64,000 bases of DNA from Streptomyces sp. IMTB 2501 (GTDB lineage Bacteria; Actinomycetota; Actinomycetes; Streptomycetales; Streptomycetaceae), in assembly GCF_001953885.1 (NCBI RefSeq), contig NZ_MQUS01000001.1, forward strand, positions 496,001-560,000. The letters run 5' to 3'. Below, one piece after another: positions 1 to 64,000 of this stretch. Positions within the stretch are counted from its first letter, which is position 1. Each line of letters starts with the position of its first letter. Both the position numbers and the translations under genes were made by a program. The notes below the pieces were generated by a model that did no database searches, was not told the origin of the DNA, and saw only the letters and a program-made list of their open reading frames with translations.

Positions 1-440
1 CCGGCTGTTCGGGGTCGGTCCCGGGTTGTCGGTCGTCCCACCTCGGTTGTTCGGGGTCGGTCCCGGGCTGTTCGGCGTCCCTCCCCGGCCGCTCGCGATC
101 CGTCCCGGGCTGTTCGGCGTCGCTCCCGAGCCCTTCGGGATCCGTGCCGGGCTGTTCGGCGTCCCTCCCCGGCCGCTCGCGATCCGTCCCGGGCTGTTCG
201 GCGTCGCTCCCGAGTCGTTCGGCGTCGCTCCCGAGCCCTTCGGGATCCGTGCCGGGCTGTTCGGCGTCGCTCCCGAGCCCTTCGGGATCCGTGCCGAGCC
301 GTCGGGCATCCGCCCCCAGCCCTTCGGCATCCGCCCCGTGCCGTGCGGCATCCGCCCTGTGCCGTGCGGCATCTGCCTTGTGCTGTGCGGCATCTGCCCC
401 GTACCGTGCGGCATCCGCCCCGAGTCGTGCGGCATCCTGT
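1..440. repeat. Degenerate 21-bp tandem repeat (about 20 units)
   Basis: Units of 21 bp follow one another from about base 440 down to the window edge, with recurring words such as CTGTTCGGCGTCGCTCCCGA and CCCTTCGGGATCCGTGCCGG on the plus strand. The unit length is a multiple of three and every unit keeps the minus-strand frame open, giving heptapeptides. Units near the gene start are ADAARxG-like. Distal units alternate between two or three sub-types, which suggests expansion by slippage or unequal exchange. There are no unique spacers, so this is not a CRISPR array. Confidence 0.8.
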
Positions 441-478
441 TCCGGCGGAGGGTTTGTCCCGCTCCCGGTCCTGCTCAC
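1..478 (-). CDS. Presumed CoxE-like VWA-domain protein, N-terminal part (runs off window)
   Basis: An uninterrupted minus-strand frame starts at GTG 478-476, overlapping the MoxR stop by four bases (GTGA), and stays open to base 1. After about 17 residues (VSRTGSGTNPPPEQ...) it consists of seven-residue repeats of the type A-D-A-A-R-x-G, drifting to T-D-P-E-G-L-G and S-D-A-E-Q-P-G. No catalytic domain lies inside the window. In CO-dehydrogenase-type operons the gene after MoxR (coxD) is usually coxE, a von Willebrand A protein that works with the ATPase in cofactor maturation. The CoxE call rests only on that gene order and the tight overlap. The repeat tract would be a charged, probably disordered N-terminal extension. 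Confidence 0.55.
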   Translation of the reverse strand, partial: MSRTGSGTNPPPEQDAARLGADAARYGADAAQHKADAARHRADAARHGADAEGLGADARRLGTDPEGLGSDAEQPGTDPEGLGSDAERLGSDAEQPGTDRERPGRDAEQPGTDPEGLGSDAEQPGTDRERPGRDAEQPGTDPEQPRWDDRQPGTDPEQP

Positions 479-1359
479 CGCCCTCGCCCGCCCCGGGCGG
501 CGAGGACCGCGGTGAGATCGAGCCCCCGGGCCCGGTCCGTGTCCTCCCGGTACTTCAGCGCCGAGCCCAGTGTCGCCACCGCCAGCTCCGCGTCCACCTC
601 GCTCGCCCCCAGCGCGTCCAGGGCCTCGGCCCAGTCCAGGGTCTCGGCGACACCGGGCGGTTTGAGCAGGTCGGCGCCGCGCAGCGCCTGCACCAGTGCC
701 GTCACCTGTTCCGCCAGCCGTGCCGACACCCCGGGCAACCGGCGTCGCACGATGGCCAGTTCACGGGCGAAGGAGGGATGGTCGAACCAGTGGTAGAGGC
801 AGCGCCGCTTCAGCGCGTCATGCACCTCCCGGGTCCGGTTCGAGGTCAGGACGACGACCGGCGGGTCTTCGGTGTGCAGCGTGCCCAGCTCCGGGATCGT
901 GACGGAGTACTCGGACAGCAGCTCCAGCAGGAACGCCTCGAACTCGTCGTCGGCCCGGTCGATCTCGTCGACCAGCAGCACCGCCGGCTGCGTCTGCAGG
1001 GCCTGCAGCAGCGGGCGGGCGATGAGGAAACGGCGGTCGTACAGCTCGCTCTCCAAACGGTCCGCGTCCGTCACCCCGGCTGCCTCGGCGGCGCGCAGGT
1101 GCAGCAGCTGGCGAGGGAAGTCCCAGTCGTACAGGGCCTGTGAGGCGTCGATGCCCTCGTGGCACTGCAGCCGGATCAGCGGCGCGCCGAGTGCGTCGGC
1201 GAGGGCGGAAGCGAGCGCGGTCTTGCCCACGCCCGCGTCGCCCTCGCAGAACAGCGGCCGGTGCAGCCTCAGGGCCAGGAAGCAGGTGACGGCCAGCCCC
1301 TCGTCGACGAGGTACCCCGTCTCCTCCAGGCGGGCCCGCACCTGCTCCGGGTCGTCCAT
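475..1359 (-). CDS. MoxR family AAA+ ATPase (CoxD-like)
   Basis: 294-residue AAA+ ATPase of the MoxR group. Walker A is GDAGVGKT at residues 40-47, Walker B is VLLVDEIDRAD near residue 130, and sensor-1 Asn lies in VVLTSNRTREV. The length is usual for CoxD-type chaperones that help insert or sulfurylate the Mo cofactor of molybdenum hydroxylases. It lies 15 bp after the FAD-subunit gene and overlaps the next gene by four bases, so it is probably co-transcribed and translationally coupled with both. Family assignment is firm; the maturation role is inferred from the neighbouring hydroxylase subunits. Confidence 0.9.
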   Translation of the reverse strand: MDDPEQVRARLEETGYLVDEGLAVTCFLALRLHRPLFCEGDAGVGKTALASALADALGAPLIRLQCHEGIDASQALYDWDFPRQLLHLRAAEAAGVTDADRLESELYDRRFLIARPLLQALQTQPAVLLVDEIDRADDEFEAFLLELLSEYSVTIPELGTLHTEDPPVVVLTSNRTREVHDALKRRCLYHWFDHPSFARELAIVRRRLPGVSARLAEQVTALVQALRGADLLKPPGVAETLDWAEALDALGASEVDAELAVATLGSALKYREDTDRARGLDLTAVLAARGGRGR

Positions 1360-1374
1360 CGTGATGATCGGCGC

Positions 1375-2229
1375 TCACCCCATTCCGGTCGCGGCCAGCA
1401 CCGCCCGCCGGGTCAGGACACGCGCGAGGTGTTCCCGGTACTCCGGCGAGGCGGACACGTCCCTCGTCGGCCGGGTGCCCTCGGCCGCCGTCCCGGCGGC
1501 CCGGGCCACGGCGTCCGAGGCACCGACCCCGGCCAGCGCCGCCTCGGCCGCCGAGGCCCGCAGCGGGGTCGCGCCCATGTTGGTCAGCCCGATGCGTGCC
1601 TCGGCGATGTGCCCGTCGTCGCGCCGGACCAGCGCCGCGACACCGACGATCGCCCAAGCCTGGGCGACCCGGTGGAACTTCTCGTAGTGGAAGCCCCAGC
1701 CGTCCGTCTTCGGTACCCGTACCTCCACGAGGAGTTCGTCGGGCGCGAGCGCCGACTGGAGGTAGTCGACGAAGAAGTCCCGGGCCGGGATCGTGCGCCG
1801 GCCGTTCGGTCCGGCGGCGACGAGTTCGGCGTCCAGGGCCAGCGCCACCGCGGGCAAGTCTCCGGCGGGATCGGCGTGCGCCAGCGATCCGCCGAGGGTG
1901 CCCCGGTGCCGTACGGCGGGATCGGCGACCGTCGCCGTGGCTTCGGCCAGCAGACCGGCGTGGCGGCGCACCAGCGGGTCGCGGATCACGTCGTGGTGCG
2001 TGGTCAGCGCGCCGATGACGAGCGTGTCGCCGTCCTCGCGGACCCCGCGCAGCTCCGGGATCCGGCCCACGTCGACCACCAGCTCCGGGAAGGCCAGTCG
2101 CAGCCTGAGCAGCGGCAGCAGGCTCTGCCCGCCGGCCAGCACCTTCGCCTCCTCGCCGGCGTCGGCGAGCACGCGCACCGCGTCGTCCACGCTCTCCGGA
2201 CGGGCGTACTCGAAGGCCGGGGGAATCAT
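1375..2229 (-). CDS. FAD-binding subunit of xanthine/CO dehydrogenase-type enzyme (CoxM-like)
   Basis: 284-residue medium subunit of a molybdenum hydroxylase. The N-terminus MIPPAFEYARPESVDDAV and the flavin motif AGGQSLLPLL (residues about 34-43) are typical of the FAD_binding_5 fold. A second pyrophosphate-binding stretch is RHRGTLGGSLAHADPAGDLP, followed by a CO_deh_flav_C-type C-terminus. The ATG at 2229 overlaps the stop of the large-subunit gene by four bases (ATGA), which fixes the start. The subunit passes electrons from the 2Fe-2S centres to FAD and then to an acceptor. It is probably cytoplasmic or loosely membrane associated, as in this family. Confidence 0.92.
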   Translation of the reverse strand: MIPPAFEYARPESVDDAVRVLADAGEEAKVLAGGQSLLPLLRLRLAFPELVVDVGRIPELRGVREDGDTLVIGALTTHHDVIRDPLVRRHAGLLAEATATVADPAVRHRGTLGGSLAHADPAGDLPAVALALDAELVAAGPNGRRTIPARDFFVDYLQSALAPDELLVEVRVPKTDGWGFHYEKFHRVAQAWAIVGVAALVRRDDGHIAEARIGLTNMGATPLRASAAEAALAGVGASDAVARAAGTAAEGTRPTRDVSASPEYREHLARVLTRRAVLAATGMG

Positions 2230-4589
2230 GCCGACGCCTCCTTCACCGCTCGCCACACGCGTTCGGGTGTGCAGGGCATCCGCACGTCGTGCACGCCGAG
2301 CGGCCTGAGGGCGTCCACGACGGCGTTGACCACGGCGGGTGTCGACGCGATCGTCCCGGCCTCGCCGACGCCCTTGACACCGAGCGCGTTCGAGGACGCC
2401 GGGGTCTCGGTCCGGTCGGTCACGAAGTCCGGCAGGTCGGCCGCCGACGGCACGAGGTAGTCGGCCAGGGTGGCGGTGACGAGGTTGCCGTCGTCGTCGT
2501 ACACGGCCTCCTCGTACAGCGCCTGGGCGATGCCCTGCGCGAGTCCGCCGTGCACCTGCCCCTCGACGATCATCGGGTTGACGGTCCGGCCGACGTCGTC
2601 GACACAGACGTACGACCTGATGCGGGTGCGCCCGGTCTCGGTGTCGACCTCGACCGCGCACAGGTGGGTGCCGTGCGGATAGGAGAAGTTCTCCGGGTCC
2701 ACGACGTGCTCGGCGTTGATCGTGGGCTCGACGCCGTCGGGCAGGTCGTGGTTGGTGAACGTCTCGAAGGCGATCTCCTGGATGGTCCTGCGGGCCTCCG
2801 GGGAGCCCTTCACGGAGAACACGCCGCCGCTGAACTCCAGGTCCTGCTCGCTCGCCTCCAGCAGATGCGCGGCGACCTTCCGGGCCTTGTCGACGACCGT
2901 CCGCGCGGCCCGGTACACGGCCTCGCCGCCGACGGCCAGCGACCGCGAGCCGTAGGTGTCCATGCCCTGTGGGGAAGCCTTGGTGTCGCCGTGCACCACC
3001 TCGACGTCCTCGAAGGGCACGCCGAGCACGTCCGCCGCGATCTGGCTCCAGCAGGTCTCGTGCCCCTGTCCGTGCGGACTGGTGCCGGTGACGACCTCGA
3101 CCTTGCCGGTGGGCAGCATGCGGATGCTCGCCGCCTCCCAGCCTCCGGCCGCGTACCGCAGGTCGCGCAGCACCCTGCTCGGTGCGAGCCCGCACATCTC
3201 GGTGTACGTCGACACGCCGATGCCGAGCCGTACGGGGTCGCCGCGCCGGTTGCGCTCCCGCTGCTCGGCGCGCAGGCCGTCGTAGCCGAACAGGGCGAGA
3301 GCCTTGTCGGTCGCCGCCTCGTAGTTGCCGCTGTCGTAGGTCAGTCCGGCGATCGTGGTGTACGGGAACTCCTCGTGCCGGATCCAGTTGCGGCGCCGCA
3401 ACTCGACCGGGTCCAGGCCGAGTTCGGCCGCCAGCTCGTCCATGATCCGTTCGATGGCGAAGGTCGCCTCGGGGCGTCCGGCGCCGCGGTAGGCGTCGGT
3501 GGGCGTGCGGGTGGTGAAGACGCCGGTGCAATGGAATTCGTAGGCGTCCATCTTGTAGATCGCCGGGTACATGAAGGCGCCCAGGATCGGGATGCCCGGC
3601 GTGACGAGCATCAGATAGGCGCCCATGTCGGCGAGGAGGTCGACCTTGAGGCCGAGCAGCCTGCCCTCGCGGGTGGCGGCGATCTCGACGTCCTGGATCA
3701 TGCCGCGGCCGTGGTGGGTGGCGAGTGCGCCCTCGGAGCGGGACTCGGTCCACTTCACCGGCCGGCCGAGCCTGCGGGCGACCGTGAGGGCGAGGGCCTC
3801 CTCGCCGTACACCTGCAGCTTGGAGCCGAAGCCACCGCCCACGTCCGGGGCGATCACGCGCAGCTTGTGCTCGGGGATGCCGGTGACCACCGCGAGCATG
3901 ACGCGCAGGATGTGCGGGATCTGGGTCGCCGAGTAGACCGTGTACTCACCGGAGGCGGCGAGCGGGGTGACGACGACCGCGCGGGGCTCCATCGCGTTGG
4001 GGATCAGCCGCTGCTGGTGGTAGCGGCGCTTCAGTATCACCTCGGCGCGGCCCCGTACCGCCTCGAATCTCTCGCCGGTGGCGAGCGGCCAGGTGTAGCA
4101 GCGGTTGGTGCCCTTGCCGGCGTGGACCAGCGGGGCGTCCGGCGCCAGCGCGGTCTCCAGATCGAGGACCGGGGGCAGCGGGTCGTAGTCGACCTCGATC
4201 GCTTCCAGGGCGTCGGCGGCCGCGTACCGGTCGCGGGCCACCACGACCGCCACCGGGTCGCCCGCGTAGCGCACCTCGTCCACGGCGACCGGCGGATGGT
4301 CGGGCAGCACGATGTCCTCGGTCACCGGCCAGGCGCAGGGCAGCGAACCCAGCTCCTCGGCGAGGTCGGCGCCGCTGAACGCCGCGATGACACCGGGGCG
4401 TTCGAGGGCGGGGGAGACGTCGACGCGGGTGATGCGGGCGTGCGCCATCGGGCTGCGCAGGACCGCCAGGTGCAGCAGCCCGGCCACCTGGATGTTGTCG
4501 GTCCAGTTGGTCTGGCCGGTGATCAGCCGGGCGTCCTCCTTGCGCAGCCGGCGCCGCCCGACCTCGGGTGCGACGGCCTGATCGGTCAT
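2226..4589 (-). CDS. Molybdopterin-binding large subunit, form II CO-dehydrogenase-like
   Basis: 787-residue catalytic subunit of the xanthine oxidase family (Ald_Xan_dh_C then MoCoBD domains). It contains the Mo-cofactor loop VGGGFGSKLQ and the active-site loop AYRGAGR at about residues 366-372. In true form I (aerobic, CO-oxidising) CoxL this loop is AYxCSFR; AYRGAGR marks form II homologues, whose natural substrate is often unknown (carboxylic/aromatic aldehydes or N-heterocycles are possible). The ATG at 4589 overlaps the small-subunit stop by four bases. The active-site Glu appears in the C-terminal stretch GVKGVGEAGTIAS. The substrate cannot be read from sequence. Confidence 0.92.
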   Translation of the reverse strand: MTDQAVAPEVGRRRLRKEDARLITGQTNWTDNIQVAGLLHLAVLRSPMAHARITRVDVSPALERPGVIAAFSGADLAEELGSLPCAWPVTEDIVLPDHPPVAVDEVRYAGDPVAVVVARDRYAAADALEAIEVDYDPLPPVLDLETALAPDAPLVHAGKGTNRCYTWPLATGERFEAVRGRAEVILKRRYHQQRLIPNAMEPRAVVVTPLAASGEYTVYSATQIPHILRVMLAVVTGIPEHKLRVIAPDVGGGFGSKLQVYGEEALALTVARRLGRPVKWTESRSEGALATHHGRGMIQDVEIAATREGRLLGLKVDLLADMGAYLMLVTPGIPILGAFMYPAIYKMDAYEFHCTGVFTTRTPTDAYRGAGRPEATFAIERIMDELAAELGLDPVELRRRNWIRHEEFPYTTIAGLTYDSGNYEAATDKALALFGYDGLRAEQRERNRRGDPVRLGIGVSTYTEMCGLAPSRVLRDLRYAAGGWEAASIRMLPTGKVEVVTGTSPHGQGHETCWSQIAADVLGVPFEDVEVVHGDTKASPQGMDTYGSRSLAVGGEAVYRAARTVVDKARKVAAHLLEASEQDLEFSGGVFSVKGSPEARRTIQEIAFETFTNHDLPDGVEPTINAEHVVDPENFSYPHGTHLCAVEVDTETGRTRIRSYVCVDDVGRTVNPMIVEGQVHGGLAQGIAQALYEEAVYDDDGNLVTATLADYLVPSAADLPDFVTDRTETPASSNALGVKGVGEAGTIASTPAVVNAVVDALRPLGVHDVRMPCTPERVWRAVKEASA

Positions 4590-5086
4590 GCCGGGACCTC
4601 CTCGCCGACCTGGTGGCCGGAGGTGTCCCGCTGTCCGGACGCGGCGAGCACCGCGCGGACGATGTTCTGGTAGCCGGTGCAGCGGCAGAGGTTGCCCTCC
4701 AGGGCCTGCCGGACCTCGTCCGGGCCGGGGTGCGGGTTCTCGCGGAGCAGATCCCGCGCCGCCATGATCATGCCGGGGGTGCAGTAGCCGCACTGCAGAC
4801 CGTGCTGCTCGTGGAACGCGCGCTGCAGCGCCGTCCACTCGCCGTCCTGCGCGAGCCCCTGGATCGTCGTCACCGCGCACCCGTCCGCCTGGACGGCGAG
4901 CACCGAGCAGCTCTTCACGGTCGCCCCGTCCAGGTCGACCGTGCACGCCCCGCAGTTGGAGGTGTCGCAGCCGATCGGGGTGCCGGTGAGGCCGAGGCGG
5001 TCGCGGAGGTAGTGGGCCAGGAGGAGGCGGGGTTCCACGTCGTCCTGGTACGTCGTGCCGTCCACGTTCACCGAGATGCGGGTCAT
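4586..5086 (-). CDS. 2Fe-2S small subunit of molybdenum hydroxylase (CoxS-like)
   Basis: 166-residue iron-sulfur subunit. The N-terminal plant-ferredoxin-like cluster has Cys40, Cys45, Cys48 and Cys60 (CDTSNCGAC...C). The C-terminal helical cluster has Cys99, Cys102, Cys134 and Cys136 (CGYC ... CRC). All eight ligands are present and the length is normal. It is the first gene of the operon. The start ATG at 5086 is preceded by GGAGGG about five bases upstream, and the promoter must lie in the roughly 200 bp between it and the divergent GTPase gene. It moves electrons from the Mo site to FAD. Confidence 0.94.
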
Positions 5087-5292
5087 ATGCCCTCCAGACT
5101 GTGCGGGAGAGGGAAGTCAGCCACCAAGGGTGAGGAAACGAGCCATATGGCGTGATGTAGGTCACCCTACGACCGCGCTCTGGTCGCGGCGAGTGCTGTG
5201 CGAGGGGTTTTGTTGACCGTTAATCCATTGCCGCTCGCCGCTGCCTTCTGTTGCACTGCGCGGTACCCGTCGTCACACAGAGAGGATCAGCG

Positions 5293-5403
5293 ATGCGCGC
5301 TGCGTGCATGTCCGCCCAGGAAGGAATCCACCCCGTGCCGAAGGACATCACGCTCAGTGCATCTGCTCAATCTCGGAATTCTCGCCCATGTCGACGCCGG
5401 TAA
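5293..5403 (+). CDS. Candidate 36-residue leader peptide overlapping the GTPase start
   Basis: A short frame from ATG 5293 (preceded by GAGAGGA at good spacing) to TAA 5401-5403 reads MRAACMSAQEGIHP... and overlaps the first 47 bases of the ribosome-protection gene in another frame. A second possible start, GTG 5335, also has a strong AGGAAGGA site. Translated leaders that sense stalled ribosomes are known upstream of tet(M)-type genes. Here the idea rests only on position, ribosome binding sites and overlap, and no homology was recognised. Confidence 0.3.
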   Translation: MRAACMSAQEGIHPVPKDITLSASAQSRNSRPCRRR

Positions 5404-7405
5404 GACCAGCCTGACCGAAAGACTGCTGCACACCGTCGGAGTGATCGACGAGATCGGCAGCGTCGACGCCGGCAGCACCACCACCGACACGCTCGCGCTG
5501 GAGCGGCAGCGCGGCATCACCATCAAGTCCGCCGTCGTGTCGTTCCCGCTCGCCGGTGTCACCGTCAACCTCATCGACACCCCGGGTCACCCCGACTTCA
5601 TCGCCGAGGTCGAGCGGGTGCTCGGCGTGCTCGACGGCGCCGTGCTGGTCGTCTCGGCCGTCGAGGGCGTCCAGGCGCAGACGCGCGTGCTGATGCGCAC
5701 CCTGCGCCGGCTGCGCATCCCCACCCTGGTCTTCGTCAACAAGATCGACCGGGGCGGCGCGAACGGCTCCGCCGTGCTGGACCAGATGACCCGCAGGCTG
5801 GCCGTACCGCTCGTCCCCATGGGGCACCCCACCGCGCTCGGCACGCGGGCCGCCGGTTTCGTGCCCGGCCTCGCCCCGGCCGCGCTGGACGTGCTCGCCG
5901 GCCATGACGACGACCTGATCGCCGCCTACCTCGACGGCGGCGTCGGGGACGCCCGGCTGCATGCCGCCCTGGCCACCCAGACCCGGCGCGCGCTGGTCCA
6001 CCCCGTGTATTTCGGCTCCGCCATCACCGGAGCGGGCGTGCCCGACCTGATCAGCGGCATCGAACGGCTGCTCCCCACCGCCGGCGGGGACCCGGCCGCC
6101 CCGCTGTCGGCCACGGTCTTCAAGGTCGAACGCGGCCCGGCGGGGGAGAAGGTGGCCTACGCGCGGATCTTCTCCGGCACGCTGCGGGTGCGCGACCGGG
6201 TGCCGTTCGGAGCGGGCGCCGAGGCCGACGGCCGCGCGGAGGGCCGGGAAGGGGGCGGCCCGGTGGAAGGACGGGGCGCGCTGCGTCGCCCGGAGGGGCG
6301 CGTCACCGGGCTCGGAGTTTTCGAGGGCGGCACCGATGTGCGGCGGGACAGTGCCGCGGCCGGGCGGATCGTCAAGGTGTGGGGGCTCGGGGGGATCCGG
6401 ATCGGGGATGCGCTCGGCCGGCCCGCGCCGGCGTACGGGCATCACTTCGCACCGCCCACTCTGGAGACCGTCGTCGTCCCCGGTCCCGGCACGGACCGGC
6501 GCTCGCTGCACCTCGCGCTCACCCAGCTCGCCGAACAGGACCCGCTCATCGGCGTCCGGCACGACGAACTGCGCGGGGAGACCTCGGTGTCCCTCTACGG
6601 CGAGGTGCAGAAGGAGGTCGTCCAGGCGACCCTCGCCGGGGAGTACGGCCTGGACGTCGCCTTCCGCGAGACGACGACGCTGTGCATCGAGCGGCCGGTC
6701 GGCACCGGTCATGCGGTGGAGTTCAACAAGAAGGAGCCGAACCCGTTCCTGGCCACCGTCGGCCTGCGCGTCGAACCCGCACCGCCCGGCTCGGGCGTGG
6801 AGTTCCGGCTGGAGGTGGAGCTGGGCTCGATGCCGTACGCCTTCTTCAAGGCCGTGGAGGGCACCGTCCGCGAGACGCTCGGTCAGGGACTGCACGGCTG
6901 GCAGGTCCCCGACTGCACGGTCACCCTGACCCACTCCGGCTACTCGCCCCGGCAGAGCCACGCGCATCAGGGCTTCGACAAGAGCATGTCGAGCACCGGT
7001 TACGACTTCCGGGGCCTGACCCCGCTGGTCCTGACCGAGGCGCTCCGCCGGGCCGGCACCCTGGTGCACGAGCCCCTGCACGGCTTCCGCCTCCAGGCTC
7101 CGGCGGACACCCTCGGCGCGCTGCTCCCGGTGCTCGCCCGGTTGGGCGCCGTACCGGAGACCACCGGCGCACTCGGCGCGGTCTGTGTGCTGCACGGCGC
7201 GGTGCCGGCCGCGCGGGTGCACGAGCTGGAGCAGCGGCTGCCCGGGCTCACCCGGGGCGAGGGGGAGCTGGAGACCGCCTTCGACCACTACGCGCCGGTC
7301 GCACACGGCACGATCCCCGAGCGGCCGCGCACCGACCACAACCCGCTGAACCGGAAGGAGTACCTGCTGAATGTGATGCGCCGGGTGGGAGAGCGGACCA
7401 GCTGA
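5357..7405 (+). CDS. TetM/OtrA-like ribosomal protection GTPase
   Basis: 682-residue translational GTPase related to EF-G and the tetracycline ribosomal protection proteins. It carries G1 AHVDAGKTS near residue 10, G2-type RGITI, G3 DTPGHPDF and G4 NKIDRGG, then EF-G domains II-V with QSHAHQGFDKSMSSTG near the end. The start is placed at GTG 5357 because family members begin with (M)HLLNLGILAHVDAGKTS; AAGGA lies 11 bases upstream. It should displace tetracycline from the ribosome by GTP-driven remodelling, or be a related housekeeping factor. Domain II carries a Gly/Arg/Glu-rich insertion (about positions 6208-6310) that looks like a recent expansion. Confidence 0.85.
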   Translation: MHLLNLGILAHVDAGKTSLTERLLHTVGVIDEIGSVDAGSTTTDTLALERQRGITIKSAVVSFPLAGVTVNLIDTPGHPDFIAEVERVLGVLDGAVLVVSAVEGVQAQTRVLMRTLRRLRIPTLVFVNKIDRGGANGSAVLDQMTRRLAVPLVPMGHPTALGTRAAGFVPGLAPAALDVLAGHDDDLIAAYLDGGVGDARLHAALATQTRRALVHPVYFGSAITGAGVPDLISGIERLLPTAGGDPAAPLSATVFKVERGPAGEKVAYARIFSGTLRVRDRVPFGAGAEADGRAEGREGGGPVEGRGALRRPEGRVTGLGVFEGGTDVRRDSAAAGRIVKVWGLGGIRIGDALGRPAPAYGHHFAPPTLETVVVPGPGTDRRSLHLALTQLAEQDPLIGVRHDELRGETSVSLYGEVQKEVVQATLAGEYGLDVAFRETTTLCIERPVGTGHAVEFNKKEPNPFLATVGLRVEPAPPGSGVEFRLEVELGSMPYAFFKAVEGTVRETLGQGLHGWQVPDCTVTLTHSGYSPRQSHAHQGFDKSMSSTGYDFRGLTPLVLTEALRRAGTLVHEPLHGFRLQAPADTLGALLPVLARLGAVPETTGALGAVCVLHGAVPAARVHELEQRLPGLTRGEGELETAFDHYAPVAHGTIPERPRTDHNPLNRKEYLLNVMRRVGERTS

Positions 7406-7410
7406 GCTGA

Positions 7411-7436
7411 CTGTGAGTCAACTTACCTGTGAGTCA
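7411..7436. promoter_or_regulatory. Direct repeat CTGTGAGTCA x2 upstream of GH5 gene
   Basis: The ten-base word CTGTGAGTCA occurs at 7411-7420 and again at 7427-7436, a spacing of 16 bp, just upstream of the -35-like box of the GH5 gene. It may be an activator or repressor binding site; no regulator can be named. Confidence 0.35.
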
Positions 7437-7443
7437 GGTGGTA

Positions 7444-7472
7444 TTGACGCTGCCCTGAGCCCGCCGGATTGT
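7444..7472 (+). promoter_or_regulatory. Sigma-70-type promoter candidate, possible leaderless start
   Basis: TTGACG (7444-7449) and GATTGT (7467-7472) are separated by 17 bp. A transcription start about seven bases later falls at or next to the ATG at 7480, and no clear ribosome binding site is present there. A leaderless mRNA, which is common in Streptomyces, is therefore plausible for the GH5 gene. Confidence 0.4.
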
Positions 7473-7479
7473 GGTGGGC

Positions 7480-9345
7480 ATGCCGAATTTCCGGGTGCGT
7501 GTGCTGGTTGTTCTGGTCGTCCTCAGCGGATTCCTGACGGTGGCGGGCCTCCCGCCCGCCGCCGCCACCCCCGCCTCGCCTGCCGATTCCCTCTGGTTCG
7601 ACGGCGCCCCGCTCACCGTGCAGGGCGGCCGCTTCACCGACGGCCAGGGGCGCGAGATCGTCCTGCGCGGCTACAACGTCTCCGGCGAGAGCAAGCTGGA
7701 GGAGAACGGCGGGCTGCCCTTCGCCTCGGTCGCCGACGCCGAGAAGTCGGCGACCGCGCTGCGCGCCCTCGGCGGCGCGAACACGGTCCGCTTCCTGCTC
7801 TCCTGGGCGCACGCCGAACCCGTGCGCGGACAGGTGGACAGCGGCTATCTGGCCGCCGTCACCGAGCAGATGCGCGTCTTCCTGGACGCGGGCATCCGTG
7901 TCTTCCCCGACTTCCACCAGGACCTCTACTCCCGCTACCTCTTCAACAGCGGCAGCTGGTACACGGGCGACGGCGCCCCCAAGTGGGCAGTCGATGCCGG
8001 TAGTTACCCGGCCGAGTCGTGTGGTATCTGCCTCTTCTGGGGTCAGAACATCACCCAGAACGCGGCCGTGCAAAAAGCCCAGTACGACTTCTGGCACAAC
8101 ACCCACGGTCTCCAGGACGCCTTCCTCGGTACCGCCCAGGCGGCCATGACCTACCTCCAACAGCACCTGAACGGGGAGGAGTTCGCAGAGATCGCCGGTT
8201 TCGACCCGTACAACGAGCCCTACGCGGGCAGTTACGACTCCGGGCAGACCTCCCGCACCTGGGAGAAGGACCTGCTCTGGCCGTTCTACGAGAAGTTCCG
8301 CGCCCGCATGGACGCCGCCGGCTGGCAGGACAAGCCCGCCTTCGTGGAACCCAACCTCTTCTGGAACGCCAACATCTCCACTCAGAAACAGGAGGGCGGC
8401 CTGCTGGATGCGGGCACCCTGGGCCCCCGCTATGTCTTCAACACCCACTTCTACGACCAGAAGGCCATCTCCGGCATCCTGATGTGGGGCAAGGCCGCCG
8501 ACGGCCAGTACGCCGCCGACTTCGCCGCCGTCCGCGACCGCGCCGCCTCGGCCGGCACCGCCGCCGTGGTCAGCGAGTTCGGCCACCCGCTGTCCGGCAC
8601 GGTCTCCGACAAGGCCCCGACGGTCCTCAAGGCCATGTACCAGGCCCTGGACTCCCGTCTGCCGGGTGCCAGTTGGTGGTCGAACCCGTCCGCATCGGGA
8701 CCGGTGCTCTCCGGCACCCAGTGGCAGTGGGACCTCTACAACGGCCGGCACCACGAGCTGATGAACGGCAACCCCGGCAAGGTGCTCACCTCCGGCGACG
8801 CCTGGAACGACGAGGACCTCTCCGCCGTGGACCTGGACGGCTCGGGGAACATCACCCTGCGCCAGGACGCCCGGCTGCTCGACCGCCTCTACCCGAGCGC
8901 CACCGCCGGTACGGCCCTCGCCTTCACCTACGAGGACCGCTCCCGCGACGGCTCCACGACCCTCACCTGGAACCCGGTGCCGAGTTCCCTGCCCGACGTG
9001 GCGCAGCTCGTGGGCTCCGGCCGGTACGGGCTGCTGGTGTGGCGCTCCGGCGAGGGCACCGCCCCGACGGAACTGCATCTGCCGGCGTCCTTCCGCACCG
9101 CGTCGACCACCGTCGTCTCCGACCTGGGCACGGTGTACGGGCCACCCGCCTACACCGGCGCTGCCACCCCCGTCGCCGTCGCTCCCGAGCCCGGCGGCAC
9201 CGGCAGCCGCCGGCTGCTGCTCACCGACACCGACTCCGGCGCCCTGCACTACGCGCTGGTGACCGACGGGGCCACTGCACCCTCGGCGGACCTGCTGACC
9301 GCGGCCAGGTCAGAGCTGTCCGCTTGGGCGACGGCGCACTTCTGA
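7480..9345 (+). CDS. Secreted GH5 glycoside hydrolase, endoglycoceramidase-like
   Basis: About 621 residues with an N-terminal signal peptide (MPNFRVRVLVVLVVLSGF... ending near PPAAA). The GH5 barrel shows RGYNVSGESK, DFHQDLYSRY (an endoglycoceramidase-type signature), the acid/base Glu in FDPYNEP (residue about 246) and the nucleophile Glu in VVSEFGHP (residue about 366). A C-terminal beta-sandwich of about 130 residues follows. In-frame GTG codons at 7471 and 7474 are alternative starts; ATG 7480 is preferred because of the promoter spacing. It may release glycans from glycosphingolipids or act on other beta-glycosides. The exact subfamily is uncertain. Confidence 0.85.
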   Translation: MPNFRVRVLVVLVVLSGFLTVAGLPPAAATPASPADSLWFDGAPLTVQGGRFTDGQGREIVLRGYNVSGESKLEENGGLPFASVADAEKSATALRALGGANTVRFLLSWAHAEPVRGQVDSGYLAAVTEQMRVFLDAGIRVFPDFHQDLYSRYLFNSGSWYTGDGAPKWAVDAGSYPAESCGICLFWGQNITQNAAVQKAQYDFWHNTHGLQDAFLGTAQAAMTYLQQHLNGEEFAEIAGFDPYNEPYAGSYDSGQTSRTWEKDLLWPFYEKFRARMDAAGWQDKPAFVEPNLFWNANISTQKQEGGLLDAGTLGPRYVFNTHFYDQKAISGILMWGKAADGQYAADFAAVRDRAASAGTAAVVSEFGHPLSGTVSDKAPTVLKAMYQALDSRLPGASWWSNPSASGPVLSGTQWQWDLYNGRHHELMNGNPGKVLTSGDAWNDEDLSAVDLDGSGNITLRQDARLLDRLYPSATAGTALAFTYEDRSRDGSTTLTWNPVPSSLPDVAQLVGSGRYGLLVWRSGEGTAPTELHLPASFRTASTTVVSDLGTVYGPPAYTGAATPVAVAPEPGGTGSRRLLLTDTDSGALHYALVTDGATAPSADLLTAARSELSAWATAHF

Positions 9346-9359
9346 GCCCGAAGCCGTAC

Positions 9360-9381
9360 GACCCCCGGGGAGAGTGGGGTC
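9360..9381. terminator. Hairpin between convergent genes
   Basis: GACCCC (9360-9365) and GGGGTC (9376-9381) pair around a 10-base loop in the 56-bp gap between two convergent genes. There is no T-run, so this would be a weak or bidirectional terminator. Confidence 0.35.
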
Positions 9382-9401
9382 CCCCCGGAGGCCGTCGGCG
9401 C

Positions 9402-10655
9402 TCAACTGCCGCTCGGGCCGGTCCAGTCGGCCTGGACATGCCCCAGCCGGACGCGCTGCGGATGGTCGCCGACCGGCACGGACAGCACCTTCTGGCCGGT
9501 GGCGAAGTCGATGGCCGTGATCTGGTCGGCGCCGGCCTCGGAGATGATGCAGTCCTTGCCGTCGCCGCTCACGGTCGCCCAGTACGGCGTCGACGCGGTG
9601 ACGAGCGGGCCGACGTCGAATGAGGCCCGGTCGACGACGGTCGCGTAGTTGTCCATCGTCCCGGCGACACACAGCTTGGTGCCCTCGGGGTTCATCGAGA
9701 TGCCGTGGTGGCGCGAGTCCAGCAGCCAGGTGGTGCGGTCCGGGTTGGTCGCCGGGTTCTCCGGCAGCGTCTTCACCCGGGTGATCCTGTCAGTGGCCAC
9801 GTCGTACTCCAGGAAGCCGTTGAAGAACGACACCTGGAAGTAGAGCTTGGACCAGTCGGGCGTGAAAGCGGCGGGCCGGACCGCGCTGGAGAAGTCCTTC
9901 AGCCCGATCGCGTCCAGCCGCTGCCGCATGTCGATGGTCCTGACCTGCTTGAACGTGTCCGCGTCGACGATCGTGATGTGCCGGTCGCCCTTGGTCCAGT
10001 CCCAGGCGGGGTCGTCGAGGGAGGTGGTCACCTCGCCGATGGACATGTTCCAGATGTACTTGCCGCCGTTGGTGAAGAAGTTCTCGTGCGGCTTGTCGCC
10101 GGTGTCGAACTCACCCAGTTCTCTTCCGGTGCCGATGTCCAGCACCTGCACTTTGTTCGCCGTCGAGGCCGAGACCGCGACCCGGCTGCCGTCGGGCGAG
10201 ACCGCCATGTGGTCGGCCCGGTAACCGGCCACCGGGAAGCGCCAGTTGACCTTGTCGGTGGCCAGGTCGATGGAGACGACATCGGCGAAGCTGGGCCGGG
10301 AGACGACCACGGACTTCCCGTCGGGCGTGGAGTACATGTCGTCCACGTACTGGTCGTGTCCCTGGCCGACCTCGTTGCGGATGGACGTGTAGTAGATCCA
10401 CTTGACCGGGTCGGCGTTGATCTCCGCGAGCCGCTGCGCCTTGTCGGGGACGATGTTGATCCGGCCGACCTTCGCGAAGTCGCCGGAGGATTTGACGACA
10501 TCGGCGGTGCCGTCCCAGTTGTTGCCGACGAACAGCACCTCGCGCAGCCCGCCGGAGGCGCCGCTCGCGGCGGAGGCGGCGGTCGCCGGGCCGGCGACGG
10601 TCAGGGCGAGGGCGGCGGCCACGGAGCAAAGGTGCCTGGTTCTGGAGGCAGGCAT
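9402..10655 (-). CDS. Secreted YVTN-type beta-propeller protein
   Basis: 417 residues. The signal peptide MPASRTRHLCSVAAALALTV... is followed by beta-propeller blades with recurring motifs such as SPDGSRVAVS, MNPEGTKLCVAG and VSGDGKDCIISEAG, similar to YVTN/lactonase-like WD propellers. The start is placed at ATG 10655 because GAGGAAAGAGAG lies just upstream. No lactonase active-site residues could be assigned, so the protein may be a binding or scaffold propeller. It is divergent from a TetR regulator across 140 bp, which suggests control by that regulator. Confidence 0.8.
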   Translation of the reverse strand: MPASRTRHLCSVAAALALTVAGPATAASAASGASGGLREVLFVGNNWDGTADVVKSSGDFAKVGRINIVPDKAQRLAEINADPVKWIYYTSIRNEVGQGHDQYVDDMYSTPDGKSVVVSRPSFADVVSIDLATDKVNWRFPVAGYRADHMAVSPDGSRVAVSASTANKVQVLDIGTGRELGEFDTGDKPHENFFTNGGKYIWNMSIGEVTTSLDDPAWDWTKGDRHITIVDADTFKQVRTIDMRQRLDAIGLKDFSSAVRPAAFTPDWSKLYFQVSFFNGFLEYDVATDRITRVKTLPENPATNPDRTTWLLDSRHHGISMNPEGTKLCVAGTMDNYATVVDRASFDVGPLVTASTPYWATVSGDGKDCIISEAGADQITAIDFATGQKVLSVPVGDHPQRVRLGHVQADWTGPSGS

Positions 10656-10795
10656 GACTGCTCTCTTTCCTCGGGGGAATCTGAACACGGGCGCATTCAC
10701 AGTGAACTTACTGAAAAGTAAGGACGGGATGGGCTACTCGACAAGATGTGTGCACGACAAGAATGGGAGTCGGTGGGGCGACGGAGGGGGAAAGT

Positions 10796-11458
10796 GTGGC
10801 GGGCAGGCTCAAGGCGCCGACGGGCCGCTACGGCGGCCGTACGGCCGAGGACCGGCAGGCCGAGCGGCGCCGGCGCTTCCTGGACGCGGCCCTGGGCCTG
10901 TTCGGCGGCATGCCCGGCTACCGCGGCACGACCGTCGCCGCGCTGAGCCAGGCCGCCGGCCTGTCCACCCGCCAGTTCTACGAGGAGTTCCGCACCCTGG
11001 AGGACGTCCTCGCCGCGCTGCACCTGGAGGTCAACGGCTGGGCGGAGCAGGCGGTGCTGGACGCCCTGGCCACGGCGGACGGTCTGCCGCTGGCCGAGCG
11101 CGCCGCCGTGCTCTTCCGCGCCTACGCCCGCGACGTGACCTGCGATCCGCGTCGTATCCGCATCACCTTCGTGGAGATCGTCGGCGTCAGCCCCCGCCTG
11201 GAGGAGCAGCGCCTGGCCCGCCGGGCCCGCTGGATCGACCTCATCCGGGCCGAGGCGGACACGGCCGTGGCGCGCGGGGAGGCGGCGCCCCGTGACTACC
11301 GGCTCGCGGCGACGGCCTTCGTCGGCAGCGTCAACGGCCTGCTGCACGACTGGAGCGCGGGCTGGGTGGACGCCACGCTCGACGAGGTGGTGGACGAGCT
11401 GGTGCGGCTGCTGCTGGGGATGCTCCGGCCGGCGGGCTGGCGGCCCGCCACCGAGTGA
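10796..11458 (+). CDS. TetR family transcriptional regulator
   Basis: 220 residues. The N-terminal helix-turn-helix RFLDAALGLF...GTTVAALSQAAGLSTRQFYEEF is followed by a ligand-binding helical domain of usual length. GTG 10796 is chosen because GGAGGGGGAAA lies directly upstream; the frame extends further up without a better site. It is divergently transcribed from the secreted beta-propeller gene, which it probably represses. The ligand is unknown. Confidence 0.88.
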   Translation: MAGRLKAPTGRYGGRTAEDRQAERRRRFLDAALGLFGGMPGYRGTTVAALSQAAGLSTRQFYEEFRTLEDVLAALHLEVNGWAEQAVLDALATADGLPLAERAAVLFRAYARDVTCDPRRIRITFVEIVGVSPRLEEQRLARRARWIDLIRAEADTAVARGEAAPRDYRLAATAFVGSVNGLLHDWSAGWVDATLDEVVDELVRLLLGMLRPAGWRPATE

Positions 11459-11611
11459 CAGGGCGCGCACGGCGAAGCCCGTCTGCGCAGGTCAGCGTGA
11501 TGGTGTGCGGCTCGGCGCGCGGGATCGGCCCGGAGCTGGTCTGCTGGTGCGGGGGCGTCGTACCCGTGCTCCGGAGTCCTGGAGACACACCGGCAGACGC
11601 AGGAGGGCCAC

Positions 11612-12637
11612 ATGAGTACGTATCGAGTCGCGCAGGTGACCGCCCCGAACGGCGCGTTCGAGCTGGTCGATCGGGAGGTGCCGCAGCCCGGGCCCGGCGA
11701 GGTGCGGATCGCCGTGGAGGCGTGCGGGATCTGCCACAGCGACGCCCTCTTCGTGAGCGGAGCACTGCCGGGCGTGACGTTCCCCGAGGTGCCCGGGCAC
11801 GAGATGGCCGGGCACATCGAGGAGCTGGGCCATGACGTGTGGTCACGGGGCTGGAAGGTCGGTGACCGGGTGGCGGTCGGCTGGTTCGGCGGCAGCTGCG
11901 GACACTGCAAGCCGTGCCGGCAGGGCGACTTCATCGTGTGCGCGAATCTGAAGGTCCCGGGGTGGGCCTACGACGGGGGCTTCGGCGAGAAGGTGATCGC
12001 GCCCGCCGACGCGCTGGCCCGGATCCCGGACGGCCTGTCGGCCGCCGACGCGGGACCGATGGCCTGTGCGGGCGTCACCACGTTCAACGGGCTGCGGCGC
12101 AGTTCGGCCCGGCCGGGGGACCTGGTCGCCGTGCTCGGTCTCGGCGGTCTGGGGCATCTCGGCGTGCAGTACGCCGTCGCGATGGGCTTCGAGACCGTGG
12201 GGATCGCCCGAGGCGCGGAGAAGGCCGATTTCGCCAAGCAACTGGGCGCTCACCACTACGTCGACAGCACCTCCGGCACCCCGGTCGCCGAGGCACTGCA
12301 GTCCCTCGGCGGCGCCAAGGCCGTCCTGGCCACCGCCGGGAACTCCGAGGCCATCACGGCCACCGTCGACGGGCTGGCGCCCCGGGGCGAGCTGGTGGTC
12401 ATCGGAGCCGACACCGCACCGATGGGCATCAATCCGGCCCAGCTGCTCATGGCCGCCCGCGTCGTCCGCGGCCACCCCTCCGGCACCTCCCAGGACGTGG
12501 AGGACACCATGGCCTTCAGCGCCCTGCACGGCATCCGGCCGATGACCGAGACCGTGCCGCTGGACCGTGCGGACGAGGCCTACCAGAAGATGCTCGCGGG
12601 CCAGGCCCGCTTCCGGATGGTGCTCACCAACGGCTGA
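11612..12637 (+). CDS. Zn-dependent alcohol dehydrogenase (MDR superfamily)
   Basis: 341-residue medium-chain dehydrogenase. Catalytic zinc ligands are in EACGICHSD and GHEMAGHI. The structural zinc loop is CGHCKPCRQGDFIVC with four cysteines. The Rossmann motif is GLGGLGHLGVQYA. The start ATG 11612 follows CAGGAGG at ideal spacing. It oxidises alcohols or reduces aldehydes with NAD(P). It stands alone between TetR and a convergent glycosyltransferase, so its substrate is not indicated. Confidence 0.92.
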   Translation: MSTYRVAQVTAPNGAFELVDREVPQPGPGEVRIAVEACGICHSDALFVSGALPGVTFPEVPGHEMAGHIEELGHDVWSRGWKVGDRVAVGWFGGSCGHCKPCRQGDFIVCANLKVPGWAYDGGFGEKVIAPADALARIPDGLSAADAGPMACAGVTTFNGLRRSSARPGDLVAVLGLGGLGHLGVQYAVAMGFETVGIARGAEKADFAKQLGAHHYVDSTSGTPVAEALQSLGGAKAVLATAGNSEAITATVDGLAPRGELVVIGADTAPMGINPAQLLMAARVVRGHPSGTSQDVEDTMAFSALHGIRPMTETVPLDRADEAYQKMLAGQARFRMVLTNG

Positions 12638-12665
12638 CGCCTGAGAACCGACTACGGCCGCGGCA

Positions 12666-13910
12666 TCAGCCGCCGAGCCGTTCCAGCGCCGCCAGGACCG
12701 GGGCCGCGCCGTCCTCGGAGCGGATGCGGGCGCCCAGGGCGCGCGCCCGATCCCGGTACACCGGCTCACGGGTGGCCCGTACCAGGGCCGAGGCCAGGGC
12801 GTCCGCGGTGAGGCGGCGCAGCGGAACGACGTCCGGGGCGACCCCCAGCGCGACCAGCCGGGCGGACCAGAAACCCGCGTCGAACTGGACCGGCACCGGC
12901 ACGGCCGGCACCCCGGCGCGCAGCCCCGCAGCGGTCGTCCCCGCACCCGCGTGGTGGACCACGGCGGCCATGTGCGGGAACAGCAGTGCGTGCGGGACCT
13001 CGTCGATGGTCAGCATGTCGTCACCGGCGGCCGCGAGCCCGCCCCAGCCGCGCTGGATCACCCCGCGCAGTCCGGCCCGCCGCAGCGCCGCCACCATCCG
13101 GGCGCTGAGCCGGCCGGCGTCCGGCACGGTGGCGCTGCCCAGCCCGACGAAGACCGGCGCCGGGCCGGCGTCGAGGAACTCCCGGACCCGTTCGGGCAGT
13201 TGGGCCTCCGTGTCGTACGGCCACCAGTAGCCGCTCACCGCCAGACCCGGCCGCCAGTCCCGGGGCCGGGGCACCACCAGCGGGCTGAAGCCGTGGTGCA
13301 CCGGCCAGAGCCGCCGTTCCCGGGCCCGCCGCGCGGCACCGGCCCGCACAGGGGGCAGTCCGAGCCGCCTGCGCACCCCGGGCAGGGCGCCCGTGAAGAT
13401 GTGCTCCGTGGCGAGGCACACGCCGTGCCCGGCCAGCCGGTTCACGGCCGGCCCCCAGGAGCCGCCGCCGAGTACCGGAGGTGCGAACTCCCTTGTCCCG
13501 GCGATGGGTTGGAGAAAGACACCCATGCTCGGCAGCCGTAGACCCTCCGCGATGGCGTGGCCGAGCGGGGCCAGCGAGGCGGACAGCAGCAGGATCTCGC
13601 TGTCCCGGGCCGCCGTGATCAGGTCCTCGGTCATCCGCCCGACGATCCGGCGCGCCATGTCCGCCAGGCGCAGCAGCTTCCCGGCCTCGCTGGCGCTGCG
13701 GTGCAGGCCCCGGCCGCGCGGCGACTCCAGCTCCGCCCGCGGATCGACCGGCAAGGAGTGGAACCGTATGCCGGAGCCCGCCACCAGCGGCTCGAAGCGG
13801 GCGTGGGTGACCAGGGTGACCTCGTGCCCGGACCGGACGAGCCGGTGTCCGAGGCCGCTGTAGGGGGCCACATCGCCCCGGGATCCCGCCGTCATGATCG
13901 CAACGCGCAC
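12666..13910 (-). CDS. UGT/MGT-type glycosyltransferase (GT1)
   Basis: About 414 residues of a GT-B glycosyltransferase of the macrolide/sterol type. The start region VRVAIMTAGSRGDVAPYSGL matches the sugar acceptor N-domain of GT1 enzymes. The C-domain carries PVFVGLGSATVPD and the nucleotide-sugar signature with MAAVVHHAGAGTTAAGLRAG (catalytic/diphosphate-binding HHxGxGTT). Start GTG 13910 is chosen from this family N-terminus; the ribosome binding site is poor and an upstream start is possible. It probably glycosylates a lipophilic natural product or sterol-like compound. Confidence 0.85.
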   Translation of the reverse strand: MRVAIMTAGSRGDVAPYSGLGHRLVRSGHEVTLVTHARFEPLVAGSGIRFHSLPVDPRAELESPRGRGLHRSASEAGKLLRLADMARRIVGRMTEDLITAARDSEILLLSASLAPLGHAIAEGLRLPSMGVFLQPIAGTREFAPPVLGGGSWGPAVNRLAGHGVCLATEHIFTGALPGVRRRLGLPPVRAGAARRARERRLWPVHHGFSPLVVPRPRDWRPGLAVSGYWWPYDTEAQLPERVREFLDAGPAPVFVGLGSATVPDAGRLSARMVAALRRAGLRGVIQRGWGGLAAAGDDMLTIDEVPHALLFPHMAAVVHHAGAGTTAAGLRAGVPAVPVPVQFDAGFWSARLVALGVAPDVVPLRRLTADALASALVRATREPVYRDRARALGARIRSEDGAAPVLAALERLGG

Positions 13911-14060
13911 GACGGTCAGTATGGCCGCAATCGGCCCCGCACGGGCCCAAAGTCCCGGCCACGATGGTGGTTTCACGCCTGTCGCAGCCGTTGACTTCAC
14001 CCTCGCGCGGCTCTACCGTCGGCGCGCGACCTGTTCGGATAACCGATCCAAGTTCGATAT

Positions 14061-14079
14061 ATCGATCAATGCGATCGAT
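14061..14079. promoter_or_regulatory. Inverted repeat ATCGATC-N5-GATCGAT
   Basis: Perfect seven-base arms at 14061-14067 and 14073-14079, 46 bp upstream of the lectin gene start, within an AT-richer stretch with further GATC words. It resembles the ATCGATCGAT cluster in front of the DeoR/LacI-type gene at 34746 and may be a sugar-repressor operator. Confidence 0.4.
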
Positions 14080-14124
14080 GAGTCTGTCGATCAGCGTGGA
14101 TTCCGTCCGCACGCGGAGGCGCCG

Positions 14125-14712
14125 ATGTATCCCCCACCCCGTCCGATCGCCGAAGGCTTCGTACGACGCTGTACAACCGCCGCTGTACGCGCGCTCGTCC
14201 TGGTCCTGACCGTGGCCGCAGCCCTGGTCTTCGCCCAGCCGGGCCCGGCCTCCGCACTGACGAACCATCAGATTCCGGTGCCCGCCGCACCGATGGGCTG
14301 GGCCTCCTGGAACAGCTTCGCCACCGACGGCACCCTCCTCGTCGGCGCACAGTCCGGCCGGTGCGCCGACATCTACAACAACACGATCACCAACGGCACC
14401 CAGGCCGAGCTGTGGGACTGCAACGGCGGCGCCAACCAGGCCTGGACGTACACCTCCCGCAAGGAACTCGTCGTCTACGGCGACAAGTGCCTCGATGCCT
14501 ACAACCTCGGCACCGCCAACGCCACCAAGGTGGTGATCTGGGACTGCAACGGCCAGGACAACCAGAAGTGGACGCTGAACACCGACGGCACCATCACCAA
14601 CGTCCACGCGGGCCTGTGCCAGGACGCGTACAACGCCGCCACCGGCAACGGGACGTCACTGGTGCTGTGGAGCTGCGACGGCGGCGCCAACCAGAAGTGG
14701 TCCCGGACCTGA
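14125..14712 (+). CDS. Secreted ricin-B (CBM13) lectin carrying a GH27 N-terminal remnant
   Basis: 195 residues. A signal peptide (positively charged start, LVLVLTVAAALVFA core, cut near PASA) is followed by APMGWASWNSFA, the hallmark of the first strand of GH27 alpha-galactosidases. It then runs straight into a CBM13 beta-trefoil with three QxW-type repeats (ANQAW, DNQKW, ANQKW) and alternating cysteines. The whole GH27 barrel, about 350 residues, is missing without loss of frame. Start ATG 14125 follows GCGGAGG. The product is probably a secreted galactose-type lectin with no hydrolase activity. Confidence 0.8.
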   Translation: MYPPPRPIAEGFVRRCTTAAVRALVLVLTVAAALVFAQPGPASALTNHQIPVPAAPMGWASWNSFATDGTLLVGAQSGRCADIYNNTITNGTQAELWDCNGGANQAWTYTSRKELVVYGDKCLDAYNLGTANATKVVIWDCNGQDNQKWTLNTDGTITNVHAGLCQDAYNAATGNGTSLVLWSCDGGANQKWSRT

Positions 14713-14723
14713 CCGTGGCTGCG

Positions 14724-15062
14724 CTACACGGCGGCGGACACCCACAGCAGGCCCGCCGCCGTGAGCACCGCGCACCCCAGCAGCAGAAACGCCAGCAGCC
14801 GCTGCCGCAATGCCCGATAGCGGGTCTCGTACATCTGCCGCAGCTCCTCGGCGCGCTGGGCGGTGCGCTCCCACGAACGACGGGACAGCGCCAGGTACCC
14901 ATCCTCGAACTGCCGCTCCAGGACGTCCCGTTGGGACTCGGTGAGCCAGCCCAGCCGGGAAGCGGTGCGTGCCGCCGCCGTACGGCTCTCCTCCCGTACG
15001 GCGGCCAGCAGCAGATGACCCTCGATCTCCTGGACCAGGGCCCGCTCCTCCTGTGCCGTCAT
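14724..15062 (-). CDS. Small membrane-anchored protein of unknown function
   Basis: 112 residues. A mostly helical, charged N-terminal region (many E, R, Q; heptad-like [15 protein letters not shown]) ends in one transmembrane segment [20 protein letters not shown] near the C-terminus, so it is probably tail-anchored. ATG 15062 overlaps the stop of the ctaD fragment by four bases, which suggests both were once translated from one cytochrome-oxidase-type transcript. No family recognised. Confidence 0.6.
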
Positions 15063-15378
15063 CGTGCGGTCAACTCCCTCTCAGGCAGCGGTGTTTGCGG
15101 GTGGTGCAGATCGAACGCCGGGGATTCGCTGCGGATCCGCGGCAGGGCGGTGAAGTTGTGGCGCGGGGGCGGGCAGGAGGTCGCCCACTCCAGCGAACGG
15201 CCGTAACCCCAGGGGTCGCCGCTCCCGACCCGTTCGCCGTACTTGGCCGTCTTCCACACGTTGTAGAAGAACGGCAGCATGGAAGAGCCGAGCAGGAACG
15301 AGAAGATCGTTGAGACCGTGTTGAGCGTCGTGAGTCCTTCCGCCGCCAGATAGTCGGGAATTCTGCGCTGCGGCCGCC
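15059..15378 (-). pseudogene. ctaD: C-terminal fragment of cytochrome c oxidase subunit I
   Basis: About 105 codons match the end of actinobacterial Cta[21 protein letters not shown], a membrane segment, [33 protein letters not shown] and [16 protein letters not shown] before the stop. All the heme/copper-binding helices (roughly 450 residues) are absent. Upstream the frame dissolves into a GCC/GCG simple repeat around 15370-15390. No start codon precedes the homology, so this is a truncated paralogue rather than a working subunit. Confidence 0.85.
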
Positions 15379-15423
15379 GCGGCCGCCGCGGACGGGTCGT
15401 CCGGCCTGTGCAAGGGCACCCAT

Positions 15424-16044
15424 GTGCAGTCCTGGAGCCTCGGTATGAGCGAGGACAAGCCGCCCGTGGCCCTCCCCGAGGAGCGCGTCGTGCGCTGGAA
15501 CGCCGACGGCAGCCACACCGAGCTCGTCGTGGCCACCGACCCGAGCCGTCCGGGCCGACCGGTCCTCACCGACGAGGGCGAAGCGCCGCACCTCGTGGCG
15601 GACGGCCAGGTGCTGAGCCGGACCACCTACCCGCCCAGCTGGAGCGACGCCCCGCCCGAGGCGAGCCCCCCGTACGATCCGGCCGCCCTGCGTGCCTATC
15701 TCGCCGAGACGGCGCGCACCGGCACGCGCGCCCTGTCCGCCGCCGAACTCCTGGATGCCGTACAGGAGTTGCTGGACCACTGGACACTCGGATCCCGGCA
15801 ATCGGCCGCGCTGGTCCGGATCTTCGCCGACGCCAAGGGCCTGCGGCCCGCCGGACAGGTGACGGACCGGCTCGGGCGACCCGGGCAGGCGTATGTGTAC
15901 GACGTGCCGGGTGAGCGGCGCATGCTGGTCCTCGATCCACGCACCGGTGCCGTCCTCGGTCTCGAGACCACCTTCACCCGGGACGACCCCCGGTACGGAG
16001 TGAAGGCCGGGGACGTGATGGAGTACAGCGCCTGGATGCGCTGA
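15424..16044 (+). CDS. C-terminal half of a CU044_5270-like protein, probably truncated
   Basis: 206 residues beginning at GTG 15424. The stretches [45 protein letters not shown] and a final beta region ending [17 protein letters not shown] resemble the extracellular half of CU044_5270-type proteins, which normally start with a cytoplasmic segment and a membrane helix. Coding character continues upstream of the GTG ([15 protein letters not shown]) without a start codon, through the Ala-rich GCC repeat. The 5' half therefore seems lost, and it abuts the ctaD remnant head to head. Expression is doubtful. Confidence 0.5.
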
Positions 16045-16046
16045 CC

Positions 16047-16064
16047 CCTGGGGCCGGCCCCAGG
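16047..16064. terminator. Perfect 18-bp palindrome between convergent genes
   Basis: CCTGGGGCCGGCCCCAGG lies in the 31-bp gap between the CU044_5270-like remnant and folD, which converge. It can fold as a strong GC hairpin on either strand. No U-tract is present, as is usual for Streptomyces terminators. Confidence 0.5.
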
Positions 16065-16075
16065 CGTGCCGGTGC

Positions 16076-16924
16076 CTATGCGCCGAGCTGCCGGGCGGCG
16101 GCCGCGACGGTCTGCTCCAGCAGCGTGGCGATCGTCATCGGCCCGACACCTCCCGGCACCGGCGTGATCAGCGAGGCGCGCTCCACGGCGGAGCCGAAGT
16201 CGACATCGCCGACGTTGCCCGGGTTGTAGCCCGCGTCGATCACGACCGCGCCGGGCTTGATGTCCTGCCCGCGGATCAGCCGCGGCCGGCCCACGGCGGC
16301 GACCACGACGTCCGCCTCGCGGACTGCCGCCGACAGGTCAGCCGTCCGCGAGTGGCAGTACGTCACGGTCGCGTCCCGGGCCAGCAGCAGCATGCCCACC
16401 GGCTTGCCGAGGATCGCGCTGCGGCCCACGACCACGGCCCGCTTCCCCGCCAGGCCGACGCCGTACTCGTCCAGCAGCCGCAGGATGCCGCCGGGCGTGC
16501 AGGAGACGAAGCCCGGCAGGCCGAAGCTCATCGTGGCGAAGGAGGCGAAGGTGACGCCGTCGACGTCCTTCTCCGGCGCGATCGCCTCGAACGCGGCCCG
16601 CTCGTCGATGTGGTCGCCGACCGGGTGCTGGAGCAGGATGCCGTGCACGGCCGGGTCGGCCGACAACTCCCGCAGGGCGCGGACGAGTTCCTCGGTGGTC
16701 GTGGTGGCGGGCAGGGCCACGTGCCGGGACTCGATACCGGCCTTGCGGCACCGGTTCTGCTTCATCCGGACGTAGGTCACGGACGCCGGGTCCTCGCCGA
16801 CCAGCACGGTCGCGAGACAGGGGGCGGTGCCGGTCCGTGCGGTGAGGCCGCCGGCCTTCTCCGTGGTGTCCCCGACGATCCGGCGGGCGACGGCGGTGCC
16901 GTCCATGAGACGGGCCTGGGTCAT
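16076..16924 (-). CDS. folD: Methylene-THF dehydrogenase / methenyl-THF cyclohydrolase
   Basis: 282-residue bifunctional one-carbon enzyme. YVRMK (Tyr51, Lys55) supplies the catalytic Lys. GILLQHPVGDHID is the substrate loop, VVGRSAILGKPVG the NADP-binding turn and TPVPGGVGPMTIATLLEQTV the C-terminal signature. Start ATG 16924 follows CAGGAGTG at about ten bases. It interconverts 5,10-methylene- and 10-formyl-THF in the cytosol. The sequence is complete. It is monocistronic with no other folate gene nearby, so it may be a second copy in this genome (inference). Confidence 0.94.
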   Translation of the reverse strand: MTQARLMDGTAVARRIVGDTTEKAGGLTARTGTAPCLATVLVGEDPASVTYVRMKQNRCRKAGIESRHVALPATTTTEELVRALRELSADPAVHGILLQHPVGDHIDERAAFEAIAPEKDVDGVTFASFATMSFGLPGFVSCTPGGILRLLDEYGVGLAGKRAVVVGRSAILGKPVGMLLLARDATVTYCHSRTADLSAAVREADVVVAAVGRPRLIRGQDIKPGAVVIDAGYNPGNVGDVDFGSAVERASLITPVPGGVGPMTIATLLEQTVAAAARQLGA

Positions 16925-17251
16925 GCTGCACACTCCTGAGCTGGATCGACTCTCTCGCCCAGGCGCGCGGCAGCCACCACGGACCGCTCCCCGGTGGTAC
17001 TCCACCTCAGCGCCAGTCACGGCCCGCGTACAGCGTAACCGAGCATGCGTACGCCCCCGGCCCCGTGCTCACCGGCACCGGCCGTGCCGCCTTCGCAGCG
17101 CACGCGGCAGCGGAGGACGCGGGCGAAGGCGCGCTGCTCTCAGCGCCGACCGAAGCAGCGCCGCGGACACCGGCAGACCCGCGGCGGAAGCCGGTGCAGG
17201 CCGTCGAGGACGGGCCCGCGGCAGCCGGCCCAGGCCCGCCCGGGCCGAGAA
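16925..17251. other. Intergenic region, no gene seen
   Basis: This stretch holds the upstream region of folD and then very GC-rich sequence with no coding frame that resembles a known protein. Short frames here have compositional bias only. No riboswitch-like structure was recognised. Confidence 0.5.
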
Positions 17252-17282
17252 GGTCCAGGTCAGCCGGGAGGTGACCTGGACC
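17252..17282 (-). terminator. Strong hairpin downstream of the SnoaL-like gene
   Basis: GGTCCAGGTCA (17252-17262) and TGACCTGGACC (17272-17282) form a perfect 11-bp stem with a nine-base loop, beginning 41 bases after the stop of the SnoaL-like gene on the minus strand. No T-run. It is a probable factor-independent terminator of actinomycete type. Confidence 0.6.
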
Positions 17283-17323
17283 CTCGCGAATCTCCTTCCG
17301 GCGCCCGTCATACCGGGGTGTGC

Positions 17324-17689
17324 CTACTCGTCCCAGGCCTGGATGATCAACTGGTCGGCTATCTTGCCGTCCCGCAGCGTGACCATCGACTCGGCGAGGA
17401 CCCGGGTGCCGTCCCCGTACTGGCAGGACTCGGTGAACGCGGCGTGATCACCCTGGATGACGCACTGGCCCAGCTTGTGTGTCATGTCGCGGCGGTAGAT
17501 GTCGTCCAGCAACACGGCGATCTCGCTCCGGCCGTGCAGCACGGTGGGGTGACTGGGCTGGCTGTGCTGGTCGACGATGCGGATCTCGGCGTCGTCGGCG
17601 TAGAGCGACAGAAGGGTGTTCCCGGTGTTCCCTTCTATGCCCCGGCGCAGTGTCTCGGTGTCGAAGGCGGAACCTGTCGCGCTGCCCAT
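17324..17689 (-). CDS. SnoaL/NTF2-like family protein
   Basis: 121 residues with a cone-shaped NTF2 fold pattern: an N-terminal helix (DTETLRRGIEGNTGNTLLSLYADDAEI), VLHGRSEIAVLLDDIYRRD, then beta strands ending LRDGKIADQLIIQAWDE. The start ATG 17689 follows a perfect AAGGAGG. Members are small polyketide cyclases, dehydratases or ligand-binding proteins. No catalytic pair is certain. The next gene upstream is a degenerate acyltransferase, so a link to acyl chemistry is possible but unproven. Confidence 0.8.
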   Translation of the reverse strand: MGSATGSAFDTETLRRGIEGNTGNTLLSLYADDAEIRIVDQHSQPSHPTVLHGRSEIAVLLDDIYRRDMTHKLGQCVIQGDHAAFTESCQYGDGTRVLAESMVTLRDGKIADQLIIQAWDE

Positions 17690-17822
17690 GGTGACCTCCT
17701 TGGGGCGCCCGCGGCCCGGCGGGGCGCGGACCGCACGGACCCCCCACCCTTCGAGACTCCTCCGGCCCGGCGGCCACGGCAAGCGCAGCCGACGGGCCCG
17801 CCTCCCGGGCGATGCGCGCCCC

Positions 17823-18638
17823 TCAGCGCGGTGCGATCCCGGACTCGGTGCCCGGCCCCGACCGCAGCGCCGCCCAGTCGCGGGACAGCGCGAAAGCCGA
17901 GGCCGTACCGCCCGGGAGGCAGTCCGGGAGCAGCCGGGTGAGCCGGTCCGAGGGGCCCAGTTCCAGCCAGGTGCGGACCCCCTCGCGATGCAGCAGGCCG
18001 ACCGCCTCGGCGAAGCGCGCCGGTGCGCGCCGCACCCAGAACTCCGGCTCGGCGGTCTCGGTGCCCACCGGGCGGGCGGTGACATCGCAGACGAGGGGCA
18101 GGCGCGGCACACACGGGTGGAGGGTGGCGAGGGTACGGCCGTAGGCGTCGAGGATGCCGTCGAGGCGGGGGGAGCGCGGCCCGGGAGCCGGGAGGCCGCC
18201 CAGCAGGCGGGCCAGGGTGCCGACCGCGTGGCAGGCCTCGGCCAGGGAGAACACACCCGCGGCATACGCGGCGGCCATCCGCCCGGCCGCCTGCCCGAAC
18301 ACCACGTCCGGCCGCACCCCCCAGCTGCGCAGCAGCCGGTACTGCGCCACCTGGAGCGCGAAAACCGCCGGCCCGGCGTACGACTCCCGGTCCAGCAGCG
18401 TGGCCGTACGGGTGCCGTCGTCCGCGAACATCACGCATGTCAACGGCAGTTCGAGATACGGATCGAGCCGAGCGCAGATGGCGTCCAGCGTGTCGGCGAA
18501 CACCGGGAAGGTGCCCCGGAGTTCACGGCCTGTTCCGGGGCGCGGTGCGGCACCGGCCGAGAACAGGAATGCGGTACGTCCATTGCAGCCTTCGATGGGC
18601 ATCTCCCCATTGAGGCATGACCGGGCCGACGCCCACAC
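17823..18638 (-). CDS. Free-standing acyltransferase-fold protein lacking the catalytic serine
   Basis: 271 residues clearly homologous to polyketide synthase AT domains: RTAFLFSAGAAPRPGTGREL, TFPVFADTLD, GPAVFALQVAQYRLLRSWGV, then AAAYAAGVFSLAEA. Three catalytic elements have changed. The oxyanion SGQGAQ is SAGAAP, the nucleophile loop GHSxG is GQAAG (Ser to Ala117), and the extender-carboxylate Arg of VAAR is Leu. No PKS domains flank it. GTG 18638 or ATG 18602 could be the start. It is probably a non-enzymatic binding protein, a competitor, or a decaying remnant; the intact frame argues for function. Confidence 0.8.
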   Translation of the reverse strand: MWASARSCLNGEMPIEGCNGRTAFLFSAGAAPRPGTGRELRGTFPVFADTLDAICARLDPYLELPLTCVMFADDGTRTATLLDRESYAGPAVFALQVAQYRLLRSWGVRPDVVFGQAAGRMAAAYAAGVFSLAEACHAVGTLARLLGGLPAPGPRSPRLDGILDAYGRTLATLHPCVPRLPLVCDVTARPVGTETAEPEFWVRRAPARFAEAVGLLHREGVRTWLELGPSDRLTRLLPDCLPGGTASAFALSRDWAALRSGPGTESGIAPR

Positions 18639-18873
18639 CAGGCAGACTCATGCACCCAGCAAAAAGATTTCCATCATCGAATGACGTTATTCGGTCAAAT
18701 TCTTACCGGGGAGAGGCTTTTCCTTTCGAAGGAGCACACCCGAAGGAGCACGCACGAGGGGGCACGCTCGCCCGGCGGCCGGAAAGATCCACTCTCCCCG
18801 CCGTGGTCCGTCCCGCTACCGATCGGTCGCGCGTAGGGTCGGCAGGGAAGGCAAACGAGGAAGGGGCCAGCCC
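18639..18873. promoter_or_regulatory. Divergent intergenic region with AT-rich core
   Basis: The region separates the AT-like gene (minus) from mscR (plus). Bases 18658-18712 are unusually AT-rich for this window (AAAAAGATTTCCATCATCG..., TTATTCGGTCAAATTCTTAC) and are the natural place for both promoters. AGGAAGGGG before 18874 is the mscR ribosome binding site. No clear operator seen. Confidence 0.4.
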
Positions 18874-19959
18874 ATGGCGCAGGAAGTACGCGGCGTGATC
18901 GCACCGGGGAAGGACGAGCCCGTACGGGTCGAGACGATCGTGGTACCGGATCCGGGGCCGGGCGAGGCCGTGGTGCGCGTCCAGGCGTGCGGCGTCTGCC
19001 ATACCGACCTGCACTACAAGCAGGGCGGCATCTCGGACGACTTCCCCTTCCTCCTCGGCCACGAGGCCGCCGGTGTCGTGGAGTCGGTCGGCGAGGGCGT
19101 GAGCGATGTGGCGCCCGGTGACTTCGTCATCCTCAACTGGCGTGCCGTGTGCGGGAATTGCCGGGCCTGTCTGCGGGGCCGGCCCTGGTACTGCTTCAAC
19201 ACGCACAACGCGAAGCAGAAGATGACTCTCACCGACGGCACCGAGCTGTCCCCGGCCCTAGGCATCGGCGCGTTCGCCGAGAAGACGCTCGTAGCCGCCG
19301 GCCAGTGCACCAAGGTCGACCCGGCCGTGTCCCCGGCGGTCGCCGGCCTGCTGGGCTGCGGCGTCATGGCCGGCATCGGCGCGGCGATCAACACGGGCGG
19401 CGTCGGGCGCGGCGACTCCGTCGCGGTCATCGGGTGCGGCGGCGTCGGCGACGCGGCCGTCGCCGGGGCGAACCTCGCGGGCGCGGCCAAGATCATCGCC
19501 GTCGACATCGACGACCGCAAGCTGGACCAGGCCCGCACCCTGGGCGCCACCCACACCGTCAACTCCAGGTCGACCGACCCGGTCGCGGCGATCCGCGAGC
19601 TGACCGGCGGCTTCGGCGCCGACGTCGTCATCGAGGCCGTCGGCCGCCCGGAGACGTACGAGCAGGCCTTCTACGCCCGCGACCTCGCCGGCACCGTCGT
19701 CCTGGTCGGCGTCCCCACCCCCGAGATGAAGCTGGAACTGCCCCTGCTGGACGTCTTCGGCCGCGGCGGCGCCCTGAAGTCCAGCTGGTACGGCGACTGT
19801 CTGCCCTCCCGTGACTTCCCCATGCTGATCGACCTGCATCTGCAGGGCCGGCTGCCGCTCGACGCGTTCGTCACCGAGACCGTCCAACTGGACGAGGTGG
19901 AGAAGGCGTTCGAGCGGATGCACCACGGCGACGTGCTGCGCTCGGTGGTGGTGCTCTGA
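18874..19959 (+). CDS. mscR: S-(hydroxymethyl)mycothiol dehydrogenase
   Basis: 361-residue class III-like MDR alcohol dehydrogenase. The catalytic zinc motif is [11 protein letters not shown], followed by [13 protein letters not shown]. The structural zinc loop [15 protein letters not shown] is complete, and the cofactor turn is [12 protein letters not shown]. The sequence matches the mycothiol-dependent formaldehyde dehydrogenase / nitrosomycothiol reductase group of actinobacteria, which oxidises S-hydroxymethylmycothiol to S-formylmycothiol. Its stop overlaps the next start (TGATG), so it forms a two-gene operon with an MBL-fold hydrolase. Confidence 0.92.
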
Positions 19960-20588
19960 TGACCGTACGCATCGAACGCCTCGTCACCTCCGGGCAGTTC
20001 AGCCTCGACGGCGGCACCTGGGACGTCGAGAACAACGTATGGATCGTCGGTGACGAGCGGAAGGTGATCGTCATCGACGCCGCCCACGACGCCGACGCCA
20101 TCATCGCCGCGGTCGACGACCGCGAGCTGACCGCCATCGTGTGCACCCACGCCCACAACGACCACGTCAACGCCGCACCGGAACTCGCCGCCCGCACCGG
20201 CGCCACCATCTGGCTGCACCCCGACGACCTGCCGCTGTGGAAGATGACCCACCCGGACCGCGACCCCGACCGGCACCTCCTGGACGGCCAGGTCATCGAG
20301 GCGGCCGGTACCGACCTGACCGTGCTCCACACCCCCGGTCACGCCCCCGGCGCCGTCTGCCTCTACGACCGCGGGCTCGGCGCCGTCTTCACCGGGGACA
20401 CCCTCTTCCGCGGCGGCCCGGGCGCCACCGGACGCTCCTACTCCCACTTCCCGACGATCATCGAATCCATCCGCGACAAGCTCCTCACCCTGCCGCCGGA
20501 GACCAAGGTCCTCACCGGCCACGGCGACTCCACCACCATCGGCGCAGAGGCACCTCACCTGGAGGAGTGGATCAGGCGCGGACACTGA
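19959..20588 (+). CDS. MBL-fold hydrolase, likely S-formylmycothiol hydrolase
   Basis: 209-residue metallo-beta-lactamase-fold protein. The binuclear zinc motif is THAHNDH (His64, His66, Asp68, His69). Further ligands are in HTPGHAPG and FTGDTLFRGG, and the C-terminal His is in TGHGDSTTIG. It is glyoxalase II-like. The one-base start/stop overlap with mscR is conserved in actinobacteria, where the partner is thought to hydrolyse the S-formylmycothiol product to formate and mycothiol. The fold and coupling are seen; the exact substrate is inferred. Confidence 0.88.
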   Translation: MTVRIERLVTSGQFSLDGGTWDVENNVWIVGDERKVIVIDAAHDADAIIAAVDDRELTAIVCTHAHNDHVNAAPELAARTGATIWLHPDDLPLWKMTHPDRDPDRHLLDGQVIEAAGTDLTVLHTPGHAPGAVCLYDRGLGAVFTGDTLFRGGPGATGRSYSHFPTIIESIRDKLLTLPPETKVLTGHGDSTTIGAEAPHLEEWIRRGH

Positions 20589-20675
20589 GAACGCGCCGGT
20601 AACACCGACAGAGGATGTCCGGCTTTCCCGCGACAGTCGTCGACGACAGCAGTCGCAGAGCACGGGAGGCCGGAC

Positions 20676-21590
20676 ATGTCAGGACCGCTGCAGGGCAAGG
20701 TGGCGCTGGTCGCGGGCGCGACCCGGGGTGCCGGACGTGGCATCGCGGTGGAACTCGGCGCGGCCGGCGCCACCGTCTATGCCACCGGCCGAAGCACACG
20801 CGAGCGCCGCTCGGAGTACGACCGCCCCGAGACCATCGAGGACACCGCCGACCTCGTCACCGCGGCCGGCGGACACGGCATCGCCGTCGCCGTCGACCAC
20901 CTGGACAGGTCAGCAGTACGGGCCCTCGTGGACCGCATCGCCGGCGAACAGGGCCGCCTCGACGTCCTCGTGAACGACATCTGGGGTGGCGAGAAACTCT
21001 TCGAGTGGAACACGACCCTATGGGAGCACGACCTCGACAACGGGCTCAGGCTCCTCCGGCTCGCGGTCGAGACCCATGCCGTCACCAGCCACTTCGCGCT
21101 GCCCCTCCTGCTGCGCCACCCGGGCGGCCTGGTCGTGGAGATGACCGACGGCACCGCCGACCACAACCGCGACACCTACCGCGTGAACTTCTTCTACGAC
21201 CTCGCCAAGGCGTCCGTACTGCGCATGGCCTTCGCCCTCGGCCATGAACTCGGCCCGCGCGGCGCCACCGCGCTCGCCCTGACCCCGGGCTGGCTGCGCT
21301 CGGAGCTGATGCTCGACGAGTACGGCGTCCGTGAGGACAACTGGCATGACGCCCTCGCCCGCGCACCGCACTTCGCCATCTCCGAGACCCCGCGCTACGT
21401 CGGCCGCGCCGTCGCCGCCCTGGCCGCCGACCCCGGCGTGGCGCGCTTCAACGGACAGTCCCTCTCCAGCGGCGGCCTCGCCCAGGTGTACGGCTTCACC
21501 GACCTCGACGGCAGCCGGCCCGACGCCTGGCGGTACCTGGTCGAGGTGCAGGACGCGGGCAAGCCGGCCGACGTCACCGGATACCGCTGA
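20676..21590 (+). CDS. SDR family oxidoreductase
   Basis: 304 residues. The N-terminal NAD(P) motif is VAGATRGAGRGIAVE and the catalytic YxxxK is in FFYDLAKASV. LALTPGWLRSELMLDEYGV follows the active site. The long C-terminal extension with SSGGLAQVYGFTDLDGSRPD is typical of a Streptomyces SDR subgroup. It starts at ATG 20676 after a GGGAGGCC-type site. It follows the mscR pair by 87 bp and may be read through from it. The substrate is unknown. Confidence 0.88.
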   Translation: MSGPLQGKVALVAGATRGAGRGIAVELGAAGATVYATGRSTRERRSEYDRPETIEDTADLVTAAGGHGIAVAVDHLDRSAVRALVDRIAGEQGRLDVLVNDIWGGEKLFEWNTTLWEHDLDNGLRLLRLAVETHAVTSHFALPLLLRHPGGLVVEMTDGTADHNRDTYRVNFFYDLAKASVLRMAFALGHELGPRGATALALTPGWLRSELMLDEYGVREDNWHDALARAPHFAISETPRYVGRAVAALAADPGVARFNGQSLSSGGLAQVYGFTDLDGSRPDAWRYLVEVQDAGKPADVTGYR

Positions 21591-21645
21591 GCGGACGTCA
21601 CGGGACACCGGTGAAACGGCGCCCGCAGGGCCGTACGGTCGCCCC

Positions 21646-22434
21646 ATGACCGATCACACCCGCTTCGCGGGACACGGAGTTCTCGTCACGGGCGCGGCCC
21701 GCGGAATCGGCGCGGCGGTCGCCCGCAGGCTCGCCGAGGAGGGCGGCCGGGTCCTGGTCACCGACCGGGACCGCCCCGAGGCCGAGCGGACCGCCGCCGC
21801 TCTGCGCCAACTGGGTCTGGTCGCCGAGGCGTTGGCGTGCGACATCGGCGACCGCGGCTCGGTGGATGCGGCCGTCGCCCACGCCGTCGCCACGTTCGGC
21901 TCGCTCGACGTCCTGGTCAACTGCGCCGCCCACTGCACCCCGGACGTCCCCCGCTTCGAGGACGACCCCGACGACGCGTGGGCACTCGACCTCGACATCA
22001 CCCTCACCGGCGCCTACCGCTGCTGCCGTGCCGGACTGCCCCACCTCGCCGCGTCCGGACGCGGCGCGATCGTCGGCATCGGCTCCGTCAACGGCCTGCA
22101 GGACTTCGGCAACCACGCCTACAGCGCCGCCAAGGCCGGCCTCGGCTCGCTGACCCGCACCCTCGCCGGGCACGCGGCGGCCCGGGGCGTGCGGGTGAAC
22201 CTCGTGGTGCCGGGTACGGTCCACACCTCGGCGTGGGAGGGGCGCGAGGCCGAACTGGACGCGCTCCGCCCGCTGTACCCGCTCGGCCGGGTCGGTGAGC
22301 CCGAGGACATCGCCGCCGCGGTCGCCTTCCTGGCCTCCCAGGACGCGGCCTGGATCACCGGCACGACCCTGGTGGTCGACGGCGGCCTCACCGCGGTGAA
22401 CACCGGCTTCCACGCGGCGCTACGGCACCCGTGA
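21646..22434 (+). CDS. SDR family oxidoreductase (FabG-like)
   Basis: 262 residues of a classical SDR: TGAARGIGAAVARRLAEEGG near the start, NCAAHC in place of NNAG, Ser in GIGSVNG and catalytic YSAAKAG, ending ITGTTLVVDGGLTAVNTG. The start is ATG 21646 by family N-terminus; the ribosome binding site is weak. The closing TLVVDGG and GxxxGxG spacing indicate an NAD(P)-dependent ketone/alcohol enzyme. It lies 55 bp downstream of another SDR in the same direction. Confidence 0.88.
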   Translation: MTDHTRFAGHGVLVTGAARGIGAAVARRLAEEGGRVLVTDRDRPEAERTAAALRQLGLVAEALACDIGDRGSVDAAVAHAVATFGSLDVLVNCAAHCTPDVPRFEDDPDDAWALDLDITLTGAYRCCRAGLPHLAASGRGAIVGIGSVNGLQDFGNHAYSAAKAGLGSLTRTLAGHAAARGVRVNLVVPGTVHTSAWEGREAELDALRPLYPLGRVGEPEDIAAAVAFLASQDAAWITGTTLVVDGGLTAVNTGFHAALRHP

Positions 22435-22489
22435 GTTTTCAGCGGCGGCACTGCGCGGCACCCGGCAACGGCCAGAACCCCCGCGGTGC

Positions 22490-23392
22490 TCACCCGCCCC
22501 CGCCCATCCCCGCCCGCAGCCGTCCCAGAAGCTCCCGTGCCGCCGGGACCGCGGGACCCTCCGCGCGCCAGGCAAGGGCCACCCGGCAGCGTGCGTTCGT
22601 GGCGGTGACGCGCACCGTGCCGAGGCCGGTCCGCGGGCCGAGGCCGGGCAGGAGCGCGACGCCGAGGCCGCGGGCCGCCAGTCGGGCCAGGCCGTCCGGG
22701 GTCGCCGCCTCGAACGCGATGTGCGGGCGGAAGCCGGCCTCGGCGCACAGGCGTTCCAGGACACCCCGCATCCCGGTCCCGTGCGGCAGGCTGATCAGCC
22801 GGTGCCCGCGCAGGGCCGTCGGCGCAACGGCATCCGCGCCGTCGTACGCGAGGAGCAGTGGATGCCCGGGGACGGCCGCCGCCACCAGCGGCTCGTCGAT
22901 CACCACGTGCAGGGCGATGCCCGCCGGCGGCGCCTCCTGCGCGACCCCGATCACCGCGAGGTCCAGCTCGCCCCGGCGCAGCGCGGCCAGCATCCGGTCC
23001 GAGGTGTCCTCGGTGAGGGTGATCTCCACCCGGGGATGCGCGTCGTGGAAGTCCGCCAGTTGCCGGGCCATGTCGAAGGCGTGCGCGAGGGTGCCGGGGA
23101 CGAGCCCGACCGCGACCCGGCCGCGCAGCAGACCCGTGTACTCCTCCACCGTCCGCCGCACCCCGTCGACGGCCGCGAGCGCGGCACGCGCGTACGGCAG
23201 CACGGCCTCACCCACCTCCGTCGGCCGCACCGAGCGGCCCGACCGGTCCAGCAGCGGCTGCCCCAACTCCCGCTCCAGCTGCCGTATCTGCGCGCTCAGC
23301 CCTGGCTGGGCCAGATGCAGCCGTTCGGCGGCCCGGGTGAACCCGGCCTCGTCCACCACCGTCACGAAGTACCGCAGCTGCCTCAACTCCAT
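22490..23392 (-). CDS. LysR family transcriptional regulator
   Basis: 300 residues. Winged helix MELRQLRYFVTVVDEAGFTRAAERLHLAQPGLS is followed by a periplasmic-binding-like effector domain of normal length. It ends in a glycine run. It is divergent from the maleylpyruvate-isomerase-like gene across 70 bp, the usual arrangement for a LysR regulator and its target. The effector is not evident. Confidence 0.92.
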   Translation of the reverse strand: MELRQLRYFVTVVDEAGFTRAAERLHLAQPGLSAQIRQLERELGQPLLDRSGRSVRPTEVGEAVLPYARAALAAVDGVRRTVEEYTGLLRGRVAVGLVPGTLAHAFDMARQLADFHDAHPRVEITLTEDTSDRMLAALRRGELDLAVIGVAQEAPPAGIALHVVIDEPLVAAAVPGHPLLLAYDGADAVAPTALRGHRLISLPHGTGMRGVLERLCAEAGFRPHIAFEAATPDGLARLAARGLGVALLPGLGPRTGLGTVRVTATNARCRVALAWRAEGPAVPAARELLGRLRAGMGGGG

Positions 23393-23462
23393 AACCGGTG
23401 ATGCTAGATGGGAGACGGATCATGTCTTGGACTTCCGGTCACGGGCCCCACACCCTGGAGGT

Positions 23463-24113
23463 ATGGGGAAAGCAGCACGCACCGCCGTGGACAGGGCCAC
23501 CATGGCCGCCGCCATCGCCGCGGAACGACTTGAACTGGCCGACTTTTTCGAGGCGTTGACGCCCGCCCAGTGGGACGCGTCCAGCCTGTGCGCGGGCTGG
23601 CGGGTGCGAGAGGTCGTGGCGCACATGTCGATGGGGTTCCGCCATCCGACCGCGCGGGTGCTGAGGGAACTGGTCAAGGCGCGCGGCAGCCTGCACCGCA
23701 TGACCGACCGGCTCGCCCGCCGCGACGCGGCCGCCCACCCGGACGCCGTGCTCGCCGCCTTCCTGCGCACCCACGCCCACCACCCCTGGACGCCCCCGAT
23801 CGGCGGCCTCGCCGCGGCCCTCGGCCACGACGTCGTGCACGGCCTGGACGTCACCGTCGCCCTCGGCCTGGACCGACAGGTGCCCGAGGACCGTCTGCGG
23901 ATCCTCCTCGACGCCATCGACCCGCGCGCCTTCCGCGTCTTCGGCACCGACCTCACCGGCGTACGGCTGTGTGCGGACGACCTCGACTGGTCCTTCGGCT
24001 CGGGCACGCCTCTGTACGGCCGTGGCCAGGACCTTCTGCTGATCGCCTACGGCCGCGGACTCCCCGCCGGCCGGCTGCGCGGTGACGAGGTTCACCGTTT
24101 CGTCACAGCCTGA
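23463..24113 (+). CDS. Maleylpyruvate isomerase/DinB-like mycothiol-dependent family protein
   Basis: 216 residues. The four-helix DinB/MDMPI_N bundle has RLELADFFEALTPAQWDASSLCAGWRV and metal-ligand candidates His in VVAHM and GHDVVHGLDV (the HxxxH pair). The C-terminal domain is short. Family members are thiol-dependent isomerases or transferases that use mycothiol. ATG 23463 is preceded by TGGAGG at short spacing. Divergence from LysR suggests inducible expression. The reaction is not known. Confidence 0.78.
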   Translation: MGKAARTAVDRATMAAAIAAERLELADFFEALTPAQWDASSLCAGWRVREVVAHMSMGFRHPTARVLRELVKARGSLHRMTDRLARRDAAAHPDAVLAAFLRTHAHHPWTPPIGGLAAALGHDVVHGLDVTVALGLDRQVPEDRLRILLDAIDPRAFRVFGTDLTGVRLCADDLDWSFGSGTPLYGRGQDLLLIAYGRGLPAGRLRGDEVHRFVTA

Positions 24114-24226
24114 CCGGAAAGCACAACCCCCGCCATCCCGTGCAGGTCTAGTAGTCCGACATCGCGGGAATCGCGCAGGGAGTACCCGGGGCAGGCCCTG
24201 GGCGACAAGGGGAGAAGAGGTTGCAC

Positions 24227-24922
24227 ATGGGGGACATACGCAGACGGGGCGTCGTCGCGCTGGGCCTGACGGGACTCGTGGCGCCGCTCACACTCGCCCT
24301 CACCGCGGCACCGGCCCAGGCCGCGAGCTGCACCACGCAGGCCGGTCCGTACCAGAAGCAGGTGGAGAAGTTCCTCGGCCGGCCTGTCGACGGCAAGCAG
24401 TCCGCCGCCGACTGCCAGGCCATCAAGGCATTCCAGGACAAACACGGCATCATGCCCGACATCGGCTACGCCGGATCCGTCACCTGGGGCGTGATGGACC
24501 TGATGAACAAGCAGAAGGCCGTCGGGAAGAACCCCAACAAGGACGGCGCCTGCCCGGTGAACAAGGGCCGGATCGCCTGCGTGAACCTCACGCTCCAGCT
24601 CAGCTGGATCCAGGACGGCAAGAAGCTCGTCTACGGTCCCGTGCCCGTGCGCACCGGCCGCAAGGGGTTCGCGACCCGCACCGGCCTGAAGAAGATCTAC
24701 TGGCGGGACATCAACCACGTCTCGACCGTCTACAACGTGCCGATGCCCTACAGCCAGTTCTTCGACGGCGGCCAGGCCTTCCACTCGGTGGGCCTGAGCA
24801 TGTGGAACCCGCCGGGCTCGCACGGCTGCGTCAACATGACCACCAAGGACGCCAGGACGTACTGGTCACTGCTGAAGACTGGCGACGACGTCTTCGTCTA
24901 CGGCCGCAAGCCGGGCACCTGA
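24227..24922 (+). CDS. Secreted L,D-transpeptidase with peptidoglycan-binding domain
   Basis: 231 residues. A signal peptide (MGDIRRRGVVALGLTGLVAP..., cut near AQA) precedes a PG_binding_1-like bundle (KQVEKFLGRPVDG ... AIKAFQDKHGI) and a YkuD domain with the active site SHGCVNM (Cys near residue 200) and upstream His in FHSVG. It forms 3-3 cross-links or attaches proteins to the cell wall. Start ATG 24227 is chosen because AGGGGAGAAGAGG ends six bases before it; TTG 24221 is less likely. Confidence 0.9.
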   Translation: MGDIRRRGVVALGLTGLVAPLTLALTAAPAQAASCTTQAGPYQKQVEKFLGRPVDGKQSAADCQAIKAFQDKHGIMPDIGYAGSVTWGVMDLMNKQKAVGKNPNKDGACPVNKGRIACVNLTLQLSWIQDGKKLVYGPVPVRTGRKGFATRTGLKKIYWRDINHVSTVYNVPMPYSQFFDGGQAFHSVGLSMWNPPGSHGCVNMTTKDARTYWSLLKTGDDVFVYGRKPGT

Positions 24923-24952
24923 GCGGCACCTGAACCGTCGCCGCCCGGTCCC

Positions 24953-26155
24953 TCAGCCCTGCGGCGCGTCCCCGAAGTCGGGGATCTCCAGCCGGATGCC
25001 GCCCTGCCGCGCTGACTCGTGCGCGATGATGCCCGGCAGGGTGTACCGGGCGGCCACCCACGCGTTCACCGAGGGCAGCACTCGCGTGTCGACGGCGGTG
25101 ACGAAGTCGTCGACCAGGAAGTGATGGCTGCCCTCGTGGCCGTTGTGGAGGTGGTCGAACTCCCGCGGCAGCCGCGCCCGGTCGTGCACCGGCGCCGAAC
25201 CCGAGGTGAAGGCCGCCCGCAGCTCGGGGGCGATGTGAGCCAGGGACGGATCGTCCGGGGCCAGGGTCGGCTTGGGTTCCAGCAGCTCGCTGATGTCCTT
25301 CACCCCGCTCTTGTCCTGCCACAGCGCCACCGTCGCCAGCTGCTCCATGCTGGCCTCCGTACCGAAGAACCGGAACCGGGACTCACGGATGTGCGAGGGG
25401 TAGCCGACCCGCCGGAACTCGTTCGTACGGAACGATCCACCGCCCGCGACCTCGAACAGCGCGGTCGCGTTGGACACGTCGTTGTCGAACTGGCTGACCG
25501 AACGATCGAAAACGCCGTCGCCGCGATCGTCCCGCACCCCGATCGCCGACACGCTCACCGCATGTGTCCGCCAGGCCCCGAGCACCCCGCCCACCGCATG
25601 CGTCGGGTACAGCAACGGGGGATAGCTGGCGGTCGCCCTCCAGTTCTCGCCGCCGCTGTACCGGTACGCCTCGTAGAAGCCGAGGTCCATGTCGTGGACG
25701 TAGTCGCCCTCGGCGTAGAAGAGCCGGCCGAAGGCACCCTCGGCGATCTGGTTGCGGGCGTGCACGGTCGCCGGGTTGTACTGGCTGGTCTCACCCATCA
25801 TGTACGTCAGCCCGGTCGCCCGTACCGCGTCGATGATCGCGGAGATCTCGTCGGTGCTGATCGCCATGGGGACGGCGGAGTACACGTGCTTGCCCGCGCG
25901 GAGGCCCTTGAGGGCCAGCGGCCCGTGCGTCCAGCGCTGGGTGAAGACCGCGACCGCGTCGACCGCCGTCGACTCCAGCATGGCGTCGTACGACGGGAAG
26001 GTGCCGGCGAGACCCTGCGTGGCGGCGAGCCGCTCGGCCCGCTCGGGCAGCAGGTCGGTGACATACACGTCACGGACGCCGGGATGGGCCTGGAACAGCG
26101 TGGCGAACTGACCGGAGAACTGGCCGGCGCCGACGATACCGAGAGAGAAGGTCAT
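24953..26155 (-). CDS. Gfo/Idh/MocA family oxidoreductase
   Basis: 400 residues. The Rossmann start is MTFSLGIVGAGQFSGQFATL. The usual EKP motif is replaced by SAVPMAIS, a variation seen in divergent members. A GFO_IDH_MocA_C domain carries EGDYVHDMDLGF and later His-rich HLHNGHEGSHHF. Such enzymes oxidise or epimerise sugars and inositols with NAD(P). It is divergent from a ROK regulator across 127 bp containing two near-identical repeats, so sugar-dependent control is likely. Confidence 0.88.
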   Translation of the reverse strand: MTFSLGIVGAGQFSGQFATLFQAHPGVRDVYVTDLLPERAERLAATQGLAGTFPSYDAMLESTAVDAVAVFTQRWTHGPLALKGLRAGKHVYSAVPMAISTDEISAIIDAVRATGLTYMMGETSQYNPATVHARNQIAEGAFGRLFYAEGDYVHDMDLGFYEAYRYSGGENWRATASYPPLLYPTHAVGGVLGAWRTHAVSVSAIGVRDDRGDGVFDRSVSQFDNDVSNATALFEVAGGGSFRTNEFRRVGYPSHIRESRFRFFGTEASMEQLATVALWQDKSGVKDISELLEPKPTLAPDDPSLAHIAPELRAAFTSGSAPVHDRARLPREFDHLHNGHEGSHHFLVDDFVTAVDTRVLPSVNAWVAARYTLPGIIAHESARQGGIRLEIPDFGDAPQG

Positions 26156-26159
26156 GCCA

Positions 26160-26264
26160 GTTACTTTTGGTGCAGAAGAATCTTGCCGTCAAGGGGTGAG
26201 TGGAAGCTTCTACGGCGCGCACAAGGCACAGTAAGGTGAAGTGGTTACTTCTGGGTCGGAAGAA
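26160..26264. promoter_or_regulatory. Two 21-bp direct repeats, probable ROK operators
   Basis: Positions 26160-26180 and 26244-26264 match at 17 of 21 bases (both start GTTACTT and end GAAGAA) and lie in the Gfo/Idh-ROK divergent region, one beside each start codon. A perfect GAAGCTTC palindrome sits between them (26203-26210). This is the pattern expected for autoregulation plus control of the divergent gene. Confidence 0.5.
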
Positions 26265-26282
26265 AGCGAGGGGCCGGGACTC

Positions 26283-27431
26283 ATGACCAGCTGGCTGCCA
26301 CTGAGCCCCGCCGAGCGCTCCGTGGCGATCGAGGTGCTCGTGCACGGGCCGCTGTCGCGCACCGAGCTGGCCCGGCGCCTCGGGCTCTCACAGGGCAGTC
26401 TCACCCGGCTGACCAAGCCGCTGATCGAGTCCGGGCTGCTCGTCGAGGCCCCTGAGGCGTCCGGTGTTGCCCAGGCGCGTCAGGGCAGGCCGTCGCAGCC
26501 GCTCGGGGTCGTGGCCGACGCCTGCTCCTTCCTCGGCTTCAAGATCACAGCTGACATGGTCCACGGCGTCGTCACCACGCTGCGCAGCGAGGTCACCGGC
26601 CGGCTCGACCGGCAGCTCACCACGCATGATCCGGGCACCGTGGCCGCGCTGCTCGCGGAGATGGCCGCGGTCCTGGCCGAGGGCCGCCCCGCTCCGGCCG
26701 GTGTCGGCATCGGTGTGGGCGGTCTGGTGCGCGAGCGTGCGGTGGTCGCCGAGTCGCCGTTCCTCGGCTGGCGGGACGTACCGCTCGCCGCGCTGGTGGC
26801 GAAGCGCACAGGGCTGCCGGTCGTGGTGGAGAACGACGTGGCTGCCCTGGTCGAGGCCGAGACGTGGTTCGGCGCGGGCCGCGGACTCGACCGCTTCGCC
26901 GTGCTGACCATCGGCGCCGGCATCGGGTACGGGCTGGTGATCGGCGGCAGACGCGTCCCGTTCGCCGAGGACGGCCGCGGTTTTGGCCGGCACTGGATCA
27001 TCGACCCCCACGGCCCGCTCACCCCCACCGGAGAGCGCGGCAGCGCTGTGTCCTTGCTCACCATCCCCAGCATCGAGTACCAGATCCGCGCCGCAACCGG
27101 CCGCGACACCCCCTACGAGGAGATCCTCGCCGGTGCCGCCGCGGGCGACCCCATGGCCGCCAGAGTCGTCGGCGAGGCCGCCCGGGCCCTCGGTGTCCTG
27201 GTCGCACAGATCGCCAACTTCGCGATGCCCCAGCGGATCCTGCTCGCCGGAGAGGGCGTCGGCCTGATGGATGTGGCCGGGAACACGGTCCACGAGACCA
27301 TCCGCGCCCACCGGCATCCGCACGCCGATCCGGTCGACCTGGAGACGAAGGTGTCCGACTTCCACGACTGGGCGCGCGGCGCCGCCGTGTTGGCGATCCA
27401 GGTGCTCGTGCTGGGTGCGGGCCCGGGGTGA
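26283..27431 (+). CDS. ROK family transcriptional regulator
   Basis: 382 residues. The N-terminal winged helix RSVAIEVLVHGPLSRTELARRLGLSQGSLTRLTKPL is followed by a ROK sugar-kinase-like domain with GVGIGVGG and LTIGAGIGYGLVIGG. The zinc-binding cysteine cluster (CGxxGC) of many ROK proteins is not present; GFGRHWIIDPHG takes its place. Start ATG 26283 has GAGGGG upstream. It probably represses the Gfo/Idh gene and itself, and is released by a sugar or sugar phosphate. Confidence 0.88.
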   Translation: MTSWLPLSPAERSVAIEVLVHGPLSRTELARRLGLSQGSLTRLTKPLIESGLLVEAPEASGVAQARQGRPSQPLGVVADACSFLGFKITADMVHGVVTTLRSEVTGRLDRQLTTHDPGTVAALLAEMAAVLAEGRPAPAGVGIGVGGLVRERAVVAESPFLGWRDVPLAALVAKRTGLPVVVENDVAALVEAETWFGAGRGLDRFAVLTIGAGIGYGLVIGGRRVPFAEDGRGFGRHWIIDPHGPLTPTGERGSAVSLLTIPSIEYQIRAATGRDTPYEEILAGAAAGDPMAARVVGEAARALGVLVAQIANFAMPQRILLAGEGVGLMDVAGNTVHETIRAHRHPHADPVDLETKVSDFHDWARGAAVLAIQVLVLGAGPG

Positions 27432-27459
27432 GGGGCAGGTGTGAACTCCCGTCCACCGC

Positions 27460-27486
27460 TTGACACATCGACGTGATGAGTAACAC
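27460..27486 (+). promoter_or_regulatory. Promoter-like sequence before small gene
   Basis: A consensus TTGACA (27460-27465) is followed 15 bp later by TAACAC (27481-27486), in an AT-richer stretch directly upstream of the 57-residue protein gene. The spacing is shorter than ideal. Confidence 0.35.
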
Positions 27487-27556
27487 GGTCCGAAATGTCC
27501 GCATCGAGTGTGCTTACTCACAGCGCCTTCACGTTGATCAGCATATGCTTCACAGC

Positions 27557-27730
27557 ATGTCCACCACTGTTGAAGCCGCCCCCGAGCGATCGGCCGCGGA
27601 GGTCAACGAGGAGATCAGGGCCCTGTGGCGCCGGTCGGGCGGGACACTGACCACCGAGCAGCGCGCGCAGTACCAGCGCCTCGTGATGGAGTGGGCCGCC
27701 GCGACGCCGCCGTCGCAGCGGGCGGCCTGA
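27557..27730 (+). CDS. Small conserved-type hypothetical protein
   Basis: 57 residues, acidic N-terminus and helical core AAEVNEEIRALWRRSGGTLTTEQRAQYQRLVMEW. ATG 27557 or 27545 could start it; neither has a clear ribosome binding site. Codon choice is strongly G/C-ending and a good terminator follows, so it is probably expressed. No function recognised. Confidence 0.6.
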   Translation: MSTTVEAAPERSAAEVNEEIRALWRRSGGTLTTEQRAQYQRLVMEWAAATPPSQRAA

Positions 27731-27772
27731 CCGACCTCGCGCGGACCGCGCCGTGGCGTCACCGTATCGTCC

Positions 27773-27801
27773 AGGGCACCCGTGAGCGCGGGTGCCCTTT
27801 T
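27773..27801 (+). terminator. Rho-independent terminator
   Basis: AGGGCACCCG (27773-27782) pairs perfectly with CGGGTGCCCT (27789-27798) around a six-base loop and is followed by TTTT. It lies 42 bases after the small gene and also sits between two convergent genes. Confidence 0.8.
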
Positions 27802-27853
27802 CACAGCGTTTCCCGCGGGCGTCGCCGCCCACCCGTCCCACCCGTCCCTCGCG

Positions 27854-29230
27854 TCAGCCCCAGGTCGCCGAGTAGTACCGCTGATAAGCCCTGCGGTCCT
27901 GTTCCGCGCGGATATAGCGGGTCGCCACGAGCGCGATCAGACTGCCCGCGATGACCAGCAGCCCCGGACCGACGTTCCGGGTGTCCGTCAGCCGCGCCAG
28001 CAGCGTCTGCCCCGGCGTGCCCGTCACCGGTGCCGAGGAACCCGGCGAGGCCGCGTTCGGGGCGACCGCGCCCTGTGCGGCCGAGGCCGACGGTGCGGGA
28101 GAGGCGCTGCGGGGGGCACCGCCGGCGGTCTGCGCCGACACGATGAGCTTGACGTTCAGCGCCGCCAGCGCCCTCGTCACCGGCTGGAAGAACGTCGTAC
28201 CGCCCGCCCTGCAGTCACCGCTGCCGCCCGAGGTCACACCGAGCGCGATCCCGTCGGAGAACAGCGGCCCGCCGCTGTCGCCCGGTTCGGCGCACACATT
28301 GGTCTGGATGAGCCCGGTGACCGTCCCCTCGGGGTAGTTGACGGTCGCGTTCAGCGCGGTGACCTGGCCGTCGTGCAGGCCGCTGGTGCTGCCGCTGCGG
28401 AACACCCGCTGCCCCACCGACGCGTCGGCGGTCCCCGTGATCCGTACCCCGTTGCCACCGCCGATCGCTACGACGTCGGCGCCGTCACCGGCCTTGCCGC
28501 TCGCGTACTGCACGAGCGAGAAGTCGTTGCCGGGGAAGGTGCTGCTCACCGTCTGGCCCAGCTGCTGATTGCCCTGGTTCCCGGCGAACCAGGTGGACCC
28601 CGTGGGACCGCAGTGACCGGCCGTGAGAATGAAGTCGCTCTGCCCGTTGGTCACGTTGAACCCCGCCGAGCAGCGGCCGCCCGTCGACAGGATCGGCTGC
28701 GCGCCGTTCAGCCGTGTGGTGAACGTGCCCTTCGCATGCTCCATCCGCACGAAGCCGCCGATCCTCGCGGCGACTTGGCTCATCCGGGACCAGTCGCCGG
28801 CGGACACCGTGCTGTCCGCGCTCACCACGACCCGGTTGGTCCGGTAGTCCACCGCCCACGCGGTGCCCGCCACACGCGGCGCCGAACGCAGCGTGGCCGT
28901 GGCCGACTTGAGCTCGTTCATGCTGTGCGACACGACCTTCGCGTCGGCCCCCGCGTTCCGTACCTCCCGGGCCGCCGCCTCGTCGGTGACCGCCACCGCC
29001 GGCCGCCCGTCGGCGCCGATCCAGTCACCCGCCGTCCGGGCCGTGCCGAGCCGGGCCACCAGCGCCGCGCCGGTGCCCCCGGTGCCGTCGGACGCGGCGA
29101 GCGTTCTGGCGGCGGGAGGTGTCTCGCTCGCCATGGCGGCCTGGGTGACCATCGCGCCGCCCAGGAGGAGTCCGCCGACCGCCGCCAGGCGTGTCACCCG
29201 CCTGACGATCCGTCGTCGTGCGTGCCGCAT
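27854..29230 (-). CDS. Streptogrisin-like S1 serine protease with C-terminal membrane anchor
   Basis: 458 residues. The signal segment VTRLAAVGGLLLGGAMVTQA precedes a pro-region and a chymotrypsin-fold domain with His206 (LTAGHCG), Asp236 (GNDFSLV) and Ser319 (PGDSGGPL). Streptogrisins usually end there. This one continues with an Ala/Pro/Ser linker (residues about 368-410) and a transmembrane helix (about 421-438) with a basic, Tyr-rich tail, so the protease should be tethered to the outer face of the membrane. Start ATG 29230 has CGGGAG upstream. The substrate is unknown. Confidence 0.88.
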   Translation of the reverse strand: MRHARRRIVRRVTRLAAVGGLLLGGAMVTQAAMASETPPAARTLAASDGTGGTGAALVARLGTARTAGDWIGADGRPAVAVTDEAAAREVRNAGADAKVVSHSMNELKSATATLRSAPRVAGTAWAVDYRTNRVVVSADSTVSAGDWSRMSQVAARIGGFVRMEHAKGTFTTRLNGAQPILSTGGRCSAGFNVTNGQSDFILTAGHCGPTGSTWFAGNQGNQQLGQTVSSTFPGNDFSLVQYASGKAGDGADVVAIGGGNGVRITGTADASVGQRVFRSGSTSGLHDGQVTALNATVNYPEGTVTGLIQTNVCAEPGDSGGPLFSDGIALGVTSGGSGDCRAGGTTFFQPVTRALAALNVKLIVSAQTAGGAPRSASPAPSASAAQGAVAPNAASPGSSAPVTGTPGQTLLARLTDTRNVGPGLLVIAGSLIALVATRYIRAEQDRRAYQRYYSATWG

Positions 29231-29369
29231 GCAGGGCTCCCGAAGCCGAACCGAACGCGCACCGCCTGTGCCGGCGGCGCGAGACCCTCGGGTCGTCGAG
29301 GGCCCGCACCTCCATACGCGGCCCGGGGCCGCCGCGTTCAACGGCAGCGGTGATGCCGGCCGGTGCGGC

Positions 29370-30200
29370 TCAGCTCTTCCGGGCCACCCCGCCGAACATC
29401 GCGACCTCCTCCGGCTCGCCACCGTGGTCGTGTTCCGGACGCCAGCGCGAGCAGGACACCACGCCCGGCTCCAGCAGGTCGAGGCCGTCGAAGAACCGGG
29501 CCACGTCCTCGGGCGTGCGCTGGGTCAGCTTCGGGGTGCCGTGCTCGTTCCAGAACTTCACCGCCTCGTCCACGTCCGGCATCGACGGATGGGTGACGGT
29601 GTGCGACAGCACCAGATGGCTGCCCGCCGGCAGCCGGTCGGTCAACTGCCGGACCAGACCGTACGGATCCTCGTCGTCGCCGATGAAGATGACCACGCCG
29701 AGCAGCATCAGCGCCACCGGCTCGCTGAAGTCCAGTGTCCCCGCCGCGTGTTCGAGGATCGCGTCGACGTTGCGCAGGTCCTCGTCGAGATAGTCGGTAC
29801 GGCCCTGCGGTGTGCTCGTCAGCAGGGCACGCGCGTGTGCGAGGACCAGCGGATCGTTGTCGACGTACACGACCCGCGATTCCGGGGCGATGCGCTGGGC
29901 GACCTCGTGCGTGTTGTCGGCGGTGGGCAGCCCGGTGCCGATGTCCAGGAACTGCCGGATGCCCACCCGGCCGACCAGATGACGCACCGCGCGGCCGAGG
30001 AACAGCCGGTCGGCGCGCGCGTACTCCCCGATACCGGGGTGCAGTCGGCGGATCTGGTCGCCGGCCTGGCGGTCGACCTCGTAGTGGTCCTTGCCGCCGA
30101 GCCAGTAGTTCCAGATCCGGGCGGTGTGCGCCTGGCCGGTGTTGATACGGGCGCGCAGCGACACGGCCACGTCGTCGGTGGCTGCCGGGTTGTCGGTCAC
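29370..30200 (-). CDS. SAM-dependent methyltransferase, DUF574 family
   Basis: 276 residues. INTGQAHTARIWNYWLGGKDHYEVDR is the hallmark N-terminus of the actinomycete DUF574 methyltransferases. It is followed by FLDIGTGLPTADNTHEVAQ (SAM loop) and VVYVDNDPLVLAHARALL. Start GTG 30200 is chosen over upstream codons because CAGGAG lies ten bases before it. These proteins are abundant in Streptomyces, with few known substrates. Confidence 0.9.
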   Translation of the reverse strand: MTDNPAATDDVAVSLRARINTGQAHTARIWNYWLGGKDHYEVDRQAGDQIRRLHPGIGEYARADRLFLGRAVRHLVGRVGIRQFLDIGTGLPTADNTHEVAQRIAPESRVVYVDNDPLVLAHARALLTSTPQGRTDYLDEDLRNVDAILEHAAGTLDFSEPVALMLLGVVIFIGDDEDPYGLVRQLTDRLPAGSHLVLSHTVTHPSMPDVDEAVKFWNEHGTPKLTQRTPEDVARFFDGLDLLEPGVVSCSRWRPEHDHGGEPEEVAMFGGVARKS

Positions 30201-30342
30201 GTGGGTCAGCTCCTGGGTACGGATGGGATGCCTGACGGGAGTGAAACACCGTTCTGGACGCAATCTAGACGCCCGAATCGATCTCCGCCTCGTGTCCCCC
30301 GGCATCCGGTCACTCCCGCGCCCCGCCCATAGACTGCCCGGC

Positions 30343-30729
30343 ATGGACGACACGCTCCTGGACCGGCTCGGCTCCGGCAAGTACCTGCTGGTGACCAGCT
30401 ACCGCAAGAACGGCACCCCGGTCGCCACCCCGGTGTGGGTGGTCCGCGACGGTGCCTCGCTCGGGGTCTGGACGGCCGCCGACAGCTTCAAGGTCAAGCG
30501 GATCCGGCGCCGCCCCGGCGTCCTCGTCGGCCCCTGCGACCTGCGCGGCAACCCCATCGGCGAGCAACTGCCGGCCACCGCGCAGATCGCCGACGCCGCC
30601 ACCACCGCCCGCTACCGCGACCTCATCGCCCGCAAGTACGGCATCCTCGGCCGCCTCACCCTCCTGGGCAGCCGGCTGCGGCGCGGCCTGGACGGCACGG
30701 TCGGGATCCGGGTGACCTTCGCTGAGTGA
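30343..30729 (+). CDS. PPOX-class F420-dependent oxidoreductase
   Basis: 128 residues of the split-barrel pyridoxamine-5'-phosphate-oxidase-like fold: LGSGKYLLVTSYRKNGTPVATPVWVVRDG, then VKRIRRRPGVLVGPCD, the pattern of small deazaflavin (F420) or flavin-dependent reductases. The start is ATG 30343. It is divergent from the DUF574 methyltransferase. Cofactor preference is inferred from subgroup resemblance. Confidence 0.82.
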   Translation: MDDTLLDRLGSGKYLLVTSYRKNGTPVATPVWVVRDGASLGVWTAADSFKVKRIRRRPGVLVGPCDLRGNPIGEQLPATAQIADAATTARYRDLIARKYGILGRLTLLGSRLRRGLDGTVGIRVTFAE

Positions 30730-30739
30730 GGACCACCGG

Positions 30740-31680
30740 AACAGGCGCTACGACGCCTCCCGCACCGAACCGGACAGCACCGGCCCCCGCCGGACCCCGG
30801 CTCGCCCCGACGCTCAGGTCATGCCGACGCCGGCCGCCTCGGACAGCGACACCCGCCACCTCGACGGCTGCCCTTGGGTGAGCAGGGTCGGCGACAGGCG
30901 TGACGGTCATCGCCTGCGCCGGATCGTCGTCGTGGACGGTGATCCCGCCCGGCGGCAGCCCACGACCGCGCCCCGGACCGCCTTGACGAGAATGTCGTAC
31001 AACACGTCCCGGCCGTAGCGCGTGTTGCCTTCACCTCGACCGGTACGCCGATGTCATGACCGCCCGGGCGCACCGTCACCATCCGGTCCTCGGCCTTCCC
31101 GGTGGCCGGGGCCGACGGCGTACACCCGGACCTGGCCCCTGCCGTGGCCCGTCACCTCGACCGGAACAGGGAAGGTGCGCACGCCCGAGTCGCCCGCGTC
31201 CACGGTGGCGCGGCCGACGTCCACGCGGGGCAACGCCGCCGCCCGTACCGCCGGCGTCCCCGGCCGCCGGCCCCACGCATCCACGAGCCAGGCCTGCCCG
31301 GACGCCGAACGCGACGTCAGCTCCGTCGACTCGACCCAGCCGAGAGCGAGCCAGACGCGGGTGGCCGCCGTCAGCAGCACCCGCACCTCGCGCGCCCTGG
31401 GCCCTGTCCTCAAATGGTGCTGCTGGTCGGCGGGGAGCCGGGTCGCCGCGTGTCTGTCGCAGACCGGGTCCGGGAGCCGCGGGTCGCCGGAGAAGCCCGT
31501 CCTCGGAAGGCGCCGCGGACGAGCCGGGCGTCCACTCGGAGTTGAAGAAGTTGTGGTCGGCGCCGATGACGTACACGGCGCTGCGCAGCGCGCTGCCGCA
31601 GCCGACCGCACGGGTGCCGTCGACGTACACCTCGCGCGCTCCACTCGGACACGCACCGGCCCACCGTCCCCTCCGCGACT
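30740..31680 (-). pseudogene. Frameshifted remnant of a secreted alpha/beta-hydrolase-type protein
   Basis: Pieces of one protein lie in consecutive minus-strand frames. First comes VYVIGADHNFFNSEWTPG (the catalytic-His region of Streptomyces secreted hydrolases), then DPVCDRHAATRLPADQQ, VWLALGWVESTELTS and LPRVDVGRATVDAGDSGVRT. After that come VTVRPGGHDIGVPVEVK, RYGRDVLYDILVKAVRGAVV and GGITVHDDDPAQAMTVTPV (Calx-beta-like). At least four frame changes separate them and the 5' portion with the nucleophile is missing. The order is colinear, so it is a decayed gene rather than noise. Confidence 0.65.
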
Positions 31681-31711
31681 GGACCACCGTCCGGCTGGAA
31701 AGGCCATCCGC

Positions 31712-33115
31712 ATGAGCCGAACCCAGCGTCCGCTGCGCGCCGCACTCGTCGGAACCGGGCACCGCGCCCGGTTGTTCACCCGTGCCCTCGCCGCCCGCCC
31801 CGGCCACCGGCTGGCCGCCCTGTGCGATCCGAGCCCCACCCGGATGGCGTTCCACAACCGGCTGCTCACCGAAGCGGGCGAACCGGCCGCCGCCCAGTGG
31901 AATCCCGACCGTTTCACCGAGATGCTCGCCGAGGAGGACATCGGCGAAGTCGTCGTCACCACCGTCGACTCCGCCCACGACCACTACATCGTGCCGGCGC
32001 TCGAAGCCGGCTGCCGGGTGGTCACCGAGAAGCCGATGACCGTCGACGCCGACCGCTGTGCCCGCATCCTGGACACCGTGCGCGCCACCGGCAACTCGCT
32101 GACCGTCGCTTTCAACTACCGCTTCAACCCGGTGCACGAGAGGGTACGGCGACTGCTCGCCGACGGCGTCGTCGGCGAGGTGCTCTCCGTGCACTTCGAG
32201 TGGCTCCTCGACGTCCGGCACGGCGCCGACTACTTCCGCCGCTGGCACCGCGACAAGCGGCACAGCGGCGGCCTGATGGTGCACAAGGCGAGCCATCACT
32301 TCGACCTGGTCAACTGGTGGCTGCACGACGAACCCGCCGAGGTCTTCGGCTACGGCCGGCTCGGCTTCTACGGCCGTGAGGCGGGCGAACGCCACGGCCT
32401 GCGCCGCGACTACACCCGCGCCCACGGCGCGCCCGAGGCGGTCGGTGACCCCTTCGCCCTCGACCTCACCGCCGACGACACCCTGCGCGCCCTCTACCTC
32501 GACGCCGAGGGCGACAACGGCTATCTGCGCGACCGCAACGTCTTCGACGGCCCGGTCGACATCGAGGACGACATGGCCGTCCTCGTCCGCTACACGCGCG
32601 GCGCCACGATGACGTACCACCTGACCGCCTACTCGCCCTGGGAGGGCTACCGGGTCATGGTCAACGGCAGCGCCGGCCGGCTGGAACTGGAGGTGGAGCA
32701 GAGCCGCCGGCAGTCCGCGGTGACCACGTCCACTCCGCTCCCGGGGCCCGGTGGCGGCGCCGCGCACGGCGACATCGCGGCCCCACACGCGGGCGGCGTA
32801 CGGCTCACCCTGCGCCCGCTGTGGCAAGCCCCGACGGACATCGAGCTGCGAGCCGTGCACGAGGCTCACGGCGGTGGGGACCCGCGCATGCTCGACGCCC
32901 TGTTCGGGCCGGTGGCCCCAGCGGACTCGGTGGGCTCCGTGGGCTCGACGAGCTCGGTCGGCGAAGCGGACGCGGCCGGTCCCGGTGACACACCCACGGC
33001 CACCGAACGCGACGGCGCGCTCGCCCTCGCCGTCGGCCTCGGCGCCAACCGGGCCTTCGAGACCGGACAGCCGGTCACCGTAAGGGAGTTGATCCCGGAG
33101 CTGTGGCGCCGCTGA
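31712..33115 (+). CDS. Gfo/Idh/MocA family oxidoreductase
   Basis: 467 residues. It starts RAALVGTGHRARLFTRALA and has the complete EKPMTVDADRC motif (catalytic Lys). The active-site segment is SGGLMVHKASHHFDLVNWWL. An unusual Ser/Gly-rich insert (DSVGSVGSTSSVGEADAAGP) precedes the C-terminus. GGAAAGG lies seven bases before ATG 31712, and the upstream region runs through the 5' end of the hydrolase remnant. It probably acts on a sugar or a polysaccharide-derived sugar, consistent with the lyase and transporter remnants nearby. Confidence 0.88.
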   Translation: MSRTQRPLRAALVGTGHRARLFTRALAARPGHRLAALCDPSPTRMAFHNRLLTEAGEPAAAQWNPDRFTEMLAEEDIGEVVVTTVDSAHDHYIVPALEAGCRVVTEKPMTVDADRCARILDTVRATGNSLTVAFNYRFNPVHERVRRLLADGVVGEVLSVHFEWLLDVRHGADYFRRWHRDKRHSGGLMVHKASHHFDLVNWWLHDEPAEVFGYGRLGFYGREAGERHGLRRDYTRAHGAPEAVGDPFALDLTADDTLRALYLDAEGDNGYLRDRNVFDGPVDIEDDMAVLVRYTRGATMTYHLTAYSPWEGYRVMVNGSAGRLELEVEQSRRQSAVTTSTPLPGPGGGAAHGDIAAPHAGGVRLTLRPLWQAPTDIELRAVHEAHGGGDPRMLDALFGPVAPADSVGSVGSTSSVGEADAAGPGDTPTATERDGALALAVGLGANRAFETGQPVTVRELIPELWRR

Positions 33116-33209
33116 CGGTATGTGCCGCCGTGTTCCGGTGACGGCCTGTATCGCGGCGCCGGGGAGGGGAGGGTACGGGCCCGGCGCCCGTCTCAGCCGC
33201 CGGGTGCCG

Positions 33210-33632
33210 TCAGGTCCAGGCACTCCGGTACTGCTCGTCCAGCAGCTGGAAGACCGGCTCGCCCCGCACCGGATCCTGGGCGGTGGACAGCCGGACCCGG
33301 TCGCCGCTGTGGATGCCGACCGGCGGGCCCATGACCCGGCCACGGACGACGAACCCCTCGGCCATCTCTATGAGCGAGACATTGCGTGCCGCGGGTGTGT
33401 TGCGGTGCACCACGGTGGAATGCCGCACCGTCCCGACGCCCTCGCTGCGCTCGGTGCGCAGCTCGCTGCCCTGGCACACCGGACACAGCAACCGGTGGTA
33501 CGTCGCGGTGCCGCACCAGGTGCACCGCTGGAAGGTGATGGCGTCCTTGGAGTCCGCGGGGGCGGGGTCGAGAACACCCGCCCCTGCGGAGCCGGCCGCC
33601 GGATGCGAGGCGTTTGCTGAGTAGTGGTACAC
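33210..33632 (-). CDS. Zn-ribbon OB-fold (DUF35-type) protein
   Basis: 140 residues. The zinc ribbon has Cys37-x2-Cys40 and Cys50-x2-Cys53 (CTWCGTATYHRLLCPVC), followed by an OB-fold with TVVHRNTP, RNVSLIEMAEGFVVRGRVMG. Such proteins partner thiolase-like or acyl-CoA dehydratase enzymes as acyl-CoA-binding subunits, but no partner is adjacent. Start GTG 33632 has AGGGAG ten bases upstream. A TetR-type operator lies 100 bases upstream, matching two sites before the tetR gene at 34548. Confidence 0.85.
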   Translation of the reverse strand: MYHYSANASHPAAGSAGAGVLDPAPADSKDAITFQRCTWCGTATYHRLLCPVCQGSELRTERSEGVGTVRHSTVVHRNTPAARNVSLIEMAEGFVVRGRVMGPPVGIHSGDRVRLSTAQDPVRGEPVFQLLDEQYRSAWT

Positions 33633-33731
33633 GCTGGTCAACTCCCTGCGCTCGGCCGGAATCCCGCGTGTCCGGCGCGCACCGGGCACACGCGTGCCGG
33701 CGGCCGTGCCACCGTGCACGCCGACAGGGTA

Positions 33732-33746
33732 TGGCACTCAGTGTCA
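33732..33746. promoter_or_regulatory. TetR-type operator TGGCACTCAGTGTCA
   Basis: A 15-bp near-perfect palindrome centred on CACTCAGTG. The same core occurs twice in front of the nearby tetR gene. It is placed in the promoter region of the Zn-ribbon gene, so this TetR probably controls that gene. Confidence 0.55.
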
Positions 33747-33762
33747 CCAGTAAAGGCACTCC

Positions 33763-33802
33763 GTACCCCTAATTCAAGATCCGGGGTACCCCTGATTCAT
33801 GA
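33763..33802. repeat. 17-bp direct repeat with GGGGTACCCC palindrome
   Basis: Positions 33763-33779 and 33786-33802 are identical at 15 of 17 bases (GTACCCCTxATTCAxGA), 23 bp apart. The second copy begins inside the palindrome GGGGTACCCC (33783-33792). The pair lies between the tetR stop and the Zn-ribbon operator and may bind a second regulator. Confidence 0.45.
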
Positions 33803-33813
33803 CCGGAGCCCCC

Positions 33814-34548
33814 TTATGCGCGGCCCAGGGCCGTCTCCAGCTCCTGCACCACCCGCCACAGCGGTGCGTCCCGCCGGGACACCAGCACCACCACGTCGTC
33901 GGGATACCCTTCCGGCGCCGGGCTGATGAAGGCGGGCGCCTGCGCGGGCTCGGCGGCGCGCCCGAACGTCCTCTGCACATACCCGAGCGCGTGGTCCACC
34001 GCCGCTCCCGCGTCGCCGAGGCCGTCCGAACGCAGCCAGGAGCGCAGGGCGTTGTTGTGCGCCGCGACGACCGCGGCCGCGATCACGTCGGCCCGCAGTG
34101 TCCCGTCGGGCCGGCCGGTGAACCGCCCGCGCAGGTACTCGGCGAGCGCGCGCTCGTAGCGCCACACCACCGACAGCTCGTAGGCCCGCAGACCCGGCAC
34201 CTGCTTGGTGAGGCGGTAGCGCTGCACGGAGAACGACGGGTTCTCCGCGTACATCCCCAGCACCAGCCGAGCCGCGTCGCATGCCCGCCGCACCGGTTCG
34301 TGCTTCTTGTCGCTCGTGGCGAGGAAGGCGGTCATGTCGGCCAGGCAGCGCTCGTGGTCGGGGAAGACCACGTCCTCCTTGGAGGGGAAGTAGCGGAAGA
34401 ACGAACGCCGGCCGACCCCGGCCAGGGCGACGATGTCGTCCACGGTCGTCTGCTCGTACCCGCGTTCCAGGAAGAGCTGGAAGGCCGCCGCGACGAGGGC
34501 CTCCCGCATCGGCGGCTTCGCGGCCGGCGCCGCGCTGGTGGAGCTCAT
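33814..34548 (-). CDS. TetR family transcriptional regulator
   Basis: 244 residues. The HTH is MREALVAAAFQLFLERGYEQTTVDDIVALAGVGRRSFFRYFPSKED, followed by a C-terminal ligand domain slightly longer than usual. Start ATG 34548 is chosen from the family N-terminus; no strong ribosome binding site is present. Two CACTCAGTG-type sites lie 32-77 bases upstream, so it is probably autoregulated. A third site before the Zn-ribbon gene suggests a two-gene local regulon. The ligand may be an acyl-CoA given the target family (inference). Confidence 0.88.
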   Translation of the reverse strand: MSSTSAAPAAKPPMREALVAAAFQLFLERGYEQTTVDDIVALAGVGRRSFFRYFPSKEDVVFPDHERCLADMTAFLATSDKKHEPVRRACDAARLVLGMYAENPSFSVQRYRLTKQVPGLRAYELSVVWRYERALAEYLRGRFTGRPDGTLRADVIAAAVVAAHNNALRSWLRSDGLGDAGAAVDHALGYVQRTFGRAAEPAQAPAFISPAPEGYPDDVVVLVSRRDAPLWRVVQELETALGRA

Positions 34549-34579
34549 GGAGGGGAACGTAGCACCCGGACGGGTCGCA

Positions 34580-34625
34580 TGACACTCAGTGCAGATCGAG
34601 TGGCCCTGTGGGGGAACTGAGTGCT
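34580..34625. promoter_or_regulatory. Two TetR operator-like sites upstream of tetR
   Basis: TGACACTCAGTGCA (34580-34593) and, in reverse orientation, AGCACTCAGTT (34615-34625) share the CACTCAGT core with the palindrome at 33732-33746. They sit directly upstream of the tetR start on the minus strand. Confidence 0.5.
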
Positions 34626-34664
34626 TTGGGAGTGTGCGATAGGGCGTACGACCGAACATCGGAG

Positions 34665-34699
34665 CGATCGAATTGATTGGAATCGATCGATACGATCGT
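34665..34699. promoter_or_regulatory. CGATCG-rich operator cluster before the DeoR/LacI-type gene
   Basis: CGATCG (34665-34670), the palindrome ATCGATCGAT (34682-34691) and the palindrome ACGATCGT (34692-34699) lie 47-81 bases before the regulator start. Similar CGATCG words occur before the dead permease and lyase, so this is a candidate autoregulatory site. Confidence 0.5.
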
Positions 34700-34745
34700 G
34701 GGCGTAACGTAAGCGATTCGGGATCACTGTTCCAGGGGGAACCCC

Positions 34746-35855
34746 ATGCGACTGCATGTCGACCAGCGCCGCGAGCGGGTGCTCGAACTCGTCCGGGAGC
34801 GGGGCAGCCTCCGCGTGGCCGAACTGGCCGCCGAACTCGGCGTCTCCGCCGTCACCCTGCGGCGCGACGTGGAGACGCTCGCCGCCCAGGGCCGGGTGCA
34901 GCGGCTGCACGGCGCGGTGGTCTGGCCGGGCGACCGCGCCACCGGCCCCGCCGCGGGTGCCGCACCACGGCAGGAGTCCCTGGCGGGCACCGTCATCGGA
35001 ATGATCGTGCCGACCACCGTCAATCTCTTCGCCGACATCGTGCGCGGCGCCCGGGAAGCCGTCGGCGCCCGGGGTGGCCGGCTCGTCCTCGGGCTCTCCG
35101 GTTATGTCGACACCGAGGACTCCGTGCAGGCCGAGCATCTGATCGCAGGCGGTGCCCAGGGCCTGCTGGTGGCGCCCAGCTGGTTCGTCGGCGTCCCCCG
35201 GGACGGGCAGGAGAAGGGGCTGATGGACTGCGGGGTGCCCACCGTCCTGGTCGAGCGCTCCGCCCCGCCCGGCAACCCCGCCGCCGACCTCGACCGGGTC
35301 CGCACCGACCGGGCCCACGGCGCCGCCCTTGCCGTCGGCCACCTGGCCGCCCTCGGACACCACAGGATCACCGCGCTCCTCCAGGAGGGCCCGCACGCCG
35401 TCCAGATCGGCGCCGGGTTCCAGGCCGCCGTCCGCGCACGCGGGATCGAGGTCGACGACAGCGCACCGAGCGTGCGCGAACACGGCGACTACGACGCCTC
35501 CGTCGACCATCTCGTCCGCGCGGTCCGCGAACGCGGCGTCACCGCGGCCCTGGTGCACAGCGACGAGGACGCCATCGTGCTCGTGCCGCGGCTCCAGGCG
35601 CACGGCATCCGGGTGCCCGGCGACCTCGCCCTGATCGCCTACGAGGACAAGGTCGCCGGCCTCGCCGACGTCCCGCTGACCGCCATCGCCCCGCCCACGC
35701 GCGCGGTGGGCGAGCTGGCCGCGAACCTGCTGCTGCGCCGCCTCGCCGAGAAGACCGCGGGCGAACGGCCTGGACCCCGCCAACACATCGACCTGCTCCC
35801 GGAGTTGCGCATCCGCTCCTCCTGCGGCGGCCAGGCCCCCGCCGACGGCTCCTGA
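34746..35855 (+). CDS. DeoR-type HTH fused to LacI-type sugar-binding domain, regulator
   Basis: 369 residues. The N-terminal DeoR winged helix RRERVLELVRERGSLRVAELAAELGVSAVTLRRDVETLAAQGRV (recognition helix SAVTLRRD) is joined to a periplasmic-binding-protein-like sensor (GTVIGMIVPTTVNLFADIVRGARE, VAPSWF, DLALIAYEDKVAGLADVPLTAIAPP) of LacI/GalR type. CAGGGGG precedes ATG 34746. It is a sugar-responsive repressor whose downstream genes (permease, dehydrogenase) are now broken. It is itself intact. Confidence 0.88.
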   Translation: MRLHVDQRRERVLELVRERGSLRVAELAAELGVSAVTLRRDVETLAAQGRVQRLHGAVVWPGDRATGPAAGAAPRQESLAGTVIGMIVPTTVNLFADIVRGAREAVGARGGRLVLGLSGYVDTEDSVQAEHLIAGGAQGLLVAPSWFVGVPRDGQEKGLMDCGVPTVLVERSAPPGNPAADLDRVRTDRAHGAALAVGHLAALGHHRITALLQEGPHAVQIGAGFQAAVRARGIEVDDSAPSVREHGDYDASVDHLVRAVRERGVTAALVHSDEDAIVLVPRLQAHGIRVPGDLALIAYEDKVAGLADVPLTAIAPPTRAVGELAANLLLRRLAEKTAGERPGPRQHIDLLPELRIRSSCGGQAPADGS

Positions 35856-35882
35856 TCCACCGACCGCCCAACGACCGTGAAC

Positions 35883-35902
35883 CGATCGTTGCGGCGATCG
35901 TT
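35883..35902. promoter_or_regulatory. Direct repeat CGATCGTT x2 before permease remnant
   Basis: CGATCGTT occurs at 35883-35890 and 35895-35902, 12 bp apart. The second copy extends to CGATCGTTTTG, an 11-mer repeated exactly at 39014-39024 in front of the PL8 remnant. It is probably the operator of the DeoR/LacI hybrid. Confidence 0.5.
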
Positions 35903-35924
35903 TTGATTATATTGGTCGAACGGT

Positions 35925-36404
35925 CACCGTCATCCAGCTGCCCATGTACCTGCTCGCCACCAGGGCCGGCGTGGTCAACACCTACTGGGCGCTGCTATTG
36001 CCCGCCCTGGCAAACCCTTCGGTGTCCACCTGGCCCGGGTCTTCTCCGAGGGCTATGTGCCCGACGAGGTGCTGGAGGCCGCCCGCGTCGACGGCGCCGG
36101 TGAACTGCGCACCTTCGCCCGCATCGGACTGCCCATGCCGGCCCCCGGCTTCATGACGATCTTCCTGTTCTCGTTCACGGCCAGCTGGAACAGTTTCTTC
36201 GGCGCGCTCGTCATGCTCAACGACGACCGTCTCTACCCGGTCAGTCTCGGCCCGTTCATGTGGAACACCGTCACCCAGCAGCAACCCGAGGACTACGCCC
36301 TCGTGATCACCGGCTCGCTCGTGGCCGTGCTCCCGCTGATCGCCGTCTTCGTCTGCCTGCAGCGCTTCTGGCGCTCCGGCCTGACCGCCGGCGCGGTGAA
36401 GTGA
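35925..36404 (+). pseudogene. MalG-type sugar ABC transporter permease, truncated and frameshifted
   Basis: The reading resumes in mid-protein at TVTVIQLPMYLLATRAGVVNTYWALLLPALANP. A single-base loss near 36017 then shifts the frame, and it continues PFGVHLARVFSEGYVPDEVLEAARVDGAGE (the EAA ATPase-contact loop) to a normal C-terminus ending GLTAGAVK. About 130 N-terminal residues are absent. Binding-protein and MalF genes are also missing. The C-terminal part still overlaps the next remnant by GTGA. Confidence 0.85.
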
Positions 36405-36858
36405 AGGTGACCGTGACCCCCGCCCATCGGCCGTCCCGCCCGCGCACCGCCCTCGCCATGGGCACGGACATCCACCGGGTCCTGCTCGCCGACGGCCTTC
36501 TCGACCGGCTCCACACGGTCGCCCGCGTCGACACGACCGCGACGATCACAACGATCAGCGACGCCGACCCGGCCGCGGCCGTCCGGCTCGCCCGCGCCGA
36601 AGTGCTCTTCACCCACTGGGGCGCCCCCCACTCACCGAGGAAGCGCTGCACCGCCTGCCCCGGCTGCGGGCCGTCGTCCACGCGGCGGGCTCCGTCAAGC
36701 ACCATGTCACCAATGCCGTCCGGACCCGCGGCATCACCGTGTCCTCGGCGGCCGCCGCCAACGCCCTCCCGGTCGCCGAATTCACCCTGGCCGCCATCCT
36801 GTTCGCGGGCAAACGGGTCCTCGACATCGCCCACCACTACGCCCGAGCCCACACCTCG
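36401..36858 (+). pseudogene. D-isomer-type 2-hydroxyacid dehydrogenase, frameshifted fragment
   Basis: GTG 36401 overlaps the permease stop. The frame reads PRTALAMGTDIHRVLLADGLLDRL to ARAEVLFTHWGAP, then shifts by one base near 36629 and continues LTEEALHRLPRLRAVVHAAGSVKHHV, TRGITVSSAAAANALPVAEFTLAAILF, ending at HHYARAHT. The NAD-binding domain and the catalytic Arg/Glu/His are absent. It was probably the sugar-acid enzyme of the transporter operon. Confidence 0.75.
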
Positions 36859-37035
36859 CCTGCCTGGCCGTCGAGGGCTCGCCGGGTGGCGTCGCCGCGG
36901 CCTGGGCGGCGGGCTGCCGGGTGCTCCCCGTGCCGTCGTACACGACGTCGAGGCAGTGCCCTGGCGCACGGTGCGCGGGGGCCTCGAAGGCATGGACATC
37001 GGGGAGTTGTGGGCGGCGGGGCTGAGAGGGTGCGC
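36858..37035 (+). pseudogene. HAD phosphatase C-terminal fragment
   Basis: LACLAVEGSPGGVAAAWAAGCRVLPVPS matches the last motif of HAD phosphatases (usually VxEDSPxGVxAAxAAGxRV). A frame change follows and the typical ending PWRTVRGGLEGMDIGELWAAG is then recovered. Only about 55 residues survive, joined directly to the hydroxyacid dehydrogenase fragment, so a deletion fused the two genes. Confidence 0.65.
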
Positions 37036-37141
37036 CTCGCACGATGTGAGGACCCGGGCCGGGGAGAGGCGCGGTCACCCCCCGACGTAACCTTTCTGCA
37101 TCCCGCTGCCGACACGGCCGCACCGCCCGAGGAGATCCCGC

Positions 37142-37984
37142 ATGCCCGCCGCCCGTCCCCGTCTGCTCTACGTCACCGACCTGGCGTACGAGGCCCGCGG
37201 GCGCCGCTACTGCGACGAGGACATCTTCCTCACCTCCCGGCTGCGCGCCCGCTTCGACCTCGCCCTGTGCCATCCGCGGGACGCCGCGGCGCTGATGGAC
37301 GGCTTCGACGCCGTGGTCGTCCGCAACAGCGGGCCCGTCCTCGGCCACCAGCGGGCGTACGACGCCTTCCGCGCGCGTGCGCTGGCCACCGGCGCCCGCG
37401 TGTACAACCCGCTCACCGGCAAGGCGGACATGGCGGGCAAGCAGTACCTCCTCGACCTGAGCGCCGCGGGCTTCCCCGTCATCCCGACCGTCGGCCGCGC
37501 CGAGGATCTGCGCCTGCTTCCGGCCGCCGAGCGGTACGTGGTCAAGCCCGTGCTCGGCGCGGACTCCCTCGGCCTGCGCGTCGTCCCCGCCGGACAGGTC
37601 GCCGCCCTCGCCACGGGCCACGTCCTGGTCCAGCCGTGCGTCGACTTCGTCCACGAGGTGTCCTTCTACTTCGTCGACGACGACTTCCAGTACGCGCTGT
37701 ACGCCCCCGATCCCGAGCGCCGCTGGGAACTGCAGCCCTATGCGGCCACGGCCGGCGACCTGGAGTTCGCCCGGCGGTTCATCGACTGGAACGACCTCGG
37801 CCACGGCATCCAGCGCGTCGACGCCTGCCGCACCCGCGACGGCGACCTCCTGCTGGTCGAACTGGAGGACCTCAACCCCTACTTGTCCCTCGAAGCCCTG
37901 CCGGAACAGGCCAGGGACGCCTTCGTCACCGCCTTCACGGCGTCCCTGAGCCGGTTCGCGCACGGGGCGCTCAGCCCAGCCTGA
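37142..37984 (+). CDS. ATP-grasp-type protein of unknown substrate
   Basis: 280 residues. The N-terminal Rossmann-like lobe is RPRLLYVTDLAYEARGRRYCDEDIFL. It is followed by YNPLTGKADMAGKQYLLDLSAAGFPVIPT (the ATP-grasp hinge of RimK/glutathione-synthetase-like enzymes), YVVKPVLGADSLG (Lys for ATP), EVSFYFVDD and metal ligands in LLVELEDLNPYLSLE. GAGGAG precedes ATG 37142. It probably ligates an amine to a carboxylate. It stands among remnants with no obvious partner and overlaps the convergent PL8 remnant by 14 bp. Confidence 0.72.
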   Translation: MPAARPRLLYVTDLAYEARGRRYCDEDIFLTSRLRARFDLALCHPRDAAALMDGFDAVVVRNSGPVLGHQRAYDAFRARALATGARVYNPLTGKADMAGKQYLLDLSAAGFPVIPTVGRAEDLRLLPAAERYVVKPVLGADSLGLRVVPAGQVAALATGHVLVQPCVDFVHEVSFYFVDDDFQYALYAPDPERRWELQPYAATAGDLEFARRFIDWNDLGHGIQRVDACRTRDGDLLLVELEDLNPYLSLEALPEQARDAFVTAFTASLSRFAHGALSPA

Positions 37985-38951
37985 CAGCGACCTGCTGGGG
38001 TGCCCCCGACGTGCCTGTGAGATCGCCGAAAGTCAGCGTCAGCGTGGAGCCGGTGGCTGCCGAGGCGAGTGTGCCCGGTGCGGGCGTCACCGCGGCGACC
38101 GGCCGGCGCCGGGTCAGGGTGAGGCTCGTGCGCATCCGCATCGGATCGCTCACCGCGATCAAGGCGGTCCCGTTCTCGCTCTCACTGATCATCACGGAGC
38201 ACGGATCGCTTGCGGTGAGCGTTCCGACCGTTCCGCCCAACCAGAAGTTCACTCCGGTGAAGGCGAGCGAGCGAACGAAGATGCCCTGCTGGCTGTCGGT
38301 GTCGGCGAGCACGGTCAGCCAGTTCGGGTCCGCGGCCCGCGCCCGCATTGCTGCCGCGGTGGCCCCCGGCAGCAGGAGATAGGCCTACGAGGCGTTCACC
38401 GGGTCGGTGCGCGCGTCGTACATCAGCACGCAGACGTCCAGCAGCGCCTGCGGGGCGCCGATCTGCCAGTTCTACCAGTTGCCGTAGCGGGCCTGGCTCG
38501 CGTTGTGGACGTCGTCGTGGAGATGGTCCAGGCCCGTGACGATCGCGTCCCGCAGGCCGGCGTCGCCGGTCAGGCCGGTGCCCGGCTGGCAGTAGGCCTG
38601 GGCGAGCGTGCTCAGCCGGGTGTAGCTGGTGTTCATGGCGGCCGAGTAGCCGTACGATTCCTGGTCGGTGTCCGGATCCGGGGCGGCGTAGACCATGTCG
38701 GGCCACAGGGAGCCGGCGGCGGGGGCCATCGTCGCCCGGTACTGGCTCGCCGTGGTGCCCAGGTCGGCGAGCCGGCTCTTGAACGGTTCGACGGTGGGGC
38801 CGAACCCCTCGCCGAGGATCAGGGTGCGCCACCTCGCGCGGAGCGTCGCGAACCCGTCCGGCGCCGCGAACGCCCGGGTGCCGAGACCCAGGGCGACTGC
38901 GGTTCCCGAACAGACGGTCAGAAAGCCACGGCGTGACCAAGGAGTCGTCAT
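37971..38951 (-). pseudogene. PL8-family polysaccharide lyase, internally deleted with two stops
   Basis: It starts MTTPWSRRGFLTVCSGTAVA (Tat signal), then TLRARWRTLILGEGF, AYCQPGTGLTGDAGLRDAIVTGLDHL and ARYGNW. A TAG at 38472-38474 replaces the next Trp of the YGNWWNWEIG-type motif. NWQIGAPQALLDVCVLMYD follows, then a second in-frame TAG at 38385-38387. After a deletion of several hundred residues the C-terminal beta domain (WLTVLADTDSQQGI ... FWLGGTVGTL) remains in the same frame. The family includes hyaluronate, chondroitin and xanthan lyases. Confidence 0.85.
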
Positions 38952-39013
38952 GACGGCGCTTTCCAGCATGCGCTTTCTCAAACGCTCACTAGTTCTTGCG
39001 GAGTTGAGTGTTT

Positions 39014-39024
39014 CGATCGTTTTG
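39014..39024. promoter_or_regulatory. CGATCGTTTTG element upstream of PL8 remnant
   Basis: The 11-mer equals the one at 35895-35905 before the permease remnant. It lies about 65 bases upstream of the lyase start (minus strand) in an AT-richer stretch. It is a candidate operator of the same regulator. Confidence 0.45.
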
Positions 39025-39146
39025 GAGGGGTGGGGTGGTGCCGTTCGGGGGTGTGGGCTTGCGGCCTGAACAGGGCTGCCGTGTGGGCCGTATCTCAGCA
39101 CGGGGAGCTCGGAAGTCCCGTCCGTACGGGACGGAAGGAGAGCCAG

Positions 39147-39785
39147 GTGCCGACACCGCCCGATCCTGAACGGCCGTACTCCGGACCGGTCCTGGAACCT
39201 GTCCGGGTGCTGCGGCCACGCCGCTTCGACGCCCTCGCGGAACTGATGCGCGAGATGGAGACCGGCCCGGCGCAGACGGCGCCCACCGACGAGGAGGAGA
39301 CACGGGAACTGCCGCCCGTACCGCCGGCACCCGCCACTTCCCGCCCGCGCCGGGTGGCCGTCGCCGGGTTCGTGGCGGCCGCAGCGCTCCTCGGTTTCGG
39401 CTGTGCCCTGCTGCTCACCGGCCGCCAGGAAGCCACCGCCACCCCGCCTCCGCACCGGCCGGCGACCACCGCACCGCCCGCCGCCACCCCGGCCCCCACC
39501 CCCACCGCGTCCCCCGCGCCCACGGCCGCCACCGACCCCGACGGCCCCGGCACCCTCCGCCAGGGCGACACCGGCCCCGAGGTCACCGAACTGCAGCAGC
39601 GCCTGCTGCGCGTCCCGGACGTCTACCACGACGGCTCGACCAGCGGCACCTACGACGCGAACCTCGCCGCGGCCGTGGCCCGGTTCCAGCTCTGGTACGG
39701 GGTCAGCGGCGATGAGACCGGCGTCTACGGCAACGACACCCGCCGCGCACTGGAGTCACGGACCGGATCCGGCGACGATTCCTGA
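39147..39785 (+). CDS. Membrane-anchored peptidoglycan-binding protein
   Basis: 212 residues. A cytoplasmic N-terminus of about 70 residues (RRFDALAELMREMETG) precedes one transmembrane helix (VAVAGFVAAAALLGFGCALLL), a Pro/Thr/Ala-rich spacer and a PG_binding_1 domain (GTLRQGDTGPEVTELQQRLL ... GVYGNDTRRALES). GTG 39147 has GGAAGGAG upstream. It anchors to the cell wall from the membrane. No catalytic domain is present. Confidence 0.85.
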   Translation: MPTPPDPERPYSGPVLEPVRVLRPRRFDALAELMREMETGPAQTAPTDEEETRELPPVPPAPATSRPRRVAVAGFVAAAALLGFGCALLLTGRQEATATPPPHRPATTAPPAATPAPTPTASPAPTAATDPDGPGTLRQGDTGPEVTELQQRLLRVPDVYHDGSTSGTYDANLAAAVARFQLWYGVSGDETGVYGNDTRRALESRTGSGDDS

Positions 39786-39880
39786 CCGGCACGCGGGGAA
39801 CCCCGGGAAGGCGGCGCGTGCGGCACCGGGCCGCGCTCCGCGAGCCGAGGCCGGACCGGAGCGGGGACGGGAGCAGTGTC

Positions 39881-40435
39881 ATGAGGGACGACGCGGACGT
39901 TGTGGCGGGCGGTGTCGCGGGCGCGGAGGATGCGCGGGGACTCGGTACGAGGGCTCACCTCGACGCCTGCTTTTTCGACCGGCTGGATCCTGACATGTGC
40001 GTGGTCACGGCCGCTGCCGACGATGAGCGGGCCGGGTGTCTCGTCGGCTTCGCCTCGCAGTGCTCCATCCGCCCGCCCCGGTTCACCGTCTGGCTGTCCA
40101 AGGTCAACCACACCTGCCGCGTCGCCCTGGCCGCGCGGCACCTCGCCGTCCACCTGCTCACCCGGGACCAGTGGGACCTCGCGGAACTCTTCGGTGGTGA
40201 GACGGGCGACGAGATCGACAAGTTCGCGCGTGTGGAGTGGAGGCAGGAGTACGGCGGCGCGGTGGTGCTGCGGGACGCGGCGGCCTGGTTCGTCGGGAGC
40301 GTCGTCGAGCGCACCGACGGTGGCGATCATGTCGGCTACGTCCTCGAACCGGTGCGCTGGGACGAGGGGCGGGGCGGACCTCTGCTGCGGCTGTCCGACG
40401 CGGCCGCCATCGACGCGGGGCATCCCCTGGACTGA
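39881..40435 (+). CDS. Flavin reductase-like (FMN-binding split barrel) protein
   Basis: 184 residues. CVVTAAADDERAGCLVGFASQCSIRPPRFTVWLSK is the N-terminal half of a flavin_reduct domain, followed by LAVHLLTRDQWDLAELFGGETGDE and a strand-rich C-terminus. ATG 39881 has GGGAG upstream. Such proteins bind FMN and either reduce it for a monooxygenase or act as small oxidoreductases. No partner gene is adjacent. Confidence 0.8.
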   Translation: MRDDADVVAGGVAGAEDARGLGTRAHLDACFFDRLDPDMCVVTAAADDERAGCLVGFASQCSIRPPRFTVWLSKVNHTCRVALAARHLAVHLLTRDQWDLAELFGGETGDEIDKFARVEWRQEYGGAVVLRDAAAWFVGSVVERTDGGDHVGYVLEPVRWDEGRGGPLLRLSDAAAIDAGHPLD

Positions 40436-40566
40436 CGGACTGACCGGATTCGAACGCCGGGCAAGGGCTCGGAAAAGCCGTGGGTGCGGGGGAGGGGCCG
40501 GGTCTCACCATGGGCAACCCGCGGCCGACGGCCGCGTGCTCCGCCGCACCACAGAAAGCCACGCCG

Positions 40567-40668
40567 ATGACCGGCTCCCGCATCCCGGGCCTGCTCGTGC
40601 CCGCCGTGTTCCTGCTCGCCCTGGTCGCCGGCCTGTGCTGGTACTGGCGACATCGCGACGACGACTGA
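40567..40668 (+). CDS. Very small single-pass membrane peptide
   Basis: 33 residues, almost entirely one hydrophobic helix (IPGLLVPAVFLLALVAGLCW) followed by YWRHRDDD. In-frame ATG 40510 would add 19 residues. Codons are G/C-ending. No ribosome binding site of note. It may be real, as many such peptides occur in Streptomyces, but support is weak. Confidence 0.35.
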   Translation: MTGSRIPGLLVPAVFLLALVAGLCWYWRHRDDD

Positions 40669-40707
40669 CCGGGCTCCGCCCCGCGTGCCGCGCGGGTGAC
40701 CTGCCGA

Positions 40708-41088
40708 TCAGCGGCCGCTGCCGCGTCCCGCCAGGGCCTCGCTGACCGCGCGGACGCTACGGGCGATGTGCTGCAGCTGCATGACCTCGGCGGCGTACAG
40801 CTTGATCGTGTGCTCGATGACCGACTCGGGCAGCCCGAGCATCGGCAGCTCGGCCCGTGCGGTCTGCAACGCGGTGCGGGCCACCCGCACTTCCTGCTGG
40901 ACCTGCAGCTGCGCGTGCCGGGCGAGCAGCACGGGGTGGCGGATGAGGGCCGGATAGCTGGCGTAACGCGCCGGGATCAGCTCGCGCAGCCACTTGGCCG
41001 CCGAGCGCTCCCAGTCGTAAGAGCCCGGCGTCTTGACCTGGCAGGGCCAGTCGGGGCTGATACGCGTGCTGGTCAGGGGCATGGTCAT
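40708..41088 (-). CDS. Hypothetical helical protein
   Basis: 126 residues starting at ATG 41088 (or 41082) after CCGGAAG. A short N-terminus is followed by long amphipathic helices: WLRELIPARYASYPALIRHPVLLARHAQLQVQQEVRVARTALQTARAELP, then IEHTIKLYAAEVMQLQHIARSVRAVSEALAG. No signal or membrane segment. The style matches conserved Streptomyces hypothetical proteins. The function was not recognised. Confidence 0.6.
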   Translation of the reverse strand: MTMPLTSTRISPDWPCQVKTPGSYDWERSAAKWLRELIPARYASYPALIRHPVLLARHAQLQVQQEVRVARTALQTARAELPMLGLPESVIEHTIKLYAAEVMQLQHIARSVRAVSEALAGRGSGR

Positions 41089-41536
41089 CGCTTCCGGTGT
41101 GCGGCGTCGTGAGGGTGGTCCGACGGGTTCGGGGCGGCCCCGGCCTAGGGGATGGCCGGGGCCGCTCCGGGCGCGTCGCGCAGACGATGCGCCCCGGCAC
41201 ACCCCGGGCGCCGACGTGGGTAGGGGACGGCGGCTGGAGGTGTCCGTGCGGGGGCCCCGGGCATCGGGTACCGGCGCTGCGTGGAGACTTGCGTACGCAT
41301 GGGCGGTCCGTCGGCTTTCTCGGGGCGGTGTGCGAGCGGTGAGTCCGCAGGTGCGGAACGTGCCTGGAGTGGGCCGGGCGCGATCCGTGAGCAGTATTTA
41401 TATATGCCGTGCTGTTTGCAAGACGTATGAAAACATTCATGCGCGATTTGTCGTGGATGATCCCCGTCCACGGCATGGGTGACCGCAAGATCTTCACCGG
41501 ACCCTGCCCGCGGGCGCGCGAACCGGTCGGCCGGAA
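41089..41536. other. Intergenic region with an AT-rich patch
   Basis: There is no convincing gene. Bases 41388-41452 are unusually AT-rich (GCAGTATTTATATATGCCGT, GAAAACATTCATGCG) and could hold a promoter for the minus-strand hypothetical gene, leaving a leader of about 300 bases. The rest is GC-rich without recognisable structure. Confidence 0.45.
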
Positions 41537-42454
41537 TCAGTCCTTCAGGAAGAACTGATGCTGGTCGGACAGCTGCTCGTACTTCTCCAGCCGGGCCTGG
41601 GTGCGCTCCGGATCGGCGTCGGTCATGGCCTGCAGCAGCGCGGCGGCCATCACGCCCGGCGCGGCGTAGGAGTCGAACACCAGCCGGGAGCCGGTGCCGG
41701 TGGCGAAGGTGATGTCGGCCTCGTCGGCCAGCGGCCCGAGCGCGAGGTCGGTCACCAGGGCGACCTTCAGACCTGCGCCGCGCGCCACCCGCACGGCCTG
41801 GAGAGTCTCCTGGGAGTGCCGGGGCATGGCGAAGGCGAGCACCCAGGTGCCGCCCGCCTCGCGGCACTGCAGCAGCGCGTCGTAGGCCACGCTGCCGCCC
41901 CGGGTGACCAGCCGCACGTCGGGGTGGATGCGGCGGGCGGCGTAGCCGAAGTACTCGGCCAGCGACACCGAGATGCGCAGCCCCAGCACCGTCAGCGGGG
42001 TGGAGCGGGACAGCTCGCGGCCGACCCGGATGATCTGGTCGGGGTCGGCGAAGTCGCGCCGCAGGTTCTCCAGGTTCGCGATCTCGCCGTCGACGGCGGC
42101 CTGGAGCTCGTTGGCCTTGTTCTCCTCGCCCGCCCCGCCGGCCAGGGTGCTCAGCGCGATCGACTGGAGTTTCTCGCGCAGCGCGGGATAGCCGCTGAAG
42201 CCGACGGCGGCGGCGAAGCGGGTGACGGAGGGCTGGCTGACCCCGACCCGGTCGGCCAGCTCGGTGATGGACAGGAACGCGGCCTCGGTGATGTGCTCGA
42301 TCAGATACTGGGCGATGCGCCGCTGCCCCGGCGACAGACGGGGGCCGTCGAAGAGTTCCCGGAGCTGGGAGGTCGGAGCGGCCTCGGCCGCGGGCACGGC
42401 CTTGCCCGAGGTGATCGCTGATGCCTGTGCTCGTGCCTGCTGCGGCGAGGACAC
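41537..42454 (-). CDS. MurR/RpiR family transcriptional regulator
   Basis: 305 residues. HTH_6 domain RLSPGQRRIAQYLIEHITEAAFLSITELADRVGVSQPSVTRFAAAVGFSGYPALREKLQ is followed by a SIS sugar-phosphate isomerase-like domain (LGLRISVSLAEYFGYAARRI, LAFAMPRHSQETLQAVRVARGAGLKVALVTD). GTG 42454 is preferred because AAAGGAGG lies seven bases before it. It probably responds to a phosphosugar. No obvious target gene is adjacent. Confidence 0.9.
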   Translation of the reverse strand: MSSPQQARAQASAITSGKAVPAAEAAPTSQLRELFDGPRLSPGQRRIAQYLIEHITEAAFLSITELADRVGVSQPSVTRFAAAVGFSGYPALREKLQSIALSTLAGGAGEENKANELQAAVDGEIANLENLRRDFADPDQIIRVGRELSRSTPLTVLGLRISVSLAEYFGYAARRIHPDVRLVTRGGSVAYDALLQCREAGGTWVLAFAMPRHSQETLQAVRVARGAGLKVALVTDLALGPLADEADITFATGTGSRLVFDSYAAPGVMAAALLQAMTDADPERTQARLEKYEQLSDQHQFFLKD

Positions 42455-42532
42455 CGGCCCGCCTCCTTTGTCTGCCACAAGCACTCAACATAGCTCACCC
42501 ACCGTCATGAACAGGGGGTTGAGCAGGAGGTT

Positions 42533-44335
42533 TCAACGCCGGTAGAGGCTGATCGACCAGCCCACCTCACCGGCGGGCCGGCTGCTGTCGACCAGCTCGG
42601 CGAGCCGTCCTCGCGCCTTCGCGAGCGCGGAGTCGGACACCGCCAGCAGCCCGTGCACCTGCCGCACCGGCACCGTACGCGGATCGCCGGCGTGGATGCC
42701 GTAGTACGACGGCACACCGCTGCCTTTGTACACCAGCCACACCCGTTCGTGGGGATACCGCTGACGGAGCCGGTCGGCGAGCCGGCCCAGGTCCTGCCCC
42801 CAGTCCACGTTGGAGTCGTGCAGCAGCCGATGGGTGTGCGCGGGGCCGCCGAAGGCCTCGTTGGAGTACGGCAGGTAGTACGGGAACGTGCGCAGCGAAC
42901 TCACCGCCGTGCACAGCACCAGCGCGGCCGTCGCGACGGCCGTCCACCGCCGGCCGGGCCGCGGCACACAGGCCGCCGCCACCGCGAGGAACATCGGCAC
43001 GAACAGCGCGTATCTCGTCCCGAAGTCCCGCGCTCCCGTCATGGCCGCGGCGAGCAGCATCCCGGGCGGCAGCAGCAGATACGGCGCCGCGGGGCGCAGC
43101 CGCCGCAGCGCCACGACCGCCACGGCGCCGGCCGCGCCCAGTGCCAGCAGCCCGAGCGGCGTCTTCACCAGCAGGGCGGCCGGCAGGTAGTACCAGAGCG
43201 AACCGGTGTACAGACGCCCGAACAGATAGCCCTGCCACGGGTACTCCTCCAGCCCGAACTGCACCCGCATCCCCGCCCGGTAGGCCTCGGGCACCGGCAA
43301 CAGATCCACCAGCCGCCCGCGCAGCCCGTGCAGCGCCGCCACCGGTTCGGCGGGGGAGAACCGCAGTCCTGGATCGACGACCAGATACGTGGCCCAGACG
43401 ACGGCGAGAGCCACCATCGCCACGCCGACCGCACCGGCGACCGCCGCTACCACCTGCCGGCGCCGACCGCCGGTCGTGCCCGCGAGGAGGGAAAACGCTT
43501 TACGCCGACGGCTGTCGGCCGGGCCCGAAAGAGCGGACAGGGCTGTGCGCGGGCCGGCGTTCGCGCCCCGCCCGACCGCCGGTGGCGCCTCCCCCCGCCG
43601 GCCCGCCACGACAACGGACACCGCCGCCAGCCCCATCAGTACCGGCACCGCCGGCAATGCGCTCATCTTGGTGGCCACGGCTGCGCCCAGTGCCGCTCCG
43701 GCCGGCGGCAGATACGCCAGCGGTCGCCGTCGTGCGCGCCACACCAGCCAGGCCGATGTCAGCACGAACCCGGCCGCCGGCACGTCCAGGCCGGCCAGTG
43801 AGCCATGGGCGATCAGGTCGGGGGAGAAGGCGTAGAGGGCGAGAGTGACCAGGCCGCCCGCCGTGCCCGTCAGTTCGCGGGCGAACGCGAAGGCGACCAG
43901 CCCGAACAGCAGGGTCAGTGCGATCACCGGCAGTCGTGCCCACAGCATCAGCCGCCAGGGGTCGTTGCCCGACTCGTACAGCAGATGCCGGCCCACGTCC
44001 CCCTGGGTGCCGGTGTACGACGGGTCGTAGTGCGGGTCGGCCACCGCCACACCCGTCGCGATCAGCAGCTTGCCGAGCGGCGGATGCTCGGGGTTGTAGC
44101 GGATCCGGTGCTCGTGCAGATAGTCGGTGGCCGTGGCGACGTACACCGGCTCGTCGATCGTCGGCGTCTGCTGGACGGCCGTCGTCACCATCGCCGCCGC
44201 CATCTGGGCCAGCAGCAACGCCACCAGAAGCGGCACCAGCCACCGGCGGTGCCTGCGCAGCCCGGCGTCAGGGCGGGACGGCTCCTCGGCGGGAGCCGTC
44301 CGGCTGAGGACCAGGTGCTGTTCGCGCGCCATCAT
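42533..44335 (-). CDS. Polytopic glycosyltransferase of the PMT/ArnT (GT39-like) type
   Basis: 600 residues with about ten hydrophobic helices. The first external loop holds the acidic pair in TPTIDEPVYVATATDYL and the motif EHPPLGKLLIATG, typical of GT-C enzymes that use polyprenyl-phosphate sugars. Later elements are SGNDPWRLMLWARLPV and PYSNEAFGGPAHTHRLLHDSNVDWGQDL, seen in bacterial members with a C-terminal soluble domain. It probably transfers a sugar to protein or lipid on the outer face of the membrane. It stands alone between a regulator and a pseudogene. Confidence 0.85.
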   Translation of the reverse strand: MMAREQHLVLSRTAPAEEPSRPDAGLRRHRRWLVPLLVALLLAQMAAAMVTTAVQQTPTIDEPVYVATATDYLHEHRIRYNPEHPPLGKLLIATGVAVADPHYDPSYTGTQGDVGRHLLYESGNDPWRLMLWARLPVIALTLLFGLVAFAFARELTGTAGGLVTLALYAFSPDLIAHGSLAGLDVPAAGFVLTSAWLVWRARRRPLAYLPPAGAALGAAVATKMSALPAVPVLMGLAAVSVVVAGRRGEAPPAVGRGANAGPRTALSALSGPADSRRRKAFSLLAGTTGGRRRQVVAAVAGAVGVAMVALAVVWATYLVVDPGLRFSPAEPVAALHGLRGRLVDLLPVPEAYRAGMRVQFGLEEYPWQGYLFGRLYTGSLWYYLPAALLVKTPLGLLALGAAGAVAVVALRRLRPAAPYLLLPPGMLLAAAMTGARDFGTRYALFVPMFLAVAAACVPRPGRRWTAVATAALVLCTAVSSLRTFPYYLPYSNEAFGGPAHTHRLLHDSNVDWGQDLGRLADRLRQRYPHERVWLVYKGSGVPSYYGIHAGDPRTVPVRQVHGLLAVSDSALAKARGRLAELVDSSRPAGEVGWSISLYRR

Positions 44336-44427
44336 CCGCCCCGCGGTGGCACCGGCCGAGGGGCGGCGGGGACGGTCGAGGGCCCGGTCATGGCCCTACT
44401 GTCGCACCGCTCCCGCCGTCGGCGGCG

Positions 44428-45554
44428 TCACCGCTGCACGAGTCGTACCGACAGACCTTCTGCCGTGTACACGGGTACGGCCCGCAGCCGGTCGGAGTTC
44501 ATCTCGATCCGGGTGAACCGGCCGCGCAGCCGCGGTACGCCGATCACGGGCAGGGTGCCGCCCTCGGCCGGCGGCCGTTCGGTGTCCAGGCGCAGCGAGA
44601 GCACCGCCGCACTCCCCGGGGCGGCCAGGTGCCTCACCGTCAGCGGCGCCTTGCGGCCGGCGCGCAGCGTGACCTCCAGGGTGCCCGTGTCCTGCGCGTA
44701 CGCGCCGCGCACCCGCAGCCGTTCGGAGACCCGCAGCGTGCCGTCCGTGACCCGCACGTCCCCGTGGCCGAGGGCGTCCTCGGAGCCGGCGGCCAGCGTG
44801 CCCTCGGCCGGCACCGTCCCGCCCGTGTAGCGGTTGTGGCCGGTCAGCGCCAGGGAGCCGGTGCCGCGCTTGGTCAGGCCGCCGGGCCCGTCGATGTCGT
44901 CGCGCCAGGCGCCGGCGGCCGAGAATCCGTCCGCCGCGGCGTCCAGCGCGACCGTGACGTCGGAGTCGAAGGCGCCGTAGCCGTCTGCCGCGGCGAACAG
45001 GTTCAGCCGGCCCCACTGCTCGACCCCGTCGAGGAGCACATACCCGGAGGGCAGGCCGGTGGTGCGCAGCACCTCGCGGCGCTGGTCCGCGGTCAGATAC
45101 GGCAGGCGGGTCTCCAGCAGCACCTCCGCGCCCTTCGGCACGGTCAGCGGCAGCTCGCGGCCCTGCCGGGTGAGGACGTAGGTCAGCCGAGGCCGGACCG
45201 CGCGCGCATTGGCGTCCCGGTCGGCGTACGGGTCGGAGCCGGTGTGCGCGGCGGCGTACAGCGTGTCGGCGGTGGTGCCGGTCCGCGCCGTGAAGCAGGC
45301 GAGGGCCTGCGCGCGGGCGGCGGCCTTCAGTTCCGCGTTGGCCGGGTCGGCGAGGGTGGCCGCGGCGAGCGCGGTGGCCATGGTCCGGCCGCCGATGACA
45401 TCGACGGTGTGGTGCATGCCCGCCACGATCCGGGTGTGGGCCAGCTCGTGCGCGCGGGTCACCAGCTCCTGGAAGCGCTCGGGTACGGCGTAGGCGTAGG
45501 CCGGCGCGGCCAGAAGGGGAAGGAGGGGGAAAGAAGTTGAACGAGGGAATATCT
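44428..45554 (-). pseudogene. 5'-truncated PAP2-type acid phosphatase with autotransporter-like repeat
   Basis: The frame begins abruptly after a TAG near 45555 and reads APAYAYAVPERFQELVTRAHELAHTRIVAGMHHTVDVIGG, the last PAP2 motif (RIVAGMHHTVD). It continues through a linker to the PATR-like segment GSLALTGHNRYTGGTVPAEGTL and a beta-rich C-terminus. The KxxxxxxRP and SGH motifs and signal peptide are lost, so catalysis is impossible. A GTG at 45462 could still start a 344-residue protein, but the phosphatase domain would be incomplete. Confidence 0.7.
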
Positions 45555-45664
45555 AGGGCCGGGGTGTGACCCGTCGAGGAGACGCCGGTGATCTTCGCCT
45601 GTTCGGCAGGTGAACGCGGGGGGCCCGGCGCACAGAATCCGACAGGGAACGCACAGCGGCGCCC

Positions 45665-46567
45665 TCACAGCAGCGAACGCGCCAGCGCCACCGCCCCGTC
45701 GACCGGCGGCACCCGCAGCGGCCGCGGTCGGGACGCCGGGAGCGTCTCGGCGAGGGCGGCCGCGAACGCGTCGTACAGCAGCGGCTGGGCCAGCACCGTG
45801 CCGCCCGCGACCACCACGTCGTCGGCCGCCGCGCCCCGCCCGGCCAGCAGCGCCACGAGCGCGGCCAGGGCGCGGCCCTGGGCGGCGATCACGGTACGGG
45901 CGAGCGCCGAGCCCGCCGTCGCGGCGGCGAAGACGGCCGGTGCGCGCCTGCCCCACTCGGCGGAGGGGTCCGCGGCGCTCTCCAACGCCCCGCCCAGCGC
46001 GGGCACTTCGGGTGCGCCGAACGCGTCGAGCAGGGCAGCCGCCAGTGCGTCGGGAGCCTCGCCGCGGTCATGGGCGCCCCAGCAGGCACGTACCGCCTCC
46101 CGCGCCAGCCCGGCCGCGCCGCCCTCGTCCCCGAGGAGCGCGCCCCAGCCGCCGACCTGCACGAGCGTGCCGTCGGCCCGCCGCCCCACCGCCACCGAGC
46201 CGGTGCCGGCGACCAGACCCACACCCCGGTCCAACCCGGCAGCGGCGGGTACGAGGAGTTCGGCGTCGCCCACGACCAGCGCGGGCACGTCGACGTGGGC
46301 GCGCAGGACGGTGCGTATCTCCGCGCACTGGCGCGGGGTCTCACAGGCGTGTCCGCCCACGGCCAGGGCCGACGGACGAACGCCGGCCGGCAGCGCGTCG
46401 GTGACCAGCCCGGCCAGCCAGCCGGCGGCGGCCACGGGGTCGTGCGGCCGCCAGCCGCCGCTCGTGCGGACACGGTCGGCGACGAGGGTGCCACCGGCCA
46501 GAGCTCTCAGATGCGTCTTGGTGCCGCCCACGTCGATGCCGACCAGGACGGGCGTGGACTCCTGCAC
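45665..46567 (-). CDS. N-acetylglucosamine-kinase-like (BadF/BadG) sugar kinase
   Basis: 300 residues of the ASKHA fold. The phosphate-1 loop is VGIDVGGTKTHLRAL near residue 10. VGDAELLVPAAAGLDRGVGLVAGTGSVAVG is the phosphate-2 region, and GGWGALLGDEGGAAGLAREAV and VVVAGGTVLAQPLL come later. The set is that of GlcNAc kinase-like proteins rather than ROK kinases. Start GTG 46567. It is divergent from a ROK repressor with a palindromic operator between them, so it belongs to the sugar cluster extending to 57788. Substrate preference is inferred. Confidence 0.82.
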   Translation of the reverse strand: MQESTPVLVGIDVGGTKTHLRALAGGTLVADRVRTSGGWRPHDPVAAAGWLAGLVTDALPAGVRPSALAVGGHACETPRQCAEIRTVLRAHVDVPALVVGDAELLVPAAAGLDRGVGLVAGTGSVAVGRRADGTLVQVGGWGALLGDEGGAAGLAREAVRACWGAHDRGEAPDALAAALLDAFGAPEVPALGGALESAADPSAEWGRRAPAVFAAATAGSALARTVIAAQGRALAALVALLAGRGAAADDVVVAGGTVLAQPLLYDAFAAALAETLPASRPRPLRVPPVDGAVALARSLL

Positions 46568-46694
46568 GGGATCTCTCTCGCGGTGCGCGGTGCTGCGACG
46601 GTGGGCGAACCGTGCCTGGGTGAAGGGGAGTTGGAGCGGTCGGGAAGCCCCGGGACGGGCCTCGGACGGAGTACGGCAGGCGAGTACCGTGAAG

Positions 46695-46718
46695 TTCGTT
46701 AGGAAGTTAACTAACGAA
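46695..46718. promoter_or_regulatory. Palindromic operator TTCGTTAG-N8-CTAACGAA
   Basis: Perfect eight-base arms (46695-46702 and 46711-46718) enclose a second palindrome AGTTAACT (46705-46712). It lies between the divergent kinase and ROK genes in an AT-rich island. TTAGTTAACTAA-type sequences are known targets of ROK repressors, so autoregulation and control of the kinase are likely. Confidence 0.7.
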
Positions 46719-46758
46719 GTAGAGTGCGTCAAGAGTCCTCGCTACCTGTGGGAGAACC

Positions 46759-47904
46759 GTGGAACACGACGTGGTGGCGGCGCCCTGGCTGTCCGAGAGC
46801 GCGAGCGCGGTCTTCGCCGTGCTCGCCCGGGCGGGCAGCGCGACCCGGCCCCAACTGGCGAGCCTGGCCGGACTGTCCAAACCGACGGTGTCCGCCGCCG
46901 TCGCGGAGCTGGAGAGCGCCCGGCTCGCCACCGTCTCCGGCACCGCCTCCAGCGGCACCGGCCGCACCGCCGCCGTCTACCGGCTCGGACCGGACGCCGG
47001 CGCCGTGCTCGCCGTCGACCTGGGCCCGGACCTCACCCGGGTACGGGGCTGCGCCCTCGACGGAACCCCGCTCGCCGAGGCCACCCGACCCAGGGCCGAC
47101 GCGGCCGGCGCCGTACGCGGGGCCCTCCGCGCGCTGCCCGCCGGTACCCCGCTGCGCGCGATCGTCGTCGCTGTCGGCGATGTCACCGCGCGGGCGGCGG
47201 AGGGTACCGGGATGCGTCCGGCGACCGCCAAGGCGGGCCCGGTCTTCGACGCCATGGCCGTCGCGCTGCCGCCGGGAGTCCCCGTCAGGCTGGAGAACAA
47301 CGTCAACTGCGCCGCCCTCGCCGAACTCCACGAGGGTGCCGCCCGGGGCCGCGACACCTTCGGCTATCTGCGCGTCGGCGTGGGCGTCGGCCTCGGCATC
47401 GTCATCGGCGGCCGGGTGCTGCGTGGCGCGAACGGCGCCGCCGGTGAGCTGGCCCGGCTGCCCTACCCCTGGGACGACGACCGGGAGCCGCGGCTGGAGG
47501 CTCTGGAGGAGTACATCGGCGCCGCATCGCTGCTGCGGCGGGCCGCCACGGCCTGGCGGGAGACGGACGGCCCCTGCCCGGCGACCGCCGAGCGGCTGTT
47601 CGCCCTCGCCGGCCGGGGCAGCGCCCCGGCCCGCACCGTCGTCGCCCGCCATGCCGCCGACGTGGGCCGGCTCGCCGCCGCCGTGGCCGCCGTACTCGAC
47701 CCGGGGCTCATCGTGCTCGGCGGCAGCACCGGCGCGGACCCGCAGCTCCTGCCCGGTGTGCGGGCCGAACTGGCGCGGCTGAGCTGGCCCACCGAGGTGG
47801 TCAGCAGCACGGTCGGCGATCTCGGCACCGTCGTCGGCGCGGCGCGGCTCGCGGTCGCCCGCGGTGTCCGAACCGTGACCGAGGCCCCGCGACGGAAGGA
47901 TTGA
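46759..47904 (+). CDS. ROK family transcriptional regulator
   Basis: 381 residues. The HTH is SASAVFAVLARAGSATRPQLASLAGLSKPTVSAAVAEL, followed by the ROK domain LAVDLGPDLTRVRG, RLENNVNCAALAELHEGAA, GYLRVGVGVGLGIVIGG. The HxGxxGE zinc site is replaced by ANGAAGELARLPYP. GTG 46759 has GGGAG upstream. It should control the divergent kinase and the importer operon that starts 300 bp downstream. Its stop overlaps the -35 box of the importer promoter. Confidence 0.9.
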   Translation: MEHDVVAAPWLSESASAVFAVLARAGSATRPQLASLAGLSKPTVSAAVAELESARLATVSGTASSGTGRTAAVYRLGPDAGAVLAVDLGPDLTRVRGCALDGTPLAEATRPRADAAGAVRGALRALPAGTPLRAIVVAVGDVTARAAEGTGMRPATAKAGPVFDAMAVALPPGVPVRLENNVNCAALAELHEGAARGRDTFGYLRVGVGVGLGIVIGGRVLRGANGAAGELARLPYPWDDDREPRLEALEEYIGAASLLRRAATAWRETDGPCPATAERLFALAGRGSAPARTVVARHAADVGRLAAAVAAVLDPGLIVLGGSTGADPQLLPGVRAELARLSWPTEVVSSTVGDLGTVVGAARLAVARGVRTVTEAPRRKD

Positions 47905-47944
47905 CGGCCTCCGGCTCGTTCTGCCAATGTCCGGACAAGCGCTT
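47901..47944 (+). promoter_or_regulatory. Promoter and AAGCGCTT operator of the sugar importer
   Basis: TTGACG (47901-47906) and CAATGT (47925-47930) are spaced by 18 bp. The palindrome AAGCGCTT (47937-47944) covers the expected transcription start. AGCGCT-centred sites are typical of LacI-type sugar repressors. The site differs from the TTCGTTAG operator, so a second regulator may act here. About 260 bases of untranslated leader with no clear gene follow. Confidence 0.5.
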
Positions 47945-48206
47945 TCTAGGCCGGTCGGGACACCGGCTTGGGGTGGCATCCGGGCCGTACACGACGTACG
48001 GCACGGCGCACGAGGGCGTGCTCGTGCGGCACCGGCCTCAAGGCGGCCGGGGATCCCACCCGTACCCAGGCGGCGCGGCCGGGCGAGGCCGCCCCCGGAA
48101 GGCGCACGTTCCCGAGCAACACACCCCTGCCGCAGCGACCGCGCACCCCCATTCGTGCCGCGGTGACCGGCCGGGGCTCCGTCACGCACCCCTCAGGGAG
48201 GACCCG

Positions 48207-49538
48207 GTGGGTCATCAGATCTCGCGCAGAACCCTCTTCCGCACCGCGAGCGGGCTCGCCGTCGCAGGCGCCCTCGGCCCCACGCTCACCGCCTGCGCCG
48301 GCGGCACCGGAGCGGGCAGCGACAACGGCAGCCTGACGATGACCTGGTGGGGCAGCGACGAGCGGCACGCCGCCTACAAGAAGGCGCTCGCGGCCTTCGA
48401 GAAGAACAACCCCAAGATCAAGACAGAGACCCGTTACTCGGGCTACGACGGCTACTTCGACAAGTTCAACACCCAGGTCGCCGGCGGCAGCGCCCCAGAC
48501 CTGCTGCAGATGGACACCGCGCTGGTCGCCCAGTACGCCCGTAAGGGCATCCTCGCCCCGCTCGACCCGTACATCGGCAAGTCCCTCGACCTGACCGGCT
48601 TCTCGAAGACGCTGCTCGCCGCGGGCACGGTCGACGGCAAGCTGTACGGCGTCCCGTCCGGCATCGGCGTCAACCAGCTGACCGTCAACCGCAGCGGCCT
48701 GGAGAAACTCGGCCTGAAGCTCCCCGACCGCGAGTGGACCTGGAACGATCTGAAGGACATCGCCACGCAGGTCTACAAGAAGAGCGGCGGCAGGATCTAC
48801 GGCGTCGACGACGGCGGCGGCTCCACCCTGCAGTGCTTCGAGATCTTCGCCCGCGAGAAGGGCTGGCCGTTCTTCTCCGACGACGGCAAGAAGCTCGGCT
48901 TCACCGGCGACATCCTCCAGGAGTGGTGGGAGTTCTGGGCCGCGATGCGCAAGGACAACGCCTCGCCGCCGCCCGCCGTCACCTCCGCCGCGCACAACGA
49001 CCTCACCAAGAACGCGGTCGTCATCGGCAAGGCCCTGTTCACATTCGACTCCGGTGTCTACGGCGCCGGCGGCTCGATCACCGACGCCCAGCTGGACTTC
49101 CTGCCCACCCCGCAGGGCGGCTCCTCCGGCGCCCGCGAGGGCAACTTCGTCAACGGAGGCGTGCTGCTCAGCGCGACCAGGGCGAGCAAGAAGATCGCCG
49201 ACTCGGTGAAGATCATGGACTTCTTCGCCCAGGACCCCACCGCCATCAAGGACATGCAACTGCTGCGTGGCATCCCGCCGACCCAGAAGGCCCGTTCGCT
49301 GATCTCGGCCGGGCTGAACGAGACCGACCGGCGGAACATGGCGATGGCCGACTACATCTCCCAGCGGGTCTCCAAGGCGACCAGCGCCCTGCCCGCGCCC
49401 GTGCCCCCGCCCAAGGGCGCCGATCAGATCTGGGACCTGCTGTTCCAGGCCAACCTGGCGGTCGCCTTCGGCAAGAAGACCATCAAGGCGCAGCTCAGCG
49501 AGTTCTTCGACCAGGCGCAGTCCATCCTCGCGGGCTGA
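48207..49538 (+). CDS. Extracellular sugar-binding lipoprotein (ABC transporter)
   Basis: 443 residues. A Tat-like start (SRRTLFRTASGLAVAGA) ends in a lipobox LTAC with Cys30 as the lipid anchor. SBP_bac_1 features follow: LTMTWWGSDERHAAYKKALAAFEKNNP, GSAPDLLQMDTALVAQYARKG and VDGKLYGVPSGIGVNQL. GTG 48207 is placed by AGGGAGGA. It captures an oligosaccharide or disaccharide and feeds the two permeases that follow. The ATPase is not in the cluster; Streptomyces usually share MsiK for this (established for other importers, inferred here). Confidence 0.93.
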   Translation: MGHQISRRTLFRTASGLAVAGALGPTLTACAGGTGAGSDNGSLTMTWWGSDERHAAYKKALAAFEKNNPKIKTETRYSGYDGYFDKFNTQVAGGSAPDLLQMDTALVAQYARKGILAPLDPYIGKSLDLTGFSKTLLAAGTVDGKLYGVPSGIGVNQLTVNRSGLEKLGLKLPDREWTWNDLKDIATQVYKKSGGRIYGVDDGGGSTLQCFEIFAREKGWPFFSDDGKKLGFTGDILQEWWEFWAAMRKDNASPPPAVTSAAHNDLTKNAVVIGKALFTFDSGVYGAGGSITDAQLDFLPTPQGGSSGAREGNFVNGGVLLSATRASKKIADSVKIMDFFAQDPTAIKDMQLLRGIPPTQKARSLISAGLNETDRRNMAMADYISQRVSKATSALPAPVPPPKGADQIWDLLFQANLAVAFGKKTIKAQLSEFFDQAQSILAG

Positions 49539-49585
49539 CCGCCCGCCCCAGCACAGTCCGGCACCGGGAGAGGGCCAGGGAGACG

Positions 49586-50572
49586 ATGAGCATGACCACC
49601 GCCAGGACCGACGAGGCCGCTGGGGAGGCGCCGGCGGCCCCCACGCCCCCCGCTGGCCCGCGCGAGCGCGCACGTCTGCGCCGCCGTGCCGCCAGGCGGC
49701 GCGGCGGGGGATGGTGGCCGTACGTCTTCCTGGCCCCGTGGTTCGTGGGCCTGTTCGGGCTGACGATCTACCCGATGCTGGACTCGCTGTACCTGTCCTT
49801 CACGGACTTCGACCTGCTGACGCCCGCGAAGTGGATCGGTGCCCGGAACTACACGCACATGTTCTCCGACGACCCGGTGTTCTGGGACTCGGTGCACGCG
49901 ACCCTGCTGTACGTCCTGGTGTCCGTCCCGCTGAAGCTGGCGCTCGCGCTCGGCGTGGCCGTCCTGCTCAACCGGCCGCTGAAGGGCATCGGCGTGTACC
50001 GGGCCGCCTTCTATCTGCCCTCGCTGCTCGGCGGCGCGGTGGCCGTCGCGATCGTCTGGCGCCAGGTCTTCGGCGGAGACGGGCTGTTCAACGACTTCCT
50101 CGGCTGGTTCGGCATCAAGGGCGAGGACTGGATATCGAGTCCGGACACCTCGATCTACACGCTCATCCTGCTCGCCGTCTGGCAGTTCGGCACGCCGATG
50201 GTCATCTTCCTGGCCGGGCTGAAGCAGCTGCCCAAGGACGTCTACGAGGCCGCCGCGATCGACGGCGCCGGAACGCTCACCCGGTTCTTCCGGATCACCC
50301 TCCCGCTGCTCACCCCGATCGTCTTCTTCAATCTGGTCCTGCAGATCATCGACGGGTTCAAGACGTTCACCCCCGCCTACGTCGTGAGCAACGGCACCGG
50401 CGGACCGCTCAATTCGACCATGCTGTACTCCCTCTACCTCTACAAGAAGGGCTTCACCGACCTCCAGATGGGCTACGCCTCGGCGCTGGCCTGGGTGCTG
50501 TTCCTGGTCATCGCGGGTTTCACGGCGGTCAATTTCGTCGCCAGCCGTTACTGGGTGCATTACGACGACTGA
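49586..50572 (+). CDS. Sugar ABC transporter permease (MalF type)
   Basis: 328 residues with six predicted membrane helices after a basic N-terminus (RARLRRRAARRRGGG). The EAA loop is EAAAIDGAGTLTRFFRITLPLLTP. Start ATG 49586 has CAGGGAG. It lies 47 bp after the binding-protein gene and 28 bp before the second permease, so all three are one transcript. Confidence 0.93.
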   Translation: MSMTTARTDEAAGEAPAAPTPPAGPRERARLRRRAARRRGGGWWPYVFLAPWFVGLFGLTIYPMLDSLYLSFTDFDLLTPAKWIGARNYTHMFSDDPVFWDSVHATLLYVLVSVPLKLALALGVAVLLNRPLKGIGVYRAAFYLPSLLGGAVAVAIVWRQVFGGDGLFNDFLGWFGIKGEDWISSPDTSIYTLILLAVWQFGTPMVIFLAGLKQLPKDVYEAAAIDGAGTLTRFFRITLPLLTPIVFFNLVLQIIDGFKTFTPAYVVSNGTGGPLNSTMLYSLYLYKKGFTDLQMGYASALAWVLFLVIAGFTAVNFVASRYWVHYDD

Positions 50573-50600
50573 CGCCGCCTGAACGAGAGGTTCTTCGACC

Positions 50601-51488
50601 ATGTCCGCCATCACCCCGAGTGTTTCGCAGCTTGAGAAGCTCCGATCGCTCCGGTCACTCACCGGCCCCCGCCGTATCCTCCTGCACACCCTGCTCATCG
50701 GCGTCGCGCTCGTCATGCTCTACCCGCTGCTGTGGATGCTCAGCAGCTCACTCAAGCCGGACACCGAGATCTTCACGCACCCCGGCCTGATCCCGGACAA
50801 GCTGCATCCGCAGAACTACTCCGAGGGCTGGAGCGGCAGCGGCAACTCCTTCTCGCTCTACATCACCAACTCGCTGATCGTCACGATCGGCGCGGTGATC
50901 GGAAACGTCATCTCCTGCTCGCTGGCCGCCTACGCCTTCGCGCGCTTCGAGTTCCGCGGCAAGAAGATCTGGTTCGGCCTGATGCTCGGCACGATCATGC
51001 TGCCGGTGCAGGCCGTGCTGATCCCGCAGTACACGATCTTCTACAACCTGACCTGGATCAACACCTTCCTGCCGCTGATCGTGCCGAAGTTCCTGGCCAC
51101 GGACGCCTTCTTCATCTTCCTGATGGTGCAGTTCATCCGCTCCATCCCGCGCGAGCTGGACCACGCCGCGATGATGGACGGCGCGAACCCCCTCCAGATC
51201 TACTGGAAGATCATCCTGCCCCTGATGAAGCCGGCCCTGGTCACCACCACGATCTTCACCTTCGTCTGGACGTACGACGACTTCCTCCACCAGCTCGTCT
51301 ACCTCCAGCAGAACGCCCGCTTCACCGTCCCCCTCGGCCTCACCCTCTTCCTGGACAAGACCAGCGGTTCCTCCTACGGCGCGATGTTCGCCATGTCGAC
51401 ACTCGCCCTCGCCCCGACGCTCATCTGCTTCCTCGTCTTCCAGAAGAGACTGGTGGAAGGCCTGGCGACCACCGGAATGAAGGGCTGA
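50601..51488 (+). CDS. Sugar ABC transporter permease (MalG type)
   Basis: 295 residues, six membrane helices. The EAA loop is DHAAMMDGANPLQIYWKIILPLMKPAL, and the start is helped by GAGAGG upstream of 50601. Complete, unlike the MalG remnant at 35925-36404. It ends only five bases before the next gene, indicating translational coupling with the unknown 609-residue protein. Confidence 0.93.
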   Translation: MSAITPSVSQLEKLRSLRSLTGPRRILLHTLLIGVALVMLYPLLWMLSSSLKPDTEIFTHPGLIPDKLHPQNYSEGWSGSGNSFSLYITNSLIVTIGAVIGNVISCSLAAYAFARFEFRGKKIWFGLMLGTIMLPVQAVLIPQYTIFYNLTWINTFLPLIVPKFLATDAFFIFLMVQFIRSIPRELDHAAMMDGANPLQIYWKIILPLMKPALVTTTIFTFVWTYDDFLHQLVYLQQNARFTVPLGLTLFLDKTSGSSYGAMFAMSTLALAPTLICFLVFQKRLVEGLATTGMKG

Positions 51489-51493
51489 CCAGC

Positions 51494-53323
51494 GTGCATC
51501 TGCCCTACCAGCGCGGCCCGCTGCACGACCTGCCGGACACCCCGCAGGCGTACGACGCCGTCCTCGCCGCCGTCACCGAGCAGGCCCTCGCCCGCATGAC
51601 CCCCGAGGGCAGCCTCGAACACCCCGACGCCCACGACGACATCGGCGACACCTCCCTCGGCATCACCTCCCTGCTGGCCCTCGCCTGGCAGCGCGGCAAG
51701 GACCCCCGGCTCCCGGAGGCGGTCCGCCGCAGCCTCGCCTTCCACCTGCGCGAGCGCGTGTACACCGAGGACAACCCCGGCTACCCGAACCTCAAGGCCG
51801 TCAACTCGTGGCTTCCGTACGCCCGTTACGTACTCGCCGCAGGCGCCCACCCGATCGGCGACTGGCCCAGCACGGTCTGGGCGCTGCTTCAGGCGGTCAA
51901 CGTCCTCGACGCGGCCGACGGCCTCCTCGACGGCGAACAGCGCACGGAACTACGACAGCTGGCGCACGGCTACTGGCGCCGGCTCACCGAGGTCACCTTC
52001 TTCAACCCGCAGGAGGCGGGCAACCAGGCCATCGGCTGTGTGGTCGGAGGCCTGATGCTCGCCCGCCACCTGCCCGCAGACCAGGGCGAGCCGGTCCGCT
52101 CCCGCGCCCTCGCCCTGTACACCGACGCGATCCGCGCCCACCGGGTCCGCGACCGGGGCGCCCTGCTGCCGCCCGAGCACGGCGGCGCCTACGACAACAA
52201 CTACGGCCCGATCTCCCTGTCCTTCCTGGCCCAGGCCCACCGGGTCAGCGGCGAGGAGATCTTCGCCCAGGACGGCGACACCCTCGCCCGCTACATCGAC
52301 GCCCGCCTGACCTCCGGCGGCTACGACAACGGCGGCCCCCGCTACAGCGAACAGCACTCCGGCTTCGAATCCGTCCTGGGCCTGCGCTACTTCAGCGCCC
52401 GCATCGGCTCCGACCTCGGCCGCTACCGGGGCGACACCCGCTGGGGCCGGCACGCCGTCCAGCGGGACGGCCGGATCGACGGGCACTTCGCCTTCATGCT
52501 GGTCTGGCAGATCCAGGACACCACCCGCTGGCACCGCACCCCGTCGACCCGGCCCACCCGCCACCACCTGCGCTCCGGCACGGTCTCGGTGGCCTTCGAC
52601 AACCGGATGACTCCCTCCCTGATCGAGGCCGGCGGCACCTACTACCTGCCCGCCGCCGTGCGCCGCCAGCATGGATTCGGCCCGGTCGCCGACGGCTTCC
52701 TGCTGTGCCGCCCGATGGGAGAGGTCCGGGTCGCGGACGCCCGCGCCGACGGGCTCGCGGCGAAGCTGGTGACCAAGCCGGTCGTCGGCCGCGACCATGT
52801 CCTGCGCCATGTGCGCTCGCTGTACGTCACCGACGGCACGAGCCTGTGGATGACGGTCGCCGTGGAGCGGCTCGACGGGGCGCCGTACCTGCTGTCCGGA
52901 ATGCCGTACGCGGCCGACGACGGCGACCGGGTGCGCCGCAGTGCCGAGGGCGAGGTCACCGCGGCGGGCGGCCTGCGCCTCACCCACCCCACGGACACCG
53001 GCCCCGACCACTTCGACGCCCGTGCCGAACTCACCCAGGAACAGGCCGCGTTCACCCTCGCCGCCGACCCGCGCGGCTACGGCAACCCCGACGAGGGCTG
53101 GCGCCACCTCATCTCCTCCAGCGCCCTGGAGGCCGGCCCGGCACCGGGCGCCCCGGACGGGCTGCAGGTGTTCGCCGTACGGTACGGGCCCGGCGGCGAC
53201 TTCGCGCCCACTTTCGACCACGACGAACGGGGTCTGACGGTACGCACCGAGGCGTTCACGGCAGTGGTCGGCGATCCCGTGGGCGATGCCCGCGGCGAAC
53301 CCCGGCTGACGCTGAGCGCCTGA
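51494..53323 (+). CDS. Unrecognised 609-residue cytoplasmic protein, probable toroid carbohydrate enzyme
   Basis: Starts at GTG 51494, five bases after the permease stop. No signal peptide or membrane segment. Residues 20-370 are repeated helix pairs with conserved-looking polar clusters EHPDAHDDIGDTSLGI (42-57), NPQEAGNQAIGC (171-182), PPEHGGAYDNNYGPIS (226-241) and a later YDNGGPRYSEQHSGFES, the layout of an (alpha/alpha) toroid. Residues about 385-609 are strand-rich, like the beta-sandwich of heparinase-like lyases and some glycosidases. I cannot assign a family. Position between importer and phosphorylase suggests it processes the imported sugar. Confidence 0.75.
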   Translation: MHLPYQRGPLHDLPDTPQAYDAVLAAVTEQALARMTPEGSLEHPDAHDDIGDTSLGITSLLALAWQRGKDPRLPEAVRRSLAFHLRERVYTEDNPGYPNLKAVNSWLPYARYVLAAGAHPIGDWPSTVWALLQAVNVLDAADGLLDGEQRTELRQLAHGYWRRLTEVTFFNPQEAGNQAIGCVVGGLMLARHLPADQGEPVRSRALALYTDAIRAHRVRDRGALLPPEHGGAYDNNYGPISLSFLAQAHRVSGEEIFAQDGDTLARYIDARLTSGGYDNGGPRYSEQHSGFESVLGLRYFSARIGSDLGRYRGDTRWGRHAVQRDGRIDGHFAFMLVWQIQDTTRWHRTPSTRPTRHHLRSGTVSVAFDNRMTPSLIEAGGTYYLPAAVRRQHGFGPVADGFLLCRPMGEVRVADARADGLAAKLVTKPVVGRDHVLRHVRSLYVTDGTSLWMTVAVERLDGAPYLLSGMPYAADDGDRVRRSAEGEVTAAGGLRLTHPTDTGPDHFDARAELTQEQAAFTLAADPRGYGNPDEGWRHLISSSALEAGPAPGAPDGLQVFAVRYGPGGDFAPTFDHDERGLTVRTEAFTAVVGDPVGDARGEPRLTLSA

Positions 53324-53333
53324 GCGCCGGGCC

Positions 53334-53945
53334 TCAGACGGGCAGGCCGAGCAGCCCCCAGCCGCGCTGCTCGGCCGCACGCACCACCACGGCCCACTCC
53401 CGCAGCAGCACCGCGAACTCGTCGAAGTTCTCGATCCACCGGCCGGGCGCGGCGGCGTGCGTGCCGTACTCCTCGCGCAGGCCGTGCAGCAGGGGCTCGG
53501 CATCGGACCAGCGGGCGGCCAGCGCGGACACGGTCGCGGGCGGGCAGACGAGCAGCAGCCTCGGCCGCCAGGGCGCCGGATCCGCCGGGAACAGGCCGGG
53601 GTCCAAAGCGTCGTCGTCCTCGTCCGTGCCGTCGTACCACATCCCCAGGCCGCCGAGAAAGGCGTCCAGCGCCCGCGTGAGCGCCGGATGGGCGAACTGC
53701 CGTACGTCGTCCCAGGATTCACCGGCCCAGAAGTGCGGCTTGTACGAGCCGGTGGTGCCGTGGAACTCGTACCGGCCGGCCCAGGGCACCTCCGGCGAGG
53801 CCGGCCACACCCAGCCCGATTCGGGCTCCGCGTCCCAGTCGGTGTCGGGGCACGCCGCCTCGTACAGCACACCCTCCCGCTCGGCCGGCGCTGTCCGCTC
53901 CAGCCGCTCCCAGTCGAGCGCGAGCACGGTGATGTCCAACCCCAT
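53334..53945 (-). CDS. Hypothetical protein
   Basis: 203 residues, acidic and Trp-rich: MGLDITVLALDWERLERTAP, WVWPASPEVPWAGRYEFHGT, WDDVRQFAHPALTRALDAFLGGLGMWYDGTDEDDD. No signal peptide or known motif. It is encoded opposite to the sugar operon and interrupts it together with the kinase behind it. It looks like a conserved actinomycete protein of unknown role. Confidence 0.7.
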   Translation of the reverse strand: MGLDITVLALDWERLERTAPAEREGVLYEAACPDTDWDAEPESGWVWPASPEVPWAGRYEFHGTTGSYKPHFWAGESWDDVRQFAHPALTRALDAFLGGLGMWYDGTDEDDDALDPGLFPADPAPWRPRLLLVCPPATVSALAARWSDAEPLLHGLREEYGTHAAAPGRWIENFDEFAVLLREWAVVVRAAEQRGWGLLGLPV

Positions 53946-53956
53946 GAGAACGCAGG

Positions 53957-54589
53957 CTAGCCGGAAGACACGACCAGGTCCGCGCGCCCCCGGGTCGTCG
54001 CGATCAGGTCGGCGTTGCGCTGGTCCGTGCTCAGGACCCAGGCCACGGCGGTGTCGTGGTCCTTGCCGAACTCCTCGTGGCGGGCGATCAGCCGGCGGAC
54101 GCGCTCGTCGTCGTCCGTCTCGCAGAACCAGACTTCGTCGAGGAACGGCCGTACCCGGGCCCACGAACCCTCCGTCAGCAGGAGGTAGTTGCCCTCGGTG
54201 ACCACGAGCCGGGCAGTCGGTGGTACCGGGATCGCGCCGGCGAGGGGCTGCTCCAGGACCCGCTCGAAGCCGGGGGCGTAGACCACGTCGTCGGTGTCCT
54301 CGTGCAGCCGCCGCAGCAGCGCCGCGTACCCGGCCGGGTCGAAGGTGTCCGGCGCGCCCTTGCGGTCACGGCGGCCGAGCCGGTCCAGTTCGACGTCGGC
54401 GAGGTGGAAGCCGTCCATGGGAACGTGCGCCGCCCAGGGCGGCCCGTCGGCGTTCAGCGCCCGCACCAGCTGCTCGGCGAGCGTCGTCTTGCCCGCACCG
54501 GGGCTGCCCGCGATCCCGAGCACGGCCCGCCGGCCGTCCCGGACCAGGCCACGGGCACGAGAGAGGAGGTCGTCGAAGGTCAGCGGCAC
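53957..54589 (-). CDS. Nucleoside/sugar kinase-like P-loop protein
   Basis: 210 residues. P-loop GSPGAGKT at residues 28-35, the substrate loop VPMDGFHLADVELDRLGRRDRKGAPDTFDP and VTEGNYLLLTEGSW place it in the uridine kinase/pantothenate kinase-like group, often annotated as nucleoside/nucleotide kinase. Start GTG 54589. It is divergent from the beta-phosphoglucomutase gene across 95 bp. It may phosphorylate a sugar or nucleoside; the substrate is open. Confidence 0.85.
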   Translation of the reverse strand: MPLTFDDLLSRARGLVRDGRRAVLGIAGSPGAGKTTLAEQLVRALNADGPPWAAHVPMDGFHLADVELDRLGRRDRKGAPDTFDPAGYAALLRRLHEDTDDVVYAPGFERVLEQPLAGAIPVPPTARLVVTEGNYLLLTEGSWARVRPFLDEVWFCETDDDERVRRLIARHEEFGKDHDTAVAWVLSTDQRNADLIATTRGRADLVVSSG

Positions 54590-54684
54590 ACGGCACAGTG
54601 TGGCACCGAAACCTTTGCCGAGAAGTAGGCCCGCTGTGACGTGCGCCACTCACTGGAGTGAGACTCATGGGGAAGAGTGCCGGT

Positions 54685-55425
54685 ATGACTCAGCTCGGTC
54701 TTCCCGACGGAATCCAGGCCTGTCTGTTCGACCTCGACGGGGTCGTCACCAAGACGGCCGTCGTGCACGCGGCCGCCTGGAAGGAGACGTTCGACGCGTT
54801 CCTGCGGGACTACGAGGGGGAACAGGGGCGGCCGTTCGACGCGGTCGCCGAGTACGACGAGTACGTCGACGGCCGCCCCCGCACCGACGGCGTCCGCGCC
54901 TTCCTCGACTCGCGCGGCATCCAGCTGCCCGAGGGCACCCCCGAGGACCCACCTCAGGCCCGCACCGTGCACGGCCTCGGCAACCGCAAGAACGCCCTGC
55001 TCCTGGAGCGGATCCGCACCGGCGGCGTGGAGGCCTACGAGGGCACCCTGCGCTATCTGGAGGCCGTCCGCGCCGAGGGACTGCGCACCGCGATCGTCTC
55101 CTCCAGCGCCAACTGCCAGGACGTGCTGCGCTCCGTCGGCGCCGAGCACTTCTTCGACGTACGCATCGACGGCGTGGTCGCCGCCGAACGGCGGCTGCCG
55201 GGCAAGCCGCACCCCGACACCTTCCTCGCCGCCGCCCACGACCTGGGCGTCGAGCCGGCACGGGCCGCCGTCTTCGAGGACGCGCTGGCCGGCATGGAGG
55301 CGGGCCGCGCCGGCGGCTTCGGATACGTGGTCGGGGTGGACCGCGTGGGACAGACCGAGGCGCTGTACGCGCACGGCGCGACCGTTGTCGTGAAGGACCT
55401 CGCCGAGCTGGGAGGCAAGCGGTGA
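54685..55425 (+). CDS. pgmB: Beta-phosphoglucomutase-like HAD hydrolase
   Basis: 246 residues. The HAD nucleophile motif is CLFDLDGVVTKT with Asp16 and Asp18. A cap domain with DEYVDGRPRTDGVRAFL (the substrate-binding region of beta-PGM) follows, then SSSANCQDVL, KPHPDTFLAAA and FEDALAGMEAGRAGGF. Start ATG 54685 follows GGGGAAGAG. It converts beta-glucose-1-phosphate to glucose-6-phosphate, the step after a GH65 phosphorylase. Its stop overlaps the GH65 start by four bases (GTGA). Confidence 0.9.
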   Translation: MTQLGLPDGIQACLFDLDGVVTKTAVVHAAAWKETFDAFLRDYEGEQGRPFDAVAEYDEYVDGRPRTDGVRAFLDSRGIQLPEGTPEDPPQARTVHGLGNRKNALLLERIRTGGVEAYEGTLRYLEAVRAEGLRTAIVSSSANCQDVLRSVGAEHFFDVRIDGVVAAERRLPGKPHPDTFLAAAHDLGVEPARAAVFEDALAGMEAGRAGGFGYVVGVDRVGQTEALYAHGATVVVKDLAELGGKR

Positions 55426-57788
55426 TCACCGACCGGTCGTACAGCGTGGAGCCGTGGGCCGTACGGGAGACCGCCCTCGATCTCGGCGTACTCGCTCAGA
55501 GCGAGTCGGTGTTCGCGCTGGCCAACGGGCACATCGGCTGGCGCGGCAACCTCGACGAGGGCGAACCGCACGGCCTGCCCGGCAGCTACCTCAACGGCGT
55601 GCACGAGGTGCACCCGCTGCCGTACGCGGAGGCGGGCTACGGCTACCCGGAGTCGGGCCAGACGGTCATCAACGTCACCAACGGCAAGGTGCTCCGGCTG
55701 CTGGTGGACGACGAGCCGTTCGACCTGCGCTACGGCCGGCTCGTCGCCCATGAGCGGGTCCTGGATCTGCGTCGCGGGGTGCTGGAGCGGACCTGCGAGT
55801 GGACCTCCCCGGCGGGCTCCACGGTCCGCGTGCGCTCGACCCGGCTGGTGTCGCTGACCCAGCGCGCGGTGGCCGCGGTGGCGTACGAGGTGGAGGCCGT
55901 CGGCGGCCGCAGCCGGGTGGTGATCCAGTCCGAGCTGGTCGCCAACGAGACCCTGCCGGAGTCGAACGGCGACCCGCGCACGGCCATGGCGCTGCAGTCA
56001 CCGCTGGAGCAGGAGGACCACTTCGTCTCCGGCAGCCGGCTGCGGCTGGTGCACCGCACCCGGCGCAGCGGCCTCAGGGTGGCCGTGGCCGCCGACCACG
56101 TCGTCAGCGGACCCGAGCGCACCACCACGCGCAGCGAGAGCGGCGGCGACGTGGCCCGGCTCACCGTCACCTCCGTGCTGGAGCCCGGGCAGACGCTGCG
56201 GGTGGAGAAGCTGGTCGCGCACGGCTGGTCCGGCACCCGCTCGCTGCCCGCGATGGCCGACCAGGTCGACGCCGCGCTCGCCGCCGCCGCGCACGACGGC
56301 TGGCAGGGCCTGCTGGCCGAACAGCGGGCCTGCCTGGACGACTTCTGGGCCCGCGCGGACGTCGAGGTGGAGGGCGACGAGGAGGTCCAGCAGGCGGTCC
56401 GCTTCGCCCTGTTCCACGTGCTGCAGGCCGGCAGTCGCGCCGAGCAGCGCGCCATCCCCGCCAAGGGCCTGACCGGCTCCGGCTACGACGGGCACGCCTT
56501 CTGGGACACCGAGATGTTCGTGCTGCCCGTGCTCACCCACACCGCCCCCGCGGCCGTCGCCGAGGCGCTGCGCTGGCGGTACAACACGCTGGACGAGGCC
56601 CGGGAGCGCGCGGCCCAACTGGGGCTCGGCGGCGCCGCGTTCCCCTGGCGGACCATCGCCGGGCCGGAGGGCTCGGCGTACTGGCCGGCCGGCACCGCCG
56701 CCTTCCATGTCAACGCCGGCATAGCCGACGCCGTGATCCGGTACGTCGAGGCCACCGCGGACACCGTGTTCGAACGCGAGGCCGGCGTGGAACTGCTGGT
56801 GGAGACGGCCAGGTTGTGGCGCTCGCTGGGCCACCACGACTCCCGCGGCGTCTTCCACATCGACGGCGTCACCGGACCCGACGAGTACAGCGCGGTCGCC
56901 GACGACAACACGTACACCAACCTCATGGCCCGGCAGAACCTGCTCGCCGCGGCCGACGCCGTCGAACGCCATCCACGCGAGGCGGCCCGGCTCGGTGTCG
57001 ACGAGGAGGAGAGCGCGGCCTGGCGGGACGCCGCCGAGGCCATGCACATCCCCTACAACGCCGAACTCGGCGTCCACGAGCAGCATGCCGGGTTCACCCG
57101 CTACCAGCGCTGGGACTTCGCCGCCACCCGCGCCGACCAGTACCCCCTGCTCCTGCACTTCCCCTACTTCGACCTCTACCGCAAGCAGGTGATCAAGCAG
57201 GCCGACCTGGTGCTGGCCATGTACACCTGCGGCGACTTCTTCACCACGGGACACGCCGAGGAGGACGAGGACCAGGTCGCCCGGAACTTCGCCTACTACG
57301 AGCCGCTGACCGTCCGGGACTCCTCCCTGTCGGCCTGTTGCCAGGCCGTCATCGCCGCCCAGGCGGGCCATCCGGACCTCGCCTACGCCTACACCACCGA
57401 GGCGGCCCTGATGGATCTGCAGGACCTGGAGCACAACACCCGAGACGGGCTGCACATCGCCTCGCTGGCCGGTACGTGGATGGCGCTCGTGGCGGGCTTC
57501 GGCGGGATGCGCCGCGACGGCGAGCGCCTGCGGTTCGCGCCACGTCTGCCCGACCGGCTGAGCCGGCTCGCCTTCAATGTGGAGTTCCGCGGCCGGCGGC
57601 TGCGTGTGGACATCGGCGCGGACAAGGCGACGTACGCGCTGCTGGACGGGCCGCCGCTGACCCTGCGTCATCATGGTGAGCCGCTGACGGTGAGCACCGA
57701 GGAGCCGGCCGTACGGGCCGTACCGCCGGTTGTCCGCCGCCCCGCCCCTCAACAGCCGCTGCATCGGGGGCCGAGCGCTCCGCTGTAG
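55422..57788 (+). CDS. GH65 family glycoside phosphorylase
   Basis: 788 residues. An N-terminal beta-sandwich (ESVFALANGHIGWRGNLDEG) precedes an (alpha/alpha)6 barrel with FWDTEMFVLPVL, the general acid Glu488 in DGVTGPDEY and the phosphate-pocket segment DGLHIASLAGTWMALVAGFGG. A C-terminal jelly roll follows. The last motif and the paired beta-phosphoglucomutase favour an inverting phosphorylase (maltose, trehalose, kojibiose or nigerose type) over a hydrolase. A Pro/Arg-rich tail ends the protein. GTG 55422 is fixed by GGGAGG and the overlap. Confidence 0.92.
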   Translation: MITDRSYSVEPWAVRETALDLGVLAQSESVFALANGHIGWRGNLDEGEPHGLPGSYLNGVHEVHPLPYAEAGYGYPESGQTVINVTNGKVLRLLVDDEPFDLRYGRLVAHERVLDLRRGVLERTCEWTSPAGSTVRVRSTRLVSLTQRAVAAVAYEVEAVGGRSRVVIQSELVANETLPESNGDPRTAMALQSPLEQEDHFVSGSRLRLVHRTRRSGLRVAVAADHVVSGPERTTTRSESGGDVARLTVTSVLEPGQTLRVEKLVAHGWSGTRSLPAMADQVDAALAAAAHDGWQGLLAEQRACLDDFWARADVEVEGDEEVQQAVRFALFHVLQAGSRAEQRAIPAKGLTGSGYDGHAFWDTEMFVLPVLTHTAPAAVAEALRWRYNTLDEARERAAQLGLGGAAFPWRTIAGPEGSAYWPAGTAAFHVNAGIADAVIRYVEATADTVFEREAGVELLVETARLWRSLGHHDSRGVFHIDGVTGPDEYSAVADDNTYTNLMARQNLLAAADAVERHPREAARLGVDEEESAAWRDAAEAMHIPYNAELGVHEQHAGFTRYQRWDFAATRADQYPLLLHFPYFDLYRKQVIKQADLVLAMYTCGDFFTTGHAEEDEDQVARNFAYYEPLTVRDSSLSACCQAVIAAQAGHPDLAYAYTTEAALMDLQDLEHNTRDGLHIASLAGTWMALVAGFGGMRRDGERLRFAPRLPDRLSRLAFNVEFRGRRLRVDIGADKATYALLDGPPLTLRHHGEPLTVSTEEPAVRAVPPVVRRPAPQQPLHRGPSAPL

Positions 57789-57834
57789 GTGCCGGGAATC
57801 GCCGCCGGTTGTCAGCGGCGCCGTCGTCGGCTGC

Positions 57835-58728
57835 TCAGTTCAGTGCGCCGGACAGCTGTCGCAGCAGGTCGCTCGTGGCGTCTGCGGCGAGCAGTGCGGG
57901 CAGGGTGCCGAGGAGCAGGACGGCCGCAGCGGCCGGCCACAGCTGGGGCGGCGGGCTCGTCTGCAGGGCCGCGATCCGCCGGGTCACGGCCCGGTCGGTG
58001 AAGTGCAGGGCGCAGGCGGCACGGTCCCGGCCGGCGGTGAGCGCGGCGCGGGCCAGCGCCCGGGCGGTGGTGTGCCGGTCGCCGACCGTGGCCGCCGCCT
58101 GCTCGTCGGCCCACCGCTCCACGAGGAAGCCGACGGCCGCACGCACCGGTCCGAGCATCGGGTCGGCCGCCGCCGCGAGCGTCGCCGCGGTGACCAGCGG
58201 CCCGTGCCGGTGGGTGAGATGGGCGCGCTCGTGCGCGAGGAGCACCCGCCGCTCGGCGGGATCGAGGGCGCTCAGCATCGCCGAGGTGACCAGGATGCGG
58301 CCCGGCCGGCCCGGGATCGTGAACGCCTGCGGCACCTCGGAGGCCGCGACGATCAGCTCGCTGTCCGCCGGGTGCCCCGCGCACAGCCGGCGCAGGGTCC
58401 GCCGGGTGCCCCGCTCCGCGCGTACGGCCCGGTACACCCGCAGGGCGATCACCATCAGCGCCAGGCAGGCCGCGAGGCCGATCGCCTCGGGTACCGGATC
58501 GGTGACCGTGCGCCCGTCCTCACGGGCCTCGTGGATCACCGGCGGCGCGTCCCCGAGCAGCGCGGTGGCCAGCAGGAGCAACGACCAGGTGGTGGCCGCG
58601 GCCGTCAGTACGGCCGCGGAGGTCAGGACGCGCACGGCGAGGGCCGGAGCGACCCGCCGGGCGATCACCGGCCCGACCGCCGACAGCAGCAGGGAGAGCA
58701 CCAGCGGGCTGTACACGTCGAACCTCAT
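57835..58728 (-). CDS. M56/M48-type membrane metallopeptidase
   Basis: 297 residues. Two N-terminal membrane helices and a third near residues 80-100 precede the zinc motif HERAH (His166, Glu167, His170) and a third ligand region in VERWADEQAAA, followed by a C-terminal hydrophobic segment. This is the BlaR1/MecR1-like peptidase group without a penicillin-binding sensor domain. It overlaps the BlaI gene by four bases. It probably cleaves the repressor or another protein after a signal. Confidence 0.87.
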   Translation of the reverse strand: MRFDVYSPLVLSLLLSAVGPVIARRVAPALAVRVLTSAAVLTAAATTWSLLLLATALLGDAPPVIHEAREDGRTVTDPVPEAIGLAACLALMVIALRVYRAVRAERGTRRTLRRLCAGHPADSELIVAASEVPQAFTIPGRPGRILVTSAMLSALDPAERRVLLAHERAHLTHRHGPLVTAATLAAAADPMLGPVRAAVGFLVERWADEQAAATVGDRHTTARALARAALTAGRDRAACALHFTDRAVTRRIAALQTSPPPQLWPAAAAVLLLGTLPALLAADATSDLLRQLSGALN

Positions 58729-59108
58729 GCTCCGCCTTCGGCGAGCAGTTCGCGCAGCGCCCGCTCCTCCTCGGGGCGCAGCCCGGTCACGAACTGCTGG
58801 AGCGCGGCGATCGGGTCCGGTCCCCGGTCCAGGGCTTCGTGCATCGCCTCGGCCGTCAGCTCGGCCGCGTTCTTCGCCGGCCGGTACGCACCGCGCCGTC
58901 CATCGGCGTCGCGCAGCACCAGACCCTTGTCGTAGAGGCGTTTGAGGATGGTGTGCACCGTGTTGTAGGCGAGTCCGCCGTCGATCTCGGCCTGGATCTC
59001 CGCCGGGGTCAGCGGCCGCTCGGTCGCCCAGAGCGCGGCCAGCACCTCGCTCTCCAGCTCACCGGCGCTGCGCCGCTCCGCCCTCCCGCGGGACCCTGTG
59101 CCAGCCAT
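58725..59108 (-). CDS. BlaI/MecI/CopY family repressor
   Basis: 127 residues. Winged helix ELESEVLAALWATERPLTPAEIQAEIDGGLAYNTVHTILKRLYDKGLV is followed by the short C-terminal dimerisation helices. It is first gene of a two-gene unit with the M56 peptidase, the standard sensor-repressor pairing. No beta-lactamase gene is near. An AT-richer gap with GTACTTTGTCGG and a TACAGGTTGTAGGG motif lies upstream and may be its operator. Confidence 0.9.
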   Translation of the reverse strand: MAGTGSRGRAERRSAGELESEVLAALWATERPLTPAEIQAEIDGGLAYNTVHTILKRLYDKGLVLRDADGRRGAYRPAKNAAELTAEAMHEALDRGPDPIAALQQFVTGLRPEEERALRELLAEGGA

Positions 59109-59272
59109 GCCCCAACCTTACAGCGCGTAGTGCCATGGGCCGGATGGCCCCGTCCGCCCGGCGGAAGGCAGGGATCAGGGGTACTTTGTCGGTGTTTTCC
59201 CCGGCTCCCGTCCTGGACCCTACAGGTTGTAGGGTGGCAAGGGTTCCGGCACGCCGCGGGGGCAGAGGGGTG

Positions 59273-60760
59273 ATGATGGCCGGCAGCGCGTACGCCACAC
59301 TCGCCGGAATCCGGCGCTCGCGCGTTCTCCGCACGTCCGGCGGCACCCGGCCGGTGCGTACCACCGCCCCGCTCGCGGCCGTGGCCGCGGCCTTCACCCT
59401 GGCCCAACTGCTCTTCGTCCGGCCCGGCATGGGCCTCGGCTGGGACGAGACGGTGTACGTCAGCCAGGTCAGCGCCCACGCCCCCGCCGCCTTCTTCAGC
59501 GCACCCCGTGCGCGCGGCATCTCCCTGCTCGTCGCACCCGTCGCCAGCTGGTCGTCCTCCACCGCACTGCTGCGGATCCACCTCGCGGCCCTGTCCGGCC
59601 TCGCCCTGTTCCTGGCCCTGCGCGCCTGGCGCGGACTGTTCCCGGCCCGCGTCCTCGCCCTCGCCGGCGCCCTGTTCGCCTCCCTCTGGGTGACCTTGTT
59701 CTACGGCCCGCAGGCCATGCCCAACTACTGGGTCGCGGTGGGCGCCCTGGCCGCCGTCGCCTGCTTCCTCCGGGCCCACGGCAGCCCAGGGCGTTCGGCC
59801 TGCTGGGGCCTGGCGGCGAGTGCCGCGCTCATGGCGTGGATGCGGCCCACGGACGCCGTCTGGGCCGTGCTGCCGCTCCTCGCCCTCGGTCTCGCCCGCC
59901 GCCACTGGCGGGCCCTCGCGGTGCTGATCGCCGGGCTCGCGGCCGGCGCCGCCGAGTGGGTCATCGAGGCCTACGTCCGCTACGGCGGCCTGATCAACCG
60001 CCTGTCCGAGGGCTCGGCGATCCAGGGCGGCCTCGGCTGGCACATCGCCGTCACCGACCAGTTGCGCAGCCTCGGCGGCGAGACCCTGTGCCGACCGTGC
60101 ACCGGCCCCGTGCCCCCTTCGGCGGTCAGCGTCTGGTGGTTCGTGCTGCCCGTGCTCGCCGCGGTCGGGCTCGTCGTCGCGGTCCGCACCCGGCGCCCGG
60201 CGGCCACGGCGCTCCCGCTCGCCTGCGCGGTGAGCGCGGCCTTCCCGTATCTGTTCCTCATCGGCTATGCGGCCCCCCGCTTCCTGCTGCCGGCCTACGC
60301 CCTGCTCGCGCTCCCGGTCGCCGACGCGCTCCGGCACCTCTTCACCGTCGCGCGCCCGCCCCGGCGTCCGTTCGTCGCGACCCTGCTCTGCCTCGGGCTC
60401 GCCGCCCATCTCGCGGTACAACTCGCCGTACTCGTGCACACGGTGGACAGAACCACCGCGGCCCACCGCGGCTGGTCCCGCACGGCCTCCGCCCTGCACC
60501 GGCTCGGTGTCCGCCCGCCCTGTCTGCTCACCGCGGGCGACGCCATCCCGATCGCGTTCTACGCGGGCTGCGCCTCGGCCGCGACCGACGGGCCCGATGC
60601 CAACAGCACCGCGGACCGCATCGCCGGCACCGCCCGCCGTACGCCGGTCGCCGCGCTGGTCCCCGCGGGCTCCCGGCCGCCGTCGTACGCCCGTGCCTGG
60701 CCGTCGGCGCTCCTCGACGGACAGCGGCTGTACTACTCCGTGCCCGGGAGCGGCCGATGA
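59273..60760 (+). CDS. Polytopic membrane protein, GT-C glycosyltransferase-like
   Basis: 495 residues, about ten membrane helices. The first loop has GMGLGWDETVYVSQVSAHAP with the Asp-Glu pair typical of GT-C enzymes. Two cysteines (CRPC) lie in a central loop and a small soluble domain ends the protein (LLTAGDAIPIAFYAGCAS). GTG 59270, ATG 59273 or ATG 59276 may start it, after AGAGGGG. Its stop overlaps the next start (ATGA), so it works with the LPG-synthase-like membrane protein behind it. Confidence 0.75.
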   Translation: MMAGSAYATLAGIRRSRVLRTSGGTRPVRTTAPLAAVAAAFTLAQLLFVRPGMGLGWDETVYVSQVSAHAPAAFFSAPRARGISLLVAPVASWSSSTALLRIHLAALSGLALFLALRAWRGLFPARVLALAGALFASLWVTLFYGPQAMPNYWVAVGALAAVACFLRAHGSPGRSACWGLAASAALMAWMRPTDAVWAVLPLLALGLARRHWRALAVLIAGLAAGAAEWVIEAYVRYGGLINRLSEGSAIQGGLGWHIAVTDQLRSLGGETLCRPCTGPVPPSAVSVWWFVLPVLAAVGLVVAVRTRRPAATALPLACAVSAAFPYLFLIGYAAPRFLLPAYALLALPVADALRHLFTVARPPRRPFVATLLCLGLAAHLAVQLAVLVHTVDRTTAAHRGWSRTASALHRLGVRPPCLLTAGDAIPIAFYAGCASAATDGPDANSTADRIAGTARRTPVAALVPAGSRPPSYARAWPSALLDGQRLYYSVPGSGR

Positions 60761-61707
60761 CGCCCCAGGGCACGGAACTCGCCGCATCCTCCGTCCGGCG
60801 CCGCGCCTACTGGCACGCCGGCGTCCTGCTCGCCGTCCTCCTCGGCGGGCTGTACGTGGCCCGGCGGCACTGGCCCGCCGTCGAGAGCGGCGCCGGACGG
60901 CTGGCCGACGCGGACCAGGGCTGGCTGCTGCTCGGCGCGACGGCGGCCCTCGGCACCTGGGCCGCGTCGGCGCTGGCCCAGCAGGGCGCGGTCGTCCGAA
61001 GGCTGCCCGGACCCCGGCTCGTCGCCGCCCAGTTCGCCGCCTCCGCCGCGGGCCATCTGCTGCCCGCCGGGCTCGGCGCCGGCGCGGTGAACCTGCGGTT
61101 CCTGATGCGCTGCGGACTGCCCGCGGGCCGCTCCGCCAGCGCCGTCGCCGTCAAGGCCACCGCCGGCGCCGCCGTCCGACTGGCACTGATCGCGCTGCTC
61201 GCCCCGGCCTGCCCGGGCGTACTGCGCCTGCCGCAGCGCACCCCGGCGGCCCTCGCCGTCGCCCTGACCGCCCTGGCCCTGCTCGGAACCCTGCCGTTGA
61301 CCCCCTGGTGGGCGCGCTGCCGTCAGGCCCTCTCGGCCGTCCTGGCCGACATCCGCGCCCTGCACGACCGCCCCGCGCGGGCGGCGGCGCTGTGGGGCGG
61401 CTCCCTCGCCTTCGCCGTGCTGCATTCCCTGGTCCTGATCTCCGTCACCCGGGCCGTGGCCCTGCCGCTGCCCCCGCTCCAGGTGGCCCTGCTGTACCTC
61501 GCAGCCAGCGGCGCCGCCGCCCTGCTGCCCACGCCGGGCGGCCTCGGTTCCCTGGACGCGGCGCTCGCCCTCGGCCTCACCGTCTCCGGCGCTCCCGGCG
61601 CGGCCGCCGCCTCCGCAGTGCTCGGCTACCGGCTGCTGACCGTGTGGCTGCCGCTGCTCCCGGGCCTGCTGGTGCTCGGGGTGCTGGTGCGGCGCAAGGC
61701 CCTGTGA
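60757..61707 (+). CDS. Lysylphosphatidylglycerol-synthase-type (UPF0104) membrane protein
   Basis: 316 residues, seven to eight membrane helices. Motifs AAQFAASAAGHLLPAGLGAGAVNLRFLMRCG and SGAAALLPTPGGLGSLDAALALGL match the membrane domain of aminoacyl-phosphatidylglycerol synthase/flippase proteins. There is no cytoplasmic synthase domain, so it is more likely a lipid or polyprenyl carrier transporter. It is coupled by a four-base overlap to the GT-C-like gene. Confidence 0.82.
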   Translation: MTPQGTELAASSVRRRAYWHAGVLLAVLLGGLYVARRHWPAVESGAGRLADADQGWLLLGATAALGTWAASALAQQGAVVRRLPGPRLVAAQFAASAAGHLLPAGLGAGAVNLRFLMRCGLPAGRSASAVAVKATAGAAVRLALIALLAPACPGVLRLPQRTPAALAVALTALALLGTLPLTPWWARCRQALSAVLADIRALHDRPARAAALWGGSLAFAVLHSLVLISVTRAVALPLPPLQVALLYLAASGAAALLPTPGGLGSLDAALALGLTVSGAPGAAAASAVLGYRLLTVWLPLLPGLLVLGVLVRRKAL

Positions 61708-61782
61708 GAGACGGGGAGTTTCCCGCGCCCCCACCGCAGGTAGGAGTCGGGTGACCTGTGCCGTCGATGGAGGGGGAGAACC

Positions 61783-62637
61783 ATGCCGGAGAACGACACC
61801 GCGGGGCTGCCGAGCGAGGCGTTCTTCACGCCGGGGACGTCGTCCTTCACCGAGTTCCTGGCCGCGCACCGGCCCGGGCTGCTGCCGACCGCACCCGCAC
61901 TGCCCGACGGCGTACGGGCGGCCCCCGACCGGTTCCCGCACGGCACCACCGTCCTCGCCCTCACCTACGGCGACGGCGTGCTGATCGCCGGCGACCGCCG
62001 GGCCACCATGGGCAACCTCATCGCCCAGCGCGACCTAGAGAAGGTGCACCCCACCGACGACCACACGGCCGTCGCCTTCGCCGGCACCGTCGGCCTCGCC
62101 GTCGACATGGTGCGGCTCTTCCAGGTGGAGCTGACACACTTCGAGAAGATCGAGGGCACCCCGATGAGCCTGCCGGGCAAGGCGACCCGGCTCGCGGCCA
62201 TGATCCGGCAGAACCTCGCCCAGGCCATGCAGGGCCTCGCCGTCGTCCCGCTGCTCGCCGGATACGACCTCACCGCAGCCGAGGGCAGGGGCGGCCGCAT
62301 CTTCTCCTTCGACGCGGCCGGCGGCCTCTACGAGAAACACGACTTCCACGCCGAGGGCTCCGGCTCCCCGTACGCCCGCGGCGCCCTGAAGAAGCTCTAC
62401 AGGCCGGACCTCACCCGCCGCGAGGCCGCCCTCGCCGCGCTCCAGGCGCTGTACGACGCGGCGGACGACGACTCGGCCACCGGCGGCCCCGACCTGAACC
62501 GCCGTATCTTCCCGGTCGTCTGCGTCCTCACCGAGGACGGCTTCGAGCGGCTGTCCGAGGCAGAGACCGAGGAACTGAGCCGGGAGATGATCCTCTGGCG
62601 CGGCGAGCGCCCGGACGGACCGCACGCCGCGCCCTGA
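61783..62637 (+). CDS. prcB: Proteasome beta subunit, second/orphan copy
   Basis: 284 residues. A 54-residue propeptide ([22 protein letters not shown]) precedes the processing site HG/TT with catalytic Thr55. In mature numbering Thr1, Asp17 ([10 protein letters not shown]) and Lys33 (QRDLEK) are all present, so an active peptidase is expected. The ending [14 protein letters not shown] is also typical. In actinobacteria prcB is normally followed directly by prcA and preceded by pup. Neither is here, and the next bases are not prcA. GGAGGGGGAG precedes ATG 61783. Confidence 0.92.
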
Positions 62638-62653
62638 CCCCCTCGGGCCCGGC

Positions 62654-63007
62654 ATGGTCCACGTCTCCGTCCGGCAACTGCACAAGACCAGCGGGCAGCG
62701 GTACTACGCCACGTGGGGCGAGCCCGTCCCGCAGACATACACCACCGGCCCCATCTGCGTCTTCAGCGTGCGGACCCTGGAGGCGATGAAGAACCTCGGC
62801 GTTCGGGTGACGCACGAGGACTGCAAGAGCGCCGTCGGTCTCGTGGCCAAGCCCGCCGCGGCCGTGCACAGCCTCTTCAGCAGCACTCCACCGCGCCGGT
62901 ACGGCGCTCCGCCGCGCGAGAGCTCGCCTTCTCAACTCCCTCGGCCGGCAAGCTGCGTTGATGTAGTCACGCTGCTCAGCGCCCTCGACGGCGGGGGTCT
63001 CAGGTGA
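62654..63007 (+). CDS. Unrecognised frame, possibly a gene remnant
   Basis: ATG 62654 lies 16 bases after prcB and opens 117 residues. The first 75 (VSVRQLHKTSGQRYYATWGE, TLEAMKNLGVRVTHEDC, KPAAAVHSLFSS) use G/C-ending codons and look coded. The remainder is Pro/Ser-rich with poor codon bias, as if the true 3' end were lost. No family recognised. It may be a truncated partner gene of the proteasome copy or a shuffled fragment. Confidence 0.35.
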   Translation: MVHVSVRQLHKTSGQRYYATWGEPVPQTYTTGPICVFSVRTLEAMKNLGVRVTHEDCKSAVGLVAKPAAAVHSLFSSTPPRRYGAPPRESSPSQLPRPASCVDVVTLLSALDGGGLR

Positions 63008-63331
63008 CTGCCAGGGGACACGCAGGGGACGGAAGGATGAGGAACGGCCGGGCCGGCGGACATCGCCGCCCCGTCGGACGAGGAGCGTCGAACCCGGAGT
63101 GACCAGTTGCGCCAGGAAGTGGAGCGCAGACCGGCGGAGGGCACGCAGTGAACCTGTGCCAGGCGAAGCGTCGGATGGCCAAGGGCTTCGCAGACCCGGC
63201 GATGATGAGCCTGGCGCAGTTGAGGCCGGGATCGCCGAGCTGGTCCGGGCGGACGAACTTCCGGAAGGCCTCGTTTCCTTCCGCTGTTACGGACGTCGGG
63301 GTCACAGGCTCGACATGCAGACTCCCGGTCC
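63008..63331. other. Intergenic region, nothing recognised
   Basis: Several short frames exist on both strands but none resembles a known protein or has a good ribosome binding site. Base composition is slightly less GC-rich than the core of the window. This is the boundary before the ligase gene. Confidence 0.4.
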
Positions 63332-64000
63332 ATGGGCGAACCTGGGACTGTGGAGGCAAAGTCCCTGGCATCACGCACCGTGGGCGAGCTGACCACGGCG
63401 CAGTTGCGTGGCGTCGCCGCGTGGGCGGCAGCATGTCCGGCCTTGACGATGACCTGCCGCCGGTGGCTGGCGGAGGGTGACGGCCGGCGGCTGACGGACT
63501 TGCCGCATATGACGGTGGAGCAGGGGTTGGAGGCCGCCGGCCGCCAACTCCGCGGCCGCCCCGCCTATTACACCGTCAGCAGTGGGACGACTGGGCCGCC
63601 GAGGGTGAAAGGCCTGGCGTCCAGGGAAGACGTGTCCAGTGCTCACGTCAGCCAATGGCGGCCGATGCGCCCGGGTGACGTGCTCCTCAATCTCTTTTCC
63701 ACGGGCGGGGCCTACCTGACCGCCGAGCGCACAGCCGCACTGTGCGGAGCTCACACAGTGCCAGGGGTGACCGAGGCAGGCGATCTGATCGGACTCGCAC
63801 CGAGTCTGGCGCGCATCGGTGTGAACGCCGTGGCCGGCTATCCTGAGATGCTCGCCTTTTTCGCCCGCACCGTGCTCGGGAATCGGCTCGGGCTGCGGCC
63901 CCGCCTCGTCATCTGGACGGGCGGAAACCTGACGTCGGGATGCGCCGCGCTCCTGCGTGAACTCAATCCGGAGCTCGAATTCTGGAGTGTCTACTCGTCC
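63332..64000 (+). CDS. Adenylate-forming ligase (PaaK/acyl-CoA synthetase-like), 5' part
   Basis: An open frame from ATG 63332 to the window end gives 223 residues. After VGELTTAQLRGVAAWAAACP comes the AMP-binding P-loop YYTVSSGTTGPPRVKG, then RPGDVLLNLFSTGGAYLTAERTAALCG, LARIGVNAVAGYPEMLAFFARTV and LRPRLVIWTGGNLTSG, as in phenylacetate-CoA ligase-type enzymes. The usual Lys after the P-loop glycine is replaced by Pro. Codons ending in A/T (AGT, TAT, TTT, CTT, ACT) are more common than in the neighbours. No clear ribosome binding site was seen, and the true start may be upstream or downstream. The 3' part is outside. Confidence 0.75.
   Translation, partial: MGEPGTVEAKSLASRTVGELTTAQLRGVAAWAAACPALTMTCRRWLAEGDGRRLTDLPHMTVEQGLEAAGRQLRGRPAYYTVSSGTTGPPRVKGLASREDVSSAHVSQWRPMRPGDVLLNLFSTGGAYLTAERTAALCGAHTVPGVTEAGDLIGLAPSLARIGVNAVAGYPEMLAFFARTVLGNRLGLRPRLVIWTGGNLTSGCAALLRELNPELEFWSVYSS

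Follow-up and report, generated by a model that had tools for sequence, protein, structure and literature searches.

The window analysed here, a stretch of 64,000 nucleotides from Streptomyces sp. IMTB 2501, contains an open reading frame for a protein of 609 residues, labelled Q609 in the following, which adjoins the permease genes of an ABC importer. The surrounding genes and elements are given below with their window positions; the count for the TGTCCGGACAAGCGCTTT element refers to 80 Streptomyces loci described further down.

45665 to 46600, minus strand: BadF/BcrAD-type kinase, nearest in the PDB to N-acetylmuramic acid/N-acetylglucosamine kinase; start not fixed
46694 to 46718, no strand: palindromic stretch in the intergenic region of kinase and ROK gene, a candidate ROK operator
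46759 to 47904, plus strand: ROK-family regulator with HTH, by domain match
47928 to 47945, plus strand: TGTCCGGACAAGCGCTTT element in the interval separating the ROK and binding-protein genes; an exact copy at 70 of 80 loci
48207 to 49538, plus strand: solute-binding protein, nearest to YesO among PDB sequences
49667 to 50572, plus strand: ABC permease 1 (type A), BPD_transp_1; start not fixed
50601 to 51488, plus strand: ABC permease 2 (type A), BPD_transp_1
51494 to 53323, plus strand: Q609, 609 residues, predicted toroid about 1–350 and beta-sandwich about 358–609
53957 to 54649, minus strand: PRK/uridine-kinase-like protein, convergent to Q609
54658 to 55425, plus strand: beta-phosphoglucomutase-like HAD protein
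55425 to 57788, plus strand: GH65 phosphorylase-like enzyme

The Q609 frame runs from a GTG start to a TGA stop with zero internal stops. As already claimed in a preliminary description of this DNA, it is separated from permease 2 by a gap of five bases (the permease stop ends at 51488, the gap is 51489–51493) and encodes a protein which, judged by eye, has no signal peptide. The three motifs highlighted there (DAHDD, NPQEAGNQ and EHGGAYDNNY) were all found in the translation. NPQEAGNQ and EHGGAYDNNY fall within conserved regions; the A-H pair of DAHDD is variable, and in a diverse alignment the final D (D49) is the sole invariant residue of this motif. The palindrome had one match in the own genome compared with none for its control. 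For TGTCCGGACAAGCGCTTT one exact match and two matches with three mismatches were obtained in the own genome, compared with seven for the reversed control, numbers that added no gene to the regulon. Between Q609 and the PRK-like kinase lies another frame (53337–54164, minus strand), which is Pfam-negative and has relatives in 13 of the 80 loci.

A scan of named genomes yielded 166 encoding stretches, of which 80, all from Streptomyces, were kept. At every one of these loci the Q609 match runs through at least 599 residues in a single piece, uninterrupted by stops; the best-segment identity is 79–88%, and a simple counting method gave dN/dS values of 0.25–0.37 for six pairs. Owing to these intact frames, the identity and the dN/dS values, coding by chance can be dismissed. 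In genus, family, phylum and plasmid scans, relatives were found only in Streptomycetaceae. Within the genus, 25 of 121 genomes gave a match (20 near full length, five partial or scraps), and at the family level 22 of 249 genomes matched, fragments counted, covering 4 of 17 genera. Two phylum samples of 296 and 396 genomes gave three matches each, all in the genus Streptomyces; the profiles A1 and A2 run against the 396 and 296 phylum genomes also gave three matches each, again all in this genus and one being a scrap, whereby the best three to four candidates were scored per genome and distant kin may escape such a scan. Only one of 72,556 plasmid records carries Q609, a linear replicon of 1.16 Mb from S. 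chartreusis. The divergent relatives extend down to pairwise identities of 68% (L158), 65% (L159), 55% (L160), 48% (L161), 38% (L162) and 36% (L163), and the two most distant ones, L162 and L163, begin with what by eye appears to be a signal peptide. These two (L162, 7241–9223; L163, 3900–5864) adjoin permeases resembling type A, and LacI-like and Gfo/Idh/MocA genes are found nearby. A second match in the own genome (L002, 39% over about 90 residues, E 3.3e-5) lacks a Q609-like open reading frame and is probably due to chance.

The protein had been described as belonging to no recognised family. In agreement with this, neither a full-length match to a known family nor any other credible match was found in Pfam, NCBIfam or the PDB sequences. 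The best Pfam model reached E 0.33, NCBIfam was empty up to E 1, and the best PDB sequences, an antibody and outer surface protein A, are not credible at E 1.1 (single sequence) and E 0.24 (profile A1 of 44 members). When the 44 A1 members were scanned one by one, the Pfam output consisted of two implausible families, the better at E 0.022. Neither the Lyase_8 models nor GlcNAc 2-epimerase of Pfam matched Q609 or any of the 44 members up to E 1, and no PL chain of the PDB was found at E ≤ 10 with the single sequence or the A1 profile. Profile comparison by hhalign was not significant for 19 Streptomyces PL8 proteins (Prob 21 with signal peptides included, E 0.044 after trimming) and for two Hepar_II_III sets (Prob 0.8 and 2.0). 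Since the PL8 comparison was not significant, Q609 cannot be filed under PL8. Q609 is thus a real, conserved protein family which is an orphan in the libraries searched, namely Pfam, NCBIfam and the PDB sequences.

An AlphaFold2 model of Q609 was built on A1. It has a mean pLDDT of 66.6 and a pTM of 0.64, and 182 residues lie below pLDDT 50, including the loops bearing H229, R283 and H393; the model is too weak for reading side-chain geometry. The helical N-terminal and strand-rich C-terminal halves noted beforehand recur in the model, with helices within residues 4–341, strands within 358–608 and three short helices at 513–539. In a Foldseek search the model retrieved 28 PDB chains at E ≤ 0.001 with TM-scores of 0.24–0.41. 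Ranks 1–21 (E 6.5e-8 to 1.3e-5, prob 1.00, 658–822 columns, TM 0.31–0.41) comprise PL15, PL17, PL35, PL39, PL21, PL33 and PL8 lyases, a chondroitinase and human dermatan sulfate epimerase 1; unrelated proteins such as complement C5 enter the list from E ~6e-3. The family names of these rows were taken in part from Table 4 of PMC12088678.

Superposition with VIA-align gave two-domain rows of Z 16–17 and rmsd 7–9.5, for example GAGase VII (Z 16.8, rmsd 7.8, 427 aligned residues, model 12–592) and 9o3q (Z 16.7, rmsd 7.0, 435 aligned, model 14–571). On this scale, according to the tool's own note, helical models without a true match can score Z ~14, and rows missing from the output were not counted as evidence. 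The two-domain rows tie in Z with sugar 2-epimerases that cover the toroid only (best row Z 17.2). Because 2-epimerases and lyases both reach Z 16–17, the toroid by itself does not discriminate, and it is the two-domain match of the model that favours the lyases. The structure comparison suggested in the preliminary description thus led, at low pLDDT, to PL chains with toroid and beta-sandwich, and the guess of such a lyase made there is supported at the model level by Foldseek and VIA-align over both domains. Accordingly, it is plausible at this level that Q609 has a fold of a known class.

Residues which could form an active site were sought among the conserved positions:

52022 to 52024, plus strand: N177, proposed carboxylate neutraliser, invariant in 117 of 117 loci; the model places it where a helix begins
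52178 to 52180, plus strand: H229, proposed general base, with PL8/PL23-like spacing; invariant in 117 of 117 loci
52202 to 52204, plus strand: Y237, proposed catalytic Tyr; invariant in 117 of 117 loci
52340 to 52342, plus strand: R283, proposed substrate-binding Arg; invariant in 117 of 117 loci
52670 to 52672, plus strand: H393, rival His of the beta-domain at Y237 +156; His in 114 of 117 loci

The 117 loci correspond to 104 distinct aligned proteins with identities down to 36%; fragments and the duplicates L018 and L119–L127 were left out of this count. In Q609 the spacing is N-52-H-8-Y, with the Arg 46 residues after Y237. For comparison, an alignment of Streptomyces PL8 proteins revealed invariant N218, H268, Y277 and R331 with spacings of 50, 9 and 54, and Table 4 of PMC12088678 lists Asn183, His233 and Tyr242 (50/9) for PL8 1RWA and a catalytic N/H/Y spacing of 55/8 for PL23 3VSM. 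When labels were shuffled over the invariant toroid positions, the N-H-Y spacing was reached in 197 of 100,000 cases and in 44 of 100,000 with the Arg included, figures which serve as a guide and not as proof, the windows having been set after both families had been seen. Contrary to the earlier statement that no catalytic signature fits, Q609 exhibits an invariant Asn-His-Tyr-Arg set with PL8/PL23-like spacing, and from conservation and spacing it is plausible that N177, H229, Y237 and R283 are a candidate lyase site.

The likeness to PL8 comprises this spacing and, at the model level, the toroid and beta-sandwich (1rwa, E 6.4e-7, prob 1.00, TM 0.33). Unlike PL8 proteins, however, Q609 matches neither Lyase_8 nor the PL8 profile significantly, is about 150 residues shorter than 1rwa and by eye has no signal peptide. 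With PL23, the ODV-E66 chondroitin lyase, it shares the H-to-Y distance of 8 and nearly the N-to-Y distance (63 versus 60 in Q609), and the Foldseek list contains 3vsn (rank 23) and 3vsm (rank 24). Nevertheless, PL23 is a baculovirus envelope protein whereas Q609 is bacterial, and neither PDB sequence matched at E ≤ 10 with the single sequence or the A1 profile.

A different assignment of the general base would follow if Q609 worked like the PL12/15/17/21/33/35/39-type lyases, in which case the beta-domain H393 would act as base together with Y237 and H229 would only assist. According to PMC12088678 and PMC11848413, the equivalent His of PL35, PL17 and PL33 stands 153–156 residues after the Tyr and that of the whole group 130–166, so that H393 at +156, a His in 114 of 117 loci, would fit. 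Furthermore, Q609 resembles PL33 and PL35 in its compact two-domain size (609 versus 579–618 residues) and in the structural match of both domains. However, H393 is replaced in L055 and in the two most distant members, L162 and L163, both of which keep N177, H229, Y237 and R283; the +156 His is therefore not universal. The N-to-Y spacing of 60 also differs from the 53–57 of the group (53–54 in PL33/PL35), and there is no sequence match to PL33 or PL35. We consider this assignment unlikely.

Seven acids (D49, D52, D93, D123, E228, D234 and E286) are invariant in A2 and in 117 of 117 loci, and through them Q609 might instead act on imported sugar as a toroid glycoside hydrolase. GH127 at Foldseek rank 22 (E 7.4e-5, 781 columns), further GH76 chains in the list and the nearby GH65 and sugar kinase genes are consistent with such a hydrolase. 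Against it, the first 21 Foldseek rows are lyases and an epimerase, the GH76 rows cover only about 380 columns against toroid-only chains, and the Asn-His-Tyr-Arg set is equally well conserved, which makes a hydrolase improbable in our judgement. A C5-epimerase, or a 2-epimerase/isomerase, of imported sugar appears very improbable: human dermatan sulfate epimerase 1 aligns with both domains (Foldseek rank 12, E 4.1e-7; VIA-align Z 16.8, rmsd 9.2, 455 aligned) and the best sugar 2-epimerase reaches Z 17.2 over the toroid, but the two-domain matches are mostly lyases, the 2-epimerase rows stop at model residue 345–352 and leave the beta-domain unexplained, and the Pfam GlcNAc 2-epimerase match is absent up to E 1.

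Our preferred reading, to which we give an even chance, is that Q609 is a cytosolic oligosaccharide lyase for an imported uronate substrate and belongs to a sequence family outside Pfam and NCBIfam. Lyase-like working is part of this reading, yet Q609 fails the sequence membership tests. The substrate would be a uronate-containing oligosaccharide, which we hold to be right with about half confidence, and no particular glycan is named. That Q609 acts on imported sugar, as stated in the preliminary description, is an inference; the apparent signal peptides of L162 and L163 occur beside an importer of the same type. In such a scheme the ABC importer would bring a short uronate-containing oligosaccharide into the cell, where Q609 would hold it in the toroid cleft and N177/Q178 together with R283 would neutralise the uronate carboxylate. 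By analogy with the mechanism of the fold class, H229 and/or Y237 would then take the C5 proton, and Y237 would return a proton to the leaving O4, generating an unsaturated uronate end. An amino-sugar product may pass to the divergent NagK/MurNAc-kinase-like protein, and the ROK regulator probably controls the unit.

Several observations in the genomic surroundings bear on the uronate lyase. In favour of it we count the YesO-like binding protein discussed below, GH88 and KduI matches in other parts of the genome, and the locus L160 (63–4422). There, genes for a formylglycine-generating enzyme (FGE) and a sulfatase stand ahead of the homologue (55% identity), and the likely ATG of the latter shares one base with the stop of the sulfatase gene. 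The L160 sulfatase contains a CIPAR stretch; its nearest PDB chains give no clue to specificity. The nearby GH65 points to alpha-glucobioses and is counted against or as neutral for the uronate reading, as is a large GH38 alpha-mannosidase-like gene near the relative in L161 (1771–6147). PL8 is not enriched in carriers: among 61 shared genomes it was found in 9 of 11 near-full-length carriers and in 40 of 50 others.

The type-A binding protein was compared with PDB sequences, where YesO (E 3.4e-47) is followed by 2uvg/2uvh (E ~1e-26); their kin 2uvi/2uvj appear together with TogB in two papers on pectin. According to PMC7596534, the unsaturated-uronate carboxylate is held in YesO by W20, R25 and N254, and the uronate contacts R25, N127, N254 and S286 are highly conserved among YesO orthologues. 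By our reading of the alignment, the binding protein of the window retains W20, R25 and D75, has Tyr in place of W52, and carries other residues opposite N127, N254, S286 and K284. Only one of the four highly conserved uronate contacts (R25) is thus kept, which we count against the uronate lyase. W20 and R25 are kept in all 20 aligned type-A binding proteins. With most YesO contacts changed and W20/R25 retained, an acidic ligand is a lead suggested by the alignment, and the same ligand as that of YesO is unlikely. In the single type-B case tested (G107), the binding protein most resembles a hypothetical sugar-binding protein and, after that, maltose/acarbose-type proteins, not uronate binders, which counts against or as neutral for the uronate reading. 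In outline, the unit resembles YesOPQ-YesR of Bacillus subtilis (PMC7596534) in combining a YesO-like binding protein, two permeases and a cytosolic enzyme for a lyase-made oligosaccharide; YesR, however, is a cytosolic GH105 hydrolase, and Q609 has no Pfam glycoside hydrolase match.

Q609 had been regarded as locked to its sugar importer. Importer types were assigned in the 80 loci from the permeases and from X578, a second toroid-like orphan protein of these loci. This close coupling was confirmed for the type-A importer, where the gap between permease and Q609 is 4–7 bases in 12 of 12 loci, but not for the partnership in general: a different importer was found in 61 of 80 loci and none adjacent in five, the remaining two being cut by a contig end. 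In 51 of the 61 the order is importer, X578 stretch, Q609 (type B), and ten lack X578. A quick tree built from 83 Q609 proteins requires ten changes of the type-A label, at least six of them on well-supported branches. The permeases at L158, L159, L161, L162 and L163 are 52–91% identical to type A; at L160 there is no permease within the 12 kb examined, which begin at a contig end. Exact TGTCCGGACAAGCGCTTT elements accompany both importer types, and the ten loci without one are the five importer-less loci, the cut loci L060, L074 and L085, L091 (one mismatch) and L092. Evidently, Q609, the kinase and the ROK gene mostly stay the same, and what varies is the importer, which was exchanged several times.

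At 53 of the 80 loci there is an X578 stretch of at least 150 residues, usually placed behind the alternative permeases and ahead of Q609 (for example L089, 6212–7924, and, outside the 80 loci, L104, 7523–9250). Pfam and NCBIfam were empty for the members tried, and the lone PDB sequence match below 0.01, a repeat protein at E 0.0031, was taken as chance. X578 resembles Q609 in its importer-linked position, its Pfam/NCBIfam-negative status and a model matching PL35, PL15, PL33 and also PL8, although this model is weaker (pLDDT 59.2); no sequence likeness between the two was noticed. Tentatively, and with the balance tilted against it, one may see in Q609 and X578 the founders of two new families of cytosolic finishing lyases within an exchangeable transport-and-cleavage unit, in which kinase, ROK gene and promoter element would be fixed, importer and second lyase swapped, and the acidic-oligosaccharide diet retuned from strain to strain.

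Lyases of this fold class are mostly known as secreted or periplasmic enzymes. If the uronate lyase reading is true, a well-studied mechanism would gain one more sequence family, here a cytosolic orphan family coupled to an importer, and this would hint at acidic glycans in the diet of soil actinomycetes, a topic on which no paper was found in the literature searched. Judged from the model, Q609 would combine a known fold class and plausible known chemistry with an unusual location and a mobile partnership, rather than represent a new kind of system, and should be of interest to carbohydrate-enzyme specialists. Loci in which the enzyme stays the same and the adjoining importer was exchanged repeatedly offer a natural experiment in transport-system recombination. 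Two remnants were observed in addition. In G107, where X578 is present, only a C-terminal scrap of Q609 is left between the conserved flanks (L104, 9312–9455). In the window itself, a broken PL8 lyase gene (37974–39622, minus strand) lies about 12–14 kb from Q609, and its pieces correspond to residues 1–21, 186–419 and 869–1044 of a PL8 protein that is encoded by one open frame in G033 (L167, 3181–6312).
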